This document shows positions 1 through 64,000 of a stretch of 64,000 bases of DNA, piece by piece; position 1 is the first letter of the stretch; each line of letters opens with the position of its first letter. Position numbers and translations under genes: made by a program. Source of the stretch: Flavobacterium sp. WC2421 (lineage in GTDB: Bacteria; Bacteroidota; Bacteroidia; Flavobacteriales; Flavobacteriaceae); assembly GCF_040822115.1 (NCBI RefSeq), contig NZ_CP162004.1, positions 3,271,001 through 3,335,000 on the forward strand. The letters are read 5' to 3'. Under the pieces are notes generated by a model. The model made no database searches and had not been told where the DNA came from. It saw only the letters and a program-made list of their open reading frames with translations.

Positions 1-653
1 GAATAAGACCATATTTTTAGTGTTTTATTGTCTTCTTTTTCTGCTATATCTCTTGCTTTTTCCATGAAAGTAATAGCGGTTTTCAAATCGCCTTTATGGT
101 CATTCCATTTCGCTAAGCGAATCAAATAATCATAATCATTCATGTCTTTTAAAGCATTCAAATTTGTTAATGCTTCAGGAAAATTCCCTAATTCCATTTG
201 AACATCAAAAAGTAATTTTTGAGTTTCGTTACGTCCTTCACCAATGGCAAATGCTTTATTGGCCAAAACTAACGCTTCTTTAAAGCGATGTTGTGCAATA
301 TAATTTCTTCCTAAAGACCGTAAAGTTGAAACTTTTGAATAGTTATTTGCTTCATTTGATTGGATCAATAAATCTTCGGTTTTATATAAGTTTTTTATAT
401 CACCATTATATTCAAAAAGGGTAGCATATTTTGATGCAATTACATCTAAAAATGTTTTTTGATTTGGTGCTACATCATATTTAGATTGCCAAAATTCAAT
501 TTCTTTATTTGCAAAATCTATTGATTCATTTCCTGTAATATGCAAGTATTTATTGTAGTCAGCGGCTTTTGTAATTTGAGTTGTTTTATTATCGCAAGCA
601 AAAATAAAAAGGATTGTAAAAACAAAAATGGGGATTAATTTATACGTTTTCAT
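1..653 (-). CDS. TPR-type lipoprotein, C-terminus cut by the window edge
   Basis: The reading frame opens with ATG at 653 and stays open to base 1, so about 217 residues of the N-terminal part are visible and the stop lies outside. The start reads MKTYKLIPIFVFTILFIFAC, a lipoprotein signal whose FAC is a plausible lipobox, followed by DNK. The rest is alpha-helical, with repeated A/L/Y spacing typical of tetratricopeptide repeats (segments around NYSKVSTLRSLGRNYIAQ and KDMNDYDYLIRLAKWNDHKG). TPR lipoproteins usually act as protein-binding scaffolds on the periplasmic side of a membrane; the partner is unknown. It lies downstream of the DUF4331 genes on the same strand but is separated from them by a terminator, so it is probably a separate transcript. 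Confidence 0.75.
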   Translation of the reverse strand, partial: MKTYKLIPIFVFTILFIFACDNKTTQITKAADYNKYLHITGNESIDFANKEIEFWQSKYDVAPNQKTFLDVIASKYATLFEYNGDIKNLYKTEDLLIQSNEANNYSKVSTLRSLGRNYIAQHRFKEALVLANKAFAIGEGRNETQKLLFDVQMELGNFPEALTNLNALKDMNDYDYLIRLAKWNDHKGDLKTAITFMEKARDIAEKEDNKTLKIWSY

Positions 654-680
654 AATCTATTGTTTGTTATTCATTATTAA

Positions 681-722
681 AAAAAACAGAGTACTTAATT
701 TATAAAAGCACTCTGTTTTTTT
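681..722 (-). terminator. Rho-independent terminator after the DUF4331 pair
   Basis: Inverted repeat ACAGAGT...ACTCTGT followed on the minus strand by a run of T. It lies just beyond the stop of the 731-1279 gene and before the TPR lipoprotein gene, so it should end the DUF4331 transcript. Confidence 0.75.
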
Positions 723-730
723 GTTTTCTA

Positions 731-1279
731 TTACCAAGCAGCTGCTAAGTAAGGGAATGAAGCTGTAAATGGTTTATCATTTGCATCCACGTGATCAGAA
801 GTAAGTCCAGAGTTAGCTGCACCATTTGTACCTCCAAAGATCAATATCAATTCTACATCAATAACGTCATCAGCCAATGCTCTACCTGTTAAAACATTTG
901 TTCCATCGAAGAACGTAGTTTTACCAGTAGTTTTTACGTTTAAAACATCTGTTGCTAGTACTCCAGTAAATTGAGCAGCTGTTAAACCTAATGCATTAGT
1001 TGTAAATGCAGGGTTTAAAGCCATTAATCTAGATTGAAAAATAGATTGGTATTTTGCTCCCATTGCAGAAGGAATGGCTGCATTAAAATCGTCTTTAGGT
1101 TGACCTGAAGCGATAAAAACAGTATTTATTGCTGGTCTAGCCATTTGATCTTGTTGTACATATGTTCCTGAGAAGTCGGCACTTGCCATAGGATCATTAT
1201 TATCGTCTTTGTTACAGCTTACTGTAGCTACTGCACATACAAGTGCAAAAGTTATGATTTTGAATTTATTTGATTTCAT
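731..1279 (-). CDS. DUF4331 family lipoprotein, C-terminal half of the domain
   Basis: 182 residues from ATG at 1279; a TTG three codons upstream is a weaker alternative. The N-terminus MKSNKFKIITFALVCAVATVSC is a lipoprotein signal with lipobox VSC. The mature part has GRALADDVIDVEL near residue 130 and ends in DHVDANDKPFTASFPYLA, which corresponds to the C-terminal end of DUF4331 proteins that are single chains in other bacteria. The N-terminal half of the domain is in the gene immediately upstream, with only 27 bases between them, so the two are almost certainly co-transcribed and may assemble. Function of DUF4331 is unknown. The divergent sigma/anti-sigma pair is a plausible regulator (inference). 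Confidence 0.8.
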   Translation of the reverse strand: MKSNKFKIITFALVCAVATVSCNKDDNNDPMASADFSGTYVQQDQMARPAINTVFIASGQPKDDFNAAIPSAMGAKYQSIFQSRLMALNPAFTTNALGLTAAQFTGVLATDVLNVKTTGKTTFFDGTNVLTGRALADDVIDVELILIFGGTNGAANSGLTSDHVDANDKPFTASFPYLAAAW

Positions 1280-1306
1280 AATTTTCAATTTTTAAAATAA
1301 AATTTA

Positions 1307-1957
1307 TTATTGTTTTTTCTTAGTTTCTGCCCATACATTTAAAGTACTTGCTGTACCTAACATTGCTTTTGGAACCTCAACAACTACTGAAAGTACATTA
1401 GATCCTGCAAAAGTATCTGTACCTGGATTGTTGAATCCTGAAGCTGTCCCTCCAAGGATTGCTTGAAATTGACCTAAGTCAAAAAAGAATGGATCGTCTC
1501 TTGGTCCAGCGAAAAATTTCATTCCGTTTTCTGTTGAAGTTACAGCTGAAGCTCCGTATTTAGAAATTGCTACACTTCCAGAAGCTGCACTTGTTTTAAT
1601 CGTACTAGATGTACCAGTTGTTGTAGGTGCATATGGTCCGAAGAAATACATTTTATCTCCTTTTCTAATTGCTTGTATTACTAAGTCTTCTACATTATCA
1701 CCTGTATTATCGATATTAATTTCAATCATTACATTTTCATTAAAGGAAGCAGCTGCTGTAGCATTCGGACTTAATAATCCTTGTGTGTTAACTGCAAAAA
1801 CTAAATTACTAGTTTCTTGTCCTTGAAAAGTGTATACGTCTGTAATGTCTGCTGCATTACCTGTTACTGATGGAGCATCTACGTGATCCGCTGCTACTAG
1901 AATTAGACCTGAAATCGCAATTAGCGACAGACCCAATATCATTTTTGTTTTTTTCAT
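1307..1957 (-). CDS. DUF4331 family secreted protein, N-terminal half of the domain
   Basis: 216 residues. An N-terminal signal peptide ends near LILVAA and is followed at once by the DUF4331 opening motif DHVDAPSV and then DITDVYTFQG. The central hallmark GPRDDPFFFDLGQFQ lies around residue 150. The chain stops at the polar end AETKKKQ, where other DUF4331 proteins continue into a second half; here that half is encoded by the next gene. It is the first gene of a two-gene unit that ends at the terminator at 681-722. The region upstream (1958-2188) is the shared control region with the divergent ECF sigma gene and holds an 11-base dyad GGAATGTTTCC at 1994-2004. Role unknown. Confidence 0.82.
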   Translation of the reverse strand: MKKTKMILGLSLIAISGLILVAADHVDAPSVTGNAADITDVYTFQGQETSNLVFAVNTQGLLSPNATAAASFNENVMIEINIDNTGDNVEDLVIQAIRKGDKMYFFGPYAPTTTGTSSTIKTSAASGSVAISKYGASAVTSTENGMKFFAGPRDDPFFFDLGQFQAILGGTASGFNNPGTDTFAGSNVLSVVVEVPKAMLGTASTLNVWAETKKKQ

Positions 1958-2124
1958 TTTGTTATAATTTAAAAGGTTATAAAAGCATTTACGGGAATGT
2001 TTCCGATTTGGTTTTAAAATAATTAAAAAAAACTTAATTTTTTAATCAACTTATTGTAAATCAGTATTTTACAATATTAAAAAAAACACAAAATTTTTAA
2101 ATCCCATTTTTTTTAAATTAGATA

Positions 2125-2184
2125 TTGAATTATTTAATTTAAATCTGAATAAGTTTGTATAAGTTTGTAATAGTTAAACTTATA
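2125..2184 (+). promoter_or_regulatory. Promoter and operator-like dyad of the ECF sigma gene
   Basis: TTG at 2125-2127, a 22-base spacer, then TAAGTTTG at 2150-2157, matching the Bacteroidota TTG/TAnnTTTG form. The TAAGTTTGTA decamer is repeated in tandem at 2160-2169. The second copy forms an inverted repeat, TATAAGTTT (2158-2166) with AAACTTATA (2176-2184), ending five bases before the ATG at 2189. The dyad could be a binding site for a regulator or an RNA hairpin over the start codon; both are inference. Confidence 0.5.
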
Positions 2185-2188
2185 CATT

Positions 2189-2719
2189 ATGACCCAAGAA
2201 GATTTATTAGTATTGATTTACAAAAAAGACGAAAGAGCATTTACACATCTATATGATATGTATTCAAAAAGTTTATTTTCTGTCATTAATGTTTTAGTTA
2301 GAAATAGAGAAGAGGCCGAAGACGTTCTTCAAGAAGTCTTTGTCAAAATATGGAAAAACATTGATTCCTATAATGAAAGCAAAGGCCGATTTTATACTTG
2401 GATTCTAAATATTGCCAGAAATACTTCTATAGATAAACTAAGATCTAAAAATTTTAACAATAGCCAAAAAAACCTTTCTTCAGATAATTTCGTAAATCTA
2501 TTAGACGACAGTAACAAACTCGTTAATAAGGTGGATACAATAGGGATTCAAGAATTTGTAAAAAGATTGAAACCCAAATGTATTCAAATAATAGATTTAC
2601 TGTTTTTTAAAGGATATACTCAACAAGAAGCTTCGGAAGAGTTAAATATCCCTTTAGGAACGGTAAAAACACACAATCGAAATTGTATAAATGATTTAAG
2701 AACTTATTTGAAAGTATAA
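2189..2719 (+). CDS. RNA polymerase sigma factor, ECF (sigma-70 family)
   Basis: 176 residues. Region 2 covers about residues 15-85, with the core-binding segment REEAEDVLQEVFVKIWKN followed by RFYTWILNIARNTSIDKLR. Region 4 (about 120-172) has the helix-turn-helix GYTQQEASEELNIPLGTVKT. Length and order are normal for an ECF sigma factor, which directs RNA polymerase to a small regulon, usually for envelope stress or surface functions. Its stop TAA overlaps the ATG of the anti-sigma gene by one base (TAATG), so the two are translationally coupled. The divergent DUF4331 genes are natural candidates for its target, but this is inference. Confidence 0.93.
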   Translation: MTQEDLLVLIYKKDERAFTHLYDMYSKSLFSVINVLVRNREEAEDVLQEVFVKIWKNIDSYNESKGRFYTWILNIARNTSIDKLRSKNFNNSQKNLSSDNFVNLLDDSNKLVNKVDTIGIQEFVKRLKPKCIQIIDLLFFKGYTQQEASEELNIPLGTVKTHNRNCINDLRTYLKV

Positions 2720-3504
2720 TGGAAAATAAAGAATATATAGACTCCGGTATTTTAGAACTTTACGTGTATGGTCTTCTTAGTGAAACCGAAAGTGAAGCCA
2801 TTGCCACTAAGGCAAAAAACGACAATGAAATTAATGATGAAATCATCGCAATTGAAAAGTCAATTGTAGCATTATCATCTAGCTTCTCCCCTTTTCATTC
2901 GGTCGCAAATTATGAAAAAATTAAAGCCAAACTCGAATTAAAACATGCTAAAGTAATCGAATTGGAACCAACTAGAAATTGGTCACAATATATTGGTTGG
3001 GCTGCAGCTATACTCGTAATGGTAGGTGTAGGTTACCAGTACAATCAATTAAACCTGACTAATAATCAAGTCGTTAAAACTGAAGTGGAAAAAGTAAAAA
3101 TGGAGAAAGAACTTCAAACATTAGAACTTCAAAATAAAGCTACTGAAACTAGTTTAGCTGTAGTAAGAGATGTGAAAAATACGGTAGTAGCACTTGGTGG
3201 TCAAGCGGTTGCACCAGAGTCGTCTGCCAAAGTATATTGGAATAAAGAGACACAAGTGGTTTATGTAGATGCTGCTGGATTACCAGAACCTCCAAAAGGA
3301 ATGGTGTATCAAGTTTGGGCATTAAAACTAAATCCTTTAACTCCTACAAGTATTGGATTACTTGATAATTTTGATAAAAACAACCAACGTATTTTTGCTG
3401 TAAACAGTACTGGTGATGCTGAAGCTTTTGGAATTACGCTGGAGCCTGCCGGAGGAAGCTTGACTCCTACAATGGAACAATTATACACGTTAGGAAAAGT
3501 ATAA
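2719..3504 (+). CDS. Anti-sigma factor, RskA-like
   Basis: 261 residues. The cytoplasmic N-terminus (about 1-90) is of the zinc-free anti-sigma type, with YVYGLLSETESEAIA. A single membrane segment follows near 92-108 (WSQYIGWAAAILVMVGVGY). Then come a coiled stretch rich in Glu/Lys and a periplasmic RskA C-terminal domain that contains KVYWNKETQVVYVDAAGLP, GMVYQVWAL and the ending FGITLEPAGGSLTPT. The family binds its cognate ECF sigma at the membrane and releases it after regulated proteolysis. It overlaps the sigma gene by one base and is followed by a strong terminator, so the pair forms a two-gene operon. Confidence 0.9.
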   Translation: MENKEYIDSGILELYVYGLLSETESEAIATKAKNDNEINDEIIAIEKSIVALSSSFSPFHSVANYEKIKAKLELKHAKVIELEPTRNWSQYIGWAAAILVMVGVGYQYNQLNLTNNQVVKTEVEKVKMEKELQTLELQNKATETSLAVVRDVKNTVVALGGQAVAPESSAKVYWNKETQVVYVDAAGLPEPPKGMVYQVWALKLNPLTPTSIGLLDNFDKNNQRIFAVNSTGDAEAFGITLEPAGGSLTPTMEQLYTLGKV

Positions 3505-3526
3505 TTATTATAAAATTTCAATTCAT

Positions 3527-3564
3527 AAAAAAGCCAGACTTTCTATTTAAAGTCTGGCTTTTTC
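3527..3564 (+). terminator. Terminator of the sigma/anti-sigma operon
   Basis: Perfect 11-base stem AGCCAGACTTT / AAAGTCTGGCT with a short loop, followed by T residues, 23 bases past the anti-sigma stop. Confidence 0.88.
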
Positions 3565-3661
3565 CATCTTATCAACTTCTTTTTTTAGATGCATTAAAAA
3601 ACCTAAAAAGACCTCAAATAACATAACTGTTAAATGAAAAGCATTACAATCTAAAGTATGT

Positions 3662-3669
3662 TATATTTG
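3662..3669 (+). promoter_or_regulatory. -7 element of the dus gene
   Basis: TATATTTG matches the Bacteroidota TAnnTTTG -7 motif and lies 16 bases before the ATG. No clear TTG -33 element is visible at the usual distance, so the call rests on one box. Confidence 0.45.
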
Positions 3670-3685
3670 CATTTTTAAATACTAC

Positions 3686-4630
3686 ATGAACTACACCTTA
3701 CTTTCCTCCCCTTTACAAGGATTTACCGATTTTCGTTTTAGAAACGCACAAAACAAGATTTTTGGTGGAATTGACACTTATTATGCTCCTTATATCCGTT
3801 TAAATGGAAAACTAGTTATAAAATCCTCTTATCAGCGTGATTTATTGCCAGAGAACAATTCCGAATTAGAAGTTATTCCACAAATCATAACTAATGATGC
3901 CGATGAGTTTTTGTTTGTTTCAAAGTATGTTCAGGAACTAGGCTATAAAGAACTAAACTGGAATTTAGGTTGCCCCTACCCAATGGTTACTAAATGTGGT
4001 ATGGGATCAGGTTTAATTAGTAACACCGAAAAAATCGAACAGATTTTGCATAAAGTGCAAAACGAATCAGACATTATTGTTTCGATGAAAATGCGCTTAG
4101 GCTATGATACTACAGAGGAAATCCTGGATGTATTGCCAATTTTAGAAAAGTACGCAGTAAAAAATGTGGCTATACATGCACGATTAGGGAAACAATTGTA
4201 CAAAGGTGGAGTACATTTAGATGCTTTTCAAACTTGCGTAGATCAAAGCAAGGTGAAACTGTATTACAATGGAGACATTACATCCGTAACTAAATTCCAT
4301 GAAATGCAAGAGCGCTTCCCATCTATTGACCATTGGATGATTGGAAGAGGTTTAATAGCCGATCCCTTTTTACCTAGCATGATTAAAAATAACACCACCG
4401 AATATCCAAAAAATAAAATGGAGCTATTTAGTGAATTTCATGAAACATTGTATCAAGGATATAGTGAATCGTTATCTGGTTCCACGCATATTCTATTGAA
4501 AATGCATCACTTATGGGAATACTTCTCTGTTATTTTTTCTAATCCACACAAAGTGCATAAGAAAATCAAAAAAGCGAAAAGCATCCGGAATTATGAAGCG
4601 GCTGTTAAGGAGGTTATAAAAGAGGGCTAA
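3686..4630 (+). CDS. tRNA-dihydrouridine synthase
   Basis: 314 residues, normal for the Dus family. These FMN enzymes reduce uridines in the D-loop of tRNA with NADPH. The N-terminal TIM barrel opens with LLSSPLQGFTDFRFRN. The catalytic loop NLGCPYPMVTKCGMGSGLI places the proton-donor cysteine at residue 96. KMRLGYD, AIHARLGKQLYKG and YYNGDI, then MIGRGLIADPFL, are the expected FMN and tRNA contacts. The C-terminal 70 residues form the helical Dus domain. The Dus subfamily cannot be assigned from inspection. It is monocistronic, with a TAnnTTTG box just upstream and a convergent neighbour downstream. Confidence 0.92.
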   Translation: MNYTLLSSPLQGFTDFRFRNAQNKIFGGIDTYYAPYIRLNGKLVIKSSYQRDLLPENNSELEVIPQIITNDADEFLFVSKYVQELGYKELNWNLGCPYPMVTKCGMGSGLISNTEKIEQILHKVQNESDIIVSMKMRLGYDTTEEILDVLPILEKYAVKNVAIHARLGKQLYKGGVHLDAFQTCVDQSKVKLYYNGDITSVTKFHEMQERFPSIDHWMIGRGLIADPFLPSMIKNNTTEYPKNKMELFSEFHETLYQGYSESLSGSTHILLKMHHLWEYFSVIFSNPHKVHKKIKKAKSIRNYEAAVKEVIKEG

Positions 4631-4698
4631 ATAATGTACTAAACATGAGTTATGCAATTTTTATATAATTATAATTTGCAGTAAATTTTAAACCACAG

Positions 4699-7600
4699 CT
4701 ACAGGCCATACCTTATTTTAAAATGGTTAAAATTTTGAGCAACCTCTGCTGGAGTCAAAACTCTATTATGAGCTTGGAAATTCCCAATAGCACCGTCCCA
4801 CTGATATCCACCGGTAGTACCTCCGATATATAAGTTAGTATTAGCCGAGGCATTTTTATAAACGGCAGTTCCATAAAGCACTCCGTCATAATACACTTTT
4901 GCTGTATTAGACACAGCATCGTTAACCACCACATAATTATGCCAATTACCATTTGCTGAAGTTGCAGGTATATTTCCAAAAGGATTATTGGAGCTATCCC
5001 AGGTATTCCAACTCAGAACGTTGCCACTGAAAAATAAATCTGGACCAGCACCATCATTTCCAGCGTTAAACAACATTTTATTTGAATTAGTATTAGTTGA
5101 TTTTGCCCAAACTGAAAATGTACATGAAGCTGTTTTTGTAAGTGGTGCATTTACATAAGTATTGGAACCATTAAACACTAGTTTACCACCATCAGAAGAA
5201 TTATAAACAGGGTTATTTATTAATATCCCATTATTTCCCAAACCACTTAAATCCGTCCAAGTCGTTCCAGAACCAGGATAACTGGCGGTATTGCCAGCAT
5301 CTAAATGCATAACCAAGTCAGTTGTTAAATCGTACGTTTTTGATTGTATAGTGAGCCCATTTTTATCAACCCCAAAATTACCACCTATAGCTCCATTTTT
5401 ATTTACATAATTAGTTTTAGAGGTCGTTAGCTCCCCATTTTTAGTTAAAACTGAAATATTATTTACCGTCAAAATAGATGTGATACTTCCACTACAATAG
5501 GTTCCATCAAGATCTTGAGTAGCTGTTATTGTTGTACTCCCAGCGGAAATAATATTTATTGTTGTTCCGCTTACTGTAGCTACTGATAAATTACTACTAG
5601 TATAAGTAAAGGCTCCAGAACTATTACTAGTTGGCTGATAAACAGTATATTTACCATCAAAATATGTCTTATTAACAGCATTAAAATTACTAAGAGCAGG
5701 CGATAAACAGCTAATAATAGTTACTGAAATTGCTTTTCTTGTACTTTCACAACTACTAACCGTTTGAGTTACATAATAAGTCGCTGATGTTAAAGTAGTA
5801 TTTGCTTGCAAAGGACTTCCTCCTGTATCAGCTAAGTACCATTTAATATTTGTACCTGTTGCAACCAAATCTGCAACCGTAGCTGGAGAATTATGATTTT
5901 GATCGCTTGCTATAGGCTCTGATGGTGGGGTGCAAGGAGTAGTTCTAGAGTACGAAAATCCACCTCCATTTCCGGAGTCAGTCCATGAAAGAAATTTTAA
6001 TTCTAAAAAAATATTTTCAGCTATTAAATGAACCACATACGTTTTATTTACACTAGTAGGAGGAGAATAATTAACAGCTTGTTGCCAAGTTCTATAAGTT
6101 AAGTTTGCATAGTTTGACAATAAACCCTCTGCCCATTCCGTATTTGAAGGAGAACTTCCTCCGAACCTACTTTCTGCAGCGATATTAAATAAGCCTTGGT
6201 CATCTGCTCTAGTAATCTTTACCGTATTAGTTAGAACATCCTGATTTTGAACTAGGTTATAATTAGCATAGTCAGCCTTACTAAACGTTATTATATTTCC
6301 ATTCCAAATTATAGGATTTGTAGTAATTTTGATTGCTCCTGATGGATTACTTACCAAAACAGTATTATTACCAGAGATAACGACGTAGTAATAATTAGTA
6401 CCTAAATCAGTACTATCAGGGGTATAAGAATTATTTGTAGCTCCAGTAATTAGTGTTCCACCAGTATTGGTTTTACTTACGTTTTTATACCATTGATAAG
6501 TAATACTACTTCCTGTTGCTACAACACTTAAACTATTTACAGTATTATTTTGAATTACTGTTTGATTACTAGTTGAAGGCTGACTAGTAATTTCAATACC
6601 AACTCGTACATATCCAGAAACATTGCTAGAACAGGTAATTGTTGCTGTGGAAATAATTGCATAGTAGTATAAAGTTCCCTCATTAGTGGCACTTGGTGTA
6701 TAATTGTTATTTGTTTCTCCAGAAAGTAATGTTCCTCCTGAATTAGATTTTATATTATTACTATACCATTGATATGTTGCTGTAGGATCATTAGATAAAA
6801 CACTTAAAGTAGTAGGAGACCCCCCCAACACAACTGACTGGTTATTTGAGTTAGGTTGGGTATCTAATAAGCAAATACTGTAGTAATTACCTTGATTGTT
6901 TTCAATTTTTTGACGTGGGTTAGCTAATACTGCCGCAAATAATATTAACTCACTAACATTTCCATTGTAAAATACTTGTCCACCACTAAAAGTTTGATTT
7001 GCCCCTATTGCTACCGATGTCACAGCAGAAGAAGTTCCAGTGTTAAGATTTACAGTGCCATCACTGGCACTATTGGCATATAAATTCATTTGCCCATTTA
7101 TACTATTTCTGGTCCAGGAATGTATCCTTATAACATTATCGTTTACTGCGGCATTTCCTCCTAATGACTTATCAGAGGGACCGTTTCCTGCAGTGAATTT
7201 ATTATTGTAAATACCGTACGCGAAGTCAGTAGTACCGCCAGGTTGTTCAGAACCAAAGATACCGTTCATATTATACCAACTTCCGCCACCGCCACTTCGT
7301 GTGTTTAAACTCGAGGCTTTATAAACAAGACAACCTGTTAAATCATTATTAAACGTAGTGGATGTTACGACTAAAAATTGCGAACCTGAAAAAATAATAC
7401 TAGGTAATCCATTCGCTCTTTCAATAACTCCTGCAGTAATAATTTTTGGTTGATTTAGGAGTATATTTTGAACTGCATTTTTACCATTACCACTTTGATC
7501 ATACCATATAGTTACAAAACCATCATTAGCTCCTACAAAGGCCAATAATGAAGCTGTATCTAAATCTCCATTACCCTCAAAACTTATACCTTGAGTAGCG

Positions 7601-7785
7601 TTATCGTTACTACGACGAACTTGAATGGCATCGCCAACGTAGGAGGAACTTAATTTCCGTAAACTATAGGCTACAGCAGCTGGTGTTGTGTTGTCTAAAC
7701 CTAAAACATCTAAAGAATTTTGAGCATATCCTTGAGAAATGACAAAAATCAAAAAAAAGTAAAATATTTTTTTATAAAACTTCAT
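4699..7785 (-). CDS. Large secreted LamG/Ig-like surface protein
   Basis: 1028 residues with an N-terminal signal peptide ending in SQGYAQ. Residues ~20-300 form a concanavalin-like (LamG) unit with the motifs SYVGDAIQVRRSND and VTIWYDQSGNGKNAVQ. Two Ig-like repeats follow, each with TYQWYSNN/TYQWYKNV and YTPSATNEGTLYYYAIIS/YTPDSTDLGTNYYYVVIS. Then come further Ig/Big-2-like stretches, and the last ~200 residues are a second LamG unit (MHLDAGNTASYPGSGTTWTD ... YIGGTTGGYQWDGAIGNFQA). The chain ends in LTPAEVAQNFNHFKIRYGL, with no recognisable T9SS sorting domain, so the export route is open. It starts 26 bases after the stop of the repeat-fibre gene and should be co-transcribed with it. Probable role is adhesion or glycan binding (inference from LamG). 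Confidence 0.78.
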   Translation of the reverse strand: MKFYKKIFYFFLIFVISQGYAQNSLDVLGLDNTTPAAVAYSLRKLSSSYVGDAIQVRRSNDNATQGISFEGNGDLDTASLLAFVGANDGFVTIWYDQSGNGKNAVQNILLNQPKIITAGVIERANGLPSIIFSGSQFLVVTSTTFNNDLTGCLVYKASSLNTRSGGGGSWYNMNGIFGSEQPGGTTDFAYGIYNNKFTAGNGPSDKSLGGNAAVNDNVIRIHSWTRNSINGQMNLYANSASDGTVNLNTGTSSAVTSVAIGANQTFSGGQVFYNGNVSELILFAAVLANPRQKIENNQGNYYSICLLDTQPNSNNQSVVLGGSPTTLSVLSNDPTATYQWYSNNIKSNSGGTLLSGETNNNYTPSATNEGTLYYYAIISTATITCSSNVSGYVRVGIEITSQPSTSNQTVIQNNTVNSLSVVATGSSITYQWYKNVSKTNTGGTLITGATNNSYTPDSTDLGTNYYYVVISGNNTVLVSNPSGAIKITTNPIIWNGNIITFSKADYANYNLVQNQDVLTNTVKITRADDQGLFNIAAESRFGGSSPSNTEWAEGLLSNYANLTYRTWQQAVNYSPPTSVNKTYVVHLIAENIFLELKFLSWTDSGNGGGFSYSRTTPCTPPSEPIASDQNHNSPATVADLVATGTNIKWYLADTGGSPLQANTTLTSATYYVTQTVSSCESTRKAISVTIISCLSPALSNFNAVNKTYFDGKYTVYQPTSNSSGAFTYTSSNLSVATVSGTTINIISAGSTTITATQDLDGTYCSGSITSILTVNNISVLTKNGELTTSKTNYVNKNGAIGGNFGVDKNGLTIQSKTYDLTTDLVMHLDAGNTASYPGSGTTWTDLSGLGNNGILINNPVYNSSDGGKLVFNGSNTYVNAPLTKTASCTFSVWAKSTNTNSNKMLFNAGNDGAGPDLFFSGNVLSWNTWDSSNNPFGNIPATSANGNWHNYVVVNDAVSNTAKVYYDGVLYGTAVYKNASANTNLYIGGTTGGYQWDGAIGNFQAHNRVLTPAEVAQNFNHFKIRYGL

Positions 7786-7811
7786 AGTGTAACTATTTTA
7801 TTAGTGCTGTA

Positions 7812-10800
7812 TTAATAAAAATAATCAAACTGAATTCTATCACTTACGGATAATGAATATCCACCATTATTAGTTGGATTATACGTTAATGTACCAGTTG
7901 ACAAGGAATAAGCTGTATTACTAATTCTAATTCCATTCACATACATCTTTACTATACTATTTAATGATGGAACTTGAGTCAAAGTAAAACTAGTTTGACT
8001 AGCTGTTGCCGAAAATTCATCTGCAACTTCTCGAACAGGAGTTGCTGCCAAAGAGACAGAACCATCAGCCATTAAATATTGTGATGATGTACCTCCTGAT
8101 TTTATATAAGAAGCCGCGGTTAGGTCTCCGCTAGTATTTAAATCTGAATCAAATGTCTTAGTTCCAGATATTGTTTGGGTAGTTGTCAGGTCCACAAAAT
8201 TTTGACTTGACGACCCCGTTCCTCCATTAGCAATTGCAACTATTCCTGTTACATTAGTAGCATTATCACTGCTTGTGAGGTAAACATTAGTATCAGTACT
8301 TCCATCTGCTTTTAAAAATTGGGAAGAAGTTCCTCCATCCATTATAAAAGAAGTTGCAGTTACCGAACTAGTGAATCGGCCATCACCTTCAACATCTAAT
8401 TGATACAATGGGGTATAGTTTGCTCCTATACCAAATCTTCCATTATTATCAATTGTTAATCTTCTACAACAACCGCCCTGAACCAATGTAACTCCAGATC
8501 CAAACGGTGCAAAATCCCATAAACTAGATCCCATTAAAGTTAATGACGAAACTTTAAAATTAGATGAAAAGTCTCCCGTTGTACCGCTTAAAGAACCACT
8601 TAAGGCTCCACCGGTCAAGGGTAAAAAATTACTACCAGAAGTGGTAATTGCACTTGTTACATATTCAGTTGTTGCTATTTGTGCCGAATTAGTTGAAGAT
8701 GCAGCTGTTGGAGCAAATGGAGTTCCCGTAAAGGTTGGTGAATCCAAATCAGCTTTCAATAAATCAGCATTGATACGATTTGTAGTTTCTGTAGCCAAAT
8801 TGGTCTCGATAGCAGATTCAGAGGCTAAGGCTCTACTGCTTTCGTCTGCGATTGCTGTAGTATTTGCCGTTTCAGCGGTTGTTGCTCTTGTGCTTTCGTC
8901 TGAGATTGCTGTAGCATTTGCCGTTTCAGCTGTTGTTGCTCTGGTACTTTCGTCTGAAATTGCTGTAGCATTTGCCGTTTCAGCCGTTGTTGCTCTGGTA
9001 CTTTCGTCTGAAATAGCTGTCGAATTCGCCGTTTCGGCTGTTGTTGCTCTAGTAATTTCGTCTGTGATCGCCGTAGCGTTTGCAGTTTCTGCTGTTGTTG
9101 CTCTAGTACTTTCGGCTGTAATGGATGTAGCGTTCGCCGTTTCAGCGGTTGTTGCTCTAGTGCTTTCGTTTGAAATACCTATAGCATTTGCGGTTTCGGC
9201 TGTCGTTGCTCTGGTACTTTCATCTGAAATTGCGGTAGCGTTCGCCGTTTCAGCTGTTGTTGCTCTAGTGCTTTCATCTAAAATAGCTGTGGCATTCGTC
9301 GTTTCGGCTGTCGTTGCTCTAGTGCTTTCGTCTAAAATGGATGTAGCATTTGCCGTTTCAGCTGTTGTTGCTCTAGTGCTTTCGTCTAAAATGGCTGTGG
9401 CATTTGCGGTTTCGGCTGTCGTTGCTCTGGTACTTTCGTATGCGATTGCTGTAGTATTTGCCGTTTCAACTGTTGTTGCTCTAGTACTTTCATCTGAGAT
9501 TGCTACGGCGTTTGCCGTTTCGGCTGTCGTTGCTCTGGTACTTTCATCCAAAATGGCTGTAGCGTTCGCCGTTTCTGCCGTTGTTGCTCTTGTGCTTTCG
9601 TCTGAAATTGCTGTAGCGTTCGCCGTTTCAGCTGTTGTTGCTCTTGTGCTTTCGTCTGAAATTGCTGTAACATTCGCCGTTTCAGCCGTTGTTGCTCTGG
9701 TACTTTCGTCTGAAATAGCTGTCGCATTTGCGGTTTCTGCCGTTGTTGCTCTAGTACTTTCGTCTAAAATGGCTGTAGCGTTTGCCGTTTCAGCTGTTGT
9801 TGCTCTAGTACTTTCATCTAAAATGGCTGTAGCGTTTGCCGTTTCTGCTGTTGTTGCTCTAGTATTTTCATCTGAAATGGCTGTAGCGTTCGCTGTTTCA
9901 GTGGTTGTTGCTCTAGTGCTTTCGTCTGAGATTGCTGTAGCATTTGCCATTTCAGCTGTTGTTGCTCTTGTGCTTTCGTCTGAAATTGCTGTAGCGTTTG
10001 CCATTTCAGCGATCGTTGCTCTAGTACTTTCGTCTGAAATGGCTGTAGCGTTTGCCGTTTCAGCTGTTGTTGCTCTAGTACTTTCGTCTGATATTGCTGT
10101 AGCATTTGCGGTTTCAGCGGTAGTAGCTCTGGTACTTTCGTCTGAAATAGCTGTAGCGTTTGCCATTTCAGCGGTCGTTGCTCTGGTACTTTCGTCTGAA
10201 ATGGCTGAAGCATTTGCCGTTTCAGCGGTTGTTGCTCTTGTACTTTCATCTAAAATAGCTGTGGCATTAAATGTTTCAGCTGTTGTTGCTCTAGTGCTTT
10301 CGTCTAAAATGGATGTAGCATTTGCCGTTTCGGCTGTTGTTGCTCTAGTACTTTCGTCTAAAATGGCTGTAACATTTGCCGTTTCAGCCGTTGTTGCTCT
10401 GGTACTTTCGTCTGAAATAGCTGTCGCATTTGCGGTTTCTGCCGTTGTTGCTCTAGTACTTTCATCCAAAATGGCTGTAGCATTTGCCGTTTCAGCGGTT
10501 GTTGCTCTAGTTGTTTCTGAACTAATTGCAGTAGCATTTGCCGTTTCAGCTGTTGTTGCTCTAGTACTTTCGTCTGAAATAGCTGTAGCATTTGCGGTTT
10601 CGGCTGTCGTTGCTCTGGTATTTTCATCTGAAATTGCGGTAGCATTTGCCATTTCAGCTGTTGTTGCTCTAGTACTTTCGTCTGAAATAGCTGTAGCATT
10701 TGCGGTTTCGGCTGTCGTTGCTCTGGTACTTTCGTATGCGATTGCTGTAGTATTTGCCGTTTCAACTGTAGTTGCTCTAGTACTTTCATCTGAGATTGCT

Positions 10801-12260
10801 GTAGCGTTTGCCGTTTCAGCGGTTGTTGCTCTGGTGCTTTCATCTGAAATTGCTGTAGCGTTTGCCGTTTCTGCTGTTGTTGCTCTAGTTGTTTCTAAAC
10901 TAATTGCAGTAGCATTTGCCGTTTCAGCTATAGTTGCTCTAGTTGTTTCTGAACTAATGGCTGTGGCATTTGCTGTTTCGGCAGTTGTTGCTCTTATTAC
11001 TTCTACAGCTAAAGCTAGTGAAGCAGAACTTGAACTAGCATCAACATATGTTTTAACTGATTTTACACTTGGGTACTTTGTATCTGATGCCCCATCAGTA
11101 GTAACATCTAAACTTTTATTAACTAAATCTTCTTTTAATAAATCTGCATTTGTACGACTAGTAACCTCTGTAGAAAGCACCGTAGCGTTTGCCATTTCGG
11201 CTGTCGTCGCTCTGGTGCTTTCATCTAAAATGGCTGTAGCGTTTGCAGTTTCTGCAGTTGTTGCTCTGGTACTTTCGTCTGAAATGGATGTAGCGTTTGC
11301 AGTTTCAGCTGTTCTTGCTCTGGTACTTTCGTCTGAAATGGCTGTAGCGTTTGCCGTTTCAGCGGTCGTTGCTCTAGTGCTTTCGTCTGTAATGGCTGTA
11401 GCATTCGCCGTTTCCGCTGTTGTTGCTCTGGTGCTTTCGTCTGAAATGGCTGTAGCATTTACTGTTTCTGCTGTTGTGGCTCTGGTACTTTCATTTGAAA
11501 TTGCCGTAGCATTTGCCGTTTCAGCGGTCGTTGCTCTAATTACTTCTGCCGCTAAGGCTACTGAAGTAGAATTTGAACTATTATCAATATATGTTTTAAC
11601 TGATTTTACGCTTGGGTACTTTGTATCTGATGCCCCATCAAAAGCAACATCAATGCTTTTATTAACTAAACTTTCTTTTCCATTTAAAGAAGATAGTGTT
11701 AAACTACTTATTGGTTTATCTAAATCGCTGGTATTGTCAACATTTTCAATTTCAAAATTAGTTTTAACACCATAAACCGTAGTCGCATTTGTTCCACCAT
11801 TTTCAATAGAAACAATACCTGTGACGTTTTCAGCATTTTGAGACGAAAAAGCAAATGGAACGTAGTTAAACGGCTGGTTGCTAATCTCTGTATAACTAGA
11901 ACAATTCCCATCTGTACCTATTCCAACAACTAAACTTTTATTTGATGAGTTCCAAACCACTGCTTTGAAAGAATCGGCATAGCCACCTGTTTGTATACCC
12001 GAACCAATAATTAAGTTAACCATTCCAAATAGATCGGTTGTGGTTTGAACTGTTTCCTGGTATTCAATATTTGAAAATTCATCAATGAATTTAAAAACCA
12101 TACAAATATCTTTTTCAACTAAAGGCAGGTTGGGATTGATTACCCCAGAAGATTGGTTAGCCTGAGTATTCATTATTACGGCTTGGTATGTAATTCCATT
12201 AGTTTGTGCAAAATTTTTAGTTGCAACAAAAAACAGTAATAGTATAATTATTTTTTTCAT
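7812..12260 (-). CDS. Giant repeat fibre protein with 47 copies of an 18-residue unit
   Basis: 1482 residues. The signal peptide ends NFAQ. Residues ~20-165 form an N-terminal domain of a kind common in Bacteroidota surface proteins (NGITYQAVIMNTQ ... GMVNLIIGSGIQ). Seven units of RATTAETANATAISDEST type occupy residues 242-367, a 55-residue linker 368-422, and forty more units 423-1142. The C-terminal 340 residues resemble phage tail-fibre ends: SPTFTGTPFAPTA, IATTEYVTSAI, NGGTGSSSQNF, and a final block VNGIRISNTAYSLS ... RIQFDYFY. The repeat is helix-prone and probably forms a long trimeric or dimeric stalk holding a receptor-binding tip (inference). No T9SS sorting domain is visible. The gene is preceded by a small T9SS protein gene and followed by the LamG gene. 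Confidence 0.8.
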   Translation of the reverse strand: MKKIIILLLFFVATKNFAQTNGITYQAVIMNTQANQSSGVINPNLPLVEKDICMVFKFIDEFSNIEYQETVQTTTDLFGMVNLIIGSGIQTGGYADSFKAVVWNSSNKSLVVGIGTDGNCSSYTEISNQPFNYVPFAFSSQNAENVTGIVSIENGGTNATTVYGVKTNFEIENVDNTSDLDKPISSLTLSSLNGKESLVNKSIDVAFDGASDTKYPSVKSVKTYIDNSSNSTSVALAAEVIRATTAETANATAISNESTRATTAETVNATAISDESTRATTAETANATAITDESTRATTAETANATAISDESTRARTAETANATSISDESTRATTAETANATAILDESTRATTAEMANATVLSTEVTSRTNADLLKEDLVNKSLDVTTDGASDTKYPSVKSVKTYVDASSSSASLALAVEVIRATTAETANATAISSETTRATIAETANATAISLETTRATTAETANATAISDESTRATTAETANATAISDESTRATTVETANTTAIAYESTRATTAETANATAISDESTRATTAEMANATAISDENTRATTAETANATAISDESTRATTAETANATAISSETTRATTAETANATAILDESTRATTAETANATAISDESTRATTAETANVTAILDESTRATTAETANATSILDESTRATTAETFNATAILDESTRATTAETANASAISDESTRATTAEMANATAISDESTRATTAETANATAISDESTRATTAETANATAISDESTRATIAEMANATAISDESTRATTAEMANATAISDESTRATTTETANATAISDENTRATTAETANATAILDESTRATTAETANATAILDESTRATTAETANATAISDESTRATTAETANVTAISDESTRATTAETANATAISDESTRATTAETANATAILDESTRATTAETANAVAISDESTRATTVETANTTAIAYESTRATTAETANATAILDESTRATTAETANATSILDESTRATTAETTNATAILDESTRATTAETANATAISDESTRATTAETANAIGISNESTRATTAETANATSITAESTRATTAETANATAITDEITRATTAETANSTAISDESTRATTAETANATAISDESTRATTAETANATAISDESTRATTAETANTTAIADESSRALASESAIETNLATETTNRINADLLKADLDSPTFTGTPFAPTAASSTNSAQIATTEYVTSAITTSGSNFLPLTGGALSGSLSGTTGDFSSNFKVSSLTLMGSSLWDFAPFGSGVTLVQGGCCRRLTIDNNGRFGIGANYTPLYQLDVEGDGRFTSSVTATSFIMDGGTSSQFLKADGSTDTNVYLTSSDNATNVTGIVAIANGGTGSSSQNFVDLTTTQTISGTKTFDSDLNTSGDLTAASYIKSGGTSSQYLMADGSVSLAATPVREVADEFSATASQTSFTLTQVPSLNSIVKMYVNGIRISNTAYSLSTGTLTYNPTNNGGYSLSVSDRIQFDYFY
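8835..10994 (-). repeat. Main array: 40 tandem 54-bp units
   Basis: Forty uninterrupted 54-base units, each encoding 18 residues, all in frame in the fibre gene. Units differ mainly at synonymous sites and at a few residues (T/M at position 6, S/L at 13, D/S at 14). Near-identical 85-base segments at 9421 and 10717 lie exactly 24 units apart, which shows higher-order duplication. Confidence 0.97.
11160..11537 (-). repeat. Second array: 7 tandem 54-bp units
   Basis: Seven 54-base units of the same family, separated from the main array by a 165-base linker (10995-11159). The linker encodes a copy of the DGASDTKYPSVKSVKTY module that also precedes this array. Confidence 0.95.
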
Positions 12261-12474
12261 GATGAAATGAATTAATATTGAAATGAACTTTTAGAACTAA
12301 TTGATGTGTAGTTAATAATGATCTTATAAAATCATGTTGATTTATGATTCAACCCAAAATATAATCTACTATTTGGTTAAAACTATCTCAACAAAAATCA
12401 ACTAATCCCCTTAGTGTAATTAAAGATTAGTTTAGGAAAGGTTTTTTTCTTATTATGTTTTGTAGATTTTTCAT

Positions 12475-12507
12475 AAAAAAACAGATCTGTTTTTTGAGAA
12501 AACAGAT
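12475..12507 (-). terminator. Terminator after the small T9SS protein gene
   Basis: On the minus strand ATCTGTTTT / AAAACAGAT forms a nine-base stem with a five-base loop and is followed by CTG and seven T. It separates the 12550-13020 gene from the fibre gene. The rest of the 12261-12549 gap is A+T-rich with no further feature that I recognise. Confidence 0.7.
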
Positions 12508-12549
12508 AATAACATCCTATAATAAAAGCAATTAAAGAGTAGTTTTTTA

Positions 12550-13020
12550 TCATAGTTTTATAATTTGAGTATAATATGTGAATGCATTAGACTTGAGACT
12601 AACTAAATAAGGAGAGGTAGGTAAATTTGATAAATCAACACTCAAAATTGTACCATTTGCACTCCTATTTCCTTGAAAAACTAAACGCCCGCTACTATCA
12701 TAAACATGAATAGCTATTGGTTCCGTAATTGATTTAGAAAATTGAAAATTAATAGTATTTGCAAATGGATTAGGGTAAGTTTTCGTCGAAATTACAGCTA
12801 CAGTATTGGTAGCAATATAGTTACTCCAAAGGCTTTGTTGAAAACCTTGCATAACAACAAAACCATCTTTTGAAGTCCCAATGATACTTTGCTGACCAAT
12901 AGTTTGATTAATAACTATTCCATTTGAAAGTTTTTTGGTATTACCTTGCGACGATAACATTTGATGATGTAGAACTTGTCCTTGAAAGGTCACGGTAAAA
13001 AACAATAGTATATACCTCAT
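12550..13020 (-). CDS. Small T9SS-sorted protein
   Basis: 156 residues from ATG at 13020; a TTG two codons upstream is less likely. It has a short signal peptide (MRYILLFFTVTFQGQ), then about 60 residues with QTIGQQSIIGTSKDGFVVMQGFQQSL, then a type A T9SS sorting domain: TYPNPFANTINFQF near residue 85, IAIHVYDSSGRLVFQG, LSNLPTSPYLVSL and the final YTQIIKL. Almost the whole mature protein is sorting domain plus a short N-terminal segment, so it is likely a small cell-surface subunit. Proteins of this layout often sit next to tail-fibre-like surface genes. Here the next gene is the repeat fibre, which lacks a sorting domain, so the two may work together (inference). Confidence 0.8.
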   Translation of the reverse strand: MRYILLFFTVTFQGQVLHHQMLSSQGNTKKLSNGIVINQTIGQQSIIGTSKDGFVVMQGFQQSLWSNYIATNTVAVISTKTYPNPFANTINFQFSKSITEPIAIHVYDSSGRLVFQGNRSANGTILSVDLSNLPTSPYLVSLKSNAFTYYTQIIKL

Positions 13021-13235
13021 AAGCAACTAATTAAAAAAAAATCTATATAAAAGTCGCTCAATGGAACTTTAAAATTAAGAAACTCTTAACAAATATAGAT
13101 TAAATACCAATTAATCCGATGAATTACATAATTTTTATTGATATAAACCTAAAAACAAACTTTTAATTAATTAAAAAACGTTAAAACCTTGAAATTTCAA
13201 CAATAAAGCATGTATTCTATAGCAATACCAACCGC

Positions 13236-13270
13236 AAAAAAAAGGTTCAACTTTGTCAGTTGAACCTTTT
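13236..13270. terminator. Bidirectional terminator between the ccsBA-type gene and the T9SS gene region
   Basis: Ten-base perfect stem AGGTTCAACT / AGTTGAACCT flanked by A and T runs on both sides, 18 bases past the stop of the minus-strand cytochrome c biogenesis gene. The rest of the 13021-13287 gap is A+T-rich. Confidence 0.85.
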
Positions 13271-13287
13271 TTTAATTAAACAAAAAA

Positions 13288-16200
13288 TTATTTCTTGTAA
13301 TACTTTTTATATTTTGGATAAGTAACAGCTCCTATAAAAGAAATTGTTCCAAGAGAATACCAAATCCAACTTAGAGAATGTGCTTCACCACTGGCGTAAG
13401 AGTGTAATCCTACTAGGTGAAAATTCACACCATAATAGGTGAACAATATAGACACAAAAGCAAACATGCTCATCAAGTTAAAAATCCATTTCCCTCTTAA
13501 AGAAGGAACAAATCGAGCGTGAATCACAAAGGCGTAAACCATTATACTGATTAATGCCCAAGTTTCTTTTGGATCCCATCCCCAGTAACGTCCCCAACTT
13601 TCATTGGCCCATTGTCCCCCAAGGAAGTTACCAATAGTTAACATAATCAATCCAATAGTTAATGCCATTTCATTGATATAGGTGATCTCTTGAATATTCA
13701 AATCCATTTTAGCTTTGTTCTTTTCATTGGTGAAAAAGATCAATAACAAGGAAACAAAACCTAATATCATTCCGAGTGCAAATGGTCCATAACTAGCCAC
13801 AATAACGGCTACGTGAATCATTAACCAATACGAATTAAGTACAGGCTGTAAATTAGCTATTTCTGGATCAATCCAGTTGGCATAAGCAGCTGCAAGAATC
13901 ATTGCCGATACGAATGCTGCAGACGCCACAGTCAGTTTCGATTTAATATCAAATGCTAGCCCAAAAAACATCGTTGCCCAAGCTACGTAAACAATCGCTT
14001 CATACGCATTACTCCATGGCGCATGCCCTGAAATGTACCAGCGTGCTACTAGAGTTACCGTATGCAGTACAAACAAAGTAGCTATAACAATATGCATCGC
14101 ATTTACTAGAAAACGCAATACTTTTTTATCCTTGAAAATTTGAAGGATAACAAACAACATCATTAATATGGCAGCATATAAATAAGCGAATGGTAATTTT
14201 TGAAGTAAATCGTATTTGTTGTACAGTATCTCCAATGAAATTTTGTCATCACTTGGTAACACTTTGATCCCAAATTTCTTTTGATACCCATGAATACTTT
14301 CCACTAAATCATCCGCATTTTTATAATCATTTGATATAGAAGCATGATTTAAAGCGCCAAAATACAACGGTAAAACACTTTTAGTATACGTAGAATCCAT
14401 GCCTTTTAAACCAGCATGTTCCAACTCTAATGTTGAAATCCACTTATTATTAGGATCATTTGGTATGGGGAATATTTTTAAAATACTACCACTTAATGCT
14501 GATTCCATTAAATTTACTTTCTTATCCGTCTCAATAAAGTCTTTTTCAAATTGATTTGGATTAGCCGCCTTGTAAGCCGCATCCAAATAAGGTGATAACT
14601 TATAATTCCCTTTGGCATCAAAAAAGGCTATAAAAGGAGCTGTTGTAGCTTTAACATCTACACCTATTAATTTTCGGATACTATCGTTTCCACTTCTTAA
14701 ATAAATCAAAGGCACTTCAATCCATAATTGAGCATATTGAGATATAGATAAGAAAACTTGATCAGAATTCATCCCTTTATAATCATTAGAATGACTTACT
14801 TTTCGTAATAATTCAGATGAAAAAGTATTAATAGGCTTCATTCTACCACCCGCATCTTGAATGACCAATCGTCCAAACTTGGAAGCATGTTCTTCAGATA
14901 CTTTGAATTTATTAATCAAGGAATCTATTTGTTTTTCCGTAGGAGCTACTCGCATGTGGCTCTCATTTTCAGCATGATCGGCATGATTTCCATTGGCATC
15001 ATGATCGTGATTATGAACTTGCGCAAAACCATTAAAACTTAACAATAAAACTAAAACAGTCAGCAGTTTTGCTTTTTTATCTTTTACCACTTCTAATTTT
15101 CTTTTTATATCAGTAAATCGAGAATGCTTCGTAAACATTATAGCCATCATCGCAAAAAACAACATGAAATACCCAGCATATGTAATCCCTGTTCCCCAAG
15201 AATCATGATTTACTGAAAGTACAGTCCCTTTCTCATCTGGATCAAATGAAGACTGAAAGAAACGATACCCTTTGTAATCCAAAACATGATTCATAAAAAT
15301 TCTGGCGTCAAAAGTTTCAGTACTATCTTGAACCGTAACTTTACTTTCAAATGAAGAATAGCTTTTCTCCGTACCAGGATATTTTTGAGCTATAAAATCA
15401 TTCAATTTTATTTTAAAGGGTAAAACATATGCTTTACTACCATAGAAAAAAGTATAATCTATCGCACCAATTTTTACGGTTTGAAACTGCCCTACTTTTC
15501 CTTTTGAACCTACAATGGTAACTTCTTTTTCTTGACCTTCGGCTTTTACTTTCAACACTAAAGCATCTTCATGATTTTTAGCTTTAAAATCGTTACTCGA
15601 TTCATAATCTATCACCCCTTTTACAGCTGGATCAGGAAATACAAAACGTTTTTCTCCAATACTATAAAGAGATCGCATCATTAAAGGTTGTACAATATCT
15701 TTAGTAACAGCTCCCTGAAGTTTATCAGCCATTCGCATAAAATTACCTTCAAAAGGAGTCTGGATTGTATATGCAGTTCCAGTTGTATTGATGTTTATAG
15801 CTCCTTCAGTAGGTTTATTTAAAGCAAATAAGACGTTGTGAATATTTTGAACTTCTCCTTCTTTCAAGAAATGTTCTTCACGACCACCATCACCTGCTTC
15901 AACTAATTTTAAATATAAAATACCTTTTGAATCTGCCTTTACATATTCCTTGGCTCCCATAATAAAATTCTTGTATTCTATTTCAAAAGGAGTATCTGCA
16001 AATTTATCAGAAATTGTAAAATCATTATTAGTAACTGGAGAAAGCAATAATTTTTTCTCAAAAACTCTACGTTTCATTTCGCCTTTGTATTCCCCATCAA
16101 CAAAGACAGTAAGAAAAGTTTTATCAGAATAAAATTGATTTTCGGCAGCACCTTCACGTATTGGCATCATTCCTTCATAACTGATATAGCGAGTTACAAA

Positions 16201-16479
16201 AGCTCCCAAAAGAATAAAAATAAAAGCCAAATGAAGTAATAATGTAGCCCATTTTTCTTTCTTTAATAACTGATAACGCTTTATATTTCCAATGAAATTA
16301 ATCATAAAAAACACCATTATCGCTTCAAACCACCAAGTGTTATAAACTAAAATTCGAGCAGTGTCAGTATTGTATTTACTTTCGATGAAAGTTCCTGTAC
16401 CCATTGCAATCGCAAAAGTCAAGAACAAAATGGCCATTAATCGTGTAGAAAATAAAATGGAGAATATTTTTTTATTCAT
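13288..16479 (-). CDS. ccsBA: Fused ResB-CcsA cytochrome c biogenesis protein
   Basis: 1063 residues, a fusion of the two system II cytochrome c maturation proteins. The ResB-like part (1-~450) has membrane segments near 12-28, 45-60 and 75-95 and a large periplasmic domain. A further membrane segment at ~430-450 and a signal-peptide-like stretch LLTVLVLLLSFNGFAQ follow, then a His-rich linker (HNHDHDANGNHADHAENESH, ~486-510) and ~250 periplasmic residues. The C-terminal 280 residues are CcsA, with HAPWSNAYEAIVYVAWATM and the haem-handling WWD motif WGRYWGWDPKETWALIS near 960-975, then HARFVP. The complex exports haem and attaches it to apocytochrome CXXCH motifs. The two ends match known CcsBA; the internal His-rich join is unusual. 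Confidence 0.9.
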   Translation of the reverse strand: MNKKIFSILFSTRLMAILFLTFAIAMGTGTFIESKYNTDTARILVYNTWWFEAIMVFFMINFIGNIKRYQLLKKEKWATLLLHLAFIFILLGAFVTRYISYEGMMPIREGAAENQFYSDKTFLTVFVDGEYKGEMKRRVFEKKLLLSPVTNNDFTISDKFADTPFEIEYKNFIMGAKEYVKADSKGILYLKLVEAGDGGREEHFLKEGEVQNIHNVLFALNKPTEGAININTTGTAYTIQTPFEGNFMRMADKLQGAVTKDIVQPLMMRSLYSIGEKRFVFPDPAVKGVIDYESSNDFKAKNHEDALVLKVKAEGQEKEVTIVGSKGKVGQFQTVKIGAIDYTFFYGSKAYVLPFKIKLNDFIAQKYPGTEKSYSSFESKVTVQDSTETFDARIFMNHVLDYKGYRFFQSSFDPDEKGTVLSVNHDSWGTGITYAGYFMLFFAMMAIMFTKHSRFTDIKRKLEVVKDKKAKLLTVLVLLLSFNGFAQVHNHDHDANGNHADHAENESHMRVAPTEKQIDSLINKFKVSEEHASKFGRLVIQDAGGRMKPINTFSSELLRKVSHSNDYKGMNSDQVFLSISQYAQLWIEVPLIYLRSGNDSIRKLIGVDVKATTAPFIAFFDAKGNYKLSPYLDAAYKAANPNQFEKDFIETDKKVNLMESALSGSILKIFPIPNDPNNKWISTLELEHAGLKGMDSTYTKSVLPLYFGALNHASISNDYKNADDLVESIHGYQKKFGIKVLPSDDKISLEILYNKYDLLQKLPFAYLYAAILMMLFVILQIFKDKKVLRFLVNAMHIVIATLFVLHTVTLVARWYISGHAPWSNAYEAIVYVAWATMFFGLAFDIKSKLTVASAAFVSAMILAAAYANWIDPEIANLQPVLNSYWLMIHVAVIVASYGPFALGMILGFVSLLLIFFTNEKNKAKMDLNIQEITYINEMALTIGLIMLTIGNFLGGQWANESWGRYWGWDPKETWALISIMVYAFVIHARFVPSLRGKWIFNLMSMFAFVSILFTYYGVNFHLVGLHSYASGEAHSLSWIWYSLGTISFIGAVTYPKYKKYYKK

Positions 16480-16637
16480 TTTAAAGGAATTGTGTTTTTT
16501 AAAAGTGCCACAAAAGTACTTAAAAATGTTGACTTCTATATTTGAGCAATTGTTAATTTAATCTAAAATTAAGCCTTTTACAACAACTAATCGATTGTTT
16601 TTTTAGGGATTTTATAAAAAATGCAACGTAAGAATAG

Positions 16638-16670
16638 TTGTAAAGACTTTAAAAAAAATTGCTAATTTTG
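16638..16670 (+). promoter_or_regulatory. Promoter of the DUF2520-kdsC operon, predicted leaderless
   Basis: TTG at 16638-16640, a 22-base spacer and TAATTTTG at 16663-16670. The ATG at 16675 begins five bases after the box. The SRP RNA in this window also begins five bases after its own -7 box, so transcription is expected to start at or within a base or two of the A of this ATG. Confidence 0.6.
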
Positions 16671-16674
16671 TCAA

Positions 16675-17448
16675 ATGGTTAAAGTTATTATTATTGGCTC
16701 TGGAAATGTTTCGCAACATTTGATAGCTGCGCTACAAAAATCCCAAAACAATGGGAACGAGATTGAATTAGTTCAAGTATATTCAAGAAAAAAAGAAACT
16801 CTTGCTCATTTACTTGATTACAAAAAAATTGTTACTGATTATGCTGAGCTGCAAGAAGCTGATTTATATATAATAGCCGTTACTGATGATGCTATAACCA
16901 AGGTTTCTGAACAATTACAGTTCAAAAACAGATTGGTTGTTCATACTTCTGGTAGTGTTTCATTGGATAATTTAAATAATAACAATCGAAAAGGGGTCTT
17001 TTATCCGCTACAAACGTTTACTAAAAACAAGGAAGTCGATTTTAAAACCATCCCTATTTGTTTAGAAAGTGAAAATGCAACGGATTATCAATTATTAGAT
17101 AAAGTAGCAAAATCCATTTCCGAAAAAGTGTATACCATTAACTCTGAACAAAGAAAAGCCTTGCATGTAGCGGCCGTTTTTGTCAATAATTTCACCAATC
17201 ACTTATACCATTTAGGAAATGAAATCTGCAAGGAACACCAAGTTCCTTTTGCTATTTTACAACCACTAATTCAAGAAACCGCTCAAAAAATAATGACCCT
17301 ATCACCAGAGGAAGCACAAACCGGTCCTGCGATACGTAATGACAAGCAAACCATTGAAGCACATCAATTATTTTTAACAAATAACAATCAATCCAACATT
17401 TATAAAATACTAACACAATCAATACAAGATAATGGCAAAAAGTTATAA
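16675..17448 (+). CDS. DUF2520 Rossmann-fold oxidoreductase-like protein
   Basis: 257 residues. The N-terminal Rossmann domain has the dinucleotide motif VIIIGSGNVSQHLIAAL, then IIAVTDDAI and VVHTSGSVSLDNL near 80-100. The C-terminal helical DUF2520 domain contains ALHVAAVFVNNFTNHLYHL near 165. The layout resembles F420-dependent or 6-phosphogluconate-type NADP reductases, but the substrate is unknown. It is the first gene of a packed plus-strand operon and overlaps kdsC by 17 bases. The start codon lies directly at the predicted transcription start, so translation is probably leaderless. Confidence 0.82.
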   Translation: MVKVIIIGSGNVSQHLIAALQKSQNNGNEIELVQVYSRKKETLAHLLDYKKIVTDYAELQEADLYIIAVTDDAITKVSEQLQFKNRLVVHTSGSVSLDNLNNNNRKGVFYPLQTFTKNKEVDFKTIPICLESENATDYQLLDKVAKSISEKVYTINSEQRKALHVAAVFVNNFTNHLYHLGNEICKEHQVPFAILQPLIQETAQKIMTLSPEEAQTGPAIRNDKQTIEAHQLFLTNNNQSNIYKILTQSIQDNGKKL

Positions 17449-17959
17449 AGAATTAATGAATGACATCACTACGTTTATTTTTGATGTTGACGGCGTACTT
17501 ACAGACAGTTCCGTATTTGTAACCACCGAAGGTGAAATTCTAAGAACTATGAATATTCGTGACGGTTACGCTTTGAAAGCAGCTGTGGAAAGCGGGTATA
17601 ACGTTTGTATTATTTCTGGAGGAAGTAATGAAGGGGTTCGTGTGCGCTTGCGTAATTTAGGTATTACCGACATTCATTTAGGAACACCCGATAAAGTAGA
17701 AACGTTTAAAGAATATACAGAACTGTATTCGATAAACCCAGAGCAAGTACTGTATATGGGCGATGATATTCCAGATTATCACGTTATGAAATTAGTAGGA
17801 TTACCAACCTGTCCACAAGATGCTAGTCCAGAAATTAAAGGGATTTCAACTTATATTTCGCATAAAAATGGAGGGAAAGGTGCTGCCCGTGATGTTATTG
17901 AGCAAGTGATGAAAGTACAAGGAAAATGGATGGAATATTTTGACGGAAAACACGATTAA
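17432..17959 (+). CDS. kdsC: 3-deoxy-D-manno-octulosonate 8-phosphate phosphatase (KdsC-type HAD)
   Basis: 175 residues, the usual length for cap-less tetrameric KdsC. HAD motifs in order: FDVDGVLTDSSV with the nucleophile and acid-base Asp pair near 18-20, ISGGSNEGV (motif II) near 62, and YMGDDIPDYHVM (motif IV) near 107. RDGYALKAAVESGY and GLPTCPQDASPEIK are family landmarks. The enzyme dephosphorylates KDO-8-phosphate in lipopolysaccharide core synthesis in the cytoplasm. It overlaps the DUF2520 gene. The neighbouring genes are not other KDO genes, so context adds little to the call. Confidence 0.9.
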   Translation: MAKSYKELMNDITTFIFDVDGVLTDSSVFVTTEGEILRTMNIRDGYALKAAVESGYNVCIISGGSNEGVRVRLRNLGITDIHLGTPDKVETFKEYTELYSINPEQVLYMGDDIPDYHVMKLVGLPTCPQDASPEIKGISTYISHKNGGKGAARDVIEQVMKVQGKWMEYFDGKHD

Positions 17960-18029
17960 ATCGGTTTTGATTACCATTTTCAGTCATCATTAATTAGAAA
18001 AAGAGAACTCGCACAGAAAAAAAACAACC

Positions 18030-18962
18030 ATGAATTTTCTAAAACTTATTCGATACCAAAACTTACTTCTGCTTGCTTTCATGCAACTCGTTTTTAGGTT
18101 TGGTTTTTTGAAAATGCAAAATATTCCTTTGGCATTAAACGACTGGCAATACCTTTTACTTGTATTAAGTACGGTATTGATAGCTGCTGCAGGATACGTG
18201 ATTAATAACATTTTTGACCAAGATACAGACTTAGAAAATAAACCAAATAATCTAATTGTAGGGAGAAGCATTTCGGAAACATCAGCATATAATATTTATG
18301 CTGTTTTAAACGTAACTGGTGTTGCGATAGGTTTTTATTTATCCAATGTAATATCTAAACCAGGATTTGCCTCCATTTTTATTTTAATTGCCGCAACACT
18401 ATATATTTACGCAACCAGCTTGAAGCAAATGTTGCTAGTTGGTAATTTTGTCGTTGCGTTATTGCTATCATTCAGTGTCGTGATTATTGGAATTTTTGAT
18501 TTATACCCCGCCATTACTTCTGAAAACCAACAAATAATGGCCGTACTTTTTTCCATACTACTTGATTACGCTGTATTTGCTTTCTTAATTAATTTTTTAA
18601 GGGAAATCATCAAAGACTTAGAAGATATAAATGGAGATTCTAATCAGGGAATGAAAACACTACCAATTGTTTTAGGAGTTAAAAGGACATCAAAACTAGT
18701 TTTTGCTTTAAGTTTTATTCCAATAATTTCACTTCTTGTATATATCAAGAATTATTTTATGGCTAATAATTTACAATTTGCAGCCCTTTATTCGATTGTA
18801 TTTGTCTTGGCACCACTCATTTACTTTTCGATAAAAAGTTGGGAATCAAAAAACAAAAAAGACTTTCATAAACTCAGTATCCTTTTAAAATGGATTCTTC
18901 TTTTCGGAATTTTATCAATTGTAATTATTACTTTAAATATAAAATATAATGCTTCAAAATAA
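18030..18962 (+). CDS. UbiA-family prenyltransferase, geranylgeranylglycerol-phosphate type
   Basis: 310 residues with about eight to nine hydrophobic segments. The first Asp-rich motif NNIFDQDTDLENKPNN lies near residue 68 and the second, REIIKDLEDINGDSNQGMKTLP, near 193; these bind Mg and the prenyl diphosphate. The surrounding pattern matches the branch of UbiA enzymes annotated in Bacteroidota as geranylgeranylglycerol-phosphate geranylgeranyltransferase, but the acceptor is not proven. It acts in the inner membrane. It follows kdsC by 70 bases and overlaps maf by 14, so it is part of the operon. Confidence 0.82.
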   Translation: MNFLKLIRYQNLLLLAFMQLVFRFGFLKMQNIPLALNDWQYLLLVLSTVLIAAAGYVINNIFDQDTDLENKPNNLIVGRSISETSAYNIYAVLNVTGVAIGFYLSNVISKPGFASIFILIAATLYIYATSLKQMLLVGNFVVALLLSFSVVIIGIFDLYPAITSENQQIMAVLFSILLDYAVFAFLINFLREIIKDLEDINGDSNQGMKTLPIVLGVKRTSKLVFALSFIPIISLLVYIKNYFMANNLQFAALYSIVFVLAPLIYFSIKSWESKNKKDFHKLSILLKWILLFGILSIVIITLNIKYNASK

Positions 18963-19533
18963 ATTAAATCAATACAAGCTCATTTTAGCATCTGGATCAC
19001 CTAGAAGACAACAGTTTTTTAAAGATTTAGAATTGGATTTTGAAATTCGATTAAAAGAAATCGAAGAGATATTCCCTTTAGAATTAAAAGCAGGTCAAAT
19101 CACTGATTATCTAGCTAAACTAAAAGCAAGTGCATTTGAAGGAGAATTAAACGAAAATGAAATATTGATTACCAGTGACACCATCGTTTGGCATAACAAC
19201 AAAGCCTTAGGCAAGCCAAAAGATAAAGAAGATGCTTTTGCCATCTTAAAATCATTATCAAATTCTACGCATGATGTAATTACATCCGTTTGTTTTAAAA
19301 CTAATGTAAAAACTGAAGTTATATCCGAAACTACAAAAGTTACTTTTAACGAATTAAGTGACGAAGCTATTTTGTACTACATAGATAATTACAAGCCATA
19401 TGATAAAGCAGGTGCATATGGAATTCAGGAATGGATTGGGTTCATTGGTGTATCAAAAATTGAAGGTTCGTATGCTAATGTTATGGGATTACCAGTTGAT
19501 AAAGTGTACGAATATTTGAGTAACTTAGCATAA
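18949..19533 (+). CDS. maf: Maf-family nucleotide pyrophosphatase
   Basis: 194 residues, full length. The signature ILASGSPRRQQFFKDL is at residues 12-27, followed by the catalytic ITSDTIVWHNNKALGKP near 75-90, HDVITSVCF and the substrate-binding DKAGAYGIQEWIG near 150. Maf proteins hydrolyse non-canonical or modified dTTP/UTP to monophosphates and are linked to septation control. The ATG lies inside the end of the UbiA gene. The mscS-type gene follows after 10 bases. Confidence 0.92.
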   Translation: MLQNKLNQYKLILASGSPRRQQFFKDLELDFEIRLKEIEEIFPLELKAGQITDYLAKLKASAFEGELNENEILITSDTIVWHNNKALGKPKDKEDAFAILKSLSNSTHDVITSVCFKTNVKTEVISETTKVTFNELSDEAILYYIDNYKPYDKAGAYGIQEWIGFIGVSKIEGSYANVMGLPVDKVYEYLSNLA

Positions 19534-19543
19534 AACGTATCGT

Positions 19544-20074
19544 ATGACTTTCTTTAATAATTTTACAAAAGAAGTATTCGCAACTGGGATTCTCCTATTT
19601 GTGTTTTTTTTATTGCGGATTATTGTTTCCAAATTAGTTAGGCGTTTTGCAGAAAAAACAAATCGAATTGTACATCGAACCAATCTGGTCATTAAGTATC
19701 TTAATTTGCTTACTAATATACTGGCAATAATAGCATTAATACTTATCTGGGGAGTACAAACCAAAGATATCATCATTGCAATTTCCTCTATTACAACTGT
19801 TGTAGGGGTAGCCATGTTTGCCCAATGGTCCATTTTAAGTAACATCACATCTGGAATTATTTTATTCTTTTCGTTTCCTTTTAAAATTGGAGATGTTATC
19901 CGAATACATGATAAAGATTTCCCTATCATTGCTGAAATTGAGGATATTCGTGCATTTCATGTAGCATTAGTTACAAAAGACGGTGAAATAATTGTCTACC
20001 CCAACAACCTCCTTTTTCAAAAAGGAATATCAATAATGAAAATTCATTTTGACGATAACGAGTTTGTAGACTAA
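19544..20074 (+). CDS. Small MscS-type mechanosensitive channel
   Basis: 176 residues. Two to three membrane segments are visible: 11-28 (FATGILLFVFFLLRIIVS), 48-70, and the pore-lining TM3 near 80-105 (IAISSITTVVGVAMFAQWS, followed by the MscS loop LSNITSGIILFFSFPFKIGDVI). A short beta domain follows, with VTKDGEIIVYPNNLL. It is shorter than E. coli MscS (286 residues), with little of the C-terminal cytoplasmic cage, as in minimal MscS homologues. It is the last gene of the operon and should release solutes on osmotic downshift. Confidence 0.85.
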   Translation: MTFFNNFTKEVFATGILLFVFFLLRIIVSKLVRRFAEKTNRIVHRTNLVIKYLNLLTNILAIIALILIWGVQTKDIIIAISSITTVVGVAMFAQWSILSNITSGIILFFSFPFKIGDVIRIHDKDFPIIAEIEDIRAFHVALVTKDGEIIVYPNNLLFQKGISIMKIHFDDNEFVD

Positions 20075-20257
20075 TATTTAGATATCTAACATTTGTTTTC
20101 AATATATTCTATCCAAAAGTTTCTTTTTTAAGTGGTAATTATATAAAAAATATAAAAAAACATATAACTCAAAATTAGTATTAAAACATCAAATTTGCTT
20201 GTTGAATAGTAAGTGATTTCAGTAGAATTTATTGTTTATTTTAAAAACAAACATAGC

Positions 20258-21433
20258 ATGAACAACACCATTAAATATCCTTTTTACATCAGGCTTAGCT
20301 TTACTTTAATAAGCATAATAAGTATCACCTATATTTTTTATATGGGAAAAGATGTTTTCATTCCTGTATTATTAGCCTTTTTATTTGCGGTATTACTATT
20401 ACCAATTGTTTCTTTTTTAAATTTAAAATTACGTTTCCCTAATGCATTGGCAGTGAGCATCACCGTACTCCTTTTTGTTTTGTTTATTTTAGGAATTCTA
20501 GCGTTTATCTCTTACCAAATTAGTGATATAGCCAGTGACTTTGAAAAAATCGGAAAAAACATTAACCTATTCATTACTGACATACAACGCTTTATAAGAA
20601 CCAATTTTCAGGTAAGTCTATGGGAACAAAGGAAATACATTGAAGACGTTACTGAAAACTCTGTAAAAAAAGGAAAAGAAAGTATTGGTACAACTCTGCT
20701 ATCAGTTACTGATACTCTTATGAATATTACTTTAATTCCTATTTATACCTTCCTCATTCTTTTGTATAGAAAACATTTTGTTTTGTTTTTAACTAAGTTA
20801 TTTAGAGCTGAATTTCATGAAAAATTACAAAGCATTTTATCTCAAATAAAAGGAGCTGTACAAAACTACATCTCTGGTTTAATTATAGAAATGATTTTAG
20901 TTTCTATTTTAACTAGCATTGGGCTTTATTTTATTGGGATACAGTATTATATATTACTAGGTATTATAACCGGAATATTAAACCTTATCCCTTACATAGG
21001 TATTTTAATTGCAGGTTTTTTGACATTTTTAGCATCACTAACTGGAACGCCCGATTTATCAATAATATTGGGAGTTGTAGGAGTAAATGTAGTTGTTCAG
21101 ATAATAGACAATAATATTCTTGTACCTTTAATCATTAATACCAAAGTACAAATTAATGCTTTCGTTTCAATAATAGGGATAATTATAGGTGGTGCCATTG
21201 CAGGAATTTCAGGAATGTTTTTGGCTATACCAATATTAGCTGTTTTAAAAATTGTTTTTGACCAGATAGAAACTTTAGAACCTTGGGGCTATTTAATGGG
21301 CGATAATTTACCTAAAAAAATTATTTGGGAAAATAAAAAAGACGCCAATTATAGTTCTAAAAAAACAAATAATTCAGGAGAAAATAAATTGACTGATGAT
21401 ATGGTTTTTGAAAATGATATAGAGCAGGTTTAA
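20258..21433 (+). CDS. AI-2E family transporter
   Basis: 391 residues from ATG at 20258; an in-frame GTG at 20213 would add 15 residues but has less support. About eight membrane segments, beginning IRLSFTLISIISITYIFYMG and FIPVLLAFLFAVLLLP. The middle has a soluble stretch (SDIASDFEKIGKNINLFI). The C-terminal half carries the family motif ITGILNLIPYIGILIAGF and later DNNILVPLIINTKVQINAFV. The family name comes from one autoinducer-2 exporter; most members, including Na/H antiporters, do something else, so the substrate is unknown. A paralogue lies at 51800. Confidence 0.85.
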   Translation: MNNTIKYPFYIRLSFTLISIISITYIFYMGKDVFIPVLLAFLFAVLLLPIVSFLNLKLRFPNALAVSITVLLFVLFILGILAFISYQISDIASDFEKIGKNINLFITDIQRFIRTNFQVSLWEQRKYIEDVTENSVKKGKESIGTTLLSVTDTLMNITLIPIYTFLILLYRKHFVLFLTKLFRAEFHEKLQSILSQIKGAVQNYISGLIIEMILVSILTSIGLYFIGIQYYILLGIITGILNLIPYIGILIAGFLTFLASLTGTPDLSIILGVVGVNVVVQIIDNNILVPLIINTKVQINAFVSIIGIIIGGAIAGISGMFLAIPILAVLKIVFDQIETLEPWGYLMGDNLPKKIIWENKKDANYSSKKTNNSGENKLTDDMVFENDIEQV

Positions 21434-21541
21434 CAAAAATTAGACCACTCGATTTAAATTAATGTCGCAATCATAGATTCTAACTCATCAATTTTGACAA
21501 CATATCGCTTTTTAATTCTTGTAAATTAAAAATATTTATAA

Positions 21542-23362
21542 ATGTCTCCTAAACAAAAAATAGCGCTATTATTTTTGATGCTTTTTTGCTGTCAATTATC
21601 CTTTTCACAAATAAACAAAGTAGAGAAAGACAGTGCAGACATGTACAAATCTATTCAAACGTATTCAAAAAAAAATAAGTTTACGAAATTTATGCATGGT
21701 TTGATTTTTCAGCCTATAAGAGCTACAGCAAAAGCTAAAATTCCAAAACAAAAAACACACAAAAACCTGCAAGGGAAAATTATTCGGAACATAACAATAG
21801 TGACACTGGATCCTTTTGGGTATTCTGATTCTGATACAACTGCTTATCCCCGAAATTGGTCAGAAAGAACAGGAAACAGACTCCATCTTAAAACGAAAGA
21901 ATTGGCTATTAAAAATTTACTGCTATTTAAAAAAAACAGTGAGTACAATTCTTTCATAATTCAAGAGTCTGAACGTATCATTAGATCACAACGATTTGTT
22001 AACAGAGTAACCATTTCGGAAGAATTAATTAGTAAAACAAGTGACTCTGTTGATGTGTACATTCGGGTATTGGACTCATGGAGTACCATCCCAAAATTTG
22101 AAGTTTCAAATTCCCGTATTTCTGTGGGACTAAATGAAAATAACTTTTTTGGTACTGGACAACAATTTGACTATCGTTTTACAAATCGCTTTAGTGATGG
22201 AAAAAATGCGAATAACTTAGCTTATACCATCCCTAATATTAAGAATACTTTCATTAAAACAAAATTAAAATACCAAACTGATCTTGAAAATAATTATACT
22301 AAAAGTATCGATATTGAAAGACCATTTTATTCTCCACTAACTAAATGGGCTGGAGGTATTTTTTTAGAACAACAATTTAGAAAAGATACCTTACAAGGAA
22401 GAGACTTGATTTATGTAGAACAAAATTTCAAATACAGCTCTCATGATTTTTGGTTAGGAAAAGCATTTAATATATTTAAAGCAAACTCAGTAAATGAAAG
22501 AACAACAAATCTGATTTTAGCAGGGGGTTTTATGAATAAGAATTATATTGAAAGTCCTTCAATTGATTATGACCCAATCGATTTTTATTCGAATGAAAAA
22601 TCATTACTAATGGGAATAGGTATCAATACCCGAAAATTTATTGAAGACAAGTACATCTTTAAAAATGGAATCATTGAAGATGTTCCCATTGGAAGAATTT
22701 ACGGAATAACTGCAGGTTATCAATACAAAAATAAAAGTTGGAGGCCTTATCTAGGCGCCCAAATTTCGTTTGGTAATTATCATAAATGGGGATTTTTGAG
22801 TACCAATTTAGAAGTTGGTACTTTTTTTAATCAGTCTAAAACAGAGCAGTCAGCCTTTTCCTTTCAAGCCAATTATTTCACCCACTTAATAGAGCTGGGA
22901 AAGTGGAAATTTAGACAGTTTATAAAACCGCAAGTACTTATTGGATTAAATCGGAAAAACTCGATTGGGGATCAACTTTCAATTAATGAAAATTATGGGA
23001 TCCAAGGATTTAATAGTGCGGTGTATGGAACAAATAAAATGGTCTTGACACTACAAACACAATCCTATGCTCCAAAAGATATTGGTGGGTTTCGCATGAA
23101 TCCTTATTTTAATTATACCATTGCCGTTATTGGAAATAGTCAAAGTAGCGTACAAAAAAGCAAGGCCTATTCTAAAATTGGAATTGGCGTTATAATAAGT
23201 AATGACTATTTAGTTTTTAGTTCCTTTCAATTTTCACTTTCGTACTACCCAACAATTCCTTTTGAAGGGGACAATGTTTTTAGAACTAATGCTTTTCAGA
23301 CCACAGATTTTGGTTTTCAAACCTTCGAGTTAGCTAAACCTAGAACAGTCTTGTTTAAATAA
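21542..23362 (+). CDS. Outer-membrane beta-barrel protein with POTRA-like segment (BamA/TamA-like)
   Basis: 606 residues with signal peptide MSPKQKIALLFLMLFCCQLSFS. Residues ~70-190 resemble POTRA modules: GKIIRNITIVTLDPFGYS, then IQESERIIRSQRFVNRVTI and SDSVDVYIRVLDSWSTIPKFE. The remaining ~400 residues alternate polar/aromatic in a pattern expected of a 16-strand Omp85-type barrel (NNFFGTGQQFDYRF, WAGGIFLEQQFR, RPYLGAQISFG). The last residue is Lys, not the usual terminal aromatic. Probable role is protein or lipid handling at the outer membrane. It is a single gene. Confidence 0.72.
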   Translation: MSPKQKIALLFLMLFCCQLSFSQINKVEKDSADMYKSIQTYSKKNKFTKFMHGLIFQPIRATAKAKIPKQKTHKNLQGKIIRNITIVTLDPFGYSDSDTTAYPRNWSERTGNRLHLKTKELAIKNLLLFKKNSEYNSFIIQESERIIRSQRFVNRVTISEELISKTSDSVDVYIRVLDSWSTIPKFEVSNSRISVGLNENNFFGTGQQFDYRFTNRFSDGKNANNLAYTIPNIKNTFIKTKLKYQTDLENNYTKSIDIERPFYSPLTKWAGGIFLEQQFRKDTLQGRDLIYVEQNFKYSSHDFWLGKAFNIFKANSVNERTTNLILAGGFMNKNYIESPSIDYDPIDFYSNEKSLLMGIGINTRKFIEDKYIFKNGIIEDVPIGRIYGITAGYQYKNKSWRPYLGAQISFGNYHKWGFLSTNLEVGTFFNQSKTEQSAFSFQANYFTHLIELGKWKFRQFIKPQVLIGLNRKNSIGDQLSINENYGIQGFNSAVYGTNKMVLTLQTQSYAPKDIGGFRMNPYFNYTIAVIGNSQSSVQKSKAYSKIGIGVIISNDYLVFSSFQFSLSYYPTIPFEGDNVFRTNAFQTTDFGFQTFELAKPRTVLFK

Positions 23363-23530
23363 TCAACTTCTATTTAGCTTTCATATGTTTAATATTCAAT
23401 AAATTAAAATTTATTTTAATTTTAAATATGTGTGAATATTATAATTTTTGTTGTTAATTATACAAATCTAATTATAAGATTATTATTATCTTTATATCAG
23501 TTAAAAAAACAAAATTAAAACCAAATAACT

Positions 23531-23842
23531 ATGAAAAAACTAAGTTTTTATTTAATGATAATGGTATTATCATTAACTGCCTGTCCAAGTTCTATGTTTG
23601 CTGCTGAAAAAAATGTACCAACTTCAGAACCAAAAGAAATTCCTGCAGAAGTTCAAACAATGCTAAACCGCTTAGAAGAAATAAAAGAGATGGACAAATC
23701 ATCTTTAAAATCTTCAGAAAAAAAAGAACTTAGAAAAGAAGTTCGTGAAATAAAAGAAAACTTAAGATCATCTGGAAATGGATTGTACCTTTCCGTAGGA
23801 GCAATTATTATTATTATACTTTTATTAATTTTATTACTATAA
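23531..23842 (+). CDS. Small lipoprotein-like protein with C-terminal membrane anchor
   Basis: 103 residues. The N-terminal signal has a possible lipobox LTAC at residues 16-19. The middle (40-78) is a charged helix, EVQTMLNRLEEIKEMDKSS then KKELRKEVREIKENLR, likely a coiled coil. The end is a hydrophobic segment LYLSVGAIIIIILLLILLL. I know this general layout from small Flavobacteria proteins of unknown function but cannot name a family. It is a single gene ended by a strong terminator. Confidence 0.75.
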   Translation: MKKLSFYLMIMVLSLTACPSSMFAAEKNVPTSEPKEIPAEVQTMLNRLEEIKEMDKSSLKSSEKKELRKEVREIKENLRSSGNGLYLSVGAIIIIILLLILLL

Positions 23843-23862
23843 GTACATAATTAACAACTACA

Positions 23863-23900
23863 TAAAAAAAAGAAGTGTTTATAACACTTCTTTTTTTATG
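23863..23900 (+). terminator. Terminator of the small lipoprotein gene
   Basis: Nine-base stem AGAAGTGTT / AACACTTCT with a three-base loop, flanked by A7 and T7 runs, so it could work in both directions. Confidence 0.88.
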
Positions 23901-23938
23901 TAAATATTCGACTTAAATAACTGTTAATATAAGTGTTT

Positions 23939-23953
23939 TGGCATCATAGTTGT
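23939..23953 (+). promoter_or_regulatory. Sigma-54-like -24/-12 element, first paralogue
   Basis: TGGCATCATAGTTGT: GG and TTG have the 11-base offset of the sigma-54 consensus TGGCAC-N5-TTGC, but the C of the -12 GC is T. It lies 74 bases before the ATG. The second paralogue has a comparable element. Confidence 0.35.
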
Positions 23954-24012
23954 TTTTAGTATTATGTATTGAAAATTCAATACTTTAAAAATTAAAATAA
24001 AAAATAGAAAAA

Positions 24013-24498
24013 ATGAAAACTATAAAATTAATTGCAATTGGAATAGTTCTATTGGTAACAAGTGCTACACAAGCACAGGTTTCAGTAAACGTAAATATTG
24101 GTACACCTCCTTCCTGGGGACCTTCTGGTTATGATCAAGTTGATTATTATTACTTACCAGATGTCCAAGCTTATTATGATATTCGAGCTTCTCAATTTAT
24201 TTATTTTGGAAGTGGTCAATGGGTAAGATCAAGATATCTTCCGAGACAATATAGAAACTATGATTTATACAATGGATATAAAGTAGTATTAAATGATTAT
24301 CACGGAAGAACACCTTATACCTATTACAAACAACACAAAGTAAAATATTACAAAGGGTATAAAGGACAACCTCAAAGATCAATTGGCAACAGGAATGACA
24401 ACCATAATGACAGTCATAGAGATAATGATAACCATAAGGATAATGGGAATCATAAAGGAGGAAATGGAAATAAAGGTCACGGAAAAAGCAAACATTAA
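24013..24498 (+). CDS. Secreted protein of unknown function, paralogue 1
   Basis: 161 residues. Signal peptide MKTIKLIAIGIVLLVTSATQAQ. The core (23-120) is rich in Tyr and Arg: DYYYLPDVQAYYDIRASQF, YFGSGQWVRSRYLPRQYRN, YKVVLNDYHGRTPY. The tail of ~40 residues is low complexity in His, Asn, Lys, Gly and Asp (NDNHNDSHRDNDNHKD), which might bind metal or polyanion (inference). It shares most of the core with the next gene, so the two are a recent tandem duplication. No known domain recognised. Confidence 0.85.
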   Translation: MKTIKLIAIGIVLLVTSATQAQVSVNVNIGTPPSWGPSGYDQVDYYYLPDVQAYYDIRASQFIYFGSGQWVRSRYLPRQYRNYDLYNGYKVVLNDYHGRTPYTYYKQHKVKYYKGYKGQPQRSIGNRNDNHNDSHRDNDNHKDNGNHKGGNGNKGHGKSKH

Positions 24499-24514
24499 TT
24501 TATAATTACATTGT

Positions 24515-24550
24515 TAAAAAGAAACGTATAATGCGTTTCTTTTTTTTTGG
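24515..24550 (+). terminator. Terminator after paralogue 1
   Basis: AGAAACG / CGTTTCT seven-base stem with a seven-base loop, followed by nine T. Confidence 0.8.
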
Positions 24551-24583
24551 CATATACCCAATTAAACGTTAATAAAATCATTC

Positions 24584-24599
24584 TGGCACAGTTGTTGGA
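24584..24599 (+). promoter_or_regulatory. Sigma-54-like -24/-12 element, second paralogue
   Basis: TGGCACAGTTGTTGGA: the TGGCAC half is perfect and TTGG sits at the consensus distance, with G in place of the usual C. It lies 82 bases before the ATG. Confidence 0.4.
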
Positions 24600-24665
24600 T
24601 TCTATCTTAAAGTATATACTAAATGAATAAAAATTTAAAAAAATTAATTTAAAAATATAGAAAAG

Positions 24666-25217
24666 ATGAAATCATTAAAACTAATTGCCGTTGGAATAAT
24701 TCTACTCATATCAAGTGCTACACAAGCTCAAGTTTCAGTAAGTTTAAATATAGGTACAGCTCCATCATGGGGACCTTCAGGATATGCAAATGTTGATTAT
24801 TATTATTTACCTGATGTTCAAGCGTATTATGATATACGTGCTTCTCAGTTTATTTATTTTGGAAGTGGTAGATGGGTTAGATCGAGATATTTACCAAGAC
24901 AATATCGTAATTACGATTTAAACAGAGGATATAAAGTAGTACTAAATGACTACCATGGTAACAGACCTTACTCAAATTTCAATCATGATCGAGTAAGATA
25001 CCACAAAGGATATAGAGGTGAAAATCAAAGATCTATTGGATATAGAAATAATGATAGAAGATCAGATAACCATAGATACACACAAAATCGTAGATATGCT
25101 GATAACCATAGAAAATCAAATAATTATAGAAATGAAAGACATGATGAAGGACATGGAAACAGTCGTGGAAAAGGTCATGGAGAAGGAAACAATAAACATA
25201 ATAATAGAAGAAATTAA
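24666..25217 (+). CDS. Secreted protein of unknown function, paralogue 2
   Basis: 183 residues. Signal peptide MKSLKLIAVGIILLISSATQAQ and the same core as its neighbour (DYYYLPDVQAYYDIRASQF, YFGSGRWVRSRYLPRQYRN, YKVVLNDYHGNRPY). The tail is longer and richer in Arg, Tyr and Asn, ending in HGEGNNKHNNRRN. The core is conserved while the tails differ in composition, so the core carries the specific function and the tail acts as a charged extension. Both genes have their own terminator and a similar upstream element, so they are separately transcribed but probably co-regulated. Confidence 0.85.
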   Translation: MKSLKLIAVGIILLISSATQAQVSVSLNIGTAPSWGPSGYANVDYYYLPDVQAYYDIRASQFIYFGSGRWVRSRYLPRQYRNYDLNRGYKVVLNDYHGNRPYSNFNHDRVRYHKGYRGENQRSIGYRNNDRRSDNHRYTQNRRYADNHRKSNNYRNERHDEGHGNSRGKGHGEGNNKHNNRRN

Positions 25218-25232
25218 TCCTTTTATTTAAAT

Positions 25233-25268
25233 TAAAAAAGAGCATCGTAAATGATGCTCTTTTTTTTG
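25233..25268 (+). terminator. Terminator after paralogue 2
   Basis: Stem AAGAGCATC / GATGCTCTT, six-base loop, followed by eight T. Confidence 0.88.
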
Positions 25269-25361
25269 CCATATCCTTTTTGGTTAAGAAAATTAAAAAA
25301 CAATTAAATGAAAAATATATAATTACTACATTTGAGGTAATTGTAAATTAATTTCCGAAAA

Positions 25362-27893
25362 ATGATTAAAAATAAATATATTTTAACCTTACTAATTCTA
25401 ATTTCCTTTCAAATACTTTTAGCACAAAAACCTCAAAAAGTAACTTCCGCTGAAATCTATAATCAAATTGAAAAACTCAATTTCCTAGGATCTGTTCTCT
25501 ACATTGCAGCACATCCTGATGATGAAAATACCCGATTAATTTCTTATTTATCAAATGAAACCAAGGCCAGAACAGGGTATCTTTCCTTAACACGTGGTGA
25601 TGGAGGTCAAAATTTAATAGGCCCGCAATTAAGAGAACTATTAGGTGTAATACGTACTCAAGAATTGATAGAAGCTAGAAAAATTGATGGTGGTGAACAA
25701 TTTTTCTCAAGAGCCAATGATTTTGGTTTTTCAAAAAATCCTGATGAAACATTACAAATTTGGGATAAAGAAAAAGTACTTTCCGATGTAGTTTGGGCAA
25801 TTAGAAAATTCCAACCCGATGTTATCATCAATCGTTTTGACCATCGCTCACCAGGTACAACTCATGGTCATCATACCTCTTCGGCAATTTTAAGTACTGA
25901 AAGCTTTAGCCTAACTAATAATCCTAGCATATTTGCAGATCAATTAAAATTAGTAAAACCATGGCAACCCAAACGCCAGTTTTTTAATACTTCTTGGTGG
26001 TTTTATGGAAGTAAAGAAAAATTTGATGGGGCAGACAAAACCAATTTAACAACAATACAAACTGGTGTTTACTATCCAGATTTAGGGAAGTCAAATCAGG
26101 AAATTGCAGCTTTAAGTAGAAGTAGACATCAGTCACAAGGTTTTGGAAGTACTGGAAGTCGTGGAGAGGATTCTGAATATCTTGAATTGATTAATGGTGA
26201 ATCCTTAAAAGATAAATCTAATATATTTGAAGGAATAGACACGAGTTGGAATCGCATTAAAGGCGGAAAACCTATCGGGGATTTAATAGCGGAAATTACG
26301 TCTAAATATGATTTTACAAATCCTTCGGCTAGTATTCCCAACTTGGTCAAAGTCTATCAAATGATCCAATCATTAGATGAAGACCATTGGAAACCGGTAA
26401 AATCAGAAGAACTGAAAAAAATTATTACAGCTTGTGCTGGCTTATATCTAGAAGCAGTTGCGACAGAGCAAGAAGCAACTCCTGGAAGTATTGTTGGTTT
26501 AAAACTGGAGGCTATAAATAGAAGTACAGTATCAATACAATTAGTAAGTGTTGAAACTTTACCAGAGCAAAAAACGATTGTTCAAAACAAAGATTTAAAA
26601 AACAACATTTTAGAAAACATAAATCTCAATTTACAATTACCTTCAACAATTGATTACACTCAGCCGTATTGGCTTAAAGAGAAAGGAACTGTAGGGATGT
26701 ATACGGTAAATGATCAAAAAAATATTGGAATCCCAGATATTATTCGAGAGGTAAAAGTAATTTTCAATATGAAGATTAATGGAGTCGAAATTCCTTTTGA
26801 TCGCACTGTTGTTTACAAATACAATGATAATGTAAAAGGAGAAATGTATAATTATCTAGACATTGTTCCTGCAGTTACAACAAGTATCCTTGATAAAGTG
26901 TCGCTTTTTAATACAGGAAGTCATAAAGCAATAGCTGTAAAAATTAAATCTGGAAAAGACAATATTAAAGGAGATTTGCAACTTGATTTACCTGAAAAAT
27001 GGATTGTTTCTCCAACATCAATTCCATTTAATTTAGACAAAAAAGGAAACGAAAAAATTGTTTACTTTGAAGTAACTCCTCCCAAAGAACCATCTGAAGT
27101 TATTGCAAAAAGTATAGCGGTAATTGACAATAAAATTTATAATACGGACCAAGTAATAATTGACTACAGTCATATCACGAAGCAGCAAGTATTAGCGCCA
27201 GCAGAATCAAAATTTATTAAATTAGATTTAAAAATTAATAATCAAAAAATTGGATACATTATGGGCGCTGGTGATGAAGTTCCTGAGAGTTTAACTCAAA
27301 TGGGATATATCGTTACCCTATTGAATCCAGATGAAATTTCCCCTGAAAAACTAGCCCCTTTTGACGTTATTATTACTGGAATCCGTGCCTATAATACCGT
27401 ACAAGTATTAACAAACAAACAAAAAATTCTTTTTGATTTTGTAAAAGGAGGAAAAACAATGCTGGTACAATACAACACACCTGATTTAAATCCCGGTCTA
27501 GAAATAGCTCCTTATCCTTTAACCATGTCTCGTGATCGTGTTACTGAAGAAGATGCTACAGTAAAATTTCTAGCACCTAATCACCCCATTTTAAATTATC
27601 CAAACAAAATTAGCGCTACTGACTTCGAAGGATGGACGCAAGAGCAAGGTTTATATTACCCAAGTGAATACGATAAAGCCTTCACTCCTATCTTATCTTC
27701 AAATGACAAAGGAGAAACACCAAAAAATGGTGCATTACTAGTAGCTCCTTATGGAAAAGGATATTACATTTATACAGGTTTGAGTTTATTTAGAGAATTA
27801 CCCGCAGGAGTCTCAGGAGCTTATCGATTATTGTCCAATATGATTTCATTAAAAAATCCAACAACAATTCCTGATCAGAAAATAAAACCCTAA
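25362..27893 (+). CDS. PIG-L family deacetylase with C-terminal GATase/ThuA-like domain
   Basis: 843 residues, signal peptide ending ILLAQ. Residues ~45-310 are a PIG-L (LmbE-like) domain: AAHPDDENTRLISYLSN near 52-68 holds the zinc-binding HPDDE, then RGDGGQN, FDHRSPGTTHGHHTSSA with further ligands. A beta-rich linker follows (~370-620), and the last ~220 residues resemble a class I glutamine amidotransferase/ThuA fold (IGYIMGAGDEVPE, VIITGIRAYNTV, GGKTMLVQYNT, APNHPILNYPN). PIG-L enzymes remove N-acetyl groups from sugars. This three-part, probably periplasmic form is common in Bacteroidota. It lies four bases before a tiny membrane protein gene and a sodium symporter, so uptake and deacetylation of a sugar may be linked (inference). 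Confidence 0.85.
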   Translation: MIKNKYILTLLILISFQILLAQKPQKVTSAEIYNQIEKLNFLGSVLYIAAHPDDENTRLISYLSNETKARTGYLSLTRGDGGQNLIGPQLRELLGVIRTQELIEARKIDGGEQFFSRANDFGFSKNPDETLQIWDKEKVLSDVVWAIRKFQPDVIINRFDHRSPGTTHGHHTSSAILSTESFSLTNNPSIFADQLKLVKPWQPKRQFFNTSWWFYGSKEKFDGADKTNLTTIQTGVYYPDLGKSNQEIAALSRSRHQSQGFGSTGSRGEDSEYLELINGESLKDKSNIFEGIDTSWNRIKGGKPIGDLIAEITSKYDFTNPSASIPNLVKVYQMIQSLDEDHWKPVKSEELKKIITACAGLYLEAVATEQEATPGSIVGLKLEAINRSTVSIQLVSVETLPEQKTIVQNKDLKNNILENINLNLQLPSTIDYTQPYWLKEKGTVGMYTVNDQKNIGIPDIIREVKVIFNMKINGVEIPFDRTVVYKYNDNVKGEMYNYLDIVPAVTTSILDKVSLFNTGSHKAIAVKIKSGKDNIKGDLQLDLPEKWIVSPTSIPFNLDKKGNEKIVYFEVTPPKEPSEVIAKSIAVIDNKIYNTDQVIIDYSHITKQQVLAPAESKFIKLDLKINNQKIGYIMGAGDEVPESLTQMGYIVTLLNPDEISPEKLAPFDVIITGIRAYNTVQVLTNKQKILFDFVKGGKTMLVQYNTPDLNPGLEIAPYPLTMSRDRVTEEDATVKFLAPNHPILNYPNKISATDFEGWTQEQGLYYPSEYDKAFTPILSSNDKGETPKNGALLVAPYGKGYYIYTGLSLFRELPAGVSGAYRLLSNMISLKNPTTIPDQKIKP

Positions 27894-27897
27894 TACT

Positions 27898-28005
27898 ATG
27901 GAGGCAAAAAAAACAAAAAATTGGAAAAAAAATTATACATGGGTGCTTATAGCAAATGCCATTTATATTTTGATCTTTTATCTAATAATGAAATTATACT
28001 CTTAA
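27898..28005 (+). CDS. Small membrane protein (35 residues) between PIG-L and symporter
   Basis: ATG at 27898, stop TAA at 28003-28005. The product starts MEAKKTKNWKKNYTWVLIAN, and continues AIYILIFYLIMKLYS: a Lys-rich cytoplasmic start and one membrane segment (residues ~15-32). It begins four bases after the PIG-L stop and ends three bases before the symporter ATG, so it is inside the operon. I recall similar short proteins ahead of sodium:solute symporters in Flavobacteria, comparable to the small partner of PanF-type carriers (YhdT), but cannot verify this here. A helper subunit of the symporter is likely (inference). Confidence 0.75.
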   Translation: MEAKKTKNWKKNYTWVLIANAIYILIFYLIMKLYS

Positions 28006-28008
28006 AAT

Positions 28009-29724
28009 ATGCAACTATTCGATTGGATTGTACTTATTGTAACCCTATTATTTATAGTAATTTACGGAGCTTGGAAAACCAAAGGAAGTAAAAATGTTGA
28101 AGACTTTATTCTAGGTGGTAACGAGACCCCATGGTATACTGTAGGGCTTTCGGTTATGGCTACACAAGCTAGTGCTATAACCTTTTTGTCAACTCCAGGA
28201 CAGGCTTATCATGACGGTATGGGATTTATTCAGTTTTACTTTGGATTACCTATTGCTATGATCGTTATTTGCCTCACTTTTATTCCAATATATCATAAGT
28301 ACAAAGTCTATACTGCTTATGAATATTTAGAAAAAAGATTTGATTTAAAAACCCGTTCATTAGCTGCAATCCTTTTCTTATTTCAAAGAGGATTAGGAAC
28401 AGGACTTACCATTTATGCACCTGCTATCATCTTGTCAGCAATATTAGGCTGGAATCTTACTTATATGAACATTGTTATTGGTGTTCTAGTAATTATATAT
28501 ACATTTTCGGGAGGAACTAAAGCGGTAAATGTAACCCAGAAACAACAAATGTTTGTGATTATGTCAGGGATGTTCATTACCTTTTTTCTCATATTGCATT
28601 TTTTACCAAACGAAATGACTTTTAGTAATGCCTTGCATATTGCTGGTGCAAATGATAAAATGAATATTGTAAATTTCTCTACTGATCCCGAGGAAAAATA
28701 TACTTTTTGGAGTGGAATAACGGGAGGATTTTTCTTGGCATTAGCATATTTTGGAACAGATCAATCACAGGTAGGACGTTATTTATCAGGAAAATCAGTC
28801 CGAGAAAGTCAGATGGGATTGATTATGAATGGCCTTTTAAAAGTTCCAATGCAGTTCTTTATTTTGTTAACTGGAGTAATGGTTTTTGTCTTTTTTCAAT
28901 TCAATCCAGTTCCTTTAAACTTCAATCCTAATAATAAAATAACGATTGAAAAATCACAATACAAAGAAGAATATCATGGTTTAGAAAAACAATTGGATGC
29001 ACTATCAGAAGATAAAAAAGTAATCAATCTATTATATATTGACCAACTCAACCAAGATTATGACAATCCAATTCTTAGAAAGGAATTAATAGCCTTATCC
29101 TCGAAGGAAAAAGATTTAAGAGAAAGAGCTAAAGAGATAATTTTAAAAGCGGATAGCCATAGTGAAACGAATGATAAAGATTATGTATTCTTTCATTTCA
29201 TTCTAAATTATTTACCAAAAGGGCTTATCGGGTTATTACTAGCAGTTATTATATCAGCAGCTATGTCTTCTACCGCATCGGGATTAAATGCATTAGCATC
29301 CACAACAGCTATAGATATATACAAGCGTAACCTAAAAGAAGAAAAATCAGAAAAGCATTATCTAAATGCCACTAAGTTCTTCACTTTATTATGGGGTATC
29401 ATCGCTATTCTTTTTGCTTGCATAGGGACCTTATTTGAAAATTTAATACAGTTGGTAAACATAATAGGCTCCATATTCTATGGTACAGTATTAGGGATAT
29501 TCCTTGTAGGTTTCTATATTAAACATGTACAAGCCAAAGCAATATTTTATAGCGCTTTAGTAAGTCAAATGACAATTTTTATAATTTATTATTTTGCCAT
29601 TCATGTGTATCCAAGTGGCGAGGCCAAATTAGGATATTTATGGCTTAACTTTATTGGAGCTATGTTGACTATAATTCTGTCATCATTACTGCAATGGACT
29701 GTTTGTAGAAATTCTAAAAAGTAA
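28009..29724 (+). CDS. Sodium:solute symporter (SSS family)
   Basis: 571 residues, about 13 membrane segments. Family landmarks: NVEDFILGGNETPWYTVGLSV near 25, SAITFLSTPGQAY, FGTDQSQVGRYLSGKS near 245, and SAAMSSTASGLNALAS near 420. Between the segments around 300 and 390 is a ~80-residue charged insertion (LEKQLDALSEDKKVINL ... RERAKEIILKAD) predicted to be helical and soluble, a feature of many Bacteroidota members. Substrate is unknown: sugars, sialic acids and amino acids all occur in the family. The upstream PIG-L gene favours a sugar or amino sugar (inference). Confidence 0.9.
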   Translation: MQLFDWIVLIVTLLFIVIYGAWKTKGSKNVEDFILGGNETPWYTVGLSVMATQASAITFLSTPGQAYHDGMGFIQFYFGLPIAMIVICLTFIPIYHKYKVYTAYEYLEKRFDLKTRSLAAILFLFQRGLGTGLTIYAPAIILSAILGWNLTYMNIVIGVLVIIYTFSGGTKAVNVTQKQQMFVIMSGMFITFFLILHFLPNEMTFSNALHIAGANDKMNIVNFSTDPEEKYTFWSGITGGFFLALAYFGTDQSQVGRYLSGKSVRESQMGLIMNGLLKVPMQFFILLTGVMVFVFFQFNPVPLNFNPNNKITIEKSQYKEEYHGLEKQLDALSEDKKVINLLYIDQLNQDYDNPILRKELIALSSKEKDLRERAKEIILKADSHSETNDKDYVFFHFILNYLPKGLIGLLLAVIISAAMSSTASGLNALASTTAIDIYKRNLKEEKSEKHYLNATKFFTLLWGIIAILFACIGTLFENLIQLVNIIGSIFYGTVLGIFLVGFYIKHVQAKAIFYSALVSQMTIFIIYYFAIHVYPSGEAKLGYLWLNFIGAMLTIILSSLLQWTVCRNSKK

Positions 29725-29730
29725 ATTCAG

Positions 29731-31092
29731 TTATTTCTTTACAAAATGAGAATTGAATATATTCACCAAAGCATTAGGGTTAAATGATTTTAAAAGTATT
29801 TTTCCATCTTTATCTAATAAAAAGAAATTTGGATTTGAATAGGCATTAAAATCTACTAAATATTGTTTTTCATCGTCAGTGTTTTTTAAGTTAATCCAGT
29901 CTGTCAATTTATTGTCAGTGATAAATTTAATCCACTGACTTTCATCACTGTCATTTAATACCGATACAACTTGAATCTTTCTGTCTTTAAAATAAGCTTT
30001 AAATTGATCAAAATAGTTTTTAACTAAAGGTACAGTTTCCATACAATGATGACATGTAGGGCTAAAGAAAACCAAATACGTAAGCTCATTTTGTGCATAT
30101 ATATTAGACAGATTGAATTTTTGACCATTTTGATCTTCCATACTGAAATCAGGAATTTTAGATAACCTAGGTAAGACTTTATTGGTGCTAATTAATGCTT
30201 TTAAACCACTTTTTTCCTGATCCGTTAACACATCACAGGTTACTCCGTCTATATATTTTTTAGAAAAATATTCTAACGTTTGTTCTAAATTTTCGTCATC
30301 AAAATAATATAAATTAGACATAATCCATTTAGAAAAAATGCCGTAAGCACCTGTTTTACAATTCATACCATCAAACAAAATATCTAAATCCTTTGAATAG
30401 TTTTCATTATTTAGAGGTAGCACTCTAATGTACGTGTATAGTAACGTATAGACATTAGGCATCAATATCAATTGCTTATCATTTTTATTTATAAAACTGA
30501 AAAATGAATCTCGGTATTTGTATTTTGAAGCTAAATCATCTGGTTTTTTCTCAGCAATTTTATTTTCAATTTTTAAATACAAACTTAGAGATGAATTGGG
30601 ATACTTAGCAATTATTGATTTACCTAATGCTATTTTTTGATCTACTGTAAGGGTCTTAGAATTGATTTTTTTCTGGTAGTCCAGAAAGTCGATAGTACTA
30701 TTAGAATACAAACATTTTACATTTGCTATCGCTTTCTCATTCAATTCTAATCCTATTCTATCACCGTTATCTATTGACAGCTCTACATATTCTGTAGGCT
30801 TAGATTGAAGCATTAATTTATAAATAACTCCAATAATTTTATTTTTTTTTGTAAAAACAACTTTCTGTTTCGGGGACTTGACAGTAATGCTATCTAGAAT
30901 AATATCTTGTTTTTTAATACCATAAGTATAGCATAACAGTATTTTTTCATTTACAAGATTCTCTGTATCAATTGTTACAACATACCCGTTTGAGTCTGTA
31001 TTGACAATAGCTTTCTTAACTACTTGCGAAAAAACTGGATTAATACAACAAAGACTTATAACAATGAAGAAAGATTTTAACGTAGAATACAT
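29731..31092 (-). CDS. Thioredoxin-like (TlpA/AhpC type) secreted protein
   Basis: 453 residues with signal peptide MYSTLKSFFIVISLCCINPVFS. The first ~150 residues resemble the DUF4369-like beta domain often fused to such proteins, the middle is helical, and the C-terminal ~140 residues are a thioredoxin fold: PDFSMEDQNGQKFNLSNI, then YLVFFSPTCHHCMETVPLV with a CHHC active site near residue 350, and NPNFFLLDKDGKIL with the cis-Pro region. It is probably a periplasmic thiol-disulfide oxidoreductase. It is convergent with the symporter gene with six bases between, and lies downstream of the DUF2911 gene on the same strand. Confidence 0.86.
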   Translation of the reverse strand: MYSTLKSFFIVISLCCINPVFSQVVKKAIVNTDSNGYVVTIDTENLVNEKILLCYTYGIKKQDIILDSITVKSPKQKVVFTKKNKIIGVIYKLMLQSKPTEYVELSIDNGDRIGLELNEKAIANVKCLYSNSTIDFLDYQKKINSKTLTVDQKIALGKSIIAKYPNSSLSLYLKIENKIAEKKPDDLASKYKYRDSFFSFINKNDKQLILMPNVYTLLYTYIRVLPLNNENYSKDLDILFDGMNCKTGAYGIFSKWIMSNLYYFDDENLEQTLEYFSKKYIDGVTCDVLTDQEKSGLKALISTNKVLPRLSKIPDFSMEDQNGQKFNLSNIYAQNELTYLVFFSPTCHHCMETVPLVKNYFDQFKAYFKDRKIQVVSVLNDSDESQWIKFITDNKLTDWINLKNTDDEKQYLVDFNAYSNPNFFLLDKDGKILLKSFNPNALVNIFNSHFVKK

Positions 31093-31182
31093 TACCTAGA
31101 CTTTATATTTTAAGTCAAATTATGTGACTTAATTACTGATTTCAAAAACAAATATGTTCATGCTTAAAGCAGAATAATTTAA

Positions 31183-32025
31183 TTACTTACTCCAATCAGA
31201 AATACTGTCTTTATTCATTTTAACGTAATCTTGATTCCCCGCTTTTTCAGCTGCAACTAAAGATAATTTTGCCGTTTCAATTGCTCCTTTTTTATCACCT
31301 TGTTTCGCTTGAATCAATGATTTTAGACGCAAATAGAAGAATGGTTTTTCAGTGCTTAGTTCTAACGCTTTATCCATATAAGTTCTAGACTTTACAATGT
31401 CACCGTTCGATTGAAAAAGGTATTGAGCTGATGTAAAATAATCACCTGCGTTAGGCCCTGCTAAAGCTTTTTCTATACTTGCAGTAGCGATTTTTTGTGT
31501 AGGCACTTCAAATTTTAAAGCAGCATAAGAATTTTCCCAATACATTTCTAAATACCCATAATTAGTATCTAAACCGCTAAGTCCAATAGTGAAAGTCTCC
31601 GCTGCTTTTGGCATAGATTCTTCTTTTACAGTTGTTCTTAATGCTACATTTGCTTCATTAAATTCTTGTGGAGTTCCCCAGTTATCTGTAGTTGAATAAA
31701 AAATCACATCCCAGTTTTGGCTACTTGGAACTGTATATAATGCGTATTTTCCCTTTTTCAACGTTTTTCCGTCAATTACAACATCATCACTAAAAGATAC
31801 TGTTGTGTTTTCATTAGCACCTGTTCTCCATAATTTACCAAAAGGAACTAAATTACCAAAAACAGCTCTACCACGAGCCGAAGGTCTTGAATATACAATC
31901 TCAACATTTGTCAATCCAACCATTTGGTTTATCGTAGCTTTAGGGCTTTGTTGTGGAGTTTGTACTTGTGCCTCAATTGTAAATTGAGTAATGATAATAG
32001 CTAAAGCAATCAGTATTTTTTTCAT
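31183..32025 (-). CDS. DUF2911 family secreted protein
   Basis: 280 residues from ATG at 32025 (MKKILIALAIIITQFTIEAQ signal); the longer frame upstream lacks signal character. The DUF2911 domain (~20-165) has QMVGLTNVEIVYSRPSARGR, FGKLWRTGANENTTVSFS and GKYALYTVPS, and then a ~90-residue helical region, DAGDYFTSAQYLF-like and RTYMDKALEL, that looks like a TPR pair. Function is unknown; the family is frequent in Bacteroidota and is likely periplasmic. It follows the HAD gene by 55 bases in the same minus-strand run. Confidence 0.88.
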   Translation of the reverse strand: MKKILIALAIIITQFTIEAQVQTPQQSPKATINQMVGLTNVEIVYSRPSARGRAVFGNLVPFGKLWRTGANENTTVSFSDDVVIDGKTLKKGKYALYTVPSSQNWDVIFYSTTDNWGTPQEFNEANVALRTTVKEESMPKAAETFTIGLSGLDTNYGYLEMYWENSYAALKFEVPTQKIATASIEKALAGPNAGDYFTSAQYLFQSNGDIVKSRTYMDKALELSTEKPFFYLRLKSLIQAKQGDKKGAIETAKLSLVAAEKAGNQDYVKMNKDSISDWSK

Positions 32026-32080
32026 ATTTAATAAATTATGTTTTTTCAAATTTACAAATTCAGGCATTTGTAAATGTTAA

Positions 32081-32752
32081 TTATTCCTTAATTCCATTTT
32101 TATATTGTGAAACAGTCTCAAAGTTAATATCTGAAAAATGATTGATGATCACATCAGCTTCTGATAGATCTTGATCTTTGGAGTGAAAACTATTGTAAGC
32201 AACACAAAATATTCCAGCAGCTTTTGCTGCTTTTATTCCATTTGTGCTGTCCTCTATCACAATACAATTATCTTTAGGAGCTACAGATAATGAAGCAGCA
32301 TGCTCAAAAATAGCAGGATGCGGTTTGGATTTTGGGAAATCTTCCCCACTTACAATATGCGTAAAATAATCATGCAATTTGAATCGGTTAAAAACGCGTT
32401 CTATTGTTACTTTTGAAGCCGAAGAGGCTAAAATTAATTGCATCCCCTTTTGATGAAAATCTTTAATTAAGTTTTCTACACCTACTAATAATTCTAAATC
32501 TTCCTTTTTATCAAAAGCGTCATTAAAAATAGTGCGTTTTCTCTGAATCATATCTTCAACATCATTTTCAAGCTGAAAAATATCTTTTACTTTTTGAAAT
32601 GTATTTCTAGTCGAATTTCCTGTAAATGAGGTAAACATTTCTTCGGTGACATCAATTTGCAATTCTCCAAATTGCTGAAAATAAGCATAACGGTGTACCG
32701 GTTCTGTGTCTACAATTACACCATCCATGTCAAAAATTACAGTTTGTATCAT
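32081..32752 (-). CDS. HAD phosphatase, beta-phosphoglucomutase-like
   Basis: 223 residues. HAD motif I FDMDGVIVDTEPVHRYAY is at residues 7-24 with the nucleophile and acid Asp, followed by a helical cap domain (25-85). Motif II is LILASSASKVT near 117, Lys is in GEDFPKSKPHP near 145, and motif IV is CIVIEDSTNGIKAAKAAGI near 175. It is typical of the phosphoglucomutase/phosphatase subfamily I acting on small phosphosugars. Length is normal and substrate unknown. It is in the minus-strand run with tcdA. Confidence 0.9.
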   Translation of the reverse strand: MIQTVIFDMDGVIVDTEPVHRYAYFQQFGELQIDVTEEMFTSFTGNSTRNTFQKVKDIFQLENDVEDMIQRKRTIFNDAFDKKEDLELLVGVENLIKDFHQKGMQLILASSASKVTIERVFNRFKLHDYFTHIVSGEDFPKSKPHPAIFEHAASLSVAPKDNCIVIEDSTNGIKAAKAAGIFCVAYNSFHSKDQDLSEADVIINHFSDINFETVSQYKNGIKE

Positions 32753-32796
32753 TTTATAAGTTTATTTTTTTAGTTCTAATTTCTTAAAACAGCATA

Positions 32797-33510
32797 TTAT
32801 TTTTTAAGCAAATAACGAATCACAGTTTCTGCAGCATATAACCCAAATAATCCTGGCATATAACTGTTTGTTCCATAAAATGATTTTTTATAATTAGAAC
32901 CATCTGTCATTTTTAAACTTTCTTCATCTTGAATTTCTGAAGAGAAAACGACTTTTAGCTTGTCTATTTTATGTTCTTTTAATCGTCTTCGAATGGTTTT
33001 AGCCAAAAAACAATTTTCTGTATTATTAATATCAGCTACCTTCACTTTTGCCGCTTCCATTTTTCCACCGGCACCCATACTAGAAATAATTTTAACTCTT
33101 TTTCGCTTGGCGCCAATTATTAAATTTAGTTTTGGTGTTACGCTATCAATACAATCCAAAACGTAATCAAACTCATCAGAAACAATTTCAAATGCGCGCT
33201 CTGGTGAAAGGAATTCCTGTACACGTGTCAATTGTAGTTCCGGATTAATATCCATCAATCGATCGCCTACAATAGTGATTTTCGGTAGCCCTACAGTAGA
33301 ATGTAGTGCCGGTAATTGCCTGTTTATATTTGTAATGTCTACAACATCTCCATCCACAATAGTCATCTTTCCTACTCCTGCTCTTGCTAAAAACTCAGCC
33401 GCAAAAGACCCAACACCACCCAGTCCCACGACCAAAATGTTAGCATTTTGTAATTTATTTAATCCTTCTTTTTTAAATAAAAGTTCCGCTCGTTCTGTCC
33501 ACTCTGCCAT
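32797..33510 (-). CDS. tcdA: tRNA threonylcarbamoyladenosine dehydratase
   Basis: 237 residues, E1/ThiF-like. The adenylation site ILVVGLGGVGSFAAEFLARAGVG is at ~24-46, followed by DGDVVDITNINRQLPAL near 55 and DYVLDCIDSVTPKLNLI near 115. SMGAGGKMEAAKVKVADI and the C-terminal SYMPGLFGLYAAETVIRYLL are TcdA landmarks. The enzyme uses ATP to cyclise t6A at position 37 of ANN-reading tRNAs to ct6A. It has the normal length of bacterial TcdA; the usual CsdA/CsdE partners are not adjacent. The gene is followed by HAD, DUF2911 and a thioredoxin-like gene. Confidence 0.93.
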   Translation of the reverse strand: MAEWTERAELLFKKEGLNKLQNANILVVGLGGVGSFAAEFLARAGVGKMTIVDGDVVDITNINRQLPALHSTVGLPKITIVGDRLMDINPELQLTRVQEFLSPERAFEIVSDEFDYVLDCIDSVTPKLNLIIGAKRKRVKIISSMGAGGKMEAAKVKVADINNTENCFLAKTIRRRLKEHKIDKLKVVFSSEIQDEESLKMTDGSNYKKSFYGTNSYMPGLFGLYAAETVIRYLLKK

Positions 33511-33518
33511 TGTTTTTT

Positions 33519-33542
33519 GTTTAAAGTTTAAGGTTTAAAGTT
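33519..33542. repeat. Heptanucleotide microsatellite GTTTAAA
   Basis: Three and a half near-perfect copies of GTTTAAA/GTTTAAG between tcdA and the TatD gene. The same unit recurs at 44639-44759. Confidence 0.8.
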
Positions 33543-33574
33543 CAAAAAACTTCACCTTTTGAATATTAGTTATC

Positions 33575-34231
33575 TTAAATCAAGTCTGTTTTAAAAACAA
33601 CTTGAACATTATTTTTTATTGTTTGTTGCAATTCGGCTGCCGTGCATCTTTTATATTTTGCCGCCAACGCATATACTTCATCAATTGTTTCTACTACTGT
33701 ATCTGTTTCTAAAAAAAAACGATCGCTAGGTGTAGAACTAAAAACAGTTTCTAATTCAGGATTTCGCAATAAATATTTCCCAAAAGAAATATAAAACCCA
33801 TTATCGATTAATATCTTGGCCACTTTTGCATTTTTGGAAAAACCATGAATAATCATGGGAACCGAAATATGCAAGCGTTTTTTGGTCTCTATTACTTCTT
33901 GAAAAGCAGCTACACAATGAAGTACAACTGGTTTCTTGTATTCTTGAGCTAAAAGCAATTGTTTTTCGAAAACCGTTTGTTGCAATTTCATTGGAATTTC
34001 AATTCGTTTATCAAGTCCACATTCGCCAATAGCAAGGCAATTGGGCTCTTGTAATTTACTTTCAATAATTTCTAAATCGGATTCAAGACGCTGTTCGTTA
34101 ATAAACCAAGGATGAATTCCTATGGAATAAAATGGAATATTGGCATCAAATTCCCAAGGATATTGATTGACCAACTCCAACACATTTGGATTATTAGTCG
34201 AATTATGAATATGTAAATTAAAAAAATCCAT
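33575..34231 (-). CDS. TatD-family metal-dependent hydrolase
   Basis: 218 residues from ATG at 34231. The frame stays open further upstream, but that part overlaps the DUF1684 gene. The start MDFFNLHIHNS holds the HxH metal motif (often HTH in TatD). GIHPWF near 45, IGECGLDKRIE near 80, VVLHCVAAF near 115 and FLETDTVVETIDEV near 180 are further TatD ligands or motifs. The family members are nucleases or metallohydrolases acting on DNA or unknown substrates; the shortened C-terminus (typical TatD is ~260) is a Bacteroidota form. The start overlaps the stop of the DUF1684 gene by one base (TAATG), so they are translationally coupled. Confidence 0.86.
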   Translation of the reverse strand: MDFFNLHIHNSTNNPNVLELVNQYPWEFDANIPFYSIGIHPWFINEQRLESDLEIIESKLQEPNCLAIGECGLDKRIEIPMKLQQTVFEKQLLLAQEYKKPVVLHCVAAFQEVIETKKRLHISVPMIIHGFSKNAKVAKILIDNGFYISFGKYLLRNPELETVFSSTPSDRFFLETDTVVETIDEVYALAAKYKRCTAAELQQTIKNNVQVVFKTDLI

Positions 34232-34833
34232 TAGTCGTGAAATTTTTTGACTCCTGCTTTTATCTCTATATTCAGGTCGTTTTCCAAAGGCACTTTTGGA
34301 CAAGAATATTTATGACTATAGGCACAATATGGATTGTATGATGTATTAAAATCAATTGCGATTGTATTGCCTTTTGGTGTTTTTAAATCAATGTACTTCC
34401 CTCCTATATAACTCTCATTTCCACAAGTTAAATCTGAAAATGGTAAAAACAAATAGTCTTTGTATTTTTTTTGTTTTGATAACTCAATATTCTTGTAAAT
34501 ATTAAGTTTCATCTTTTTACCGTCGATGGTAAAATGTGCTTCACCATATTTTACATAAACTGGTTTCCTATCTGTTGACGTTTTCATCTCGAAAGGTTTC
34601 TCATTATCAGTTCTAATAAATTGAGCGATAACAGCGTATTTTTTATCAATAGGATAAAAGTCTAAAGTTTTAAAAACAGCTAAATCTTCAGCCATCAAAG
34701 GACTCGTTTTTGCATCAGCATATTCACTATTGATTTCCTTTTGAAATTTTTCAGCGTCACTACTATCATATTTTTCTTGGGCAAAACCAAAATTTAACTG
34801 AAGCAGTATTACTAAGGATAAAAACTTTTTCAT
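34231..34833 (-). CDS. DUF1684 family secreted protein
   Basis: 200 residues from ATG at 34833, signal peptide MKKFLSLVILLQLNFGFAQ. The family core: FQKEINSEYADAKTSPLM, FKTLDFYPIDKKYAVIAQF near 60, FMIDGK-like FTIDGKKMKLNIYK near 100, LFLPFSDLTCGNESYIGGKY near 130, and NPYCAYSHKYSCPKVPLEND near 170, with Cys-pairs that may bind metal or form disulfides. Function unknown. First gene of the minus-strand run (DUF1684, TatD, tcdA, HAD, DUF2911). The divergent upstream region carries two direct copies of AAGTTACAAAG. Confidence 0.87.
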   Translation of the reverse strand: MKKFLSLVILLQLNFGFAQEKYDSSDAEKFQKEINSEYADAKTSPLMAEDLAVFKTLDFYPIDKKYAVIAQFIRTDNEKPFEMKTSTDRKPVYVKYGEAHFTIDGKKMKLNIYKNIELSKQKKYKDYLFLPFSDLTCGNESYIGGKYIDLKTPKGNTIAIDFNTSYNPYCAYSHKYSCPKVPLENDLNIEIKAGVKKFHD

Positions 34834-34930
34834 TTTTTTTTGTTTCAGCAAAAATAGTTTAAAAGTTACAAAGGGACAAAGACTCTAAGTTACAAAGTTT
34901 TCTACCTTTGTAAAAATTTACTATTTAATA

Positions 34931-36151
34931 ATGCTAATAACCGCTTTTCAACGTTACATCAATAATTTCAAGGGATTTTCAAGAGAAATTTGGATTCTTA
35001 CACTCATCACGTTTATCAATAGAGCGGGAACGATGGTATTGCCCTTTTTATCTAAATATTTAAAGGAAGACTTACAGTTTTCGTATGGTGAAGTAGGTTG
35101 GATTATGGTCGCATTTGGTCTGGGTTCCATGTTGGGTTCTTGGCTCGGAGGAAAACTATCTGACAAAATTGGCTTTTATAAAGTAATGGTTTTTAGTTTA
35201 TTTAGTAGTGGTGTTTTCTTTTTTGCGCTCCAATATATTACCAGTTTTTGGGGATTGTGCTTTGGAATGTTTAGCATTATGACTTTGGCTGATATGTTCC
35301 GACCAGCGATGTTTGTTTCATTAGGTGCTTATGCAAAACCCGAAAATAGAACACGCTCTTTAACATTAGTTCGATTGGCTGTAAATCTAGGTTTTGCAGC
35401 TGGCCCCGCTTTGGGTGGTTTGATTATCATGGGAATTGGATATCAAGGTTTGTTTTGGGTTGATGGTAGTTCCTGCATTGTGGCGATTTTGATTTTTGCT
35501 CTTTTGGTAAAAGAAAAGAAAAAATCCTCACACCATGACCCACATGCCACCATACTGGAGGCCGCTTCCGTATTTAAGGATACCATTTTCTGGATTTTTC
35601 TATTTGTTAGCTTTGTCACGGCAATGATTTTCTTTCAATTATTCACCACTTTACCTTTATATCATAGTGAAAAATTTGGTTTGAGTGAATTGCAAACCGG
35701 TTTATTGATGACCTTAAATGGTTTATTGATTTTTGCATTAGAAATGCCTTTTGTGGGTTATTTTGAAAGAAAAAAAGTGCAGAAACTCAAAATTATTCTT
35801 TGGGGAGCATCAATAATGGCAGCTAGTTTTTATTTATTACTCATCAATGTTTGGGCAGGAATACTTATAATTGCCATGATTATGATGTCTATTGGTGAAA
35901 TATTTGCTTTTCCGTTTTCGAATACTTTTGCGATGAGTAGGGCACCTAAAGGACATGAAGGGCGTTATATGGCATTGTATACCATGAGCTTTAGTTTAGC
36001 TCATATTGTGAGTTCTAAAGTTGGACTTGAAATTATTGCTCGATTTGGTTACCAAGTAAATTGGTTCGTTATGGGAACTTTTGGTATTTCGGCAGTTTTA
36101 TGTTGTATTTGGATCCAAAAACTGCTAAAATTAGAAAATAAACTAGCCTGA
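34931..36151 (+). CDS. Major facilitator superfamily transporter
   Basis: 406 residues, about 12 membrane segments in two halves. MFS motif A occurs after TM2 as GSWLGGKLSDKIGFYKVMV near 72. The N-terminal FSREIWILTLITFINRAGTMVLPFL and ENRTRSLTLVRLAVNLGFAAGPALGG near 135-160 are typical of the drug/metabolite exporter branch. The linker between halves is short (VKEKKKSSHHDPH). Substrate cannot be told from sequence. It is a single plus-strand gene with a TAnnTTTG box (TACCTTTG, 34903-34910) upstream but no clear -33. Confidence 0.9.
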   Translation: MLITAFQRYINNFKGFSREIWILTLITFINRAGTMVLPFLSKYLKEDLQFSYGEVGWIMVAFGLGSMLGSWLGGKLSDKIGFYKVMVFSLFSSGVFFFALQYITSFWGLCFGMFSIMTLADMFRPAMFVSLGAYAKPENRTRSLTLVRLAVNLGFAAGPALGGLIIMGIGYQGLFWVDGSSCIVAILIFALLVKEKKKSSHHDPHATILEAASVFKDTIFWIFLFVSFVTAMIFFQLFTTLPLYHSEKFGLSELQTGLLMTLNGLLIFALEMPFVGYFERKKVQKLKIILWGASIMAASFYLLLINVWAGILIIAMIMMSIGEIFAFPFSNTFAMSRAPKGHEGRYMALYTMSFSLAHIVSSKVGLEIIARFGYQVNWFVMGTFGISAVLCCIWIQKLLKLENKLA

Positions 36152-36230
36152 ATCTAAGTTTTCCTACAGAACTCCTATTCAATATATCGCGTTAAAATTG
36201 ATGAAAATTAACTGATTACCAATATTTTAC

Positions 36231-36302
36231 TTTTTTATAACTATAAAAATAGTTTTATAACTGCAATTTTAGTTGTAAAACTAAAAAAATAGTTGTAAGT
36301 TT
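36231..36302 (+). promoter_or_regulatory. Four 20-bp-spaced operator-like repeats upstream of the BlaI-type gene
   Basis: Elements TTTTTTATAACT (36231), AGTTTTATAACT (36251), AGTTGTAAAACT (36271) and AGTTGTAAGTTT (36291) start exactly 20 bases apart, so they face the same side of the helix. The two central ones are dyads with AGTT-N4-AACT. They overlap the promoter at 36273-36303, which suggests autorepression by the adjacent BlaI protein. Confidence 0.65.
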
Positions 36303-36303
36303 G
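36273..36303 (+). promoter_or_regulatory. Promoter of the BlaI/M56 operon
   Basis: TTG at 36273-36275, a 20-base spacer and TAAGTTTG at 36296-36303, matching the Bacteroidota promoter form. The -33 lies in the third and the -7 in the fourth operator-like repeat. Confidence 0.65.
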
Positions 36304-36398
36304 AATTGCGTTAAGGATAGTAGGCGATATCCTCGTAGTGAAACGAAGAGATAAAGCCGAATAGCCTGCCCCCGCTTTTTTTGCGGGGAACGCCCAAA
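36304..36398 (-). repeat. Structured intergenic repeat, copy 1 (in the blaI leader)
   Basis: Read on the minus strand it starts TTTGGGCGTTCCCCGC and ends ATCCTTAACGCAATT. Two hairpins are seen, one with the perfect stem CCCCGC/GCGGGG around A7. The same ends and the middle GCAGGCT are found in the plus-strand copy at 48188-48272. It starts directly after the -7 box, so it fills the 5' leader. Confidence 0.7.
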
Positions 36399-36411
36399 TA
36401 AAACTTGAGCT

Positions 36412-36771
36412 ATGCAAAAACTGACAAACAAAGAAGAAGAGATCATGCACATTTTATGGAAGCTAAAAAAAGCGTTTGTAAAAGAAGTCATGGAAGAAAT
36501 CACAATTGATCCACCACATTATAACACTTTATCGACTATTATACGGAATCTAGAAGAGAAAGGATATGTATCGTATCATGCTTATGGAAAAACTCATCAA
36601 TACTTTCCTATTGTTACTATTGAAGAGTACCGAAAAAAATTTATGAATACCGCTATTGATAATTATTTTAATAGTTCCTATAAAAACATGGTTTCCTTTT
36701 TTGCCAAGGAGGAAAAAATTTCGGCAGCGGAGTTGCGAGAGATTCTGGAAATGATTGAAAATAAAAAATAA
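36412..36771 (+). CDS. BlaI/MecI/CopY family transcriptional repressor
   Basis: 119 residues. The winged helix is at ~5-65: LTNKEEEIMHILWKLKKAFV, PPHYNTLSTIIRNLEEKGYV and the wing SYHAYGKTHQYFP. The C-terminal 50 residues form the dimerisation helices. The family represses its own operon until an M56 sensor protease is activated and cuts it. Here an M56 gene follows after four bases. Four operator-like repeats overlap the promoter. In Bacteroidota these pairs often control functions other than beta-lactamase, and no beta-lactamase gene is seen nearby. Confidence 0.92.
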   Translation: MQKLTNKEEEIMHILWKLKKAFVKEVMEEITIDPPHYNTLSTIIRNLEEKGYVSYHAYGKTHQYFPIVTIEEYRKKFMNTAIDNYFNSSYKNMVSFFAKEEKISAAELREILEMIENKK

Positions 36772-36775
36772 AGGT

Positions 36776-38434
36776 ATGGAAACGCTATTTATTTATCTCA
36801 TCAAATCCAGTGGATTACTTGCGTTGTTTTTTGTAAGCTACCATTTTATGTTGCGAAAGGAAACTTTTTTTACCAGTAATCGTTGGTTTTTATTAAGTGG
36901 ATTAATTACGTCCGTGGTTTTACCTCTTGTAATTTTTACAAAAATAATTTGGGTGGAGCCTGTTGTAACAAATACAAATTGGTCCAATATTCCTGCATCG
37001 AATTATATAGAAGAAAAATCATTTGAAGACTATTTACCAATACTAACTATTTTAACTTACAGTCTTGGGATACTTTTATTGCTAGCCAAATTTGCCTATG
37101 ATTTTTATAGTTTACAAAGGGTCTTAAAAGGAAAATCGACTCAACAACAGGCTGATTTTAAACTTATTGACATAAAAGAAAATCTAGCACCATTTTCATA
37201 CTTTAATACTATTGTTTACAATTCGGCATTATACAGCCCTATCGAGTTAGAAAATATTTTAGAGCATGAAAAAATTCATAGTGAACAACACCATACTGTT
37301 GACGTTCTGATTTCGAGATTGTTTTGTATTGTTTTTTGGTTCAATCCATTTATTTGGTTGTATAAAAAAGCGATTTTGCAAAACCTTGAATTCATTGCTG
37401 ACAGTGAAGCATTAAAAAAAATATCAGACAAAAAAGCCTATCAAATCACGCTTCTAAAAATAACAACACAGGAAAATTGTGTTGCCATTACCAATCATTT
37501 TTATCAATCATTAATCAAAAAACGAATCGTTATGTTAAACAAAAATCAATCAAAAAAAAGGAATTCTTGGAAGTACTTATCAATACTTCCTGCTCTAGTT
37601 GCCTTTGTATTTCTATTTCAAATTGAAGTAGTTGCACAGGAAAAAGTAAAAGAAACAATGACTACGGTAAAAGAAAGTCCAGATAACGACTTAAAAACTG
37701 AACTTAGCCAAAGTAGCCCTGACCCCATCAAAAAAACGAGAACTGTCACCGTGCACTCTACAAAAGATGGCGATAATGAAAAAGTAAAAACTATCTATAT
37801 TGATGGTAAAGAAGCAAGTCAAGCTGACTTAGACGCATTAGATCCCAGTGTAATTAAGACTATGGACGTTAATAAAAATGACGAAAAATCAACCATTAAA
37901 ATAATCACTAAAAATAGTAATGGTATTCCAAATGACACCGAAATTTTTATAAACGGAAAAAAAATGAGTAAAAAGGAATTAGATGAATTGGATTCAAAAG
38001 ATATTGAAACAATGGATGTAAGAAAATCTAATGCTACGAATTCTAACAAAAATACAATTAGAATAATTACTAAAACAAGAACTCAATATTCTGACAATAA
38101 AGACATTCCAACTCCTCCAACTCCTCCAACTCCACCTACTTTTAATTTTAAAGCTCCAAAAGCCCCTAATTTTCCCAAGGCTCCAAAGGCTCCGAAAGGA
38201 GATCCAATCACAGGAGATAAAAAAGCTTGGAAAGACTTTGATATAAAAATGGAAGAGTTCAACAAAAAAATGGAAGCCATAGCACCCGAAATGGAAGCAT
38301 TTGACAAAAAAATGGCAGAGTTTGATAAACAAATGGAACCTTTTAATGCTCAAATGGAAATTTTTGAAAAAAAAATGAAAGTGTTCGAAAAGCAAATGGA
38401 AGAATACGAAGTCAAGCTAAATGAAAATAAATAG
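36776..38434 (+). CDS. M56 (BlaR1-like) sensor metallopeptidase with plug-like repeats
   Basis: 552 residues from ATG at 36776, which is preceded by AAAGG; an in-frame ATG at 36755 overlaps blaI and is less likely. Membrane segments lie near 3-25, 38-55 and 88-106. The zinc-protease motif HEKIH is at ~164-168 with LEFIADSEAL downstream as third-ligand region. After a further membrane segment (~270-285) the periplasmic tail has two ~45-residue repeats (YIDGKEASQADLDALDPS and FINGKKMSKKELDELDSK, each ending KTMDV/ETMDV) that recall TonB plug segments. A Pro-Thr/Lys-rich linker and eight Met-headed heptads follow. M56 proteins sense a ligand and cleave the partner repressor. The tail replaces the penicillin-binding sensor of BlaR1. 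Confidence 0.88.
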   Translation: METLFIYLIKSSGLLALFFVSYHFMLRKETFFTSNRWFLLSGLITSVVLPLVIFTKIIWVEPVVTNTNWSNIPASNYIEEKSFEDYLPILTILTYSLGILLLLAKFAYDFYSLQRVLKGKSTQQQADFKLIDIKENLAPFSYFNTIVYNSALYSPIELENILEHEKIHSEQHHTVDVLISRLFCIVFWFNPFIWLYKKAILQNLEFIADSEALKKISDKKAYQITLLKITTQENCVAITNHFYQSLIKKRIVMLNKNQSKKRNSWKYLSILPALVAFVFLFQIEVVAQEKVKETMTTVKESPDNDLKTELSQSSPDPIKKTRTVTVHSTKDGDNEKVKTIYIDGKEASQADLDALDPSVIKTMDVNKNDEKSTIKIITKNSNGIPNDTEIFINGKKMSKKELDELDSKDIETMDVRKSNATNSNKNTIRIITKTRTQYSDNKDIPTPPTPPTPPTFNFKAPKAPNFPKAPKAPKGDPITGDKKAWKDFDIKMEEFNKKMEAIAPEMEAFDKKMAEFDKQMEPFNAQMEIFEKKMKVFEKQMEEYEVKLNENK

Positions 38435-38450
38435 AAATTATAAATCATTG

Positions 38451-38485
38451 AAGACGGTCAATATCAAGACCGTCTTTTTTTATAT
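38451..38485 (+). terminator. Terminator of the BlaI/M56 operon
   Basis: Nine-base stem AAGACGGTC / GACCGTCTT followed by seven T. Confidence 0.88.
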
Positions 38486-38508
38486 CTTTGAAAAAAATAA
38501 ATCCAACT

Positions 38509-38649
38509 ATGTTTAAAATAGTAGCTCAACTCAACAAACTTATCCTACCCAGTTTTACGAAGCAAAGATTAGATTTGGCCAAAGCCAAAAAATGGCAAAT
38601 GGCAATTATTGGATTTAGATATTATGTAACTACAAGAGCATTAGACTAG
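38509..38649 (+). CDS. Small basic protein (46 residues), unknown function
   Basis: ATG at 38509, stop TAG at 38647. The product starts MFKIVAQLNKLILPSFTKQR and has KAKKWQMAIIGFRYYVTTRALD at its end (two pieces). It is basic and helical. Very similar small proteins ending in GWRYYVTTRALD-like sequence are, from memory, widespread in Flavobacteria without a known role; I cannot check this here. It lies between the M56 terminator and tRNA-Arg(ACG). Confidence 0.65.
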   Translation: MFKIVAQLNKLILPSFTKQRLDLAKAKKWQMAIIGFRYYVTTRALD

Positions 38650-38693
38650 TGCAAATAACATGAAATAAATTTTAATTTTATTTTAAAATTGAC

Positions 38694-38723
38694 TTGCAAA
38701 ACTAATAAGATTGCTTATATTTG
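38694..38723 (+). promoter_or_regulatory. Promoter of tRNA-Arg(ACG)
   Basis: TTG at 38694-38696, a 19-base spacer and TATATTTG at 38716-38723. The sequence around it is almost the same as the SRP RNA promoter in this window. Confidence 0.8.
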
Positions 38724-38735
38724 CACCCGCATTAA

Positions 38736-38809
38736 GGCCTCGTGGCGCAACTGAATAGCGCACTTGATTACGGCTCAAGAGGTTACTGGTTTGAATCCAG
38801 TCGAGGTCA
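38736..38809 (+). tRNA. tRNA-Arg (anticodon ACG)
   Basis: Full cloverleaf: acceptor GGCCTCG/CGAGGTC, D-stem GCGC/GCGC, anticodon stem CTTGA/TCAAG around loop TTACGGC (anticodon ACG, reads CGN with A34 edited to inosine), variable loop AGGTT, T-stem ACTGG/CCAGT with loop TTTGAAT. The discriminator is A; CCA is not encoded. Confidence 0.96.
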
Positions 38810-38810
38810 C

Positions 38811-38852
38811 AAAAAAACGCAATTATCTACTTATTTGATAATTGCGTTTTTG
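38811..38852 (+). terminator. Terminator of tRNA-Arg(ACG)
   Basis: Eleven-base stem ACGCAATTATC / GATAATTGCGT with a nine-base loop and trailing T5; it lies between the tRNA and the pentapeptide gene. Confidence 0.88.
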
Positions 38853-38879
38853 CTTTTATATAATTCACACCAGAACCAA

Positions 38880-39449
38880 ATGCCAGAATACAACCTTGAT
38901 TTACAATACAATGATATCACCTACGGTGTAGAAGATGTCAATTTCAAGGAATTTGAATCTTGCACATTTACAAATTGTGATTTCTCACAATGCAATTTTA
39001 TAGCGGTTACCTTTATCGATTGTAGTTTTAACAATTGTAATTTTAATACCTCAAAAATAAACCATGTTGCTTTGCGAACCGTTTATTTTAATAATTGTAA
39101 AGTAAAGGAAGTTAACTTTGCTATGTGTGACAAACTAATTTTTGAAATCCATTTTAAAGACTGTATTCTTGACTTTTCTAAATTTTATACCCTAAAGTTA
39201 AAAGGAACTACTTTTACGAATTGTAACCTTGTAGCAGTCGATTTTATGAGTGCCGACCTGACCGAAGTACAATTCAATAATTGTGATTTATATCGAGCCG
39301 AATTTGAGAAGGCGAATGCCAACAAAGCTAATTTTAGAAGTAGTTATAATTACACTATTGATCCCACCAAAACGAAGTTAAAAAAGGCTATTTTCTCTCT
39401 AACTACCGTAAAAGGACTTTTGCATAAACACGATATTGTTGTGGTATAA
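38880..39449 (+). CDS. Pentapeptide-repeat protein
   Basis: 189 residues from ATG at 38880; the open frame that extends back to 38742 runs through the tRNA and its terminator and is not a real N-terminus. Tandem A(D/N)LXX-type repeats with central Phe/Leu (CTFTN CDFSQ CNFIA, CSFNN CNFNT, then TTFTN CNLVA VDFMS ADLTE VQFNN CDLYR AEFEK ANANK ANFRS) cover ~25-165 and would form a right-handed beta-helix. A short globular cap ends the chain. It is rich in Cys. Length and repeats resemble Qnr/MfpA-type DNA mimics but also many proteins of unknown role, so no resistance function is claimed. Confidence 0.87.
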   Translation: MPEYNLDLQYNDITYGVEDVNFKEFESCTFTNCDFSQCNFIAVTFIDCSFNNCNFNTSKINHVALRTVYFNNCKVKEVNFAMCDKLIFEIHFKDCILDFSKFYTLKLKGTTFTNCNLVAVDFMSADLTEVQFNNCDLYRAEFEKANANKANFRSSYNYTIDPTKTKLKKAIFSLTTVKGLLHKHDIVVV

Positions 39450-39947
39450 TTACAATTGTTTCTCCATTTTGTAATCTTCCATTAAGTAACCATGACCAAT
39501 TTCTATATCTTCTTCCCCGACTATTGTAAAACCCATTTTTTGATAAAAAGTGCAGGCATTATTAAATCTATTTACATTTAGAGAAATACAATTAGAATCA
39601 TTTTCAGTAGCATAAGAGGCTACTACATCAATTAAAGCTCTTCCTGCTCCTTTACCTTGTGCTTCTGGAAGTAAATATATTTTATGCAAACGAGTTTCTT
39701 TTTTACCCAAATAATTATGCTCATAGGACGCAAAACCAAGACAAGTAACGTCGTCATAAACCAATATAAAATGATGCATTTTATTGATCATATTATCCGA
39801 TAAAGTCTCTTCAGAATAAAAAGCAGATAACATAAAGTCTAATTGTTCTTTAGACAAGATTTTACCATACACATCTGGCCAAGTAGCGTATGCTATATCT
39901 TTAATTAGTTTTAAATCTTTAGAAGTAGCATTAGAAATCGTAATCAT
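39450..39947 (-). CDS. GNAT family N-acetyltransferase
   Basis: 165 residues. The acetyl-CoA loop is LPEAQGKGAGRALIDVVASYA near 88-108. CISLNVNRFNNACTFYQKMGF near 120-140 is GNAT motif B with the usual Tyr general acid. The substrate is unknown. It is convergent with the pentapeptide gene (stops abut) and 23 bases downstream of guaC. Confidence 0.9.
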   Translation of the reverse strand: MITISNATSKDLKLIKDIAYATWPDVYGKILSKEQLDFMLSAFYSEETLSDNMINKMHHFILVYDDVTCLGFASYEHNYLGKKETRLHKIYLLPEAQGKGAGRALIDVVASYATENDSNCISLNVNRFNNACTFYQKMGFTIVGEEDIEIGHGYLMEDYKMEKQL

Positions 39948-39970
39948 AGTTTATGTTGTAAATAAAATTA

Positions 39971-41011
39971 TTAATTTGAAAAAACTCTGTTTTCCTGTTC
40001 ACTCACTCTAATAAAAGTGGTTCTTTTAGTCAATTCTTTTAACCTTGAAGCGCCAACATACGTACATGCACTTCGCAATCCTCCAAGAATATCCAATAAA
40101 GTATTGGCTACATTTCCCTTAAAAGCCACCTCAACGGTCTTTCCTTCACTTGCTCTATATTCAGCCACACCACCAACATGCTTGTCCATTGCTGTTGTAG
40201 AACTCATTCCATAAAACTTTTTGAATGGCTGTCCGTTAATATCAATTAGTTCTCCACCACTTTCTGTATGTCCTGCCAGCATTCCTCCAAGCATAACAAA
40301 ATCGGATCCTGCGCCAAAAGCTTTGGCTATATCTCCAGGAGTAGAACAACCTCCATCACTTATGATGTGTCCTCCTAAACCATGAGCCGCATCCGCACAT
40401 TCAATAATTGCTGACAGCTGTGGATATCCAACACCTGTTTTCACTCGAGTCGTACATACTGATCCTGGACCAATACCTACTTTAATAATATCTGCTCCCG
40501 CTAATAACAACTCTTCAACCATTTCGCCAGTAACTACATTTCCTGCAATAATTACTTTGTCAGGATATTGCTTGCGGGTTTGTTTCAAGAAATTTACAAA
40601 ATGCTCCGAATAGCCATTGGCTACATCAATACAAATAAATTTAAGTAATGGGTTTGCTTGTAGTATTTCGGCAATTTTTTTAGAATCATTTTTACCTGTT
40701 CCTGTACTTATAGCAATGTATTCATAAAATTCTGGTGCAACTTCTTTTAAAAAAGTAGTCCATTCATCAACAGTATAATGTTTGTGAATAGCCGTAAATA
40801 ATTTTTCTTTGGCTAATGCACTTGCCATTTCAAATGTACCGACCGTATCCATATTTGCAGCCATAATGGGAATCCCATTCCAAGTAGCCGTACTATGTAA
40901 AAATTTAAATTCTCGTTCTAAAGAAACCTGAGATCTACTTTTTAGTGTAGAACGTTTGGGTCTTATCATTACATCTTTGAAACCTAGCTTAAGATCCATT
41001 TCTATTCTCAT
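39971..41011 (-). CDS. guaC: GMP reductase
   Basis: 346 residues, full length. It starts [21 protein letters not shown], as in E. coli GuaC ([13 protein letters not shown]). [15 protein letters not shown] follows near 50. The catalytic cysteine loop [18 protein letters not shown] is near 180, with [29 protein letters not shown] near 220-250 (shown in two parts: [29 protein letters not shown]). The enzyme converts GMP to IMP with NADPH and ammonia release, linking guanine and adenine pools. The CBS domains of IMP dehydrogenase are absent. It lies between the GNAT and histidine kinase genes. Confidence 0.95.
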
Positions 41012-41032
41012 AATTTTCTTTTTTATAAAAAA

Positions 41033-42823
41033 TTAAACTTTCTTGGGTATAAAAATAGAAAATTCAGAGCCTACATTAGGTTCTGATACTACTTTTATAA
41101 ATCCATCGTGATTTTCAACTATTCGCTTGCATATTGCTAAACCAAGTCCCGTTCCAGAGTACTTCGAACCAGTTTCTAAACGTTGAAATAAAATAAATAT
41201 TTTTTCGGCATATTCTTGTTTAAACCCAATTCCATTATCCTTTATTACTATTTTATAATAATCTTCATTAGTAATAATTTCATTATTATATACCTCATTT
41301 TCATCAATTTCTCCAGAAAAGATTGATATTATAGGCGCTACATCTTCTTGACTGTATTTAAGTGAATTAGATATTAAATTTATAAAAAGTTGTTCCATCT
41401 GAAATGAAATCACTTTAACAGTAGGCAAATTTTCTACATTTATTTCTGCTTTTTTATCTTCAATATCCGAAGATAAATCATCCACAACCTGTAGAACTAA
41501 TTCTTTTAAATTTGTCTCTTCAAAAACTTTATCACCTTTAATTGTTCTGGAGTAATTTACCAAGTCGATTAGCAAGGTTTGCATTTTATTAGCCGAAGTT
41601 CTAATTTTAGAAAAGTATACTTTCCCTTGGTCAGATATTGCACCTAACTCTTTAGATTCAATTCTGGAAATAAACATTTGAATTTTATGAAGAGGTTCCT
41701 GTAAGTCATGACTCACAATATTATTAAAAGACTCTAATTCTTCATTGATGTTTTTTAATTCTTTATTATTTTCCTCTAATTCAATTGTTTTTTTAAATTG
41801 ATCAGTCATATCATAATTGACACCTGTTTTAACCATTTCGCCTTTACCATTCTTGGTAAAACTACCTACTGACATTACGTATCTTAAATCACCATTTGGT
41901 AATACAAAACGGAACATCAATGAAGTAGGTTTATAGGTCTTTAATGAATCCAAATGCATTTGGGTTACATAATCGACATCTTCCGGATGAATATATTTTG
42001 AAATGTTCTCTAAACTAGGAGTAAATGATTGTGGCTCTAAACCCAACAGACGAAAGAAATTGTCAGATAATGTATAGGTATTTCTCTCTAAATTAATCTT
42101 CCAATGACCAAAACCAGCAATTTTCTCCGCTTCATTAAAAGAACGATTTAAAAACTGTAATTCATCATTGGTTTTCTTCAGTTCATAAATATCAACATTC
42201 ATTTTATTAAAGGACAATAGCAAAATCAATAGTGAAAGAATAACCAGTAAAAAAGCACTTATTATAGAATCTTGCAATTCAAACTGATGATTGTCATTAT
42301 GGATTTTAACTTTATCCCCCTCAGCGTTTATTGTTTTATAAACGAAGTTTTTCATGGACTCCGTAAAATTATTGCTTTCTTGAAGCTTTGCGTTTAATAC
42401 TTTACTATCTGGATTACTACTTTTTGCTAAAAGTAGCGTTTCTCTGAAAAGTGCAAATCGAAAATCAATTAGTTCTTTGAGCCTTTTAACATCTTTAACT
42501 CGAGCTGGATTATTAACTACTAATTTATTAATGCGTTTAAAATTAGACTCAATTTCCCCTTTTCTCAAAAATCTATTTTCTAAATAAGACTCATCCTTAG
42601 TGATAATATAACTTCTAAGATTAGCTTCATAAATACTAATAACAGACAAGACTTTTTCTAATTCTAATTGCGTTTCGGTAGCATTTGCAATTAAATTAAC
42701 AGAAGAGTCTAAGCTACGCATTTGAGTATAAAAAACCGAAGCTATATAAACCACCACCGCTATAGCAATACCTAATGCTATTTTGAAGACTTGTGAGTTT
42801 TTATACAGTTTTATTAACTTCAT
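41033..42823 (-). CDS. CHASE3-PAS sensor histidine kinase
   Basis: 596 residues. TM1 near 12-32, a helical extracytoplasmic CHASE3-like domain (~33-185) with SYIITKDESYLENRFLRKGE, and TM2 near 187-207. A PAS/PAC domain (~228-345) has GHWKINLERNTYTLSDNFFR and HPEDVDYVTQMHLDSL. HisKA carries the phospho-acceptor in NNIVSHDLQEPLHKIQMF near 383. The HATPase domain has N-box LISNSLKYSQED, G1 IKDNGIGFKQEYAEKIF and G2 GTGLGLAICKRIVENHDG. This is the bacteriophytochrome-like class. The response regulator gene lies 11 bases upstream, so they act as a pair. The signal is unknown. Confidence 0.93.
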   Translation of the reverse strand: MKLIKLYKNSQVFKIALGIAIAVVVYIASVFYTQMRSLDSSVNLIANATETQLELEKVLSVISIYEANLRSYIITKDESYLENRFLRKGEIESNFKRINKLVVNNPARVKDVKRLKELIDFRFALFRETLLLAKSSNPDSKVLNAKLQESNNFTESMKNFVYKTINAEGDKVKIHNDNHQFELQDSIISAFLLVILSLLILLLSFNKMNVDIYELKKTNDELQFLNRSFNEAEKIAGFGHWKINLERNTYTLSDNFFRLLGLEPQSFTPSLENISKYIHPEDVDYVTQMHLDSLKTYKPTSLMFRFVLPNGDLRYVMSVGSFTKNGKGEMVKTGVNYDMTDQFKKTIELEENNKELKNINEELESFNNIVSHDLQEPLHKIQMFISRIESKELGAISDQGKVYFSKIRTSANKMQTLLIDLVNYSRTIKGDKVFEETNLKELVLQVVDDLSSDIEDKKAEINVENLPTVKVISFQMEQLFINLISNSLKYSQEDVAPIISIFSGEIDENEVYNNEIITNEDYYKIVIKDNGIGFKQEYAEKIFILFQRLETGSKYSGTGLGLAICKRIVENHDGFIKVVSEPNVGSEFSIFIPKKV

Positions 42824-42834
42824 GGTTTTGCTTC

Positions 42835-43287
42835 TTATATGCTAAAGAAAAAAGTTTCTTTATTTAATCCTGAAGAATGAAATTGCCAATTGATATTTAA
42901 AACCTCTTTAATTACTTTTTTAAGTTTAGTAAAGTCATTTGGTTTTTTGATGTAAATATTTGCCCCTTCAATAAAAGTTTCTTCAATATCTTTTTCTGAT
43001 GATGAAGTGGAATATATAGCAATGGATACCTCCTTAAATCTAATATCCGATCGTATCTCTTTTAAACATTCAAATCCCGATTTACGTGGCATATTTAAAT
43101 CTAAAAAAAGTAAATGCGGCAAAATAATATCTGGATTTGCTAGATATTCCATTAGATCTTTACCATCATTAAATAAAGTTAACTTATTATTCATTTTAAG
43201 TTCCATCATTGCATCACTAAAAAATGTGCGATCATCTTCATCATCATCAGCAATCAAAATACGCATTGAATCTTTATGTGAAATCAT
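42835..43287 (-). CDS. Single-domain response regulator (Rcp1-like)
   Basis: 150 residues. Acidic pocket ILIADDDEDDRTFF at the start, phosphoacceptor Asp in LFLDLNMPRKSGFECL near 65, Thr/Ser in IYSTSSSEKDIEET near 92, and Lys in IKKPNDFTKLKKVI near 115. There is no output domain, as in Rcp1-type regulators paired with phytochrome-like kinases. An internal ATG six codons in gives MRILIADDDED and is a possible alternative start. It probably passes phosphate or signals by protein contact with the HK next to it. Confidence 0.93.
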   Translation of the reverse strand: MISHKDSMRILIADDDEDDRTFFSDAMMELKMNNKLTLFNDGKDLMEYLANPDIILPHLLFLDLNMPRKSGFECLKEIRSDIRFKEVSIAIYSTSSSEKDIEETFIEGANIYIKKPNDFTKLKKVIKEVLNINWQFHSSGLNKETFFFSI

Positions 43288-43310
43288 ATTATTGGGGTGT
43301 TTTTTATTTA

Positions 43311-43865
43311 TTAATGGGATAAATTTCGTCTTTTATCTACAATCCTTTTAAATGCAGATGGAGTCAATCCTGTAACTTTTTTAAATTGACTTGATAAGTA
43401 AGCTACACTACTATAGTTTAATTTATACGAGACCTCCGTTAAGGTCAATTGATCTTCAATAATTAACTTTTTGGCTCTTTCTATTTTTTGGATAATAATG
43501 AAATTTTCTATCGAAGAATACGTGTTTTCAGAAAAAATATTAGTTAAATATCCATAACTAAAATTTAGTTTATCCGATAAATATTGAGAAATAGTTACCG
43601 CTGGTAATTTATCATTCTCATAAATCATTTCAACAATAGTATCTTTTATCCTTTGAATGAGCTGACTTTTTTCATTATTGACAATAAAAATAGAATATCG
43701 ATTTAATGAATCTTGAAGTTCAGCAAAACATTCATCCGAAACACTATCACTAATCTCAATTTCTCCTAAATCTAGCAGCTTGTGTTTTATATCTAATCGT
43801 TCTAATTGTTCTTGTAAAATTACTCTACAAGCAACGATTCCATCATATTTTATATAGAGTTTCAT
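43311..43865 (-). CDS. AraC family transcriptional regulator
   Basis: 184 residues. The C-terminal ~100 residues are the AraC double helix-turn-helix: ISQYLSDKLNFSYGYLTNIF (first HTH), KIERAKKLIIEDQLTLTEVSYKL (second), and the family signature YLSSQFKKVTGLTPSAFKR near 160-178. The N-terminal ~75 residues are a small domain of unknown fold, too short for a cupin. It is upstream of the response regulator and kinase genes (gap 24 bases) and likely in the same operon, so it may be the transcriptional output of that system (inference). Confidence 0.9.
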   Translation of the reverse strand: MKLYIKYDGIVACRVILQEQLERLDIKHKLLDLGEIEISDSVSDECFAELQDSLNRYSIFIVNNEKSQLIQRIKDTIVEMIYENDKLPAVTISQYLSDKLNFSYGYLTNIFSENTYSSIENFIIIQKIERAKKLIIEDQLTLTEVSYKLNYSSVAYLSSQFKKVTGLTPSAFKRIVDKRRNLSH

Positions 43866-44035
43866 TTAGGCTACAATTTAATTTTTTTGAACATTCAAGT
43901 GATAAATATATATTAAAAATAATAATTGGAGAAAAAAACATACTCATTAAACAAAAAATATATTTTTTTATTATTACAAATAATTGATTCTAAATTGTTT
44001 CTCCTTTATAGATGAAACAATTTAAAACGCCTTTT

Positions 44036-44629
44036 TTATCCATGAATTGTTTCGCCTTTACCATAATTCGCAATAACCGAAGCTTCAAAGTCAATCCATT
44101 CTCTCCAGCGCTTCTCTACATCAATTCCCGTACCATATTTTCGAGCATAAGTAATAAATGTAGTATAATGCCCCGCTTCACTTTCCATTAAATCTCTGTA
44201 GAATACCGATAATTCTTCATCTTGAATGTTTTCTGAAAGCACTTTAAAACGTTCACAACTTCTTGCTTCAATCATAGCGGAAAACAATAATCGTTCTACC
44301 AAACTAGAAACTCTACTACCATTTCCGCTTTTCTTCATATATAAGTACAATTCATTTACATAATCATCTTTGCGTTCACGTCCTAGCTTCAATCCTCTTT
44401 TGATAATGATGTTATGTACCATGTCAAAATGTTCAATTTCTTCTTTGGCTAAAGCCAATAAGTCCTTAACCAAATCTTGATGCTCTGAATTATTGGTAAT
44501 GATTGTTATTGCATTTGTGGCTGCTTTTTGCTCACACCAAGCATGATCTGTCAAGATTTCTTCAATATTTTTCTCCACTATATTGACCCATCTTGGATCT
44601 GTTGGCAATTGTAACCGTAATACACCCAT
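44036..44629 (-). CDS. miaE: tRNA-(ms2io6A37)-hydroxylase
   Basis: 197 residues. It has the di-iron four-helix bundle of MiaE: TDHAWCEQKAATNAITII near 27-46, LALAKEEIEHFDMVHNIII with EExxH near 62-70, RLLFSAMIEARSCERFKVL near 115-130 and MESEAGHYTTFITYARKYG with ExxH near 152-165. The enzyme hydroxylates the isopentenyl group of ms2i6A37 in tRNAs using O2. The presence of miaE implies miaA and miaB elsewhere. The flanking intergenic region is filled with GTTTAAA microsatellites. Confidence 0.92.
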   Translation of the reverse strand: MGVLRLQLPTDPRWVNIVEKNIEEILTDHAWCEQKAATNAITIITNNSEHQDLVKDLLALAKEEIEHFDMVHNIIIKRGLKLGRERKDDYVNELYLYMKKSGNGSRVSSLVERLLFSAMIEARSCERFKVLSENIQDEELSVFYRDLMESEAGHYTTFITYARKYGTGIDVEKRWREWIDFEASVIANYGKGETIHG

Positions 44630-44638
44630 TTTTCTTTT

Positions 44639-44759
44639 GTTTAAGGTTTAAAAAAATGTTTAAAGTTTAAAGTTAAGTAAATAACAAAAAAAGTTTAAAG
44701 TTTTGCAATGATTTTAGGCAATCACAAAACTTTAAACTTTAAACTTGAAACTTGAAACT
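44639..44759. repeat. GTTTAAA / AAACTTT microsatellite region with 15-base inverted repeat
   Basis: Seven-base units GTTTAAA/GTTTAAG at 44639-44675 and AAACTTT/AAACTTG at 44727-44759 face each other. The stem AAGTTTAAAGTTTTG (44691-44705) pairs with CAAAACTTTAAACTT (44725-44739). It fills the gap between miaE and glyA. A third group is at 33519-33542. Confidence 0.85.
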
Positions 44760-44765
44760 ATAAAA

Positions 44766-46040
44766 TTAAAAAACGAAGATCGCTCTTTCGCTCATCATTT
44801 CGTTCACTTCATTTGCTACTTCTTCGATGATAGCTTCATTAGTATGGTTCATTAATACTTTATCAATTAAAGCAACAATTGTTTCCATATCTTCTTCTAC
44901 TAATCCACGAGTTGTAATTGCTGGAGTACCTACACGAATTCCTGAAGTGACAAATGGTGATTTATCATCAAATGGAACCATGTTTTTATTTACTGTGATT
45001 TCTGCTTTTACTAATGCATTTTCAGCATCTTTACCAGAAATATTTTTATTTCTTAAATCGATTAACATCATGTGGTTATCCGTTCCTCCAGAAATGATAT
45101 TGTATCCTCTTTTTACAAAAGCATCTGCCATAGCATTTGCATTTTTCTTTAATTGCATTGCATAAGTAAAGAATTCATCTTGTAATGCTTCTCCAAATGC
45201 AACCGCTTTAGCAGCGATAATGTGCATTAACGGTCCTCCTTGATTTCCAGGGAAAACAGCTAAATCTAATAATGATGACATCATTCTGATTTCTCCTTTT
45301 GGTGTAGTTAATCCCATTGGGTTTTCAAAATCTTTACCCATCAAGATTAATCCTCCTCTAGGTCCACGTAATGTTTTATGTGTTGTAGTTGATACAATAT
45401 GACAATGAGGAATTGGGTCATTCAACAATCCTTTAGCGATAAGACCTGCAGGATGAGAGATATCAGCAAATAGAATTGCTCCTACACTATCAGCAATTAC
45501 TCTAAAACGCTCAAAATCCATATCACGTGAATAAGCCGAAGCTCCTGCGATAATTAATTTTGGTTGCTCTTTAGTAGCAATTTCTTGAATTTTATCATAA
45601 TCTAAACGTCCTGTCTCAGCATCCACTCCGTAAAATACAGGAGAATATAAACGTCCTGAGAAGTTTACTGGTGATCCATGAGTTAAATGCCCACCATGCG
45701 ATAAGTCAAAACCTAAGATTTTGTCACCAGGCTTCAAACAAGCATGATAAACCGCAGTATTTGCTTGTGAACCAGAGTGTGGTTGTACATTTGCATAAAC
45801 GGCTCCAAACAATTCTTTAGCTCTATCAATAGCGATTTGTTCAATTACATCTACTACTTCACAACCACCGTAATATCTTTTACCAGGATAACCCTCAGCA
45901 TATTTATTAGTTAATACAGATCCAGCTGCTTCCATTACTTCGTCACTTACAAAGTTCTCTGAGGCAATAAGTTCTAATCCGTGTATTTGTCTTTCTTGTT
46001 CTTCTAGAATAAGGTCAAAAATTTGTTCGTCGCGTTGCAT
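44766..46040 (-). CDS. glyA: Serine hydroxymethyltransferase
   Basis: 424 residues from ATG at 46040 ([17 protein letters not shown]). A longer frame begins at 46076, but a -7 box at 46066-46073 puts the transcript start near 46061, so that start is excluded. Landmarks: [20 protein letters not shown] near 24, [19 protein letters not shown] near 50, the PLP lysine in [16 protein letters not shown] near 227, and [17 protein letters not shown] near 358. The enzyme interconverts serine and glycine with tetrahydrofolate and supplies one-carbon units. Confidence 0.97.
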
Positions 46041-46065
46041 TTCTTTGATTTTAGTTAATTTGAAG

Positions 46066-46073
46066 CAAAAATA
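46066..46073 (-). promoter_or_regulatory. -7 element of glyA
   Basis: TATTTTTG on the minus strand, of the form TAnnTTTG, 26 bases before the glyA ATG. No convincing -33 is visible. Confidence 0.5.
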
Positions 46074-46083
46074 CAAAAAAACG

Positions 46084-46114
46084 TTTGCTAAACTGCTAGA
46101 TTATGATATATTTG
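46084..46114 (+). promoter_or_regulatory. Promoter of fahA
   Basis: TTTG at 46084-46087, a 19-base spacer and TATATTTG at 46107-46114: a full Bacteroidota consensus, with a 33-base leader to the ATG at 46148. Confidence 0.75.
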
Positions 46115-46147
46115 AACTATAATTTTCAACAAAACAATTAACATATT

Positions 46148-47431
46148 ATGCCGATATCAGCCAACGATACTAACAGAAAATCATGGATTGAAGTCCCTGA
46201 AAATAGTGACTTTCCTCTTCAGAATATTCCTTTTGGAGTTTTTCTTACCAAAGAAAATGTTGTTACAGTAGGAACTCGAATAGGTGATCATGCAATTGAC
46301 TTAGGTGCTTTACAACAACTAAATTACTTTGCAGGTATTGAATTAACTGATGATATGTTCATGCAAGACACGTTGAACGACTTTATCTCTGATGGTAAAA
46401 AAACATGGAGATTGGTTCGTAATCGTATTGCTGACATTTTTGACAGCACAAATCCAAAACTACGAGACGACCAAAAACATAGAGACATTGTAATTTTTAA
46501 TATAGCCGATGTAGAAATGCAATTACCAGTTCTTATTGGTGACTATACTGACTTCTATTCTAGCAAAGAACACGCAACAAATGTAGGAAAAATGTTTCGC
46601 GATCCTGAAAATGCTTTATTACCAAACTGGCTTCATATACCTGTAGGATACCATGGTAGAAGTTCTACTATTGTACCTTCCGGGATTCCTGTTCACAGAC
46701 CTATGGGACAAACATTACCAGCTGGTGAAACCACTCCTGTATTTGGTCCTTCTCGTTTAATTGATTTTGAATTGGAAACTGCCTTCATCACTACTGATGC
46801 AAATATAATGGGAGAAATTATTCCTATCAACGAAGCCGAAGACTATATCTTCGGAATGGTTTTATTAAATGATTGGAGTGCCCGTGACATTCAAAAATGG
46901 GAATACGTACCGTTAGGTCCTTTCTTAGCAAAGAACTTTGCTTCGTCAATATCACCTTGGATTGTAACTATGGATGCATTAGAACCATTTAGAGTTCCTG
47001 GACCAAAACAAAATCCAAGTCCGCTACCCTATCTACTACAAAAAGGAAAACACTCTTTTGATATCAATTTACAAGTAGCTATTCAACCTGAAAATGCTGA
47101 ACCAACAGTTGTGAGTAACTCTAACTTTAAATACATGTATTGGACTATGAACCAACAATTAGCGCATCATACTTCAAACGGTTGTCGCGTTAATTCTGGT
47201 GATATGATGGGGTCAGGAACTATTTCTGGACCTACTCCAGATAGTTACGGCTCTATGCTTGAATTGACTTGGGGAGGTAAAAATCCTATCACGTTAAATG
47301 ATGGTACGGAGCGTAAATTCATCAATGACAACGATACAGTAATCATGAAAGGATTCTGTAAAAACGGACAAGTACGTATTGGTTTTGGAGAAGTTTCTTC
47401 AAAATTATTACCGCCGTTTGTACGAAAATAA
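46148..47431 (+). CDS. fahA: Fumarylacetoacetase
   Basis: 427 residues, full length for the eukaryote-type FAH. The N-terminal SH3-like domain (1-~115) contains NIPFGVFLTKE and TRIGDHAIDLGALQQL. The catalytic barrel has DYTDFYSSKEHATNVGKMF near 135 with metal ligands, GRSSTIVPSGIPVHRP near 175, DFELETAFITTDANIMGE near 205, DWSARDIQKWEYVPLGPFL near 240 and MMGSGTISGPTPDSYGSML near 358. It hydrolyses fumarylacetoacetate to fumarate and acetoacetate, the last step of tyrosine degradation. It has its own consensus promoter and a strong terminator. Confidence 0.96.
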   Translation: MPISANDTNRKSWIEVPENSDFPLQNIPFGVFLTKENVVTVGTRIGDHAIDLGALQQLNYFAGIELTDDMFMQDTLNDFISDGKKTWRLVRNRIADIFDSTNPKLRDDQKHRDIVIFNIADVEMQLPVLIGDYTDFYSSKEHATNVGKMFRDPENALLPNWLHIPVGYHGRSSTIVPSGIPVHRPMGQTLPAGETTPVFGPSRLIDFELETAFITTDANIMGEIIPINEAEDYIFGMVLLNDWSARDIQKWEYVPLGPFLAKNFASSISPWIVTMDALEPFRVPGPKQNPSPLPYLLQKGKHSFDINLQVAIQPENAEPTVVSNSNFKYMYWTMNQQLAHHTSNGCRVNSGDMMGSGTISGPTPDSYGSMLELTWGGKNPITLNDGTERKFINDNDTVIMKGFCKNGQVRIGFGEVSSKLLPPFVRK

Positions 47432-47449
47432 AAAAACATAAAAGTATAA

Positions 47450-47487
47450 AAAAGGCCCGTTTCAATTGAAACGGGCCTTTTTTTATA
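47450..47487. terminator. Bidirectional terminator between fahA and the transaldolase gene
   Basis: Perfect palindrome with stem AAAGGCCCGTTTC / GAAACGGGCCTTT around AATT, flanked by A and T runs. Serves both convergent genes. Confidence 0.93.
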
Positions 47488-47498
47488 AGTAAAAAATA

Positions 47499-48155
47499 TT
47501 ATTTATTTCCTTTTTCAAAATCAGCGACGAATTGTGCCAATCCAATATCAGTTAATGGGTGTTTCAACAATCCGTAAATAGCCGAAAGTGGTCCAGTCAT
47601 AACATCAGCACCAATTTTCGCACAGTTTACAATATGCATCGTGTGACGTACAGAAGCTGCAAGAATTTGAGTTTCATAACCGTAGTTATCATAAATCAAT
47701 CTGATTTCTTCAATCAAAGCCAATCCATCTGTAGAAACATCATCTAAACGACCAATAAATGGAGAAACATAAGTAGCTCCCGCCTTAGCAGCTAATAATG
47801 CTTGACCCGCTGAGAATACTAAAGTTACATTCGTTTTAATTCCTTTATCTGAGAAGTATTTTGCCGCCATAACTCCTTCTTTAGTCATAGGTAATTTTAC
47901 CACAATTTGCTCATGCAAATCAGCTAATTCCTCCCCTTCTTTAACCATTCCATCATAATCAAGCGCATTTACTTCAGCACTTACATCACCGTCAACAAGA
48001 TTACAAATGTCAACATAATGCTTCATAATGTTGTTTTTTCCAGTAATTCCTTCCTTAGCCATCAATGATGGATTAGTCGTAACTCCGTCCAAAACCCCTA
48101 ATGCTTGCGCTTCCTTAATTTGAGCTAAATTAGCCGTGTCAATAAAAAACTTCAT
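47499..48155 (-). CDS. Transaldolase, fructose-6-phosphate aldolase type
   Basis: 218 residues, the short single-domain form. [20 protein letters not shown] opens the barrel; [14 protein letters not shown] near 25, the Schiff-base lysine in [14 protein letters not shown] near 87, [20 protein letters not shown] near 112 and [13 protein letters not shown] near 133, and [20 protein letters not shown] near 168 complete the active site. Members act as transaldolase (pentose phosphate pathway) or fructose-6-phosphate aldolase; sequence inspection does not separate these, although most short forms are transaldolases. Confidence 0.92.
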
Positions 48156-48187
48156 ACTATTTCTATATTAAATTGTGTGTTCCTTTT

Positions 48188-48272
48188 TTTGGGCGTGACC
48201 ACAAGGGTCAGGCTCTACGTTACAATCTCCCTAAAAAACGGGAGGATTTTCACTGCGATCCTTCACGCAATT
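48188..48272 (+). repeat. Structured intergenic repeat, copy 2
   Basis: It starts TTTGGGCGTGACCACAAGGG and ends GATCCTTCACGCAATT. Two hairpins (TGACC/GGTCA and CTCCC/GGGAG) occupy the same places as the hairpins of copy 1 at 36304-36398. It lies between the transaldolase and SDR genes. Confidence 0.7.
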
Positions 48273-48299
48273 GCAAAATCAATAAAATCCGGTGCAAAA

Positions 48300-49103
48300 T
48301 TACAACTTATAATGATTCATTAGCATTTTTTCATACATTTTATCCGGAAGTATTCGTTTCAATACAATCGAAAACTTTTGCATAAAAGCCCCTACTTTAT
48401 AATGAATTTTAGGATCTTTTGTTTGAATAATAGCATAAACCGCTTCAGCCATTTCATTAGGATTACTGCCACTGTCCACATGTTCATCCATCGTTTTTAG
48501 CGTATTCCCATAAGGAACTTCATAAGCCGATCCTGGAATTACAGGAGCGTGGTACCGTCCCGAAGCAATATTAGTAGCAAAATCTCCAGGTGCAACATTA
48601 GTAATATGAATCCCAAAAGATTTCACCTCCATACGCAAAGACTCCGTAATTAATTCAAGTGCGCCCTTTGAAGCCGAGTACATCGAGCGGTACGGCAAAC
48701 CCATATAAGCCGCTATGGAAGTGATATTTATTATTAAACCTGATTTTTGTTCCCGCATTTGTGGTAATACCGCTTGCATCACTGCAATAGGACCAAAGAA
48801 ATTAGTGTCAAAATGATTCTTCATTTCCACAGTTGGAATTTCTTCTAGTGGACCTGTTATCCCAACACCAGCGTTATTAATAACAATGTCTAATCGTCCT
48901 GAAGTAGCAATAATCTTGGCTACAGCCGATTGAATAGATGCTGTATCTCTAACATCTAATGCAACAAGTGGAAAAACCGAATTCAAAACCCGCTCTGGAT
49001 TCCTACTCGTTCCATAAACAACAAACCCTTTTTGATGTAAAAACTCCCCAATAGATTTCCCTATTCCTGAGGAACCTCCTGTAACTAAAACTACTTTACT
49101 CAT
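48300..49103 (-). CDS. SDR family oxidoreductase
   Basis: 267 residues, classical short-chain dehydrogenase. Cofactor loop VTGGSSGIGKSIGEFL at ~7-22, DVRDTASIQSAV near 53, INNAGVGITGPLEE near 82, catalytic Ser in INITSIAAYMGLP near 133 and YxxxK in YRSMYSASKGALELITESL near 148. YGTSRNPERV near 33 suggests NADP preference through Arg. The substrate is unknown. The C-terminus is basic. A monocistronic minus-strand gene ending close to the intergenic repeat. Confidence 0.9.
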   Translation of the reverse strand: MSKVVLVTGGSSGIGKSIGEFLHQKGFVVYGTSRNPERVLNSVFPLVALDVRDTASIQSAVAKIIATSGRLDIVINNAGVGITGPLEEIPTVEMKNHFDTNFFGPIAVMQAVLPQMREQKSGLIINITSIAAYMGLPYRSMYSASKGALELITESLRMEVKSFGIHITNVAPGDFATNIASGRYHAPVIPGSAYEVPYGNTLKTMDEHVDSGSNPNEMAEAVYAIIQTKDPKIHYKVGAFMQKFSIVLKRILPDKMYEKMLMNHYKL

Positions 49104-49207
49104 AATTGATTGTTGTTTAACTGTATTTTAGAATAGACCAAAAATAAAAAAATCCTCCATAAGGAAGACTACTATTCTATATATTTTGAAAATATTTCAA
49201 AATTGGC

Positions 49208-49240
49208 AAAAAAAAATCTGAAACAAGTTCAGATTAAAAA
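49208..49240 (-). terminator. Terminator of the SRP RNA gene
   Basis: On the minus strand AATCTGAA / TTCAGATT with a five-base loop and a run of nine T follow the RNA by 9 bases. Confidence 0.85.
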
Positions 49241-49245
49241 AAAAT

Positions 49246-49338
49246 GGCAAGCGACCTACATCGCACCGCTCAACCACGTACCCTTGCTATGTTCCCATCC
49301 TGGGGGAGTCTGCAGGAGCTGGTCGTGTAGGACTTGCC
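49246..49338 (-). ncRNA. ffs: Signal recognition particle RNA (small bacterial type)
   Basis: A 93-base RNA whose ends pair (GGCAAG / CTTGCC, then TCCTACA / TGTAGG). The apical domain IV is diagnostic: AGG-ATG-GGAA-CAT-AGCA, that is a GGAA tetraloop at 49292-49295 closed by three pairs, with the conserved AGG and AGCA internal-loop strands that bind Ffh. It has no Alu domain, as in 4.5S RNA. It has its own promoter and terminator. It binds Ffh to target membrane proteins to the Sec translocon. Confidence 0.94.
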
Positions 49339-49342
49339 GGTG

Positions 49343-49372
49343 CAAATATACAATCTTTTTATATTTTTGCAA
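49343..49372 (-). promoter_or_regulatory. Promoter of the SRP RNA
   Basis: Minus strand TTG (49370-49372), 19-base spacer, TATATTTG (49343-49350); the RNA starts five bases later. It serves as a local yardstick for the distance from -7 box to transcript start. Confidence 0.85.
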
Positions 49373-49426
49373 GCGCTTTGTGCTCTTAAAATAACATTGT
49401 ATATTGGTCTATTCAAAATTTAAACC

Positions 49427-50482
49427 ATGAAAAAATATAACTTACTATCTATCATTTTATTAGGAATGACACTTTCTAATTGTGGAGATACAAAAAAAGG
49501 AGAAAATACTTTATTTACCTTCGATATTACCAATTTTAAAGAAAAATATACACAACAAGACCAACTTAATTTAGCAATAACCAACTCCAATTCGAAAACT
49601 ATTGACAGCATTGTATATTATGTAAATGATGTAAAAGTGGGTTCAAAAAAAGGAGGAGATCCGATTTTATTTGAACTAAAAGATCAAAAACTAGGGTACC
49701 AAAACCTCAAAGCATTAGTATATTATGGCGGAGAAAATGCTGAAGCCACTTCTAGAGTTGAACTCGTGTCCAATGTAAAACCAAAACTTTTGAATTACAA
49801 AATCGTGAATAAATACCCACACGATACAATGTCTTTTACGGAAGGTCTAGAATTTCATGGAGACACGCTATATGAAAGTACTGGTAATCCCGAAGGTAGA
49901 AAATCATACCTTAGAAAATACGATTATAAAACAGGAAAAGTATATAATCAAATAGATTTAGATCAAAAGTATTTTGGTGAAGGAGTTACTATATTAAACG
50001 ATAAGATATACCAATTAACATGGCAATCAAAAGTAGGATTTATCTATGATTTAAAGACGTTTAAAAAAATCAAGACGTTTAATTTTGACAAGGAAATTGA
50101 AGGTTGGGGAATGACAAATGACGGTAAATACATTTACCAAACTGATAAAACAGAGAAAATTTGGAAGATGGATCCTGAAAACCAAAAAATGATAGATTAT
50201 ATCAATGTTTATTCTGGAGATTCTAAAATTAAATCCATCAATGAATTGGAATGGATTAATGGTAAAATCTATACTAATGTATGGCAAAAAGACGCCATTG
50301 CAGTTGTGAATCCAACATCTGGAGCAGTAGAAGGAATTTTAGATATGTCTGGCTTGAAAAAATTTATTAAAAATGCTGATGCAGATGTTTTAAACGGAAT
50401 TGCTTACAATCCAAAAACCAAAACCATTTTTGTAACTGGAAAAAACTGGGATACGCTTTTTGAAATAACGGTTTCTGAATAA
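49427..50482 (+). CDS. Glutaminyl-peptide cyclotransferase (lipoprotein)
   Basis: 351 residues. Lipoprotein signal with lipobox SNC near 17-19. Residues ~25-110 are an Ig-like extension; the C-terminal ~240 form a five-bladed propeller of the plant-type (clan 'GCT') glutamine cyclotransferase: PHDTMSFTEGLEFHGDTLYE near 128, STGNPEGRKSYLRKYDYKTG, FGEGVTILNDKIYQLTWQ near 184, EGWGMTNDGKYIYQTD near 224 and NELEWINGKIYTNVWQKD near 268. It turns N-terminal Gln into pyroglutamate and would act on exported proteins. It lies 6 bases before hutI. Confidence 0.9.
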   Translation: MKKYNLLSIILLGMTLSNCGDTKKGENTLFTFDITNFKEKYTQQDQLNLAITNSNSKTIDSIVYYVNDVKVGSKKGGDPILFELKDQKLGYQNLKALVYYGGENAEATSRVELVSNVKPKLLNYKIVNKYPHDTMSFTEGLEFHGDTLYESTGNPEGRKSYLRKYDYKTGKVYNQIDLDQKYFGEGVTILNDKIYQLTWQSKVGFIYDLKTFKKIKTFNFDKEIEGWGMTNDGKYIYQTDKTEKIWKMDPENQKMIDYINVYSGDSKIKSINELEWINGKIYTNVWQKDAIAVVNPTSGAVEGILDMSGLKKFIKNADADVLNGIAYNPKTKTIFVTGKNWDTLFEITVSE

Positions 50483-50488
50483 TTTTAA

Positions 50489-51727
50489 ATGACAACACTA
50501 CTTATCAATATTAAGGAATTACTCCAAGTACGGGAAACTTCGGTCGCTAAAGTTTCAGGTGCCGAAATGGGAATGCTTCCAACTATTAAAAATGCCTTTT
50601 TAGTAATCAAAGATAATTTGATTGCCGATTTTGGTTCGATGGAGAATCTTCCTAAACTAATAGCTGACAAAACCATTGATGCAACTGGAAAAATGGTTTT
50701 ACCTACTTGGTGTGACAGTCATACTCATATTGTATATGCGGGGAATCGAGAGCAAGAATTTGTGGATCGCATCAATGGACTTACTTATGAAGAAATTGCC
50801 AATCGTGGTGGTGGAATATTAAATTCAGCTCAAAAGCTAAATGCAACCACCGAAGAAGAAATATACAACCAATCCAAAGAACGGCTGGAAGAAGTCATGC
50901 GTTTAGGAACGGGCGCTGTTGAAATCAAATCGGGTTACGGACTTACAGTTGAAGGGGAATTGAAAATGCTGCGAGTAATCAAGCGTTTGTCGCAAAACTA
51001 TCCTATAGCTATAAAAGCAACCTTTCTTGGTGCTCATGCCTTTCCTTTAGAATACAAAGAAAATCATCAAGGATATATTGATTTATTAGTCAACGAAATC
51101 CTTCCTGAAATTGCACAAAATAAACTCGCAGATTATATTGACGTCTTCTGTGAAACAGGTTATTTTACTGTTGCGGAAACGGAGCAAATTATGGCAGCGG
51201 GAATTCGCTTTGGCTTAAAGCCAAAAATTCATGTCAATCAATTCAACTCCATTGGAGGAGTTCAAGCAGGAATAAAACACAATGCGCTATCTGTAGATCA
51301 TCTCGAAGTAATGAAGTCAGAAGATATCGAAGCTTTGAAAAATACTGAAACAATGCCAGTTGCTTTGCCATCTTGTTCCTATTTCTTGAGCATTCCATAT
51401 ACTCCAGCACGTGAAATGATAGCTGCAGGATTGCCATTAGCACTAGCTACAGATTACAATCCAGGCTCTACACCATCTGGAAATATGAATTTTGTAGTTG
51501 CAACTGCTTGTATCAAAATGAAAATGACACCTGAAGAAGCAATAAACGCCGCTACAATAAATGGAGCTTATGCTATGGGAGTTTCAGAAACTCATGGTAG
51601 TATAACGATTGGTAAAAAAGCAAATCTTATTCTTACCAGACCTATCCCCTCTTATTATCAACTGCCTTATGCATTTGGCAGTAATTTAATTGAGACTGTT
51701 TTTATTGAAGGAAACGGTATTGAATGA
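50489..51727 (+). CDS. hutI: Imidazolonepropionase
   Basis: 412 residues, full length. Amidohydrolase metal motif DSHTHIVYAGNREQEF near 75. GGGILNSAQKLNATTEEE near 108, EIKSGYGLTVEGELKML near 150, LGAHAFPLEYKEN near 185, HVNQFNSIGG near 250, SVDHLEVM near 270 and ALATDYNPGSTPSGNMNF near 325 match HutI. The enzyme hydrolyses imidazolonepropionate to formiminoglutamate in histidine degradation. Other hut genes are not in the window. Six bases after the glutaminyl cyclase gene, so probably one transcript. Confidence 0.95.
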   Translation: MTTLLINIKELLQVRETSVAKVSGAEMGMLPTIKNAFLVIKDNLIADFGSMENLPKLIADKTIDATGKMVLPTWCDSHTHIVYAGNREQEFVDRINGLTYEEIANRGGGILNSAQKLNATTEEEIYNQSKERLEEVMRLGTGAVEIKSGYGLTVEGELKMLRVIKRLSQNYPIAIKATFLGAHAFPLEYKENHQGYIDLLVNEILPEIAQNKLADYIDVFCETGYFTVAETEQIMAAGIRFGLKPKIHVNQFNSIGGVQAGIKHNALSVDHLEVMKSEDIEALKNTETMPVALPSCSYFLSIPYTPAREMIAAGLPLALATDYNPGSTPSGNMNFVVATACIKMKMTPEEAINAATINGAYAMGVSETHGSITIGKKANLILTRPIPSYYQLPYAFGSNLIETVFIEGNGIE

Positions 51728-51799
51728 TAAAAGAAACTACCTCTAAAGTTGTTTTTGAGACTGCTACTTTTTATATCTTTATCACTAAATTATTTTTTA

Positions 51800-52891
51800 A
51801 TGATTACATCAAAAATAATCTCAAACGGGATCTTAAGAGCATTACTAACTATTGTAATAATATGTTGTGTTTTGTATTTTTTATATGAAATACAAACTGT
51901 AATTCTCTATTTGTGTATTTCACTCATCCTTTGTTTAATCGCAAACCCATTTCTCTTATTTTTAAATCAAAGACTTAAATTCAAAAAAATATTTGCAACA
52001 ATAACAACCTTGTTACTATTTGTATTTATACTTGTAGGTTTTGTACTTCTTTTTGTCCCACTTATCATTTCACAAGCAGAAAACTTATCCCTATTAGATA
52101 CTAATTTACTTCAAAGTCAACTTACAATATTAGAACATAATATAGAAAACTACTTTAACATACATAATTTAGATCTACAAGGAATCTTAAATAACTCCAA
52201 TTTGTCTTCTAAGATTAATTATAATTTTTTTACTGACTTTATCAATACAATAATTAATCTTGTTGCTGGGTTTGGGATGGGATTAGCATCTGTTTTCTTT
52301 ATTACTTTTTTCTTTTTAAAGGACCAGAAAATTTTTAAGGAAAAAGCAAAAAAAATACTTCCAGATTCCAATGAAGAAAAAATTCTAAACTCAGTTGAAA
52401 AAATAAATCAGTTACTCACTAGGTATTTTATTGGTCTACTGGTTCAATTGACTGTAGTATTTATACTTTATTTCATAGTTCTAATCATTTTTGGAAGTAA
52501 GAATGCTTTTATTATTGCATTCTTATGTGCCCTACTAAACGTAATTCCTTATATAGGCCCTATAATAGCTACAGTTTTATCAGCCATACTAACACTTATC
52601 AGTGCTATTGGAACCGATTTTAAAACTGAAATGCTTCCTACAACAATATATGTAGTAATTGGTTTTCTCATTGTTCAAATTTTAGATAATAACATCAGCC
52701 AGCCCATCATTTTTTCAAAAAGTGTTAAGTCACATCCATTAGAAATATTTTTGGTCACGCTAATTAGCGGAATAACTTTTGGAATTTTCGGGATGGTCGT
52801 GGCAATCCCTATTTATACAATTATGAAAGTTATCGCCAAGGAATTTTTCCCAAACAACAAAATCGTGTCTGTTTTAACTGAAAAAATATAA
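51800..52891 (+). CDS. AI-2E family transporter
   Basis: 363 residues from ATG at 51800; a TTG at 51749 would add 17 residues. About eight membrane segments, starting with GILRALLTIVIICCVLYFLY, plus a soluble loop in the first half. The family motif FLCALLNVIPYIGPIIATVL is near 245 and QILDNNISQPIIFSKSV near 300. It is a distant paralogue of the gene at 20258. Substrate unknown. The end is two bases from the next start. Confidence 0.85.
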   Translation: MITSKIISNGILRALLTIVIICCVLYFLYEIQTVILYLCISLILCLIANPFLLFLNQRLKFKKIFATITTLLLFVFILVGFVLLFVPLIISQAENLSLLDTNLLQSQLTILEHNIENYFNIHNLDLQGILNNSNLSSKINYNFFTDFINTIINLVAGFGMGLASVFFITFFFLKDQKIFKEKAKKILPDSNEEKILNSVEKINQLLTRYFIGLLVQLTVVFILYFIVLIIFGSKNAFIIAFLCALLNVIPYIGPIIATVLSAILTLISAIGTDFKTEMLPTTIYVVIGFLIVQILDNNISQPIIFSKSVKSHPLEIFLVTLISGITFGIFGMVVAIPIYTIMKVIAKEFFPNNKIVSVLTEKI

Positions 52892-52893
52892 AA

Positions 52894-54072
52894 TTGCAAC
52901 ATTCCATTTTAGATACTGAAATTCAAGAATTTATTGACAAAAATTTAGAAGTACCAATTTCAAAATTAGCGCTTCAAAGAAACCCTTTTCCTACTATTGA
53001 ATGGATTACAATTTTGAATCAAATAGAAGCCAAAACAAAATCAAAAGATAAATTACCAACTTGGTTTAACACTAAAAATATAATTTACCCTAGCAAAATT
53101 TCTGTTGAACAAACCTCATCTGAAAAAACAGCAGTTTACAAGAGTACTTTAGTTTCAGGAGAAAAGTTAATTGATCTTACAGGTGGTTTTGGTGTCGATG
53201 ATTATTATTTTGCAAAAAAAATTACAGCGGTCACTCATTGTGAAATTAATCCCGAACTTTCATCTATTGTTAAACATAATTTTGAGCAATTAAATACTAA
53301 AAATATTAGTTGTTATGCAGCTGACAGTTTAGAGACCTTAAAATCATTTAATAGCAAATGGGATTGGATATATATTGACCCTTCAAGACGCAACGATGCC
53401 AAAGGAAAAGTTTTTATGCTTAAAGATTGTTTGCCAAATGTTCCTGATAATCTTGATTATTATTTTAAAAACTCAAATGCTATTCTTATAAAAACAGCCC
53501 CTTTACTTGATCTATCAGCCGGATTATCGGAATTAAAGCATGTACAAACAATCCATATTGTAGCTGTTGACAATGAAGTAAAAGAATTATTATGGGAATT
53601 ACACAAAGACTACCTTGGGGAAACAACTATTAAAACAGTTAATATTCTAAAAGATAAAACAGACTTTTTTGAATTTGTTTTCAATAAACAAGGCGTCATT
53701 CCAAGTTACGCCTTACCTCAAAAATATTTGTACGAACCCAATAGTGCAATAATGAAATCAGGAGGGTTTGATGAAATTGCTGTTTTTTTTAGTTTAAATA
53801 AATTACATAAACATTCTCATTTATACACTTCTCAAGAAAAAATAGATTTTCCTGGTAGAATTTTTCTAATTCAAAACTGCTTTTCTTATAGCAAAACAGA
53901 AATGAAAAACTTTCTATCCAACACTAAAGCCAACATCACTACTCGTAATTTTCCAGATACAGTCGAAACCATTCGAAAAAAATGGAAAATAAAAGAAGGT
54001 GGGAATATATATTGTTTTTTTACTACTGATGAAAATAACAATAAAATAGTTTTAATTTGCAACAAAATATAA
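52894..54072 (+). CDS. SAM-dependent methyltransferase with THUMP-like C-terminus
   Basis: 392 residues, apparently starting at TTG (52894), two bases after the transporter stop; no nearby ATG in frame fits. Residues ~95-230 are a Rossmann methyltransferase: LIDLTGGFGVDDYYFAK near 95 (SAM loop), CEINPELSSIVKHN near 118 and DWIYIDPSRRNDAKGKVFML near 160 in the place of the catalytic DPP(R/Y). The C-terminal ~80 residues resemble the THUMP-like domain. Methylation target, possibly RNA, is unknown. Confidence 0.82.
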   Translation: MQHSILDTEIQEFIDKNLEVPISKLALQRNPFPTIEWITILNQIEAKTKSKDKLPTWFNTKNIIYPSKISVEQTSSEKTAVYKSTLVSGEKLIDLTGGFGVDDYYFAKKITAVTHCEINPELSSIVKHNFEQLNTKNISCYAADSLETLKSFNSKWDWIYIDPSRRNDAKGKVFMLKDCLPNVPDNLDYYFKNSNAILIKTAPLLDLSAGLSELKHVQTIHIVAVDNEVKELLWELHKDYLGETTIKTVNILKDKTDFFEFVFNKQGVIPSYALPQKYLYEPNSAIMKSGGFDEIAVFFSLNKLHKHSHLYTSQEKIDFPGRIFLIQNCFSYSKTEMKNFLSNTKANITTRNFPDTVETIRKKWKIKEGGNIYCFFTTDENNNKIVLICNKI

Positions 54073-54076
54073 TAAA

Positions 54077-54643
54077 ATGAAACAACTAATTGTAATAGCA
54101 TTCTTCTTATTTACTGGAAATTTATTTGCTCAAACACCTTGTGATTATAGCTCAAACGTCACTGACTCCATAGGAACTTACAAATCGACCAAAGAATACT
54201 TAATGAGTGAGAAAATTTTTGCCGGAAACTCCAGTTATATTTTTTATTCATTGGCATTAACCGACGGATTGCCAACATTAAATGTGCAACTCATTCAAAA
54301 AAGTAAAGGCTTTCTTAAAGCAAATTGCTTTGATAAAAATTCAAAATTATTCTTACAATTAAATAATGGTAAAATAATTACCATGATACATATCGATCAA
54401 GAAAATTGTGGAACTATGCTTAGAGATGAGAATGGTTTTGACAATCGGGTAACCTCTGGAATATTTATGTTTATGAAAGGAAGTTTAGAAGACTTAAAAA
54501 GCTCACCATTTTCGATGATGAGAATAAAATATTTAACGGAAAGTGAGGACTATGTAATTAGGAAAGAGTTTAAATCAGAACTAAACAGTCAAGTGTATGA
54601 ACCTGATACGTATTTCATCAAAAACTTACGTTGTGTAGAATAA
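54077..54643 (+). CDS. Secreted protein of unknown function
   Basis: 188 residues with signal peptide MKQLIVIAFFLFTGNLFAQ. Mature protein is mixed alpha/beta with four Cys, including SLALTDGLPTLNVQLIQK, NGKIITMIHIDQENCGT and MFMKGSLEDLKSSPFSMMRI. No family recognised. The chain ends RCVE; the last five codons and stop form the left arm of a perfect inverted repeat whose right arm encodes the end of the convergent dipeptidase. It starts four bases after the methyltransferase and is probably in the same transcript. Confidence 0.75.
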   Translation: MKQLIVIAFFLFTGNLFAQTPCDYSSNVTDSIGTYKSTKEYLMSEKIFAGNSSYIFYSLALTDGLPTLNVQLIQKSKGFLKANCFDKNSKLFLQLNNGKIITMIHIDQENCGTMLRDENGFDNRVTSGIFMFMKGSLEDLKSSPFSMMRIKYLTESEDYVIRKEFKSELNSQVYEPDTYFIKNLRCVE

Positions 54644-54661
54644 ATAATTATTCTACACAAC
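54630..54661. terminator. Bidirectional hairpin built from both convergent stop regions
   Basis: Perfect 14-base arms GTTGTGTAGAATAA (54630-54643) and TTATTCTACACAAC (54648-54661) around a four-base loop. Each arm ends exactly at a stop codon, so the hairpin encodes the CVE C-termini of both genes. No long T run follows, so it may act as an mRNA end-protector. Confidence 0.75.
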
Positions 54662-55313
54662 TCCATTTTACGTTGGATACTTTATCATTTAAAGCCGATT
54701 TTAAATTATAATGCCACCATTCTGAATCAAAGGAATTGAAATTAGCTTTTACCATTACTCTTTTTAGCAGTTTCCTGTTATTAATAACTTTTTTTGAAAG
54801 ATTAGAATAACCATGACTGGCTTCTTCTCCAAAAAAATCAAAAGGAGTTCCCATTTCAAGTTCTTTTCCGCTACGCTTGTCAACTAAAGTGATATCTACT
54901 GCACCTCCTCTATTATGGATTGATCCTTTACTTGGATCAGCAACATATTTTGGATTGGAAACTATTTGCCACATCTTTTTTTGAATATCTAAAGGCCTGT
55001 AACAATCAAAGAATTTAATTCTATATCCTTGATCCATGAACAATTTATTAGCTTCTATGATTGCATTTACCGTTTTCATTCTTAGAAAACACTCGGCACA
55101 ATCATACACTTTGGCTTTTAAAAAATTATCCTCGGTAGCATATTTCATATCATAAGCAAAATCAGTACTATAATCCTTTAAATTTACAAATGTGGTGTCG
55201 TTTACTAGTACTATATCTTTTATCTGTTTGTTAGGAATAGCAACTTGTGCTTTACAAGAAATAAATAATAAAAAGAAACCTATTAAAAAACCAAGTTTAA
55301 AAGAAGAATTCAT
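54648..55313 (-). CDS. D-alanyl-D-alanine dipeptidase (VanX-like, M15D)
   Basis: 221 residues from ATG at 55313 (MNSSFKLGFLIGFFLLFISC, a lipoprotein signal with lipobox ISC); the longer frame upstream adds ten non-signal residues. Zinc ligands in the motif SIHNRGGAVDITLVD near 120 (SxHxxGxAxD), and the catalytic Glu and third His in DSEWWHYNLKS near 200. RIKFFDCYRPLDIQKKMW near 80 has the substrate Arg. The enzymes cleave D-Ala-D-Ala; without VanHA genes nearby this is probably a peptidoglycan dipeptide recycling enzyme. Convergent with the secreted protein gene. Confidence 0.92.
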   Translation of the reverse strand: MNSSFKLGFLIGFFLLFISCKAQVAIPNKQIKDIVLVNDTTFVNLKDYSTDFAYDMKYATEDNFLKAKVYDCAECFLRMKTVNAIIEANKLFMDQGYRIKFFDCYRPLDIQKKMWQIVSNPKYVADPSKGSIHNRGGAVDITLVDKRSGKELEMGTPFDFFGEEASHGYSNLSKKVINNRKLLKRVMVKANFNSFDSEWWHYNLKSALNDKVSNVKWSCVE

Positions 55314-55365
55314 AAATATATTTTTTTTATAAAAATAAAACATTTGAAGTGATTTAAATAGTAAA

Positions 55366-55400
55366 ACAAAAAAAACGCTAGTGTTAGCGTTTTTTTTGTT
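55366..55400. terminator. Bidirectional terminator after the giant T9SS gene
   Basis: AAAAAACGCTA / TAGCGTTTTTT eleven-base stem around GTGT, flanked by A and T runs, 22 bases past the stop of the minus-strand giant gene. Confidence 0.9.
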
Positions 55401-55421
55401 TTAATTACGGAAAATATATCT

Positions 55422-58400
55422 TTATTTTTTTAAAACTTTTTGACTTATCATTCCTTTATTAGTATTAATTTTTACAATATAAGTTCCTCGTTGTACATTG
55501 AAAGGAATTTCAATTGTATCTAAACCTGATAAATTGTCAACTCCAATTAATTTTTGACCAAGAATGTTATATATTGAAACTTCATCAATTATTACATCTG
55601 CTTTTTTAGTTATATTTATCTTCTTTTCCAAGTCATTATTATAAATCAATAAATTCGAATTCTTTAATTCATTCTTTTCAACAGCAAGCGTCTTAGCCGT
55701 TTCAAATGTTAATTCAAATCGATTGTTATAAGATCCTGCAACTAAATCAATTTCAGCAGTCCCATTTGTGATATCGTAATAAGTAGATGTTTCTTTATCA
55801 TGAATACTTATATTAGTATTTGAAGGTAAGAATTCTACTGCATCAATCATAAACTGAACAGCTCCTGGTGTATCAACTACAACTCCCAACGGATATGTTT
55901 TTGATGTGTCAAACGATCCAACTCCTTGTATAGTATATTCTAAATTATTAATTAAAAAATAAGAATCATTATCTTGAGTGTCAATTTGATATGCATCGTA
56001 CCCTACGTCTACACCATCGGTTGCGTACTCATTCATAAATCCTATAAGTAATTCTCTGTGGAATTTATTAACGGTGTTAAAGCCCAATCTAATTTTAGTG
56101 TTATAATTATTATATACGATATCATTACTATTATCATTAAAATGATCTGTTTTTTTAGTTTTATTTGAAACACTATTCTTAAATAAAGTATTAGAAATTG
56201 GAACTGACAAATCATCCACGTCACTTTCTTTAACAAAAGCCCGTTGATTATTATTAAAGATAATTGGTTCTGAAGTACCAATACTCACATCTCCATTTAC
56301 AAAAAAACCTTGTCCAACCGGAATATACTGGTATGAAATTTTAGTACTGGTACCCACACCACTAATCCCCACCGGCGCAACTGGGGCAACCCCTCCTACT
56401 AAAGTCAATGTCGCGTATCCTCCTGTATAACCTGACAATATATGAGTGCCATTGCTAGGGGAATGTTGCCAAAAATAAAGCGTTCCATCAATTATATTTA
56501 CCGAATTATTTCCTCCATTTGCAACAGAAATGTTGTCTCTTATAAACTCAAAAGCATCTAAAGCAGAAGGATAAGGATTACCTACCAAAAATAAATTATC
56601 TGCCAAAACCGTATTGCTATTTATTAATCCATTAAAAGGTTTTCCCTTAAATGTATAATTTTGGGTAGATCCAGAAACACCAGCTCCTTTTAATGTAAAT
56701 CCTTGAGAAGGTCGAATGGGATCCGTTTCAATAAAATGAATCCAATTAGCATATTCAGAACCGTTTTCAAATTTATACAACCAATACCTTGCAAGGCTTA
56801 AAGGGGATGCACTACCATCATAACCAGAAACCCAATTAATCGCTAACGGAGTTGTTGTAGTTCCATCTTTAAAAACACCATCTACGGTATAGTTATTATT
56901 AATTGCCGTACCATTTATAGGTCCTACAGGAGAAGACCAATAGTTATAATTATATTTATTTACCGTTCCTTGTTGGTCTCTTTTTATAAAACCTATGCTT
57001 GAAACATCGAGCTCACTATTCAAAGTTTGAACTAATTGGGATTGCCCAGTTAAATCTATTAAACCATCCAATTTTAAATAATGTGAAATTTGTATTTTAG
57101 TATCGTTATTAATTGATAATTTTTTATAAGTAGTTGCGTCTGTACCTTCCACAAACAATCCTAAAACTGTTTTATTTCCGGTAGAAGTTACATTATGTTT
57201 AATTTTTACAATGTTTCCATTTACTGTTAGTCCAACATTAACAATTGAAACTGCATTAGGAATAGTTTGAATTGCGCCATTTTTCCAAATAGACGAATCG
57301 TTCCATGCACCGTCAGCGATAGTTTCATAGGGCAATGGAGCGGTTTGAACCCCAGCTATAATTTTATTTTTATTTAGATATTTGATTCTTAAAAAATTTC
57401 GTTCATCTGTCAATCCTTCAATGGTTGTTCCATAAAATGTATTAAAATCATAATAGGCTTTTAATGTAGTCCAAGGAATTGATTTAATCTCATTACTGGA
57501 AATATTATGTGGTAATATGGCACCATCAGCAGTATTATCAACAAATTTATTAATTTCCTGATTCATCAAATAATTGAGTTGATTTGATGTTAATGCCGTA
57601 TCCCAGATATGAATTTCATCAATTTCACCATAAAATGGAGTTCTAATATCGTTTTTATTTACATAAAGTGCACCTACAGAATATCTTGAATAATTAGGTG
57701 TTGGATTTTGAAGATTAAAAGTGGATGAATCCAATACTCCATCTATATAAAGATCTGCACTACCTAGATAGTAAATTGCTACTATATTATGCCATTTTCC
57801 ATCTGCAACTGCAGTATTTGAAACAAATTTCAAACTACCGTCCCATAAAGCTTCAATTTTATTAGCGGAATTTAATCGTAATTCTAAATTAATTCCTTTA
57901 CTCATTATGGTTTTATTAGCAGCTACTGTACCGTCATTTCTCAACCAAAAACCAATAGTAAAAGAACCACTATTAAGATTCAAAGCATACTCACCTACTA
58001 AAAAATTACTAGCTCCAATACTTACCAATTCTTTAGATTCAACTTTAGGCACTTTACCAAAAGTGAAATACTTAGTTCCGTCAAAATCATACCAAGTTTG
58101 TAAATTACCATTACCATCGGATTTTAGTGGAATTACATCAACTATGTCGCCATCATTAAACGCACTATTGTCACTAACAATCAATGCATATTCTTCTGTT
58201 GCTAATTTTGAAAATGCACTAAAAGCTGCTACCGGAATCCCAACAAATACATTCCCAACATCTCCTCCAGTTTCTACCACTTTCCATTTTTTATTAATTT
58301 TAGTTACTGAACTAGTTAAACCAGTACGTATTGTTGTAACATTTGAACTACCCGCAGAATAAGTACCGTTATCTGAACCCCAAACTAAAAAATTTTTATC

Positions 58401-60239
58401 TATTACAAATTCATTGATATTAGCACTATTGGTACTTGCAATGACCCCTAAACCAATTGTTACCTCATTATTGTCATTGGAACTTCTTGATTGTTTTTGA
58501 TATAAATCTGATGCTATATCTCTACCTATTCCAGCAATGTTATAATTAAAACCTGCATTTGAAGTACTATTCCAAATGATTCCCCCAGCAGAATTAATAT
58601 AATCTTTACTTGTACCATTAATTCCTAAAGTAATTCCATATTTTATAGCAAGATATGTTTCAATCTTTGGACGATTCCCATCTAAAACACGAGAAGCATA
58701 TGATAATATTTCTGCGACCCTACCATTTAGATTCCCATAATTCGTCCCGCTATTTATATTTTTACCAATATTATATGGAGTACCTTTCCAAGTTGATCCA
58801 TCAAGATAACCCAAATTAGAAAAGCTAACACTTGAACTAACCAAAGTTCCAACTGTATTTGTATTAAACAGTAAATCGACACCATCTGAAGCAGTAGTTG
58901 TTTTATTTCTAGTATTGATTATTCCTGCTTTAGAATAATTCCCTATTACGTCTCCAGTACTAAAATAAGGAGTAGTCGTAGTTGTTTGCCATTGATTAAA
59001 CCATAATCTTTCATTGGTTAAACGAGTTGAAAAATTTCCAAATCCAATTCCAGTATGTTCACCTGAAATTATAGGATAAGATGGGTTTGCTGCCGAAGTT
59101 CCTGAAATAATTGTCATAGGCGATGTAGATCCATCAATAGTAACATCTGGCTCCATTACTATAAAAGTTTCATGGGTATAATATCCATTATCAATATTGT
59201 ATAAAAATTGACTAATTCCTGAACCATCATTTTGAAATTTCACAACAGGATTGTAATTTATATTGCCACTGGCTGCATCAATAAAAGTGGGCTGATTTGC
59301 AATCGTAGTTTGTGACGCATCTTTTCCAAGAGATCCTAAATCCTTCCATAAAGGGATCTTTACCCCAGTAGCTAAATTAACTCCTCTTGTAGCTTTAAGC
59401 CAAAGTCTAAAATCAGGATTTCCTCCTCCCGGACCTGTTATAGTTGGGTCATATCCTTCACCACTCACAACATAAGTGTAAATAGGATTTGCAGAATCAT
59501 TACTAGGAATTGAAATAATAGCTTCTTTAGTACCAGTTGATTGTGGTGTGAATTTCACCATCAAATACGCAACACCACCTGGATTTATTGTAGTTGCAGT
59601 AAGAAGTACTATTGAGAAATCTGCTGATTGTACTCCAGTTGAAGGGTTATAACCAAAACAAGTTAAACTCCCCAATATCAAAGGACAAGTTCCTGTATTA
59701 ACGATTGCATACGTTCTTGAAGCAGATGCTCCCACAGTAACCGTTCCAAATAAGGTTCCAGTAGCCGAAGTAGGTACTGTTTGTCCATTAGAAATTGGCT
59801 GTGTTGGCGTTCCTCCTAAAACTGAAATAGAAGGTCTATTATCAAAACTTACCGTAAAAGAAAAAAGTCCAATATTTGAATCTATAGTAATAACAGAAGA
59901 ACCTGTACCACAACTATACGAATTCCTTTTTATTTTAAATTTACCAACATCTCCTTTTTTAATTTTATCATCAGAAATGTAAGGAATAGACGAAATAACA
60001 AAATTTAAATTGCTAGAAGAAATACTTTGAATATTTAAAGTAGGATTTCCATTTGTAGGGATATTGGTTACTGAAAACTCAATTTCACCAGATAAACCAA
60101 AGGCTACAGACCCGCCATTTGAAATATTGATTGCAGGACTACCATAACTTACATTTATAGTTGCTGTTTGTGCAAAATTAATTAATGAACTAAGTAACAA
60201 AATTATAAAAAAAAGTTTTTTGAGTAATTTTAACTTCAT
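55422..60239 (-). CDS. Giant T9SS-secreted LamG/choice-of-anchor protein
   Basis: 1605 residues. Signal peptide (MKLKLLKKLFFIILLLSSLINFAQ) precedes an N-terminal beta region. A choice-of-anchor D/ASPM-HYDIN-like Ig unit (~130-260) has GTVTVGASASRTYAIVNTG and PGGVAYLMVKFTPQSTGTKE. A LamG-like unit (~275-540) has DFRLWLKATRGVNLATG and IETYLAIKYGITLGINGTS. A conserved stretch follows with IAGIGRDIASDLYQKQSRS near 570, and a second LamG (~750-905) has KWHNIVAIYYLGSADLYIDG. The C-terminus is a type A T9SS sorting domain: DEVSIYNILGQKLIGVDN, FNVQRGTYIVKINTNKGM, ISQKVLKK. It is probably anchored at the cell surface or released. It is the last chromosomal gene before the tRNA junction. Confidence 0.86.
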   Translation of the reverse strand: MKLKLLKKLFFIILLLSSLINFAQTATINVSYGSPAINISNGGSVAFGLSGEIEFSVTNIPTNGNPTLNIQSISSSNLNFVISSIPYISDDKIKKGDVGKFKIKRNSYSCGTGSSVITIDSNIGLFSFTVSFDNRPSISVLGGTPTQPISNGQTVPTSATGTLFGTVTVGASASRTYAIVNTGTCPLILGSLTCFGYNPSTGVQSADFSIVLLTATTINPGGVAYLMVKFTPQSTGTKEAIISIPSNDSANPIYTYVVSGEGYDPTITGPGGGNPDFRLWLKATRGVNLATGVKIPLWKDLGSLGKDASQTTIANQPTFIDAASGNINYNPVVKFQNDGSGISQFLYNIDNGYYTHETFIVMEPDVTIDGSTSPMTIISGTSAANPSYPIISGEHTGIGFGNFSTRLTNERLWFNQWQTTTTTPYFSTGDVIGNYSKAGIINTRNKTTTASDGVDLLFNTNTVGTLVSSSVSFSNLGYLDGSTWKGTPYNIGKNINSGTNYGNLNGRVAEILSYASRVLDGNRPKIETYLAIKYGITLGINGTSKDYINSAGGIIWNSTSNAGFNYNIAGIGRDIASDLYQKQSRSSNDNNEVTIGLGVIASTNSANINEFVIDKNFLVWGSDNGTYSAGSSNVTTIRTGLTSSVTKINKKWKVVETGGDVGNVFVGIPVAAFSAFSKLATEEYALIVSDNSAFNDGDIVDVIPLKSDGNGNLQTWYDFDGTKYFTFGKVPKVESKELVSIGASNFLVGEYALNLNSGSFTIGFWLRNDGTVAANKTIMSKGINLELRLNSANKIEALWDGSLKFVSNTAVADGKWHNIVAIYYLGSADLYIDGVLDSSTFNLQNPTPNYSRYSVGALYVNKNDIRTPFYGEIDEIHIWDTALTSNQLNYLMNQEINKFVDNTADGAILPHNISSNEIKSIPWTTLKAYYDFNTFYGTTIEGLTDERNFLRIKYLNKNKIIAGVQTAPLPYETIADGAWNDSSIWKNGAIQTIPNAVSIVNVGLTVNGNIVKIKHNVTSTGNKTVLGLFVEGTDATTYKKLSINNDTKIQISHYLKLDGLIDLTGQSQLVQTLNSELDVSSIGFIKRDQQGTVNKYNYNYWSSPVGPINGTAINNNYTVDGVFKDGTTTTPLAINWVSGYDGSASPLSLARYWLYKFENGSEYANWIHFIETDPIRPSQGFTLKGAGVSGSTQNYTFKGKPFNGLINSNTVLADNLFLVGNPYPSALDAFEFIRDNISVANGGNNSVNIIDGTLYFWQHSPSNGTHILSGYTGGYATLTLVGGVAPVAPVGISGVGTSTKISYQYIPVGQGFFVNGDVSIGTSEPIIFNNNQRAFVKESDVDDLSVPISNTLFKNSVSNKTKKTDHFNDNSNDIVYNNYNTKIRLGFNTVNKFHRELLIGFMNEYATDGVDVGYDAYQIDTQDNDSYFLINNLEYTIQGVGSFDTSKTYPLGVVVDTPGAVQFMIDAVEFLPSNTNISIHDKETSTYYDITNGTAEIDLVAGSYNNRFELTFETAKTLAVEKNELKNSNLLIYNNDLEKKINITKKADVIIDEVSIYNILGQKLIGVDNLSGLDTIEIPFNVQRGTYIVKINTNKGMISQKVLKK

Positions 60240-60465
60240 GGCGATTGTAATTAATTATAATAAATATCACTTAATAGTCCTTAAAATTAAACAAAACACT
60301 TACGAAAAACAATAAAATAAACAAAATTATTTCGACTAAATACTAAAATAATCGATTAAAAACATTTTTTCTAAAATAGAATCAAGTCAGATTAGAACAA
60401 ATTTAAAAGAATCAACTTTCAAAACACTACAAATAAACGGGTAACTACTTTAAAACTAGAACAAA

Positions 60466-60510
60466 AAAAACCCTTGTAAAATACTGACTACTAGTATTAT
60501 ACAAGGGTAA
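60466..60510 (-). terminator. Native terminator of the truncated tRNA-Arg(TCT)
   Basis: On the minus strand ACCCTTGTA ... TACAAGGGT with an inner AATACT/AGTATT stem, then seven T. It lies just downstream of the tRNA 3' end and belongs to the chromosomal side. Confidence 0.82.
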
Positions 60511-60515
60511 TTAAG

Positions 60516-60572
60516 TGAAGGCAGAAGGATTCGAACCTTCGACCGCCTGCTTAGAAGGCAGGTGCTCTATCC
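60516..60572 (-). pseudogene. 3' fragment of tRNA-Arg (TCT), probable att site
   Basis: On the minus strand GGATAGAGC (D-loop/D-stem 3' arm), anticodon stem-loop CCTGC-CTTCTAA-GCAGG (anticodon TCT), variable loop, T-arm GAAGG-TTCGAAT-CCTTC and the 3' acceptor strand TGCCTTC with discriminator A are intact. The 5' acceptor (expected GAAGGCA) and 5' D-stem (GCTC) are missing: upstream reads TTCAAGGGTTTAGAA. A 3' half with its own terminator but no 5' half is the standard remnant left by an element integrated into a tRNA gene. Confidence 0.85.
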
Positions 60573-60620
60573 TTCTAAACCCTTGAAAACAGTACATTTA
60601 TTAATTTTCATTAGGAGATG

Positions 60621-60638
60621 TGCAAACTATATGCAAAC
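60621..60638 (+). repeat. Paired TGCAAAC direct repeats next to the att site
   Basis: TGCAAAC at 60621-60627 and 60632-60638, 11 bases apart (one helical turn), 49 bases from the tRNA fragment. They are possible arm-type recombinase or excisionase binding sites (inference). Confidence 0.4.
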
Positions 60639-60679
60639 AAAAACCTAGTTAAATAATTTTATTGTTAAACTTGATCCAA

Positions 60680-61309
60680 ATGTATTCTATTTTTTCAAAA
60701 CAAAAAAAGAAAAAAAAGAAAGCTCTACAAATTGAGGAAATGATGAACGAGAATGGAGGGAAGAATAACCGACTGAAAGTGAAGAATGCACTCTAAATTT
60801 GCTTGTATTTTTTATCTTAGAACAAAATAGGCTTGTTTGGAATAACAACCCCAAGCACCGCAGTAAAAAATGGAATTTTTATGGAATTTTTTATGAGGAG
60901 CGATGTGGCGTTGTTGCGGCAAATGACCAGTAGCCTCAGGATGGGAATAGAACGAAGTTTACGGAGTGATATGTAATACTGAGAGCGTTTCGTTGGGAAA
61001 AAATAAACAACAGCGTAGCGTTCCTTAATTTAATGCAAAGTGATAACGGAGCAAACCCAACTGCTGGTCATAGGAGCAACCGCTGAATTAACATGGGGCG
61101 AAATACAACAATACTGCTTTAATGTAGTAGAACGGAATAAAGCTGTATTTTGGATTTAGTAGCCCCTACGAACGAAGGAAGTGATTGTGTGGAATGATGA
61201 ACAAACAGCTGAAATAATAGCTGCTTATTTTCAAGCTGCTTTTATTTTGTGCTGTGAAGTGTTCTTTGGAATGGAAGGAAGAATGACTGACTGGAAAAGC
61301 ATCATGTAA
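60680..61309 (+). other. Cluster of short plus-strand ORFs, unrecognised, possibly decayed
   Basis: Four short frames: 60680-60796 (38 aa, Lys-rich start, ends NNRLKVKNAL), 60881-60976 (31 aa, MEFFMRSDVALLRQM...), 61040-61159 (39 aa from GTG, QTQLLVIGATAELTWGE), and 61163-61309 (48 aa, no start codon at its head, EQTAEIIAAYFQAAFIL). The last two share a reading frame and are separated only by two TAG codons, so they may be parts of one broken gene. Composition is less A+T-rich than the flanks. No family recognised. The rest of 60573-61711 shows no feature that I can support apart from the repeats beside the tRNA; 61400-61711 is strongly A+T-rich. Confidence 0.3.
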
Positions 61310-61711
61310 CAAAATGAACGACCAAAGTGAGACCGCTTGATTGCACGTGATAAGAAAACTTAACTAATTTAATGATAAATTGTAATTACGTCCACAAAAT
61401 AAACTTAGGGGATGGGTCGAATGTAAAAATATCATCAGGGGGGCATTGTTGGGAGTACTATACTTTTTCCTTCATATAGAAAAAGAAAAAATAAAGAAAA
61501 AAAATTATAATTTATAACTGAACTGATTATACATTTTAACCAATAATTTATTTAGTTATTTTTATTAAAATTGATTAAAAGAGCAATTAATGCTATATTA
61601 AAATATTGCAACACACTCTTAGTTATTCTATAGAAAGGAATATTTTAAAGGGTGTATGTATACTGCTTGAGTTTAATATTCGAAATAAAAGTTAAATTTA
61701 AAACAAGCCTA

Positions 61712-64000
61712 TCATTTCAAATTTTTAATATAAGGTTGTAAAGCTTTTTCAAACTTTGGAAGATTTAAAACTAAAAATTCATTCATTATTTCCCAATCTG
61801 ATTCATTAAATAAGTTGACCTCTTGTTTTTCTATTTTGATACGACTCATTTTATTTTCAGGGAGTTCTTCCCAAAAAAATGTACTACCAAACTCTTGTTC
61901 TATTACTTCTTTGTTTTTATGTAGTTTCTTAAAGTACATTTTGTTTATTTCTTTACTTGATGTAAGAATGGATAATTCAATTCTTACATAAGATTTAGTT
62001 GCAACAAATGCAAATGAGACTCCTGCAGTACCTGCCCCTGAAGCTATCCAGTGGTCTTTAGATGCATTTACATTAGCAAATAAGGCAGTATTTTTTATTA
62101 ATGGCAATAGTTGTTGCCAATACCTTTTTCTAACATTGAAACGATTTGGTTCTGATTCGTTACCATTTCCTGAAGAATATTTGATTAATAAGTCCTCCTC
62201 CATTTCAAACAAGGTAAGCAATCTTTTTAAACTACTAAACTTGTTATTACTATCCATGTTAGCTTCAACAAACCATCCGTTAATTACTTCTTGCGGAGAT
62301 CTAAAATCAGATGTGTTTCTTGTTATTTTGAAAACCTCTTGATTATTCACCAATAATTGTGAATTCTTTTCATAAAGGCTTCTAATTACATAAACATACA
62401 TTTGGGAAACTGTATCCTCTTCAATTTTAGTATTTTCAAAAATAAAATATTCTAGTTTTTTATTCTTTGGACTTTCAGTATCAAATATGTTTTGTTCATC
62501 TAAAGAATCTTCATTTTCAAGAATTACAACATCAGGGTATTCCCATATTTTTAAAAACCTATTATAAATTCTTTTTAAGCGGTCTTCATATTTGGAAACA
62601 TCCCAATTGTCTATTGTTTGTAGGTAAGAGTTCAACCACAGTCTACTGTACTTATAACCTTGTGCACCTTCATCTTTATTCATTTCTTTTTTAGCTAGAA
62701 ATGATTTATTACTTAGCGTTCCATTATTTCCTGAAAGCGTAAGATTACCAATGGTATTTAAATGTTTTTCCTTGAATAAAAAATACTCTTCTGATGATAA
62801 ATCAGTACTCCAAACTTCATTTGGGTTTCTTGGGAAGATGTGTTCTATTGTAATATTTTCATTTGTAGTATTTACATGTTCTCGGTTGTTGTAGTTCTCG
62901 AGCATTTCAAACAGATAATTTCTGTTTTTTGGCTGGGTGTTGTACAAATCCTTATCCTTTAAAGCTGTTTTAATATCTTCATTGCTAGGGAATTTGGCAC
63001 TTCCTTTCTTTTTAACTAACACTTTAGCAATAGAGTCATAATATTCCTCTGTATCTACCTCAGCATACAGGCTCATAAATATTTTATTTAAGGCATTAGT
63101 TGGTAAACCTACAACAAACCTTCTCCAAGCGTAGCTTTGAATCAATTTCAGGACTTTTATTAAATCCTCTTTGCTTAGCAAACCATTTTCTGCATCCTCA
63201 AATACTTGCAATAAAAAAGGGTAGGCTACATTTATTTCTAAACGATTGATGTATTCTAATTCTTTCCTGATGCTTGCATCTGAAACTGTCGATGGGTTTA
63301 CTAATTTTTTATAGTGAATTGATAATGATTTTATGTTTTCTAATTCCTGATGGTAAGCCTCTTCTTTTTTGTTTGAATACAGACTTTTAAACTCCGCGTA
63401 CACCTTATTTTTATTGGGTATTTTCTTGTTGCGTAGTGTTAGGTAATCTCTGATAAATTCTGAAACCAAAGAGCTTTGTTTTATTAGGTCTTTAGCATTT
63501 TCTTCGATAGGGTTCCATATGGTTTCAAAAATTCTATTTTGGTCTTTTGGAGGTAAGTCCATTAAAATGAAATTACGAATCAAATCTGATTGGGATAAAT
63601 CTAATCCTGTTGAATTTAAACTCTCAAAAATACGCTGGGGATCGTCTTTGTCTCTTTCTAATGAAATTTCTACAAATATTAATCGATTTAAACCTCTTAG
63701 AATCACTTCAAAATTATCTTCGTTGATAGCGCTTCTGAAATAGTTGTAATTCTCAATCACATTTGAGAATGTACCAAATTCATTTTGTGTCCCTCGCATT
63801 ATGGCTTGAAATGCTAATGAATTCGTATCTGTTTGTTTTAGCTTTAACTTGCTTGATTCATTTTGAACATATTGATTGGTCAAAAACATATTGTACAATC
63901 TGTCAGCATCCTGTGGTTTACTGTTTTCTTTTGCAAAACGATACAATGCCACATACAAAATATTGATAGTAGTCAATCGTTGTTGTCCATCTATAATTAC
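61712..64000 (-). CDS. DUF262-DUF1524-DUF4268 protein (GmrSD-like), N-terminus cut by the window edge
   Basis: At least 762 residues; the frame is open to base 64000, so the true start lies outside. At the right edge the translation reads VIIDGQQRLTTINIL, the DUF262 (GmrS/ParB-like NTPase) motif, so little of DUF262 before this is missing. DUF262 continues to ~residue 260 (FVEISLERDKDDPQRIFESLN, LDLSQSDLIRNFIL). DUF1524 (GmrD, HNH nuclease) has IEHIFPRNPNEVW and HLNTIGNLTLSGNNG at about 62,600-62,860. The last ~110 residues resemble DUF4268 (SYVRIELSILTSSKEIN, WEELPENKMSRIKI). GmrSD enzymes are type IV restriction systems against modified phage DNA. This fusion sits beside a tRNA integration scar, which supports a defence role (inference). 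Confidence 0.87.
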   Translation of the reverse strand, partial: VIIDGQQRLTTINILYVALYRFAKENSKPQDADRLYNMFLTNQYVQNESSKLKLKQTDTNSLAFQAIMRGTQNEFGTFSNVIENYNYFRSAINEDNFEVILRGLNRLIFVEISLERDKDDPQRIFESLNSTGLDLSQSDLIRNFILMDLPPKDQNRIFETIWNPIEENAKDLIKQSSLVSEFIRDYLTLRNKKIPNKNKVYAEFKSLYSNKKEEAYHQELENIKSLSIHYKKLVNPSTVSDASIRKELEYINRLEINVAYPFLLQVFEDAENGLLSKEDLIKVLKLIQSYAWRRFVVGLPTNALNKIFMSLYAEVDTEEYYDSIAKVLVKKKGSAKFPSNEDIKTALKDKDLYNTQPKNRNYLFEMLENYNNREHVNTTNENITIEHIFPRNPNEVWSTDLSSEEYFLFKEKHLNTIGNLTLSGNNGTLSNKSFLAKKEMNKDEGAQGYKYSRLWLNSYLQTIDNWDVSKYEDRLKRIYNRFLKIWEYPDVVILENEDSLDEQNIFDTESPKNKKLEYFIFENTKIEEDTVSQMYVYVIRSLYEKNSQLLVNNQEVFKITRNTSDFRSPQEVINGWFVEANMDSNNKFSSLKRLLTLFEMEEDLLIKYSSGNGNESEPNRFNVRKRYWQQLLPLIKNTALFANVNASKDHWIASGAGTAGVSFAFVATKSYVRIELSILTSSKEINKMYFKKLHKNKEVIEQEFGSTFFWEELPENKMSRIKIEKQEVNLFNESDWEIMNEFLVLNLPKFEKALQPYIKNLK

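Follow-up and report, generated by a model that had tools for sequence, protein, structure and literature searches.

A probable tRNA-Arg integrative island in Flavobacterium and the predicted large structured RNA within its scar end

Riemerella anatipestifer is a member of the order Flavobacteriales. Its 10K genomic island is described as lying beside an Arg-tRNA, flanked by 53-bp perfect attL and attR repeats, and has been shown to excise as a circle (PMC6764341). Few known bacterial RNAs are both very large and complex. GOLLD and ROOL, which occur on mobile DNA, are characterized in PMC12286853 as large RNAs of phages and prophages that often lie near tRNA genes and whose function is unknown. 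Here we examine a 64,000-nucleotide stretch of the Flavobacterium sp. WC2421 genome (hereafter the window), in which a tRNA fragment at 60513-60572 very probably ends an 11,591-bp integrative island with a large structured RNA just inside it. The island resembles the 10K island in its size (~10 kb for the latter), its location at an Arg-tRNA, its perfect repeat, and the tyrosine integrase beside the tRNA, but the repeat sequences differ, and the main text of the 10K paper uses the word noncoding 0 times (PMC6764341). The RNA is, like GOLLD and ROOL as PMC12286853 presents them, large, elaborately paired, and carried on mobile DNA, often near tRNAs. It differs in having no match to their Rfam models and in residing in Flavobacterium genomes, with no match in the phage, plasmid, and viral collections searched.

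Structure and strand of the large RNA

A noncoding block of ~545 nt lies just inside the scar end of the island, and no ORF of at least 60 aa is present across 60240-61711. Alignment with dozens of relatives shows that base pairs of the predicted RNA at 60806-61350 (+ strand) are kept by compensatory change. The start of this feature is placed from a promoter box and the conserved block extends to 61350, while a terminator-like hairpin within the block, at about 61218-61241, makes the 3′ end of the RNA uncertain.

The structural signal comes from the alignment only, as single-sequence folding of the block is unexceptional (z of -1.1 on the + strand and -1.5 on the - strand). The first profile was built with rows L104 and L106 dropped, and alignment A4 contains 32 rows after removal of L076. 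Two further sets comprise 33 copies, which exclude model matches starting after 140 or ending before 660 as well as identical copies, and 74 copies, from which sequences that begin beyond position 120, contain N, or are not distinct near the 3′ end were removed. RNAalifold yields a consensus score of -67.8 compared to -8.9 ± 3.5 for column shuffles, 17 standard deviations lower, and 40 covarying pairs are detected in the alignment versus at most 5 in 20 shuffles. Compensatory changes thus exceed the controls, and for 50 of the 79 predicted pairs one or more sequences have changed on both sides with the pair retained. Pairing in the central domain extends to 96.9% of cells, a value that drops to 29-47% when the partners are slid, and all 500 shuffles fall short of this domain on each of five measures. 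In the 74 copies, the 40 column pairs that covary most strongly divide into 24 that reach 85% canonical pairing (background 13.6%) and 16 that do not.

The sequence TAnnTTTG at 60794-60801 (+ strand) matches the -7 box of Flavobacterium sigmaA, for which we took the consensus from PMC9723704, and recurs at one alignment column. The strict motif occupies this column in 13 of the 33 copies, 20 of the 33 reaching that far upstream, and is present close to the start of no more than 26 of 80 copies against 0 of 80 in a control window, with some contigs counted twice. Judged by its sequence, this box is probably the promoter of the RNA, which would be transcribed rightward from its own sigmaA signal.

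The block might instead act as DNA, serving as a recombination slot, a transfer origin, or a hairpin-forming transposon-like repeat that enables cargo swaps. It is often found where conserved ends give way to variable cargo, a 33-nt A-rich direct repeat with 73% identity has one copy close to each end of the block (60683-60715 and 61459-61491), and the segment upstream of the promoter at ~60753-60790 resembles by eye the 3′ segment of the block at ~61268-61300, as though copies had recombined. We nonetheless consider this reading unlikely. Besides the A-rich repeat, the repeat list contains no long repeat at the block ends, and the long-range, multibranched pairing with covariation, the promoter-like box, which keeps to one column, and the purine-rich strand all argue for an RNA. 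On the + strand, moreover, G·U (G·T in DNA) exceeds A·C both in pairs that the two strands share in their predictions (77 to 20) and in helices picked regardless of strand (281 to 182).

These counts also bear on the orientation of the RNA. Were the block a 3′ untranslated region or long leader of - strand messages, the functional RNA would be the - strand, and the gene layout lends this some appeal: cargo genes are read leftward into the block, the closest gene on its right pointing at it in 91 of 102 cases and the closest on its left pointing away in 66 of 81 (duplicate contigs counted twice), and in another layout a DUF6943 gene begins ~44 nt past the left end of the block. DUF6943 is missing from the present island and from other RNA loci, however, and the consensus folds far better on the + strand (-67.8 versus -44.0, and -56.0 versus -27.4 in a second comparison), with a better balance of G·U to A·C as well, rendering a - strand RNA quite improbable.

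Distribution of the RNA and comparison with known families

We recovered 74 distinct near-complete copies of the RNA, nearly all of them from Flavobacterium. The present genome contains three, the island copy and two paralogues. A tally by blastn, which gave 94 of 199 genomes, overstates the distribution, as the match in many rows is confined to the A-rich first 35 bases, and aligned copies were used in its place. A covariance model detected no RNA outside the genus: matches came from 1 of 249 genomes in a family sample and 4 of 247 in a phylum sample, all of the same genus, where both samples include the genome studied here and the stricter filters applied may miss distant relatives. Many copies adjoin integrases or defense-like cargo. 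Most are not on the integrase clade of the present island: a purpose-made HMM identifies a tyrosine integrase in 11 of 23 RNA-containing stretches.

No covariance-model match to GOLLD, ROOL, OLE, or another Rfam 15 family was found over the block beyond a chance-level S15-leader match at 61190-61240 (20.1 bits versus a gathering threshold of 39.5, E of 0.25), which is absent when six copies are searched against Rfam 15. The RNA could conceivably be a known large RNA (GOLLD, ROOL, OLE, a group I or II intron, or omegaRNA/HEARO) too diverged for Rfam, given its similar length and setting and the frequent proximity of large mobile-element RNAs to tRNAs noted in PMC12286853. This is very unlikely, since none of those families matched at E up to 1, either for the six copies or for the present window. 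Searches of a library of published papers listed no description of the large RNA, which is apparently previously undescribed.

The probable island at tRNA-Arg(TCT) and its cargo

The island's left 60-bp direct repeat (60513-60572, - strand) is an attachment-site copy that consists of the 3′ part of tRNA-Arg(TCT), spanning D-loop through 3′ end and bearing the anticodon TCT. A first-pass annotation made from the letters alone had placed such a fragment, devoid of its 5′ acceptor strand, at 60516-60572. Its identification is borne out: an Rfam model finds a partial tRNA at 60524-60581 (- strand, 40 bits) that covers only positions 9-63 of the 71 in the model and hence lacks the 5′ acceptor strand, and ARAGORN calls no tRNA at the fragment. 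The limits required a small adjustment, as the exact shared stretch is slightly longer at 60 bp. The second exact copy (G000:C1:3343104-3343163) resides within an intact tRNA, 11,591 bp to the right, and there is no third in the genome. A 56-base tRNA pattern searched with up to three mismatches allowed matches twice in the 3.83-Mb genome, exactly in both cases, and its reversed control matches 0 times, excluding chance.

The same annotation had predicted an element extending right from the scar past 64000 with an intact tRNA-Arg(TCT) at its far end, proposing a search for a second copy in the extended contig and a comparison with relatives. The prediction held. The intact tRNA (L003:13106-13180, - strand) lies ~8.1 kb past the right edge of the window, adjoins tRNA-Pro and tRNA-Ser in a tRNA cluster, and contains the second copy of the perfect repeat. 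In 5 of 16 same-genus stretches we observe an empty site, where the intact tRNA is directly followed by homologues of the genes left of the scar; the remaining stretches carry other inserts or have unreadable synteny. Neither a lack of the intact tRNA on the right nor conservation of the fragment with its flanks in strains without an element was encountered. The left flank is not simply the ancestral neighbor, as the first syntenic gene on that side is separated from the scar by a 1605-aa adhesin-like gene.

Downstream of the fragment, an inverted repeat at 60470-60508 (- strand), with 16-nt arms of 94% complementarity, precedes a T-run on the - strand, which is the direction of the tRNA. A terminator-like hairpin is therefore present, but it may or may not be the native one that had been claimed, since such hairpins vary too much among relatives. 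The sequence downstream of tRNA-Arg(TCT) differs among the 13 relatives compared, and the restored tRNA at the right end has its own hairpin, unlike that at 60470-60508.

A 407-aa tyrosine integrase (L003:11727-12950, - strand) adjoins the intact tRNA. Its Arm-DNA-bind_5 and Phage_int_SAM_5 domains score above the Pfam cut-offs, its catalytic Phage_integrase match (24.7 bits) is under the 27.1 cut-off, and Arg349, His372, and Tyr382 are conserved in no fewer than 9 of the 10 integrases aligned, including that of the present island. Integrase relatives at E ≤ 1e-60 occur in 7 of 199 genomes, where they lie beside tRNA-Arg in four (G000, G057, G116, and G143), tRNA-Met in G194, and tRNA-Asn in G101. 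G057 carries a sister element in the same tRNA, with different cargo and its own 69-bp repeat. A paired TTTGCA-type motif at 60619-60637 (no strand assigned) has counterparts near the right repeat and at both ends of the G057 element, and in G194 and G101 it is equally far from the RNA block. From their sequence and arrangement, these paired motifs are probable integrase arm sites. The integrase would bind them and recombine the tRNA repeat, such that insertion would rebuild an intact tRNA at the right, with the fragment staying behind at the left end; excision would yield a circle plus one clean tRNA.

The direct repeat of the tRNA 3′ part with an intact tRNA at one end, the integrase next to the attachment site, and the empty site in relatives support the broken tRNA as one end of an ~11.6-kb mobile island inserted in an arginine tRNA gene. 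A reading without any mobile element, in which the fragment survives from a segmental duplication or from the decay of a second tRNA gene, is scarcely credible in view of the integrase beside the intact tRNA, the perfect 60-bp repeat, the empty sites, and the sister element, which occupies the same site but differs in cargo. In its favor, the same-genus genomes G175 and G004 carry two close tRNA-part copies, 177 and 191 bp apart, with no long insert.

Taken without its RNA, the mobile island is an ordinary integrative island and a clean example of a tRNA-restoring element carrying restriction genes. Between the repeats it encodes the integrase, a type IIG restriction-modification enzyme, a GmrSD-type nuclease, and two smaller genes. 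The GmrSD protein (836 aa; 61712-64000, - strand, continuing to L003:5222) contains GmrSD_N, GmrSD_C, and DUF4268 domains above curated Pfam cut-offs (126.6 bits versus 33.2 for GmrSD_N and 67.1 versus 23 for GmrSD_C) and matches the Orf5, HEC-06, PDC-S11, and type IV models of PADLOC. It is a candidate modification-dependent nuclease that resembles GmrSD type IV nucleases in the GmrSD_N and GmrSD_C domains and differs by the fused C-terminal DUF4268. The restriction-modification enzyme is akin to type IIG (Eco57I/MmeI-like) systems by its PADLOC REase_MTase_IIG match (780 bits). The island departs from type IIG and GmrSD systems in the 373-aa gene that lies between the two, which has no match in Pfam, PADLOC, NCBIfam, or the PDB. 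An ICE or mobilizable element was considered and rejected, as Pfam identifies no relaxase or conjugation genes in the five non-overlapping island ORFs of at least 186 aa that were scanned.

The RNA across related islands and its possible role

Within the integrase clade, a copy of the RNA lies beyond the integrase in five of the six genomes with sufficient contig (G000, G101, G143, G147, and G194); G116 was left out because its contig ends, and the exception is G057. Since the sister island in G057 is without the large RNA, the RNA is not needed for integration, and a role as part of the integration machinery is ruled out. It may rather serve the element or its cargo, through maintenance or control of cargo expression. 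By analogy with GOLLD and ROOL, it would act as a trans-acting or structural RNA traveling with these elements, and we infer an accessory RNA of mobile elements of that type. With the balance standing about even, it may constitute a new class of large ornate RNA (~545 nt with about eight covarying helices) that has spread on islands in Flavobacterium as a stand-alone mobile-element RNA machine, perhaps forming an RNA-only assembly or regulating the island or its defense cargo, in parallel to GOLLD and ROOL of phages. An added family with dozens of natural variants in cultured flavobacteria and three copies in this genome, whose members, on islands with defined ends, often neighbor integrases or phage-defense cargo, would make the role of such RNAs directly testable.

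Separately, a second noncoding block is located near the integrase (L003:11340-11715), with copies only in G147 among the 199 genomes.

The island between the tRNA-Arg(TCT) repeats

A search of the single 3.83-Mb contig of Flavobacterium sp. WC2421 (G000) with a 56-base pattern from the 3′ part of tRNA-Arg(TCT), allowing up to three mismatches, returned two matches, both exact and on the − strand, at window positions 60517-60572 and genome positions 3343108-3343163. Sequence comparison shows that these lie in an exact 60-bp direct repeat (window 60513-60572 and genome 3343104-3343163), the two copies being spaced 11,591 bp apart. The left copy is broken within the D-loop, and the Rfam tRNA model aligns to it from position 9 only. 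The right copy is part of an intact tRNA-Arg(TCT), which the first-pass annotation had predicted from the partial tRNA; it lies about 8.1 kb beyond the right edge of the window and adjoins tRNA-Pro and tRNA-Ser. Within the window, the sole tRNA reported by ARAGORN is an intact tRNA-Arg(ACG) at 38736-38810.

Leftward from the right repeat, the island encodes a 407-aa tyrosine integrase (11727-12950 in L003, the stretch reaching right of the window, numbered as window position minus 59000) with arm, SAM-like, and catalytic domains according to Pfam; a 186-aa DUF1643 protein; a type IIG restriction-methylation enzyme of 1211 aa, which scores 780 bits with a PADLOC model; a 373-aa product that matched nothing in Pfam, PADLOC, NCBIfam, or the PDB; and, ending inside the window at 61712, an 836-aa GmrSD/DUF4268 protein. 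The catalytic domain of the integrase scores 24.7 bits, below the Pfam cut-off of 27.1; Arg349, His372, and Tyr382 are conserved in at least nine of ten aligned integrases, the island's own among them. Pfam identifies no relaxase or transfer protein among the five island proteins. TTTGCA-type paired motifs located near both repeats would suit the arm-binding domain of the integrase as putative sites. In kind, the island is an ordinary integrative element that restores its tRNA and carries restriction cargo. The nearest characterized counterpart that we found is in Riemerella anatipestifer, a 10-kb island at an Arg-tRNA described as excising to a circle (PMC6764341). A second noncoding block with G+C above that of its flanks lies between the DUF1643 and integrase genes (L003:11340-11715); among 199 same-genus genomes it has copies in G147 only (88% and 83%), and it is possibly another RNA.

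Occupancy of the site in related genomes

A tRNA-Ser-Pro-Arg query matched in all 199 same-genus genomes searched, and 16 stretches around the match were compared. Five of these (in G007, G029, G129, G010, and G017) contain an empty site, where homologs of the genes at window 51749-55343 come straight after the intact tRNA. The first-pass annotation had proposed such a comparison with relatives lacking the island, and its mobile-island reading is upheld by the 60-bp repeats, intact tRNA, integrase, and empty site taken together. Other inserts fill the same gap elsewhere, including one of ~15 kb in G178. In G057 a sister island occupies the gap: its repeat measures 69 bp, each of its ends has arm motifs, its cargo differs, and its integrase is 63% identical to that of G000. 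Paired tRNA-Arg parts without a long insert occur 177 bp apart in G175 (locus L051) and 191 bp apart in G004 (L052) and may be what is left of elements that were excised or have decayed.

Relatives of the integrase (E ≤ 1e-60) are present in 7 of the 199 genomes. Integrases adjoin tRNA-Arg in G000, G057, G116, and G143, tRNA-Met in G194 (73-bp repeat), and tRNA-Asn in G101 (repeat of at least 80 bp); that of G147, whose contig stops before a second repeat, probably also sits at tRNA-Asn. The left flank in G000 has its own history, since a gene at 55422-60239 separates the scar from the first syntenic gene. It encodes a secreted, lectin-domain protein of 1605 aa (Laminin_G_3 domain, weak Por secretion tail match). 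The 16 tRNA stretches contain no homolog of this protein, so the gene may be an additional insertion at this hotspot.

A structured RNA beside the scar

The weightier discovery than the scar itself is a structured RNA immediately to its right (60806-61350 with a putative start, probably on the + strand). An A-rich direct repeat lies close to the two ends of this block (60683-60715 and 61459-61491). No open reading frame of at least 60 aa exists between 60240 and 61711, and G+C reaches 0.32-0.48 in 100-base windows of 60850-61399, compared to 0.14-0.24 at 60600-60749 and 61450-61799. The block has two relatives within G000 and more in the genus. We aligned 33 copies, 32 of which yield a consensus structure of 79 pairs; 50 of these pairs have changed on both sides with pairing kept in at least one sequence. 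RNAalifold gives −67.8 for the + strand versus −44.0 for the − strand, and −8.9 ± 3.5 for 20 column shuffles within conservation classes; 40 covarying pairs are observed versus at most five in 20 column shuffles. In the central domain (33 sequences, 41 pairs), 96.9% of cells are paired, and on each of five measures all 500 shuffles fall short of the real alignment. Because the shuffle control ignores relatedness, weight is carried by the drop in pairing to 29-47% when partners are slid and by the variety of pair types (CG 12, AU 9, UA 8, and GC 4 in one example). In a comparison of 74 distinct copies that are nearly complete, canonical pairing reaches 85% or more in 24 of the 40 top covarying column pairs and stays below this level in 16, against a background of 13.6% of all pairs. 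Top pairs at this threshold mark helices at 60856-60867/60890-60900, 60923-60932/61062-61071, 60935-60948/60971-60983, 60994-60998/61055-61059, 61013/61019, 61097-61112/61147-61164, 61218-61225/61234-61241, and 61266-61267/61296-61297. We are highly confident that this conserved RNA structure is genuine.

Among pairs common to the predictions for the two strands, G·U exceeds A·C on the + strand by 77 to 20; in helices picked strand-neutrally, the counts are 281 and 182. The likely RNA strand is therefore +. A TAnnTTTG box at 60794-60801 is a candidate promoter element and places the putative RNA start near 60806; this motif corresponds to the −7 element that PMC9723704 reports for the main sigma factor in F. 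psychrophilum. Of 33 copies, 20 extend that far upstream, and 13 have the box in one shared column. In a set of 80 copies, 26 have it close to the start and none has it in a control window. By eye, the stretch upstream of the box (60753-60790) resembles the 3′ segment of the RNA (61268-61300), as it does in several copies starting at model position 2, a likeness that would fit tandem recombination between RNA genes.

Distribution and neighborhoods of the RNA

A search of Rfam 15 at E up to 1 produced only a chance-level match of the block to the S15 leader (61190-61240; 20.1 bits versus a gathering score of 39.5, E 0.25), which was absent when six RNA copies were searched. On the basis of Rfam 15 and a literature search, the RNA appears to be undescribed. 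Searches with a covariance model built from the central domain find it in 1 of 249 family genomes (its own) and in 4 of 247 phylum genomes (its own included), all of the same genus. A degenerate 3′-end pattern matched 103 stretches in 84,980 species genomes. Among the 80 listed, from 56 assemblies, nearly all titles bear a Flavobacterium, Flavobacteriaceae, or other Bacteroidota name; four titled Bifidobacterium or Rhizobium are metagenome bins, taken to be mis-titled. The covariance model upholds 71 matches in 68 of these 80 loci. The pattern has no match in the viral collection, nor does blastn with one RNA copy find any in the plasmid or phage collections. Many carriers among the matches listed are named as if cold-living (frigoris, fryxellicola, gillisiae, psychrotolerans, xinjiangense, and others), which may reflect phylogeny only.

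The RNA is found in three recurrent layouts. The first, that of the G000 island, runs repeat, arm, RNA, cargo, integrase, arm, repeat. In three islands, each integrated at a different tRNA, a constant 72 bp separates the RNA block from the left arm motif. In the second, the RNA lies beside DUF6943 and DUF5675 genes; at L085:3442-7827 and L086:4102-7831, these recur with a 251-aa Pfam-less family and a small membrane-like protein. In the third, a different element type with the same RNA, the neighbors are a pair of tyrosine recombinases, a CHC2/Toprim primase-like protein, and, at most loci, an HTH-like gene. RNA copies at loci of this layout (L106:2598-4967, also L114/L154, L128, L137, and L187) are diverged or partial. 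We favor the interpretation that the RNA acts as an accessory RNA of mobile elements, by analogy with GOLLD and ROOL as described in PMC12286853, on three grounds: several types of element carry it, integration does not depend on it (G057 lacks it), and it seems to be a self-contained unit with a putative promoter of its own.

The nearest gene to the right points toward the RNA in 91 of 102 cases, some contigs being counted twice under two names. We scanned 118 of 142 collected neighbor proteins with Pfam and PADLOC, taking the first 25 families of each tally. Among the families listed, type I restriction, pAgo, AbiD, AbiEii, MADS, PD-T4-6, SoFic, nSTAND3, and SWI2/SNF2 are each represented by at most three proteins, the tallies being per family and the defense families named by presence, with no share or enrichment implied. 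Integrases account for six neighbor proteins, and unrelated families are listed too, such as Fib_succ_major in five.
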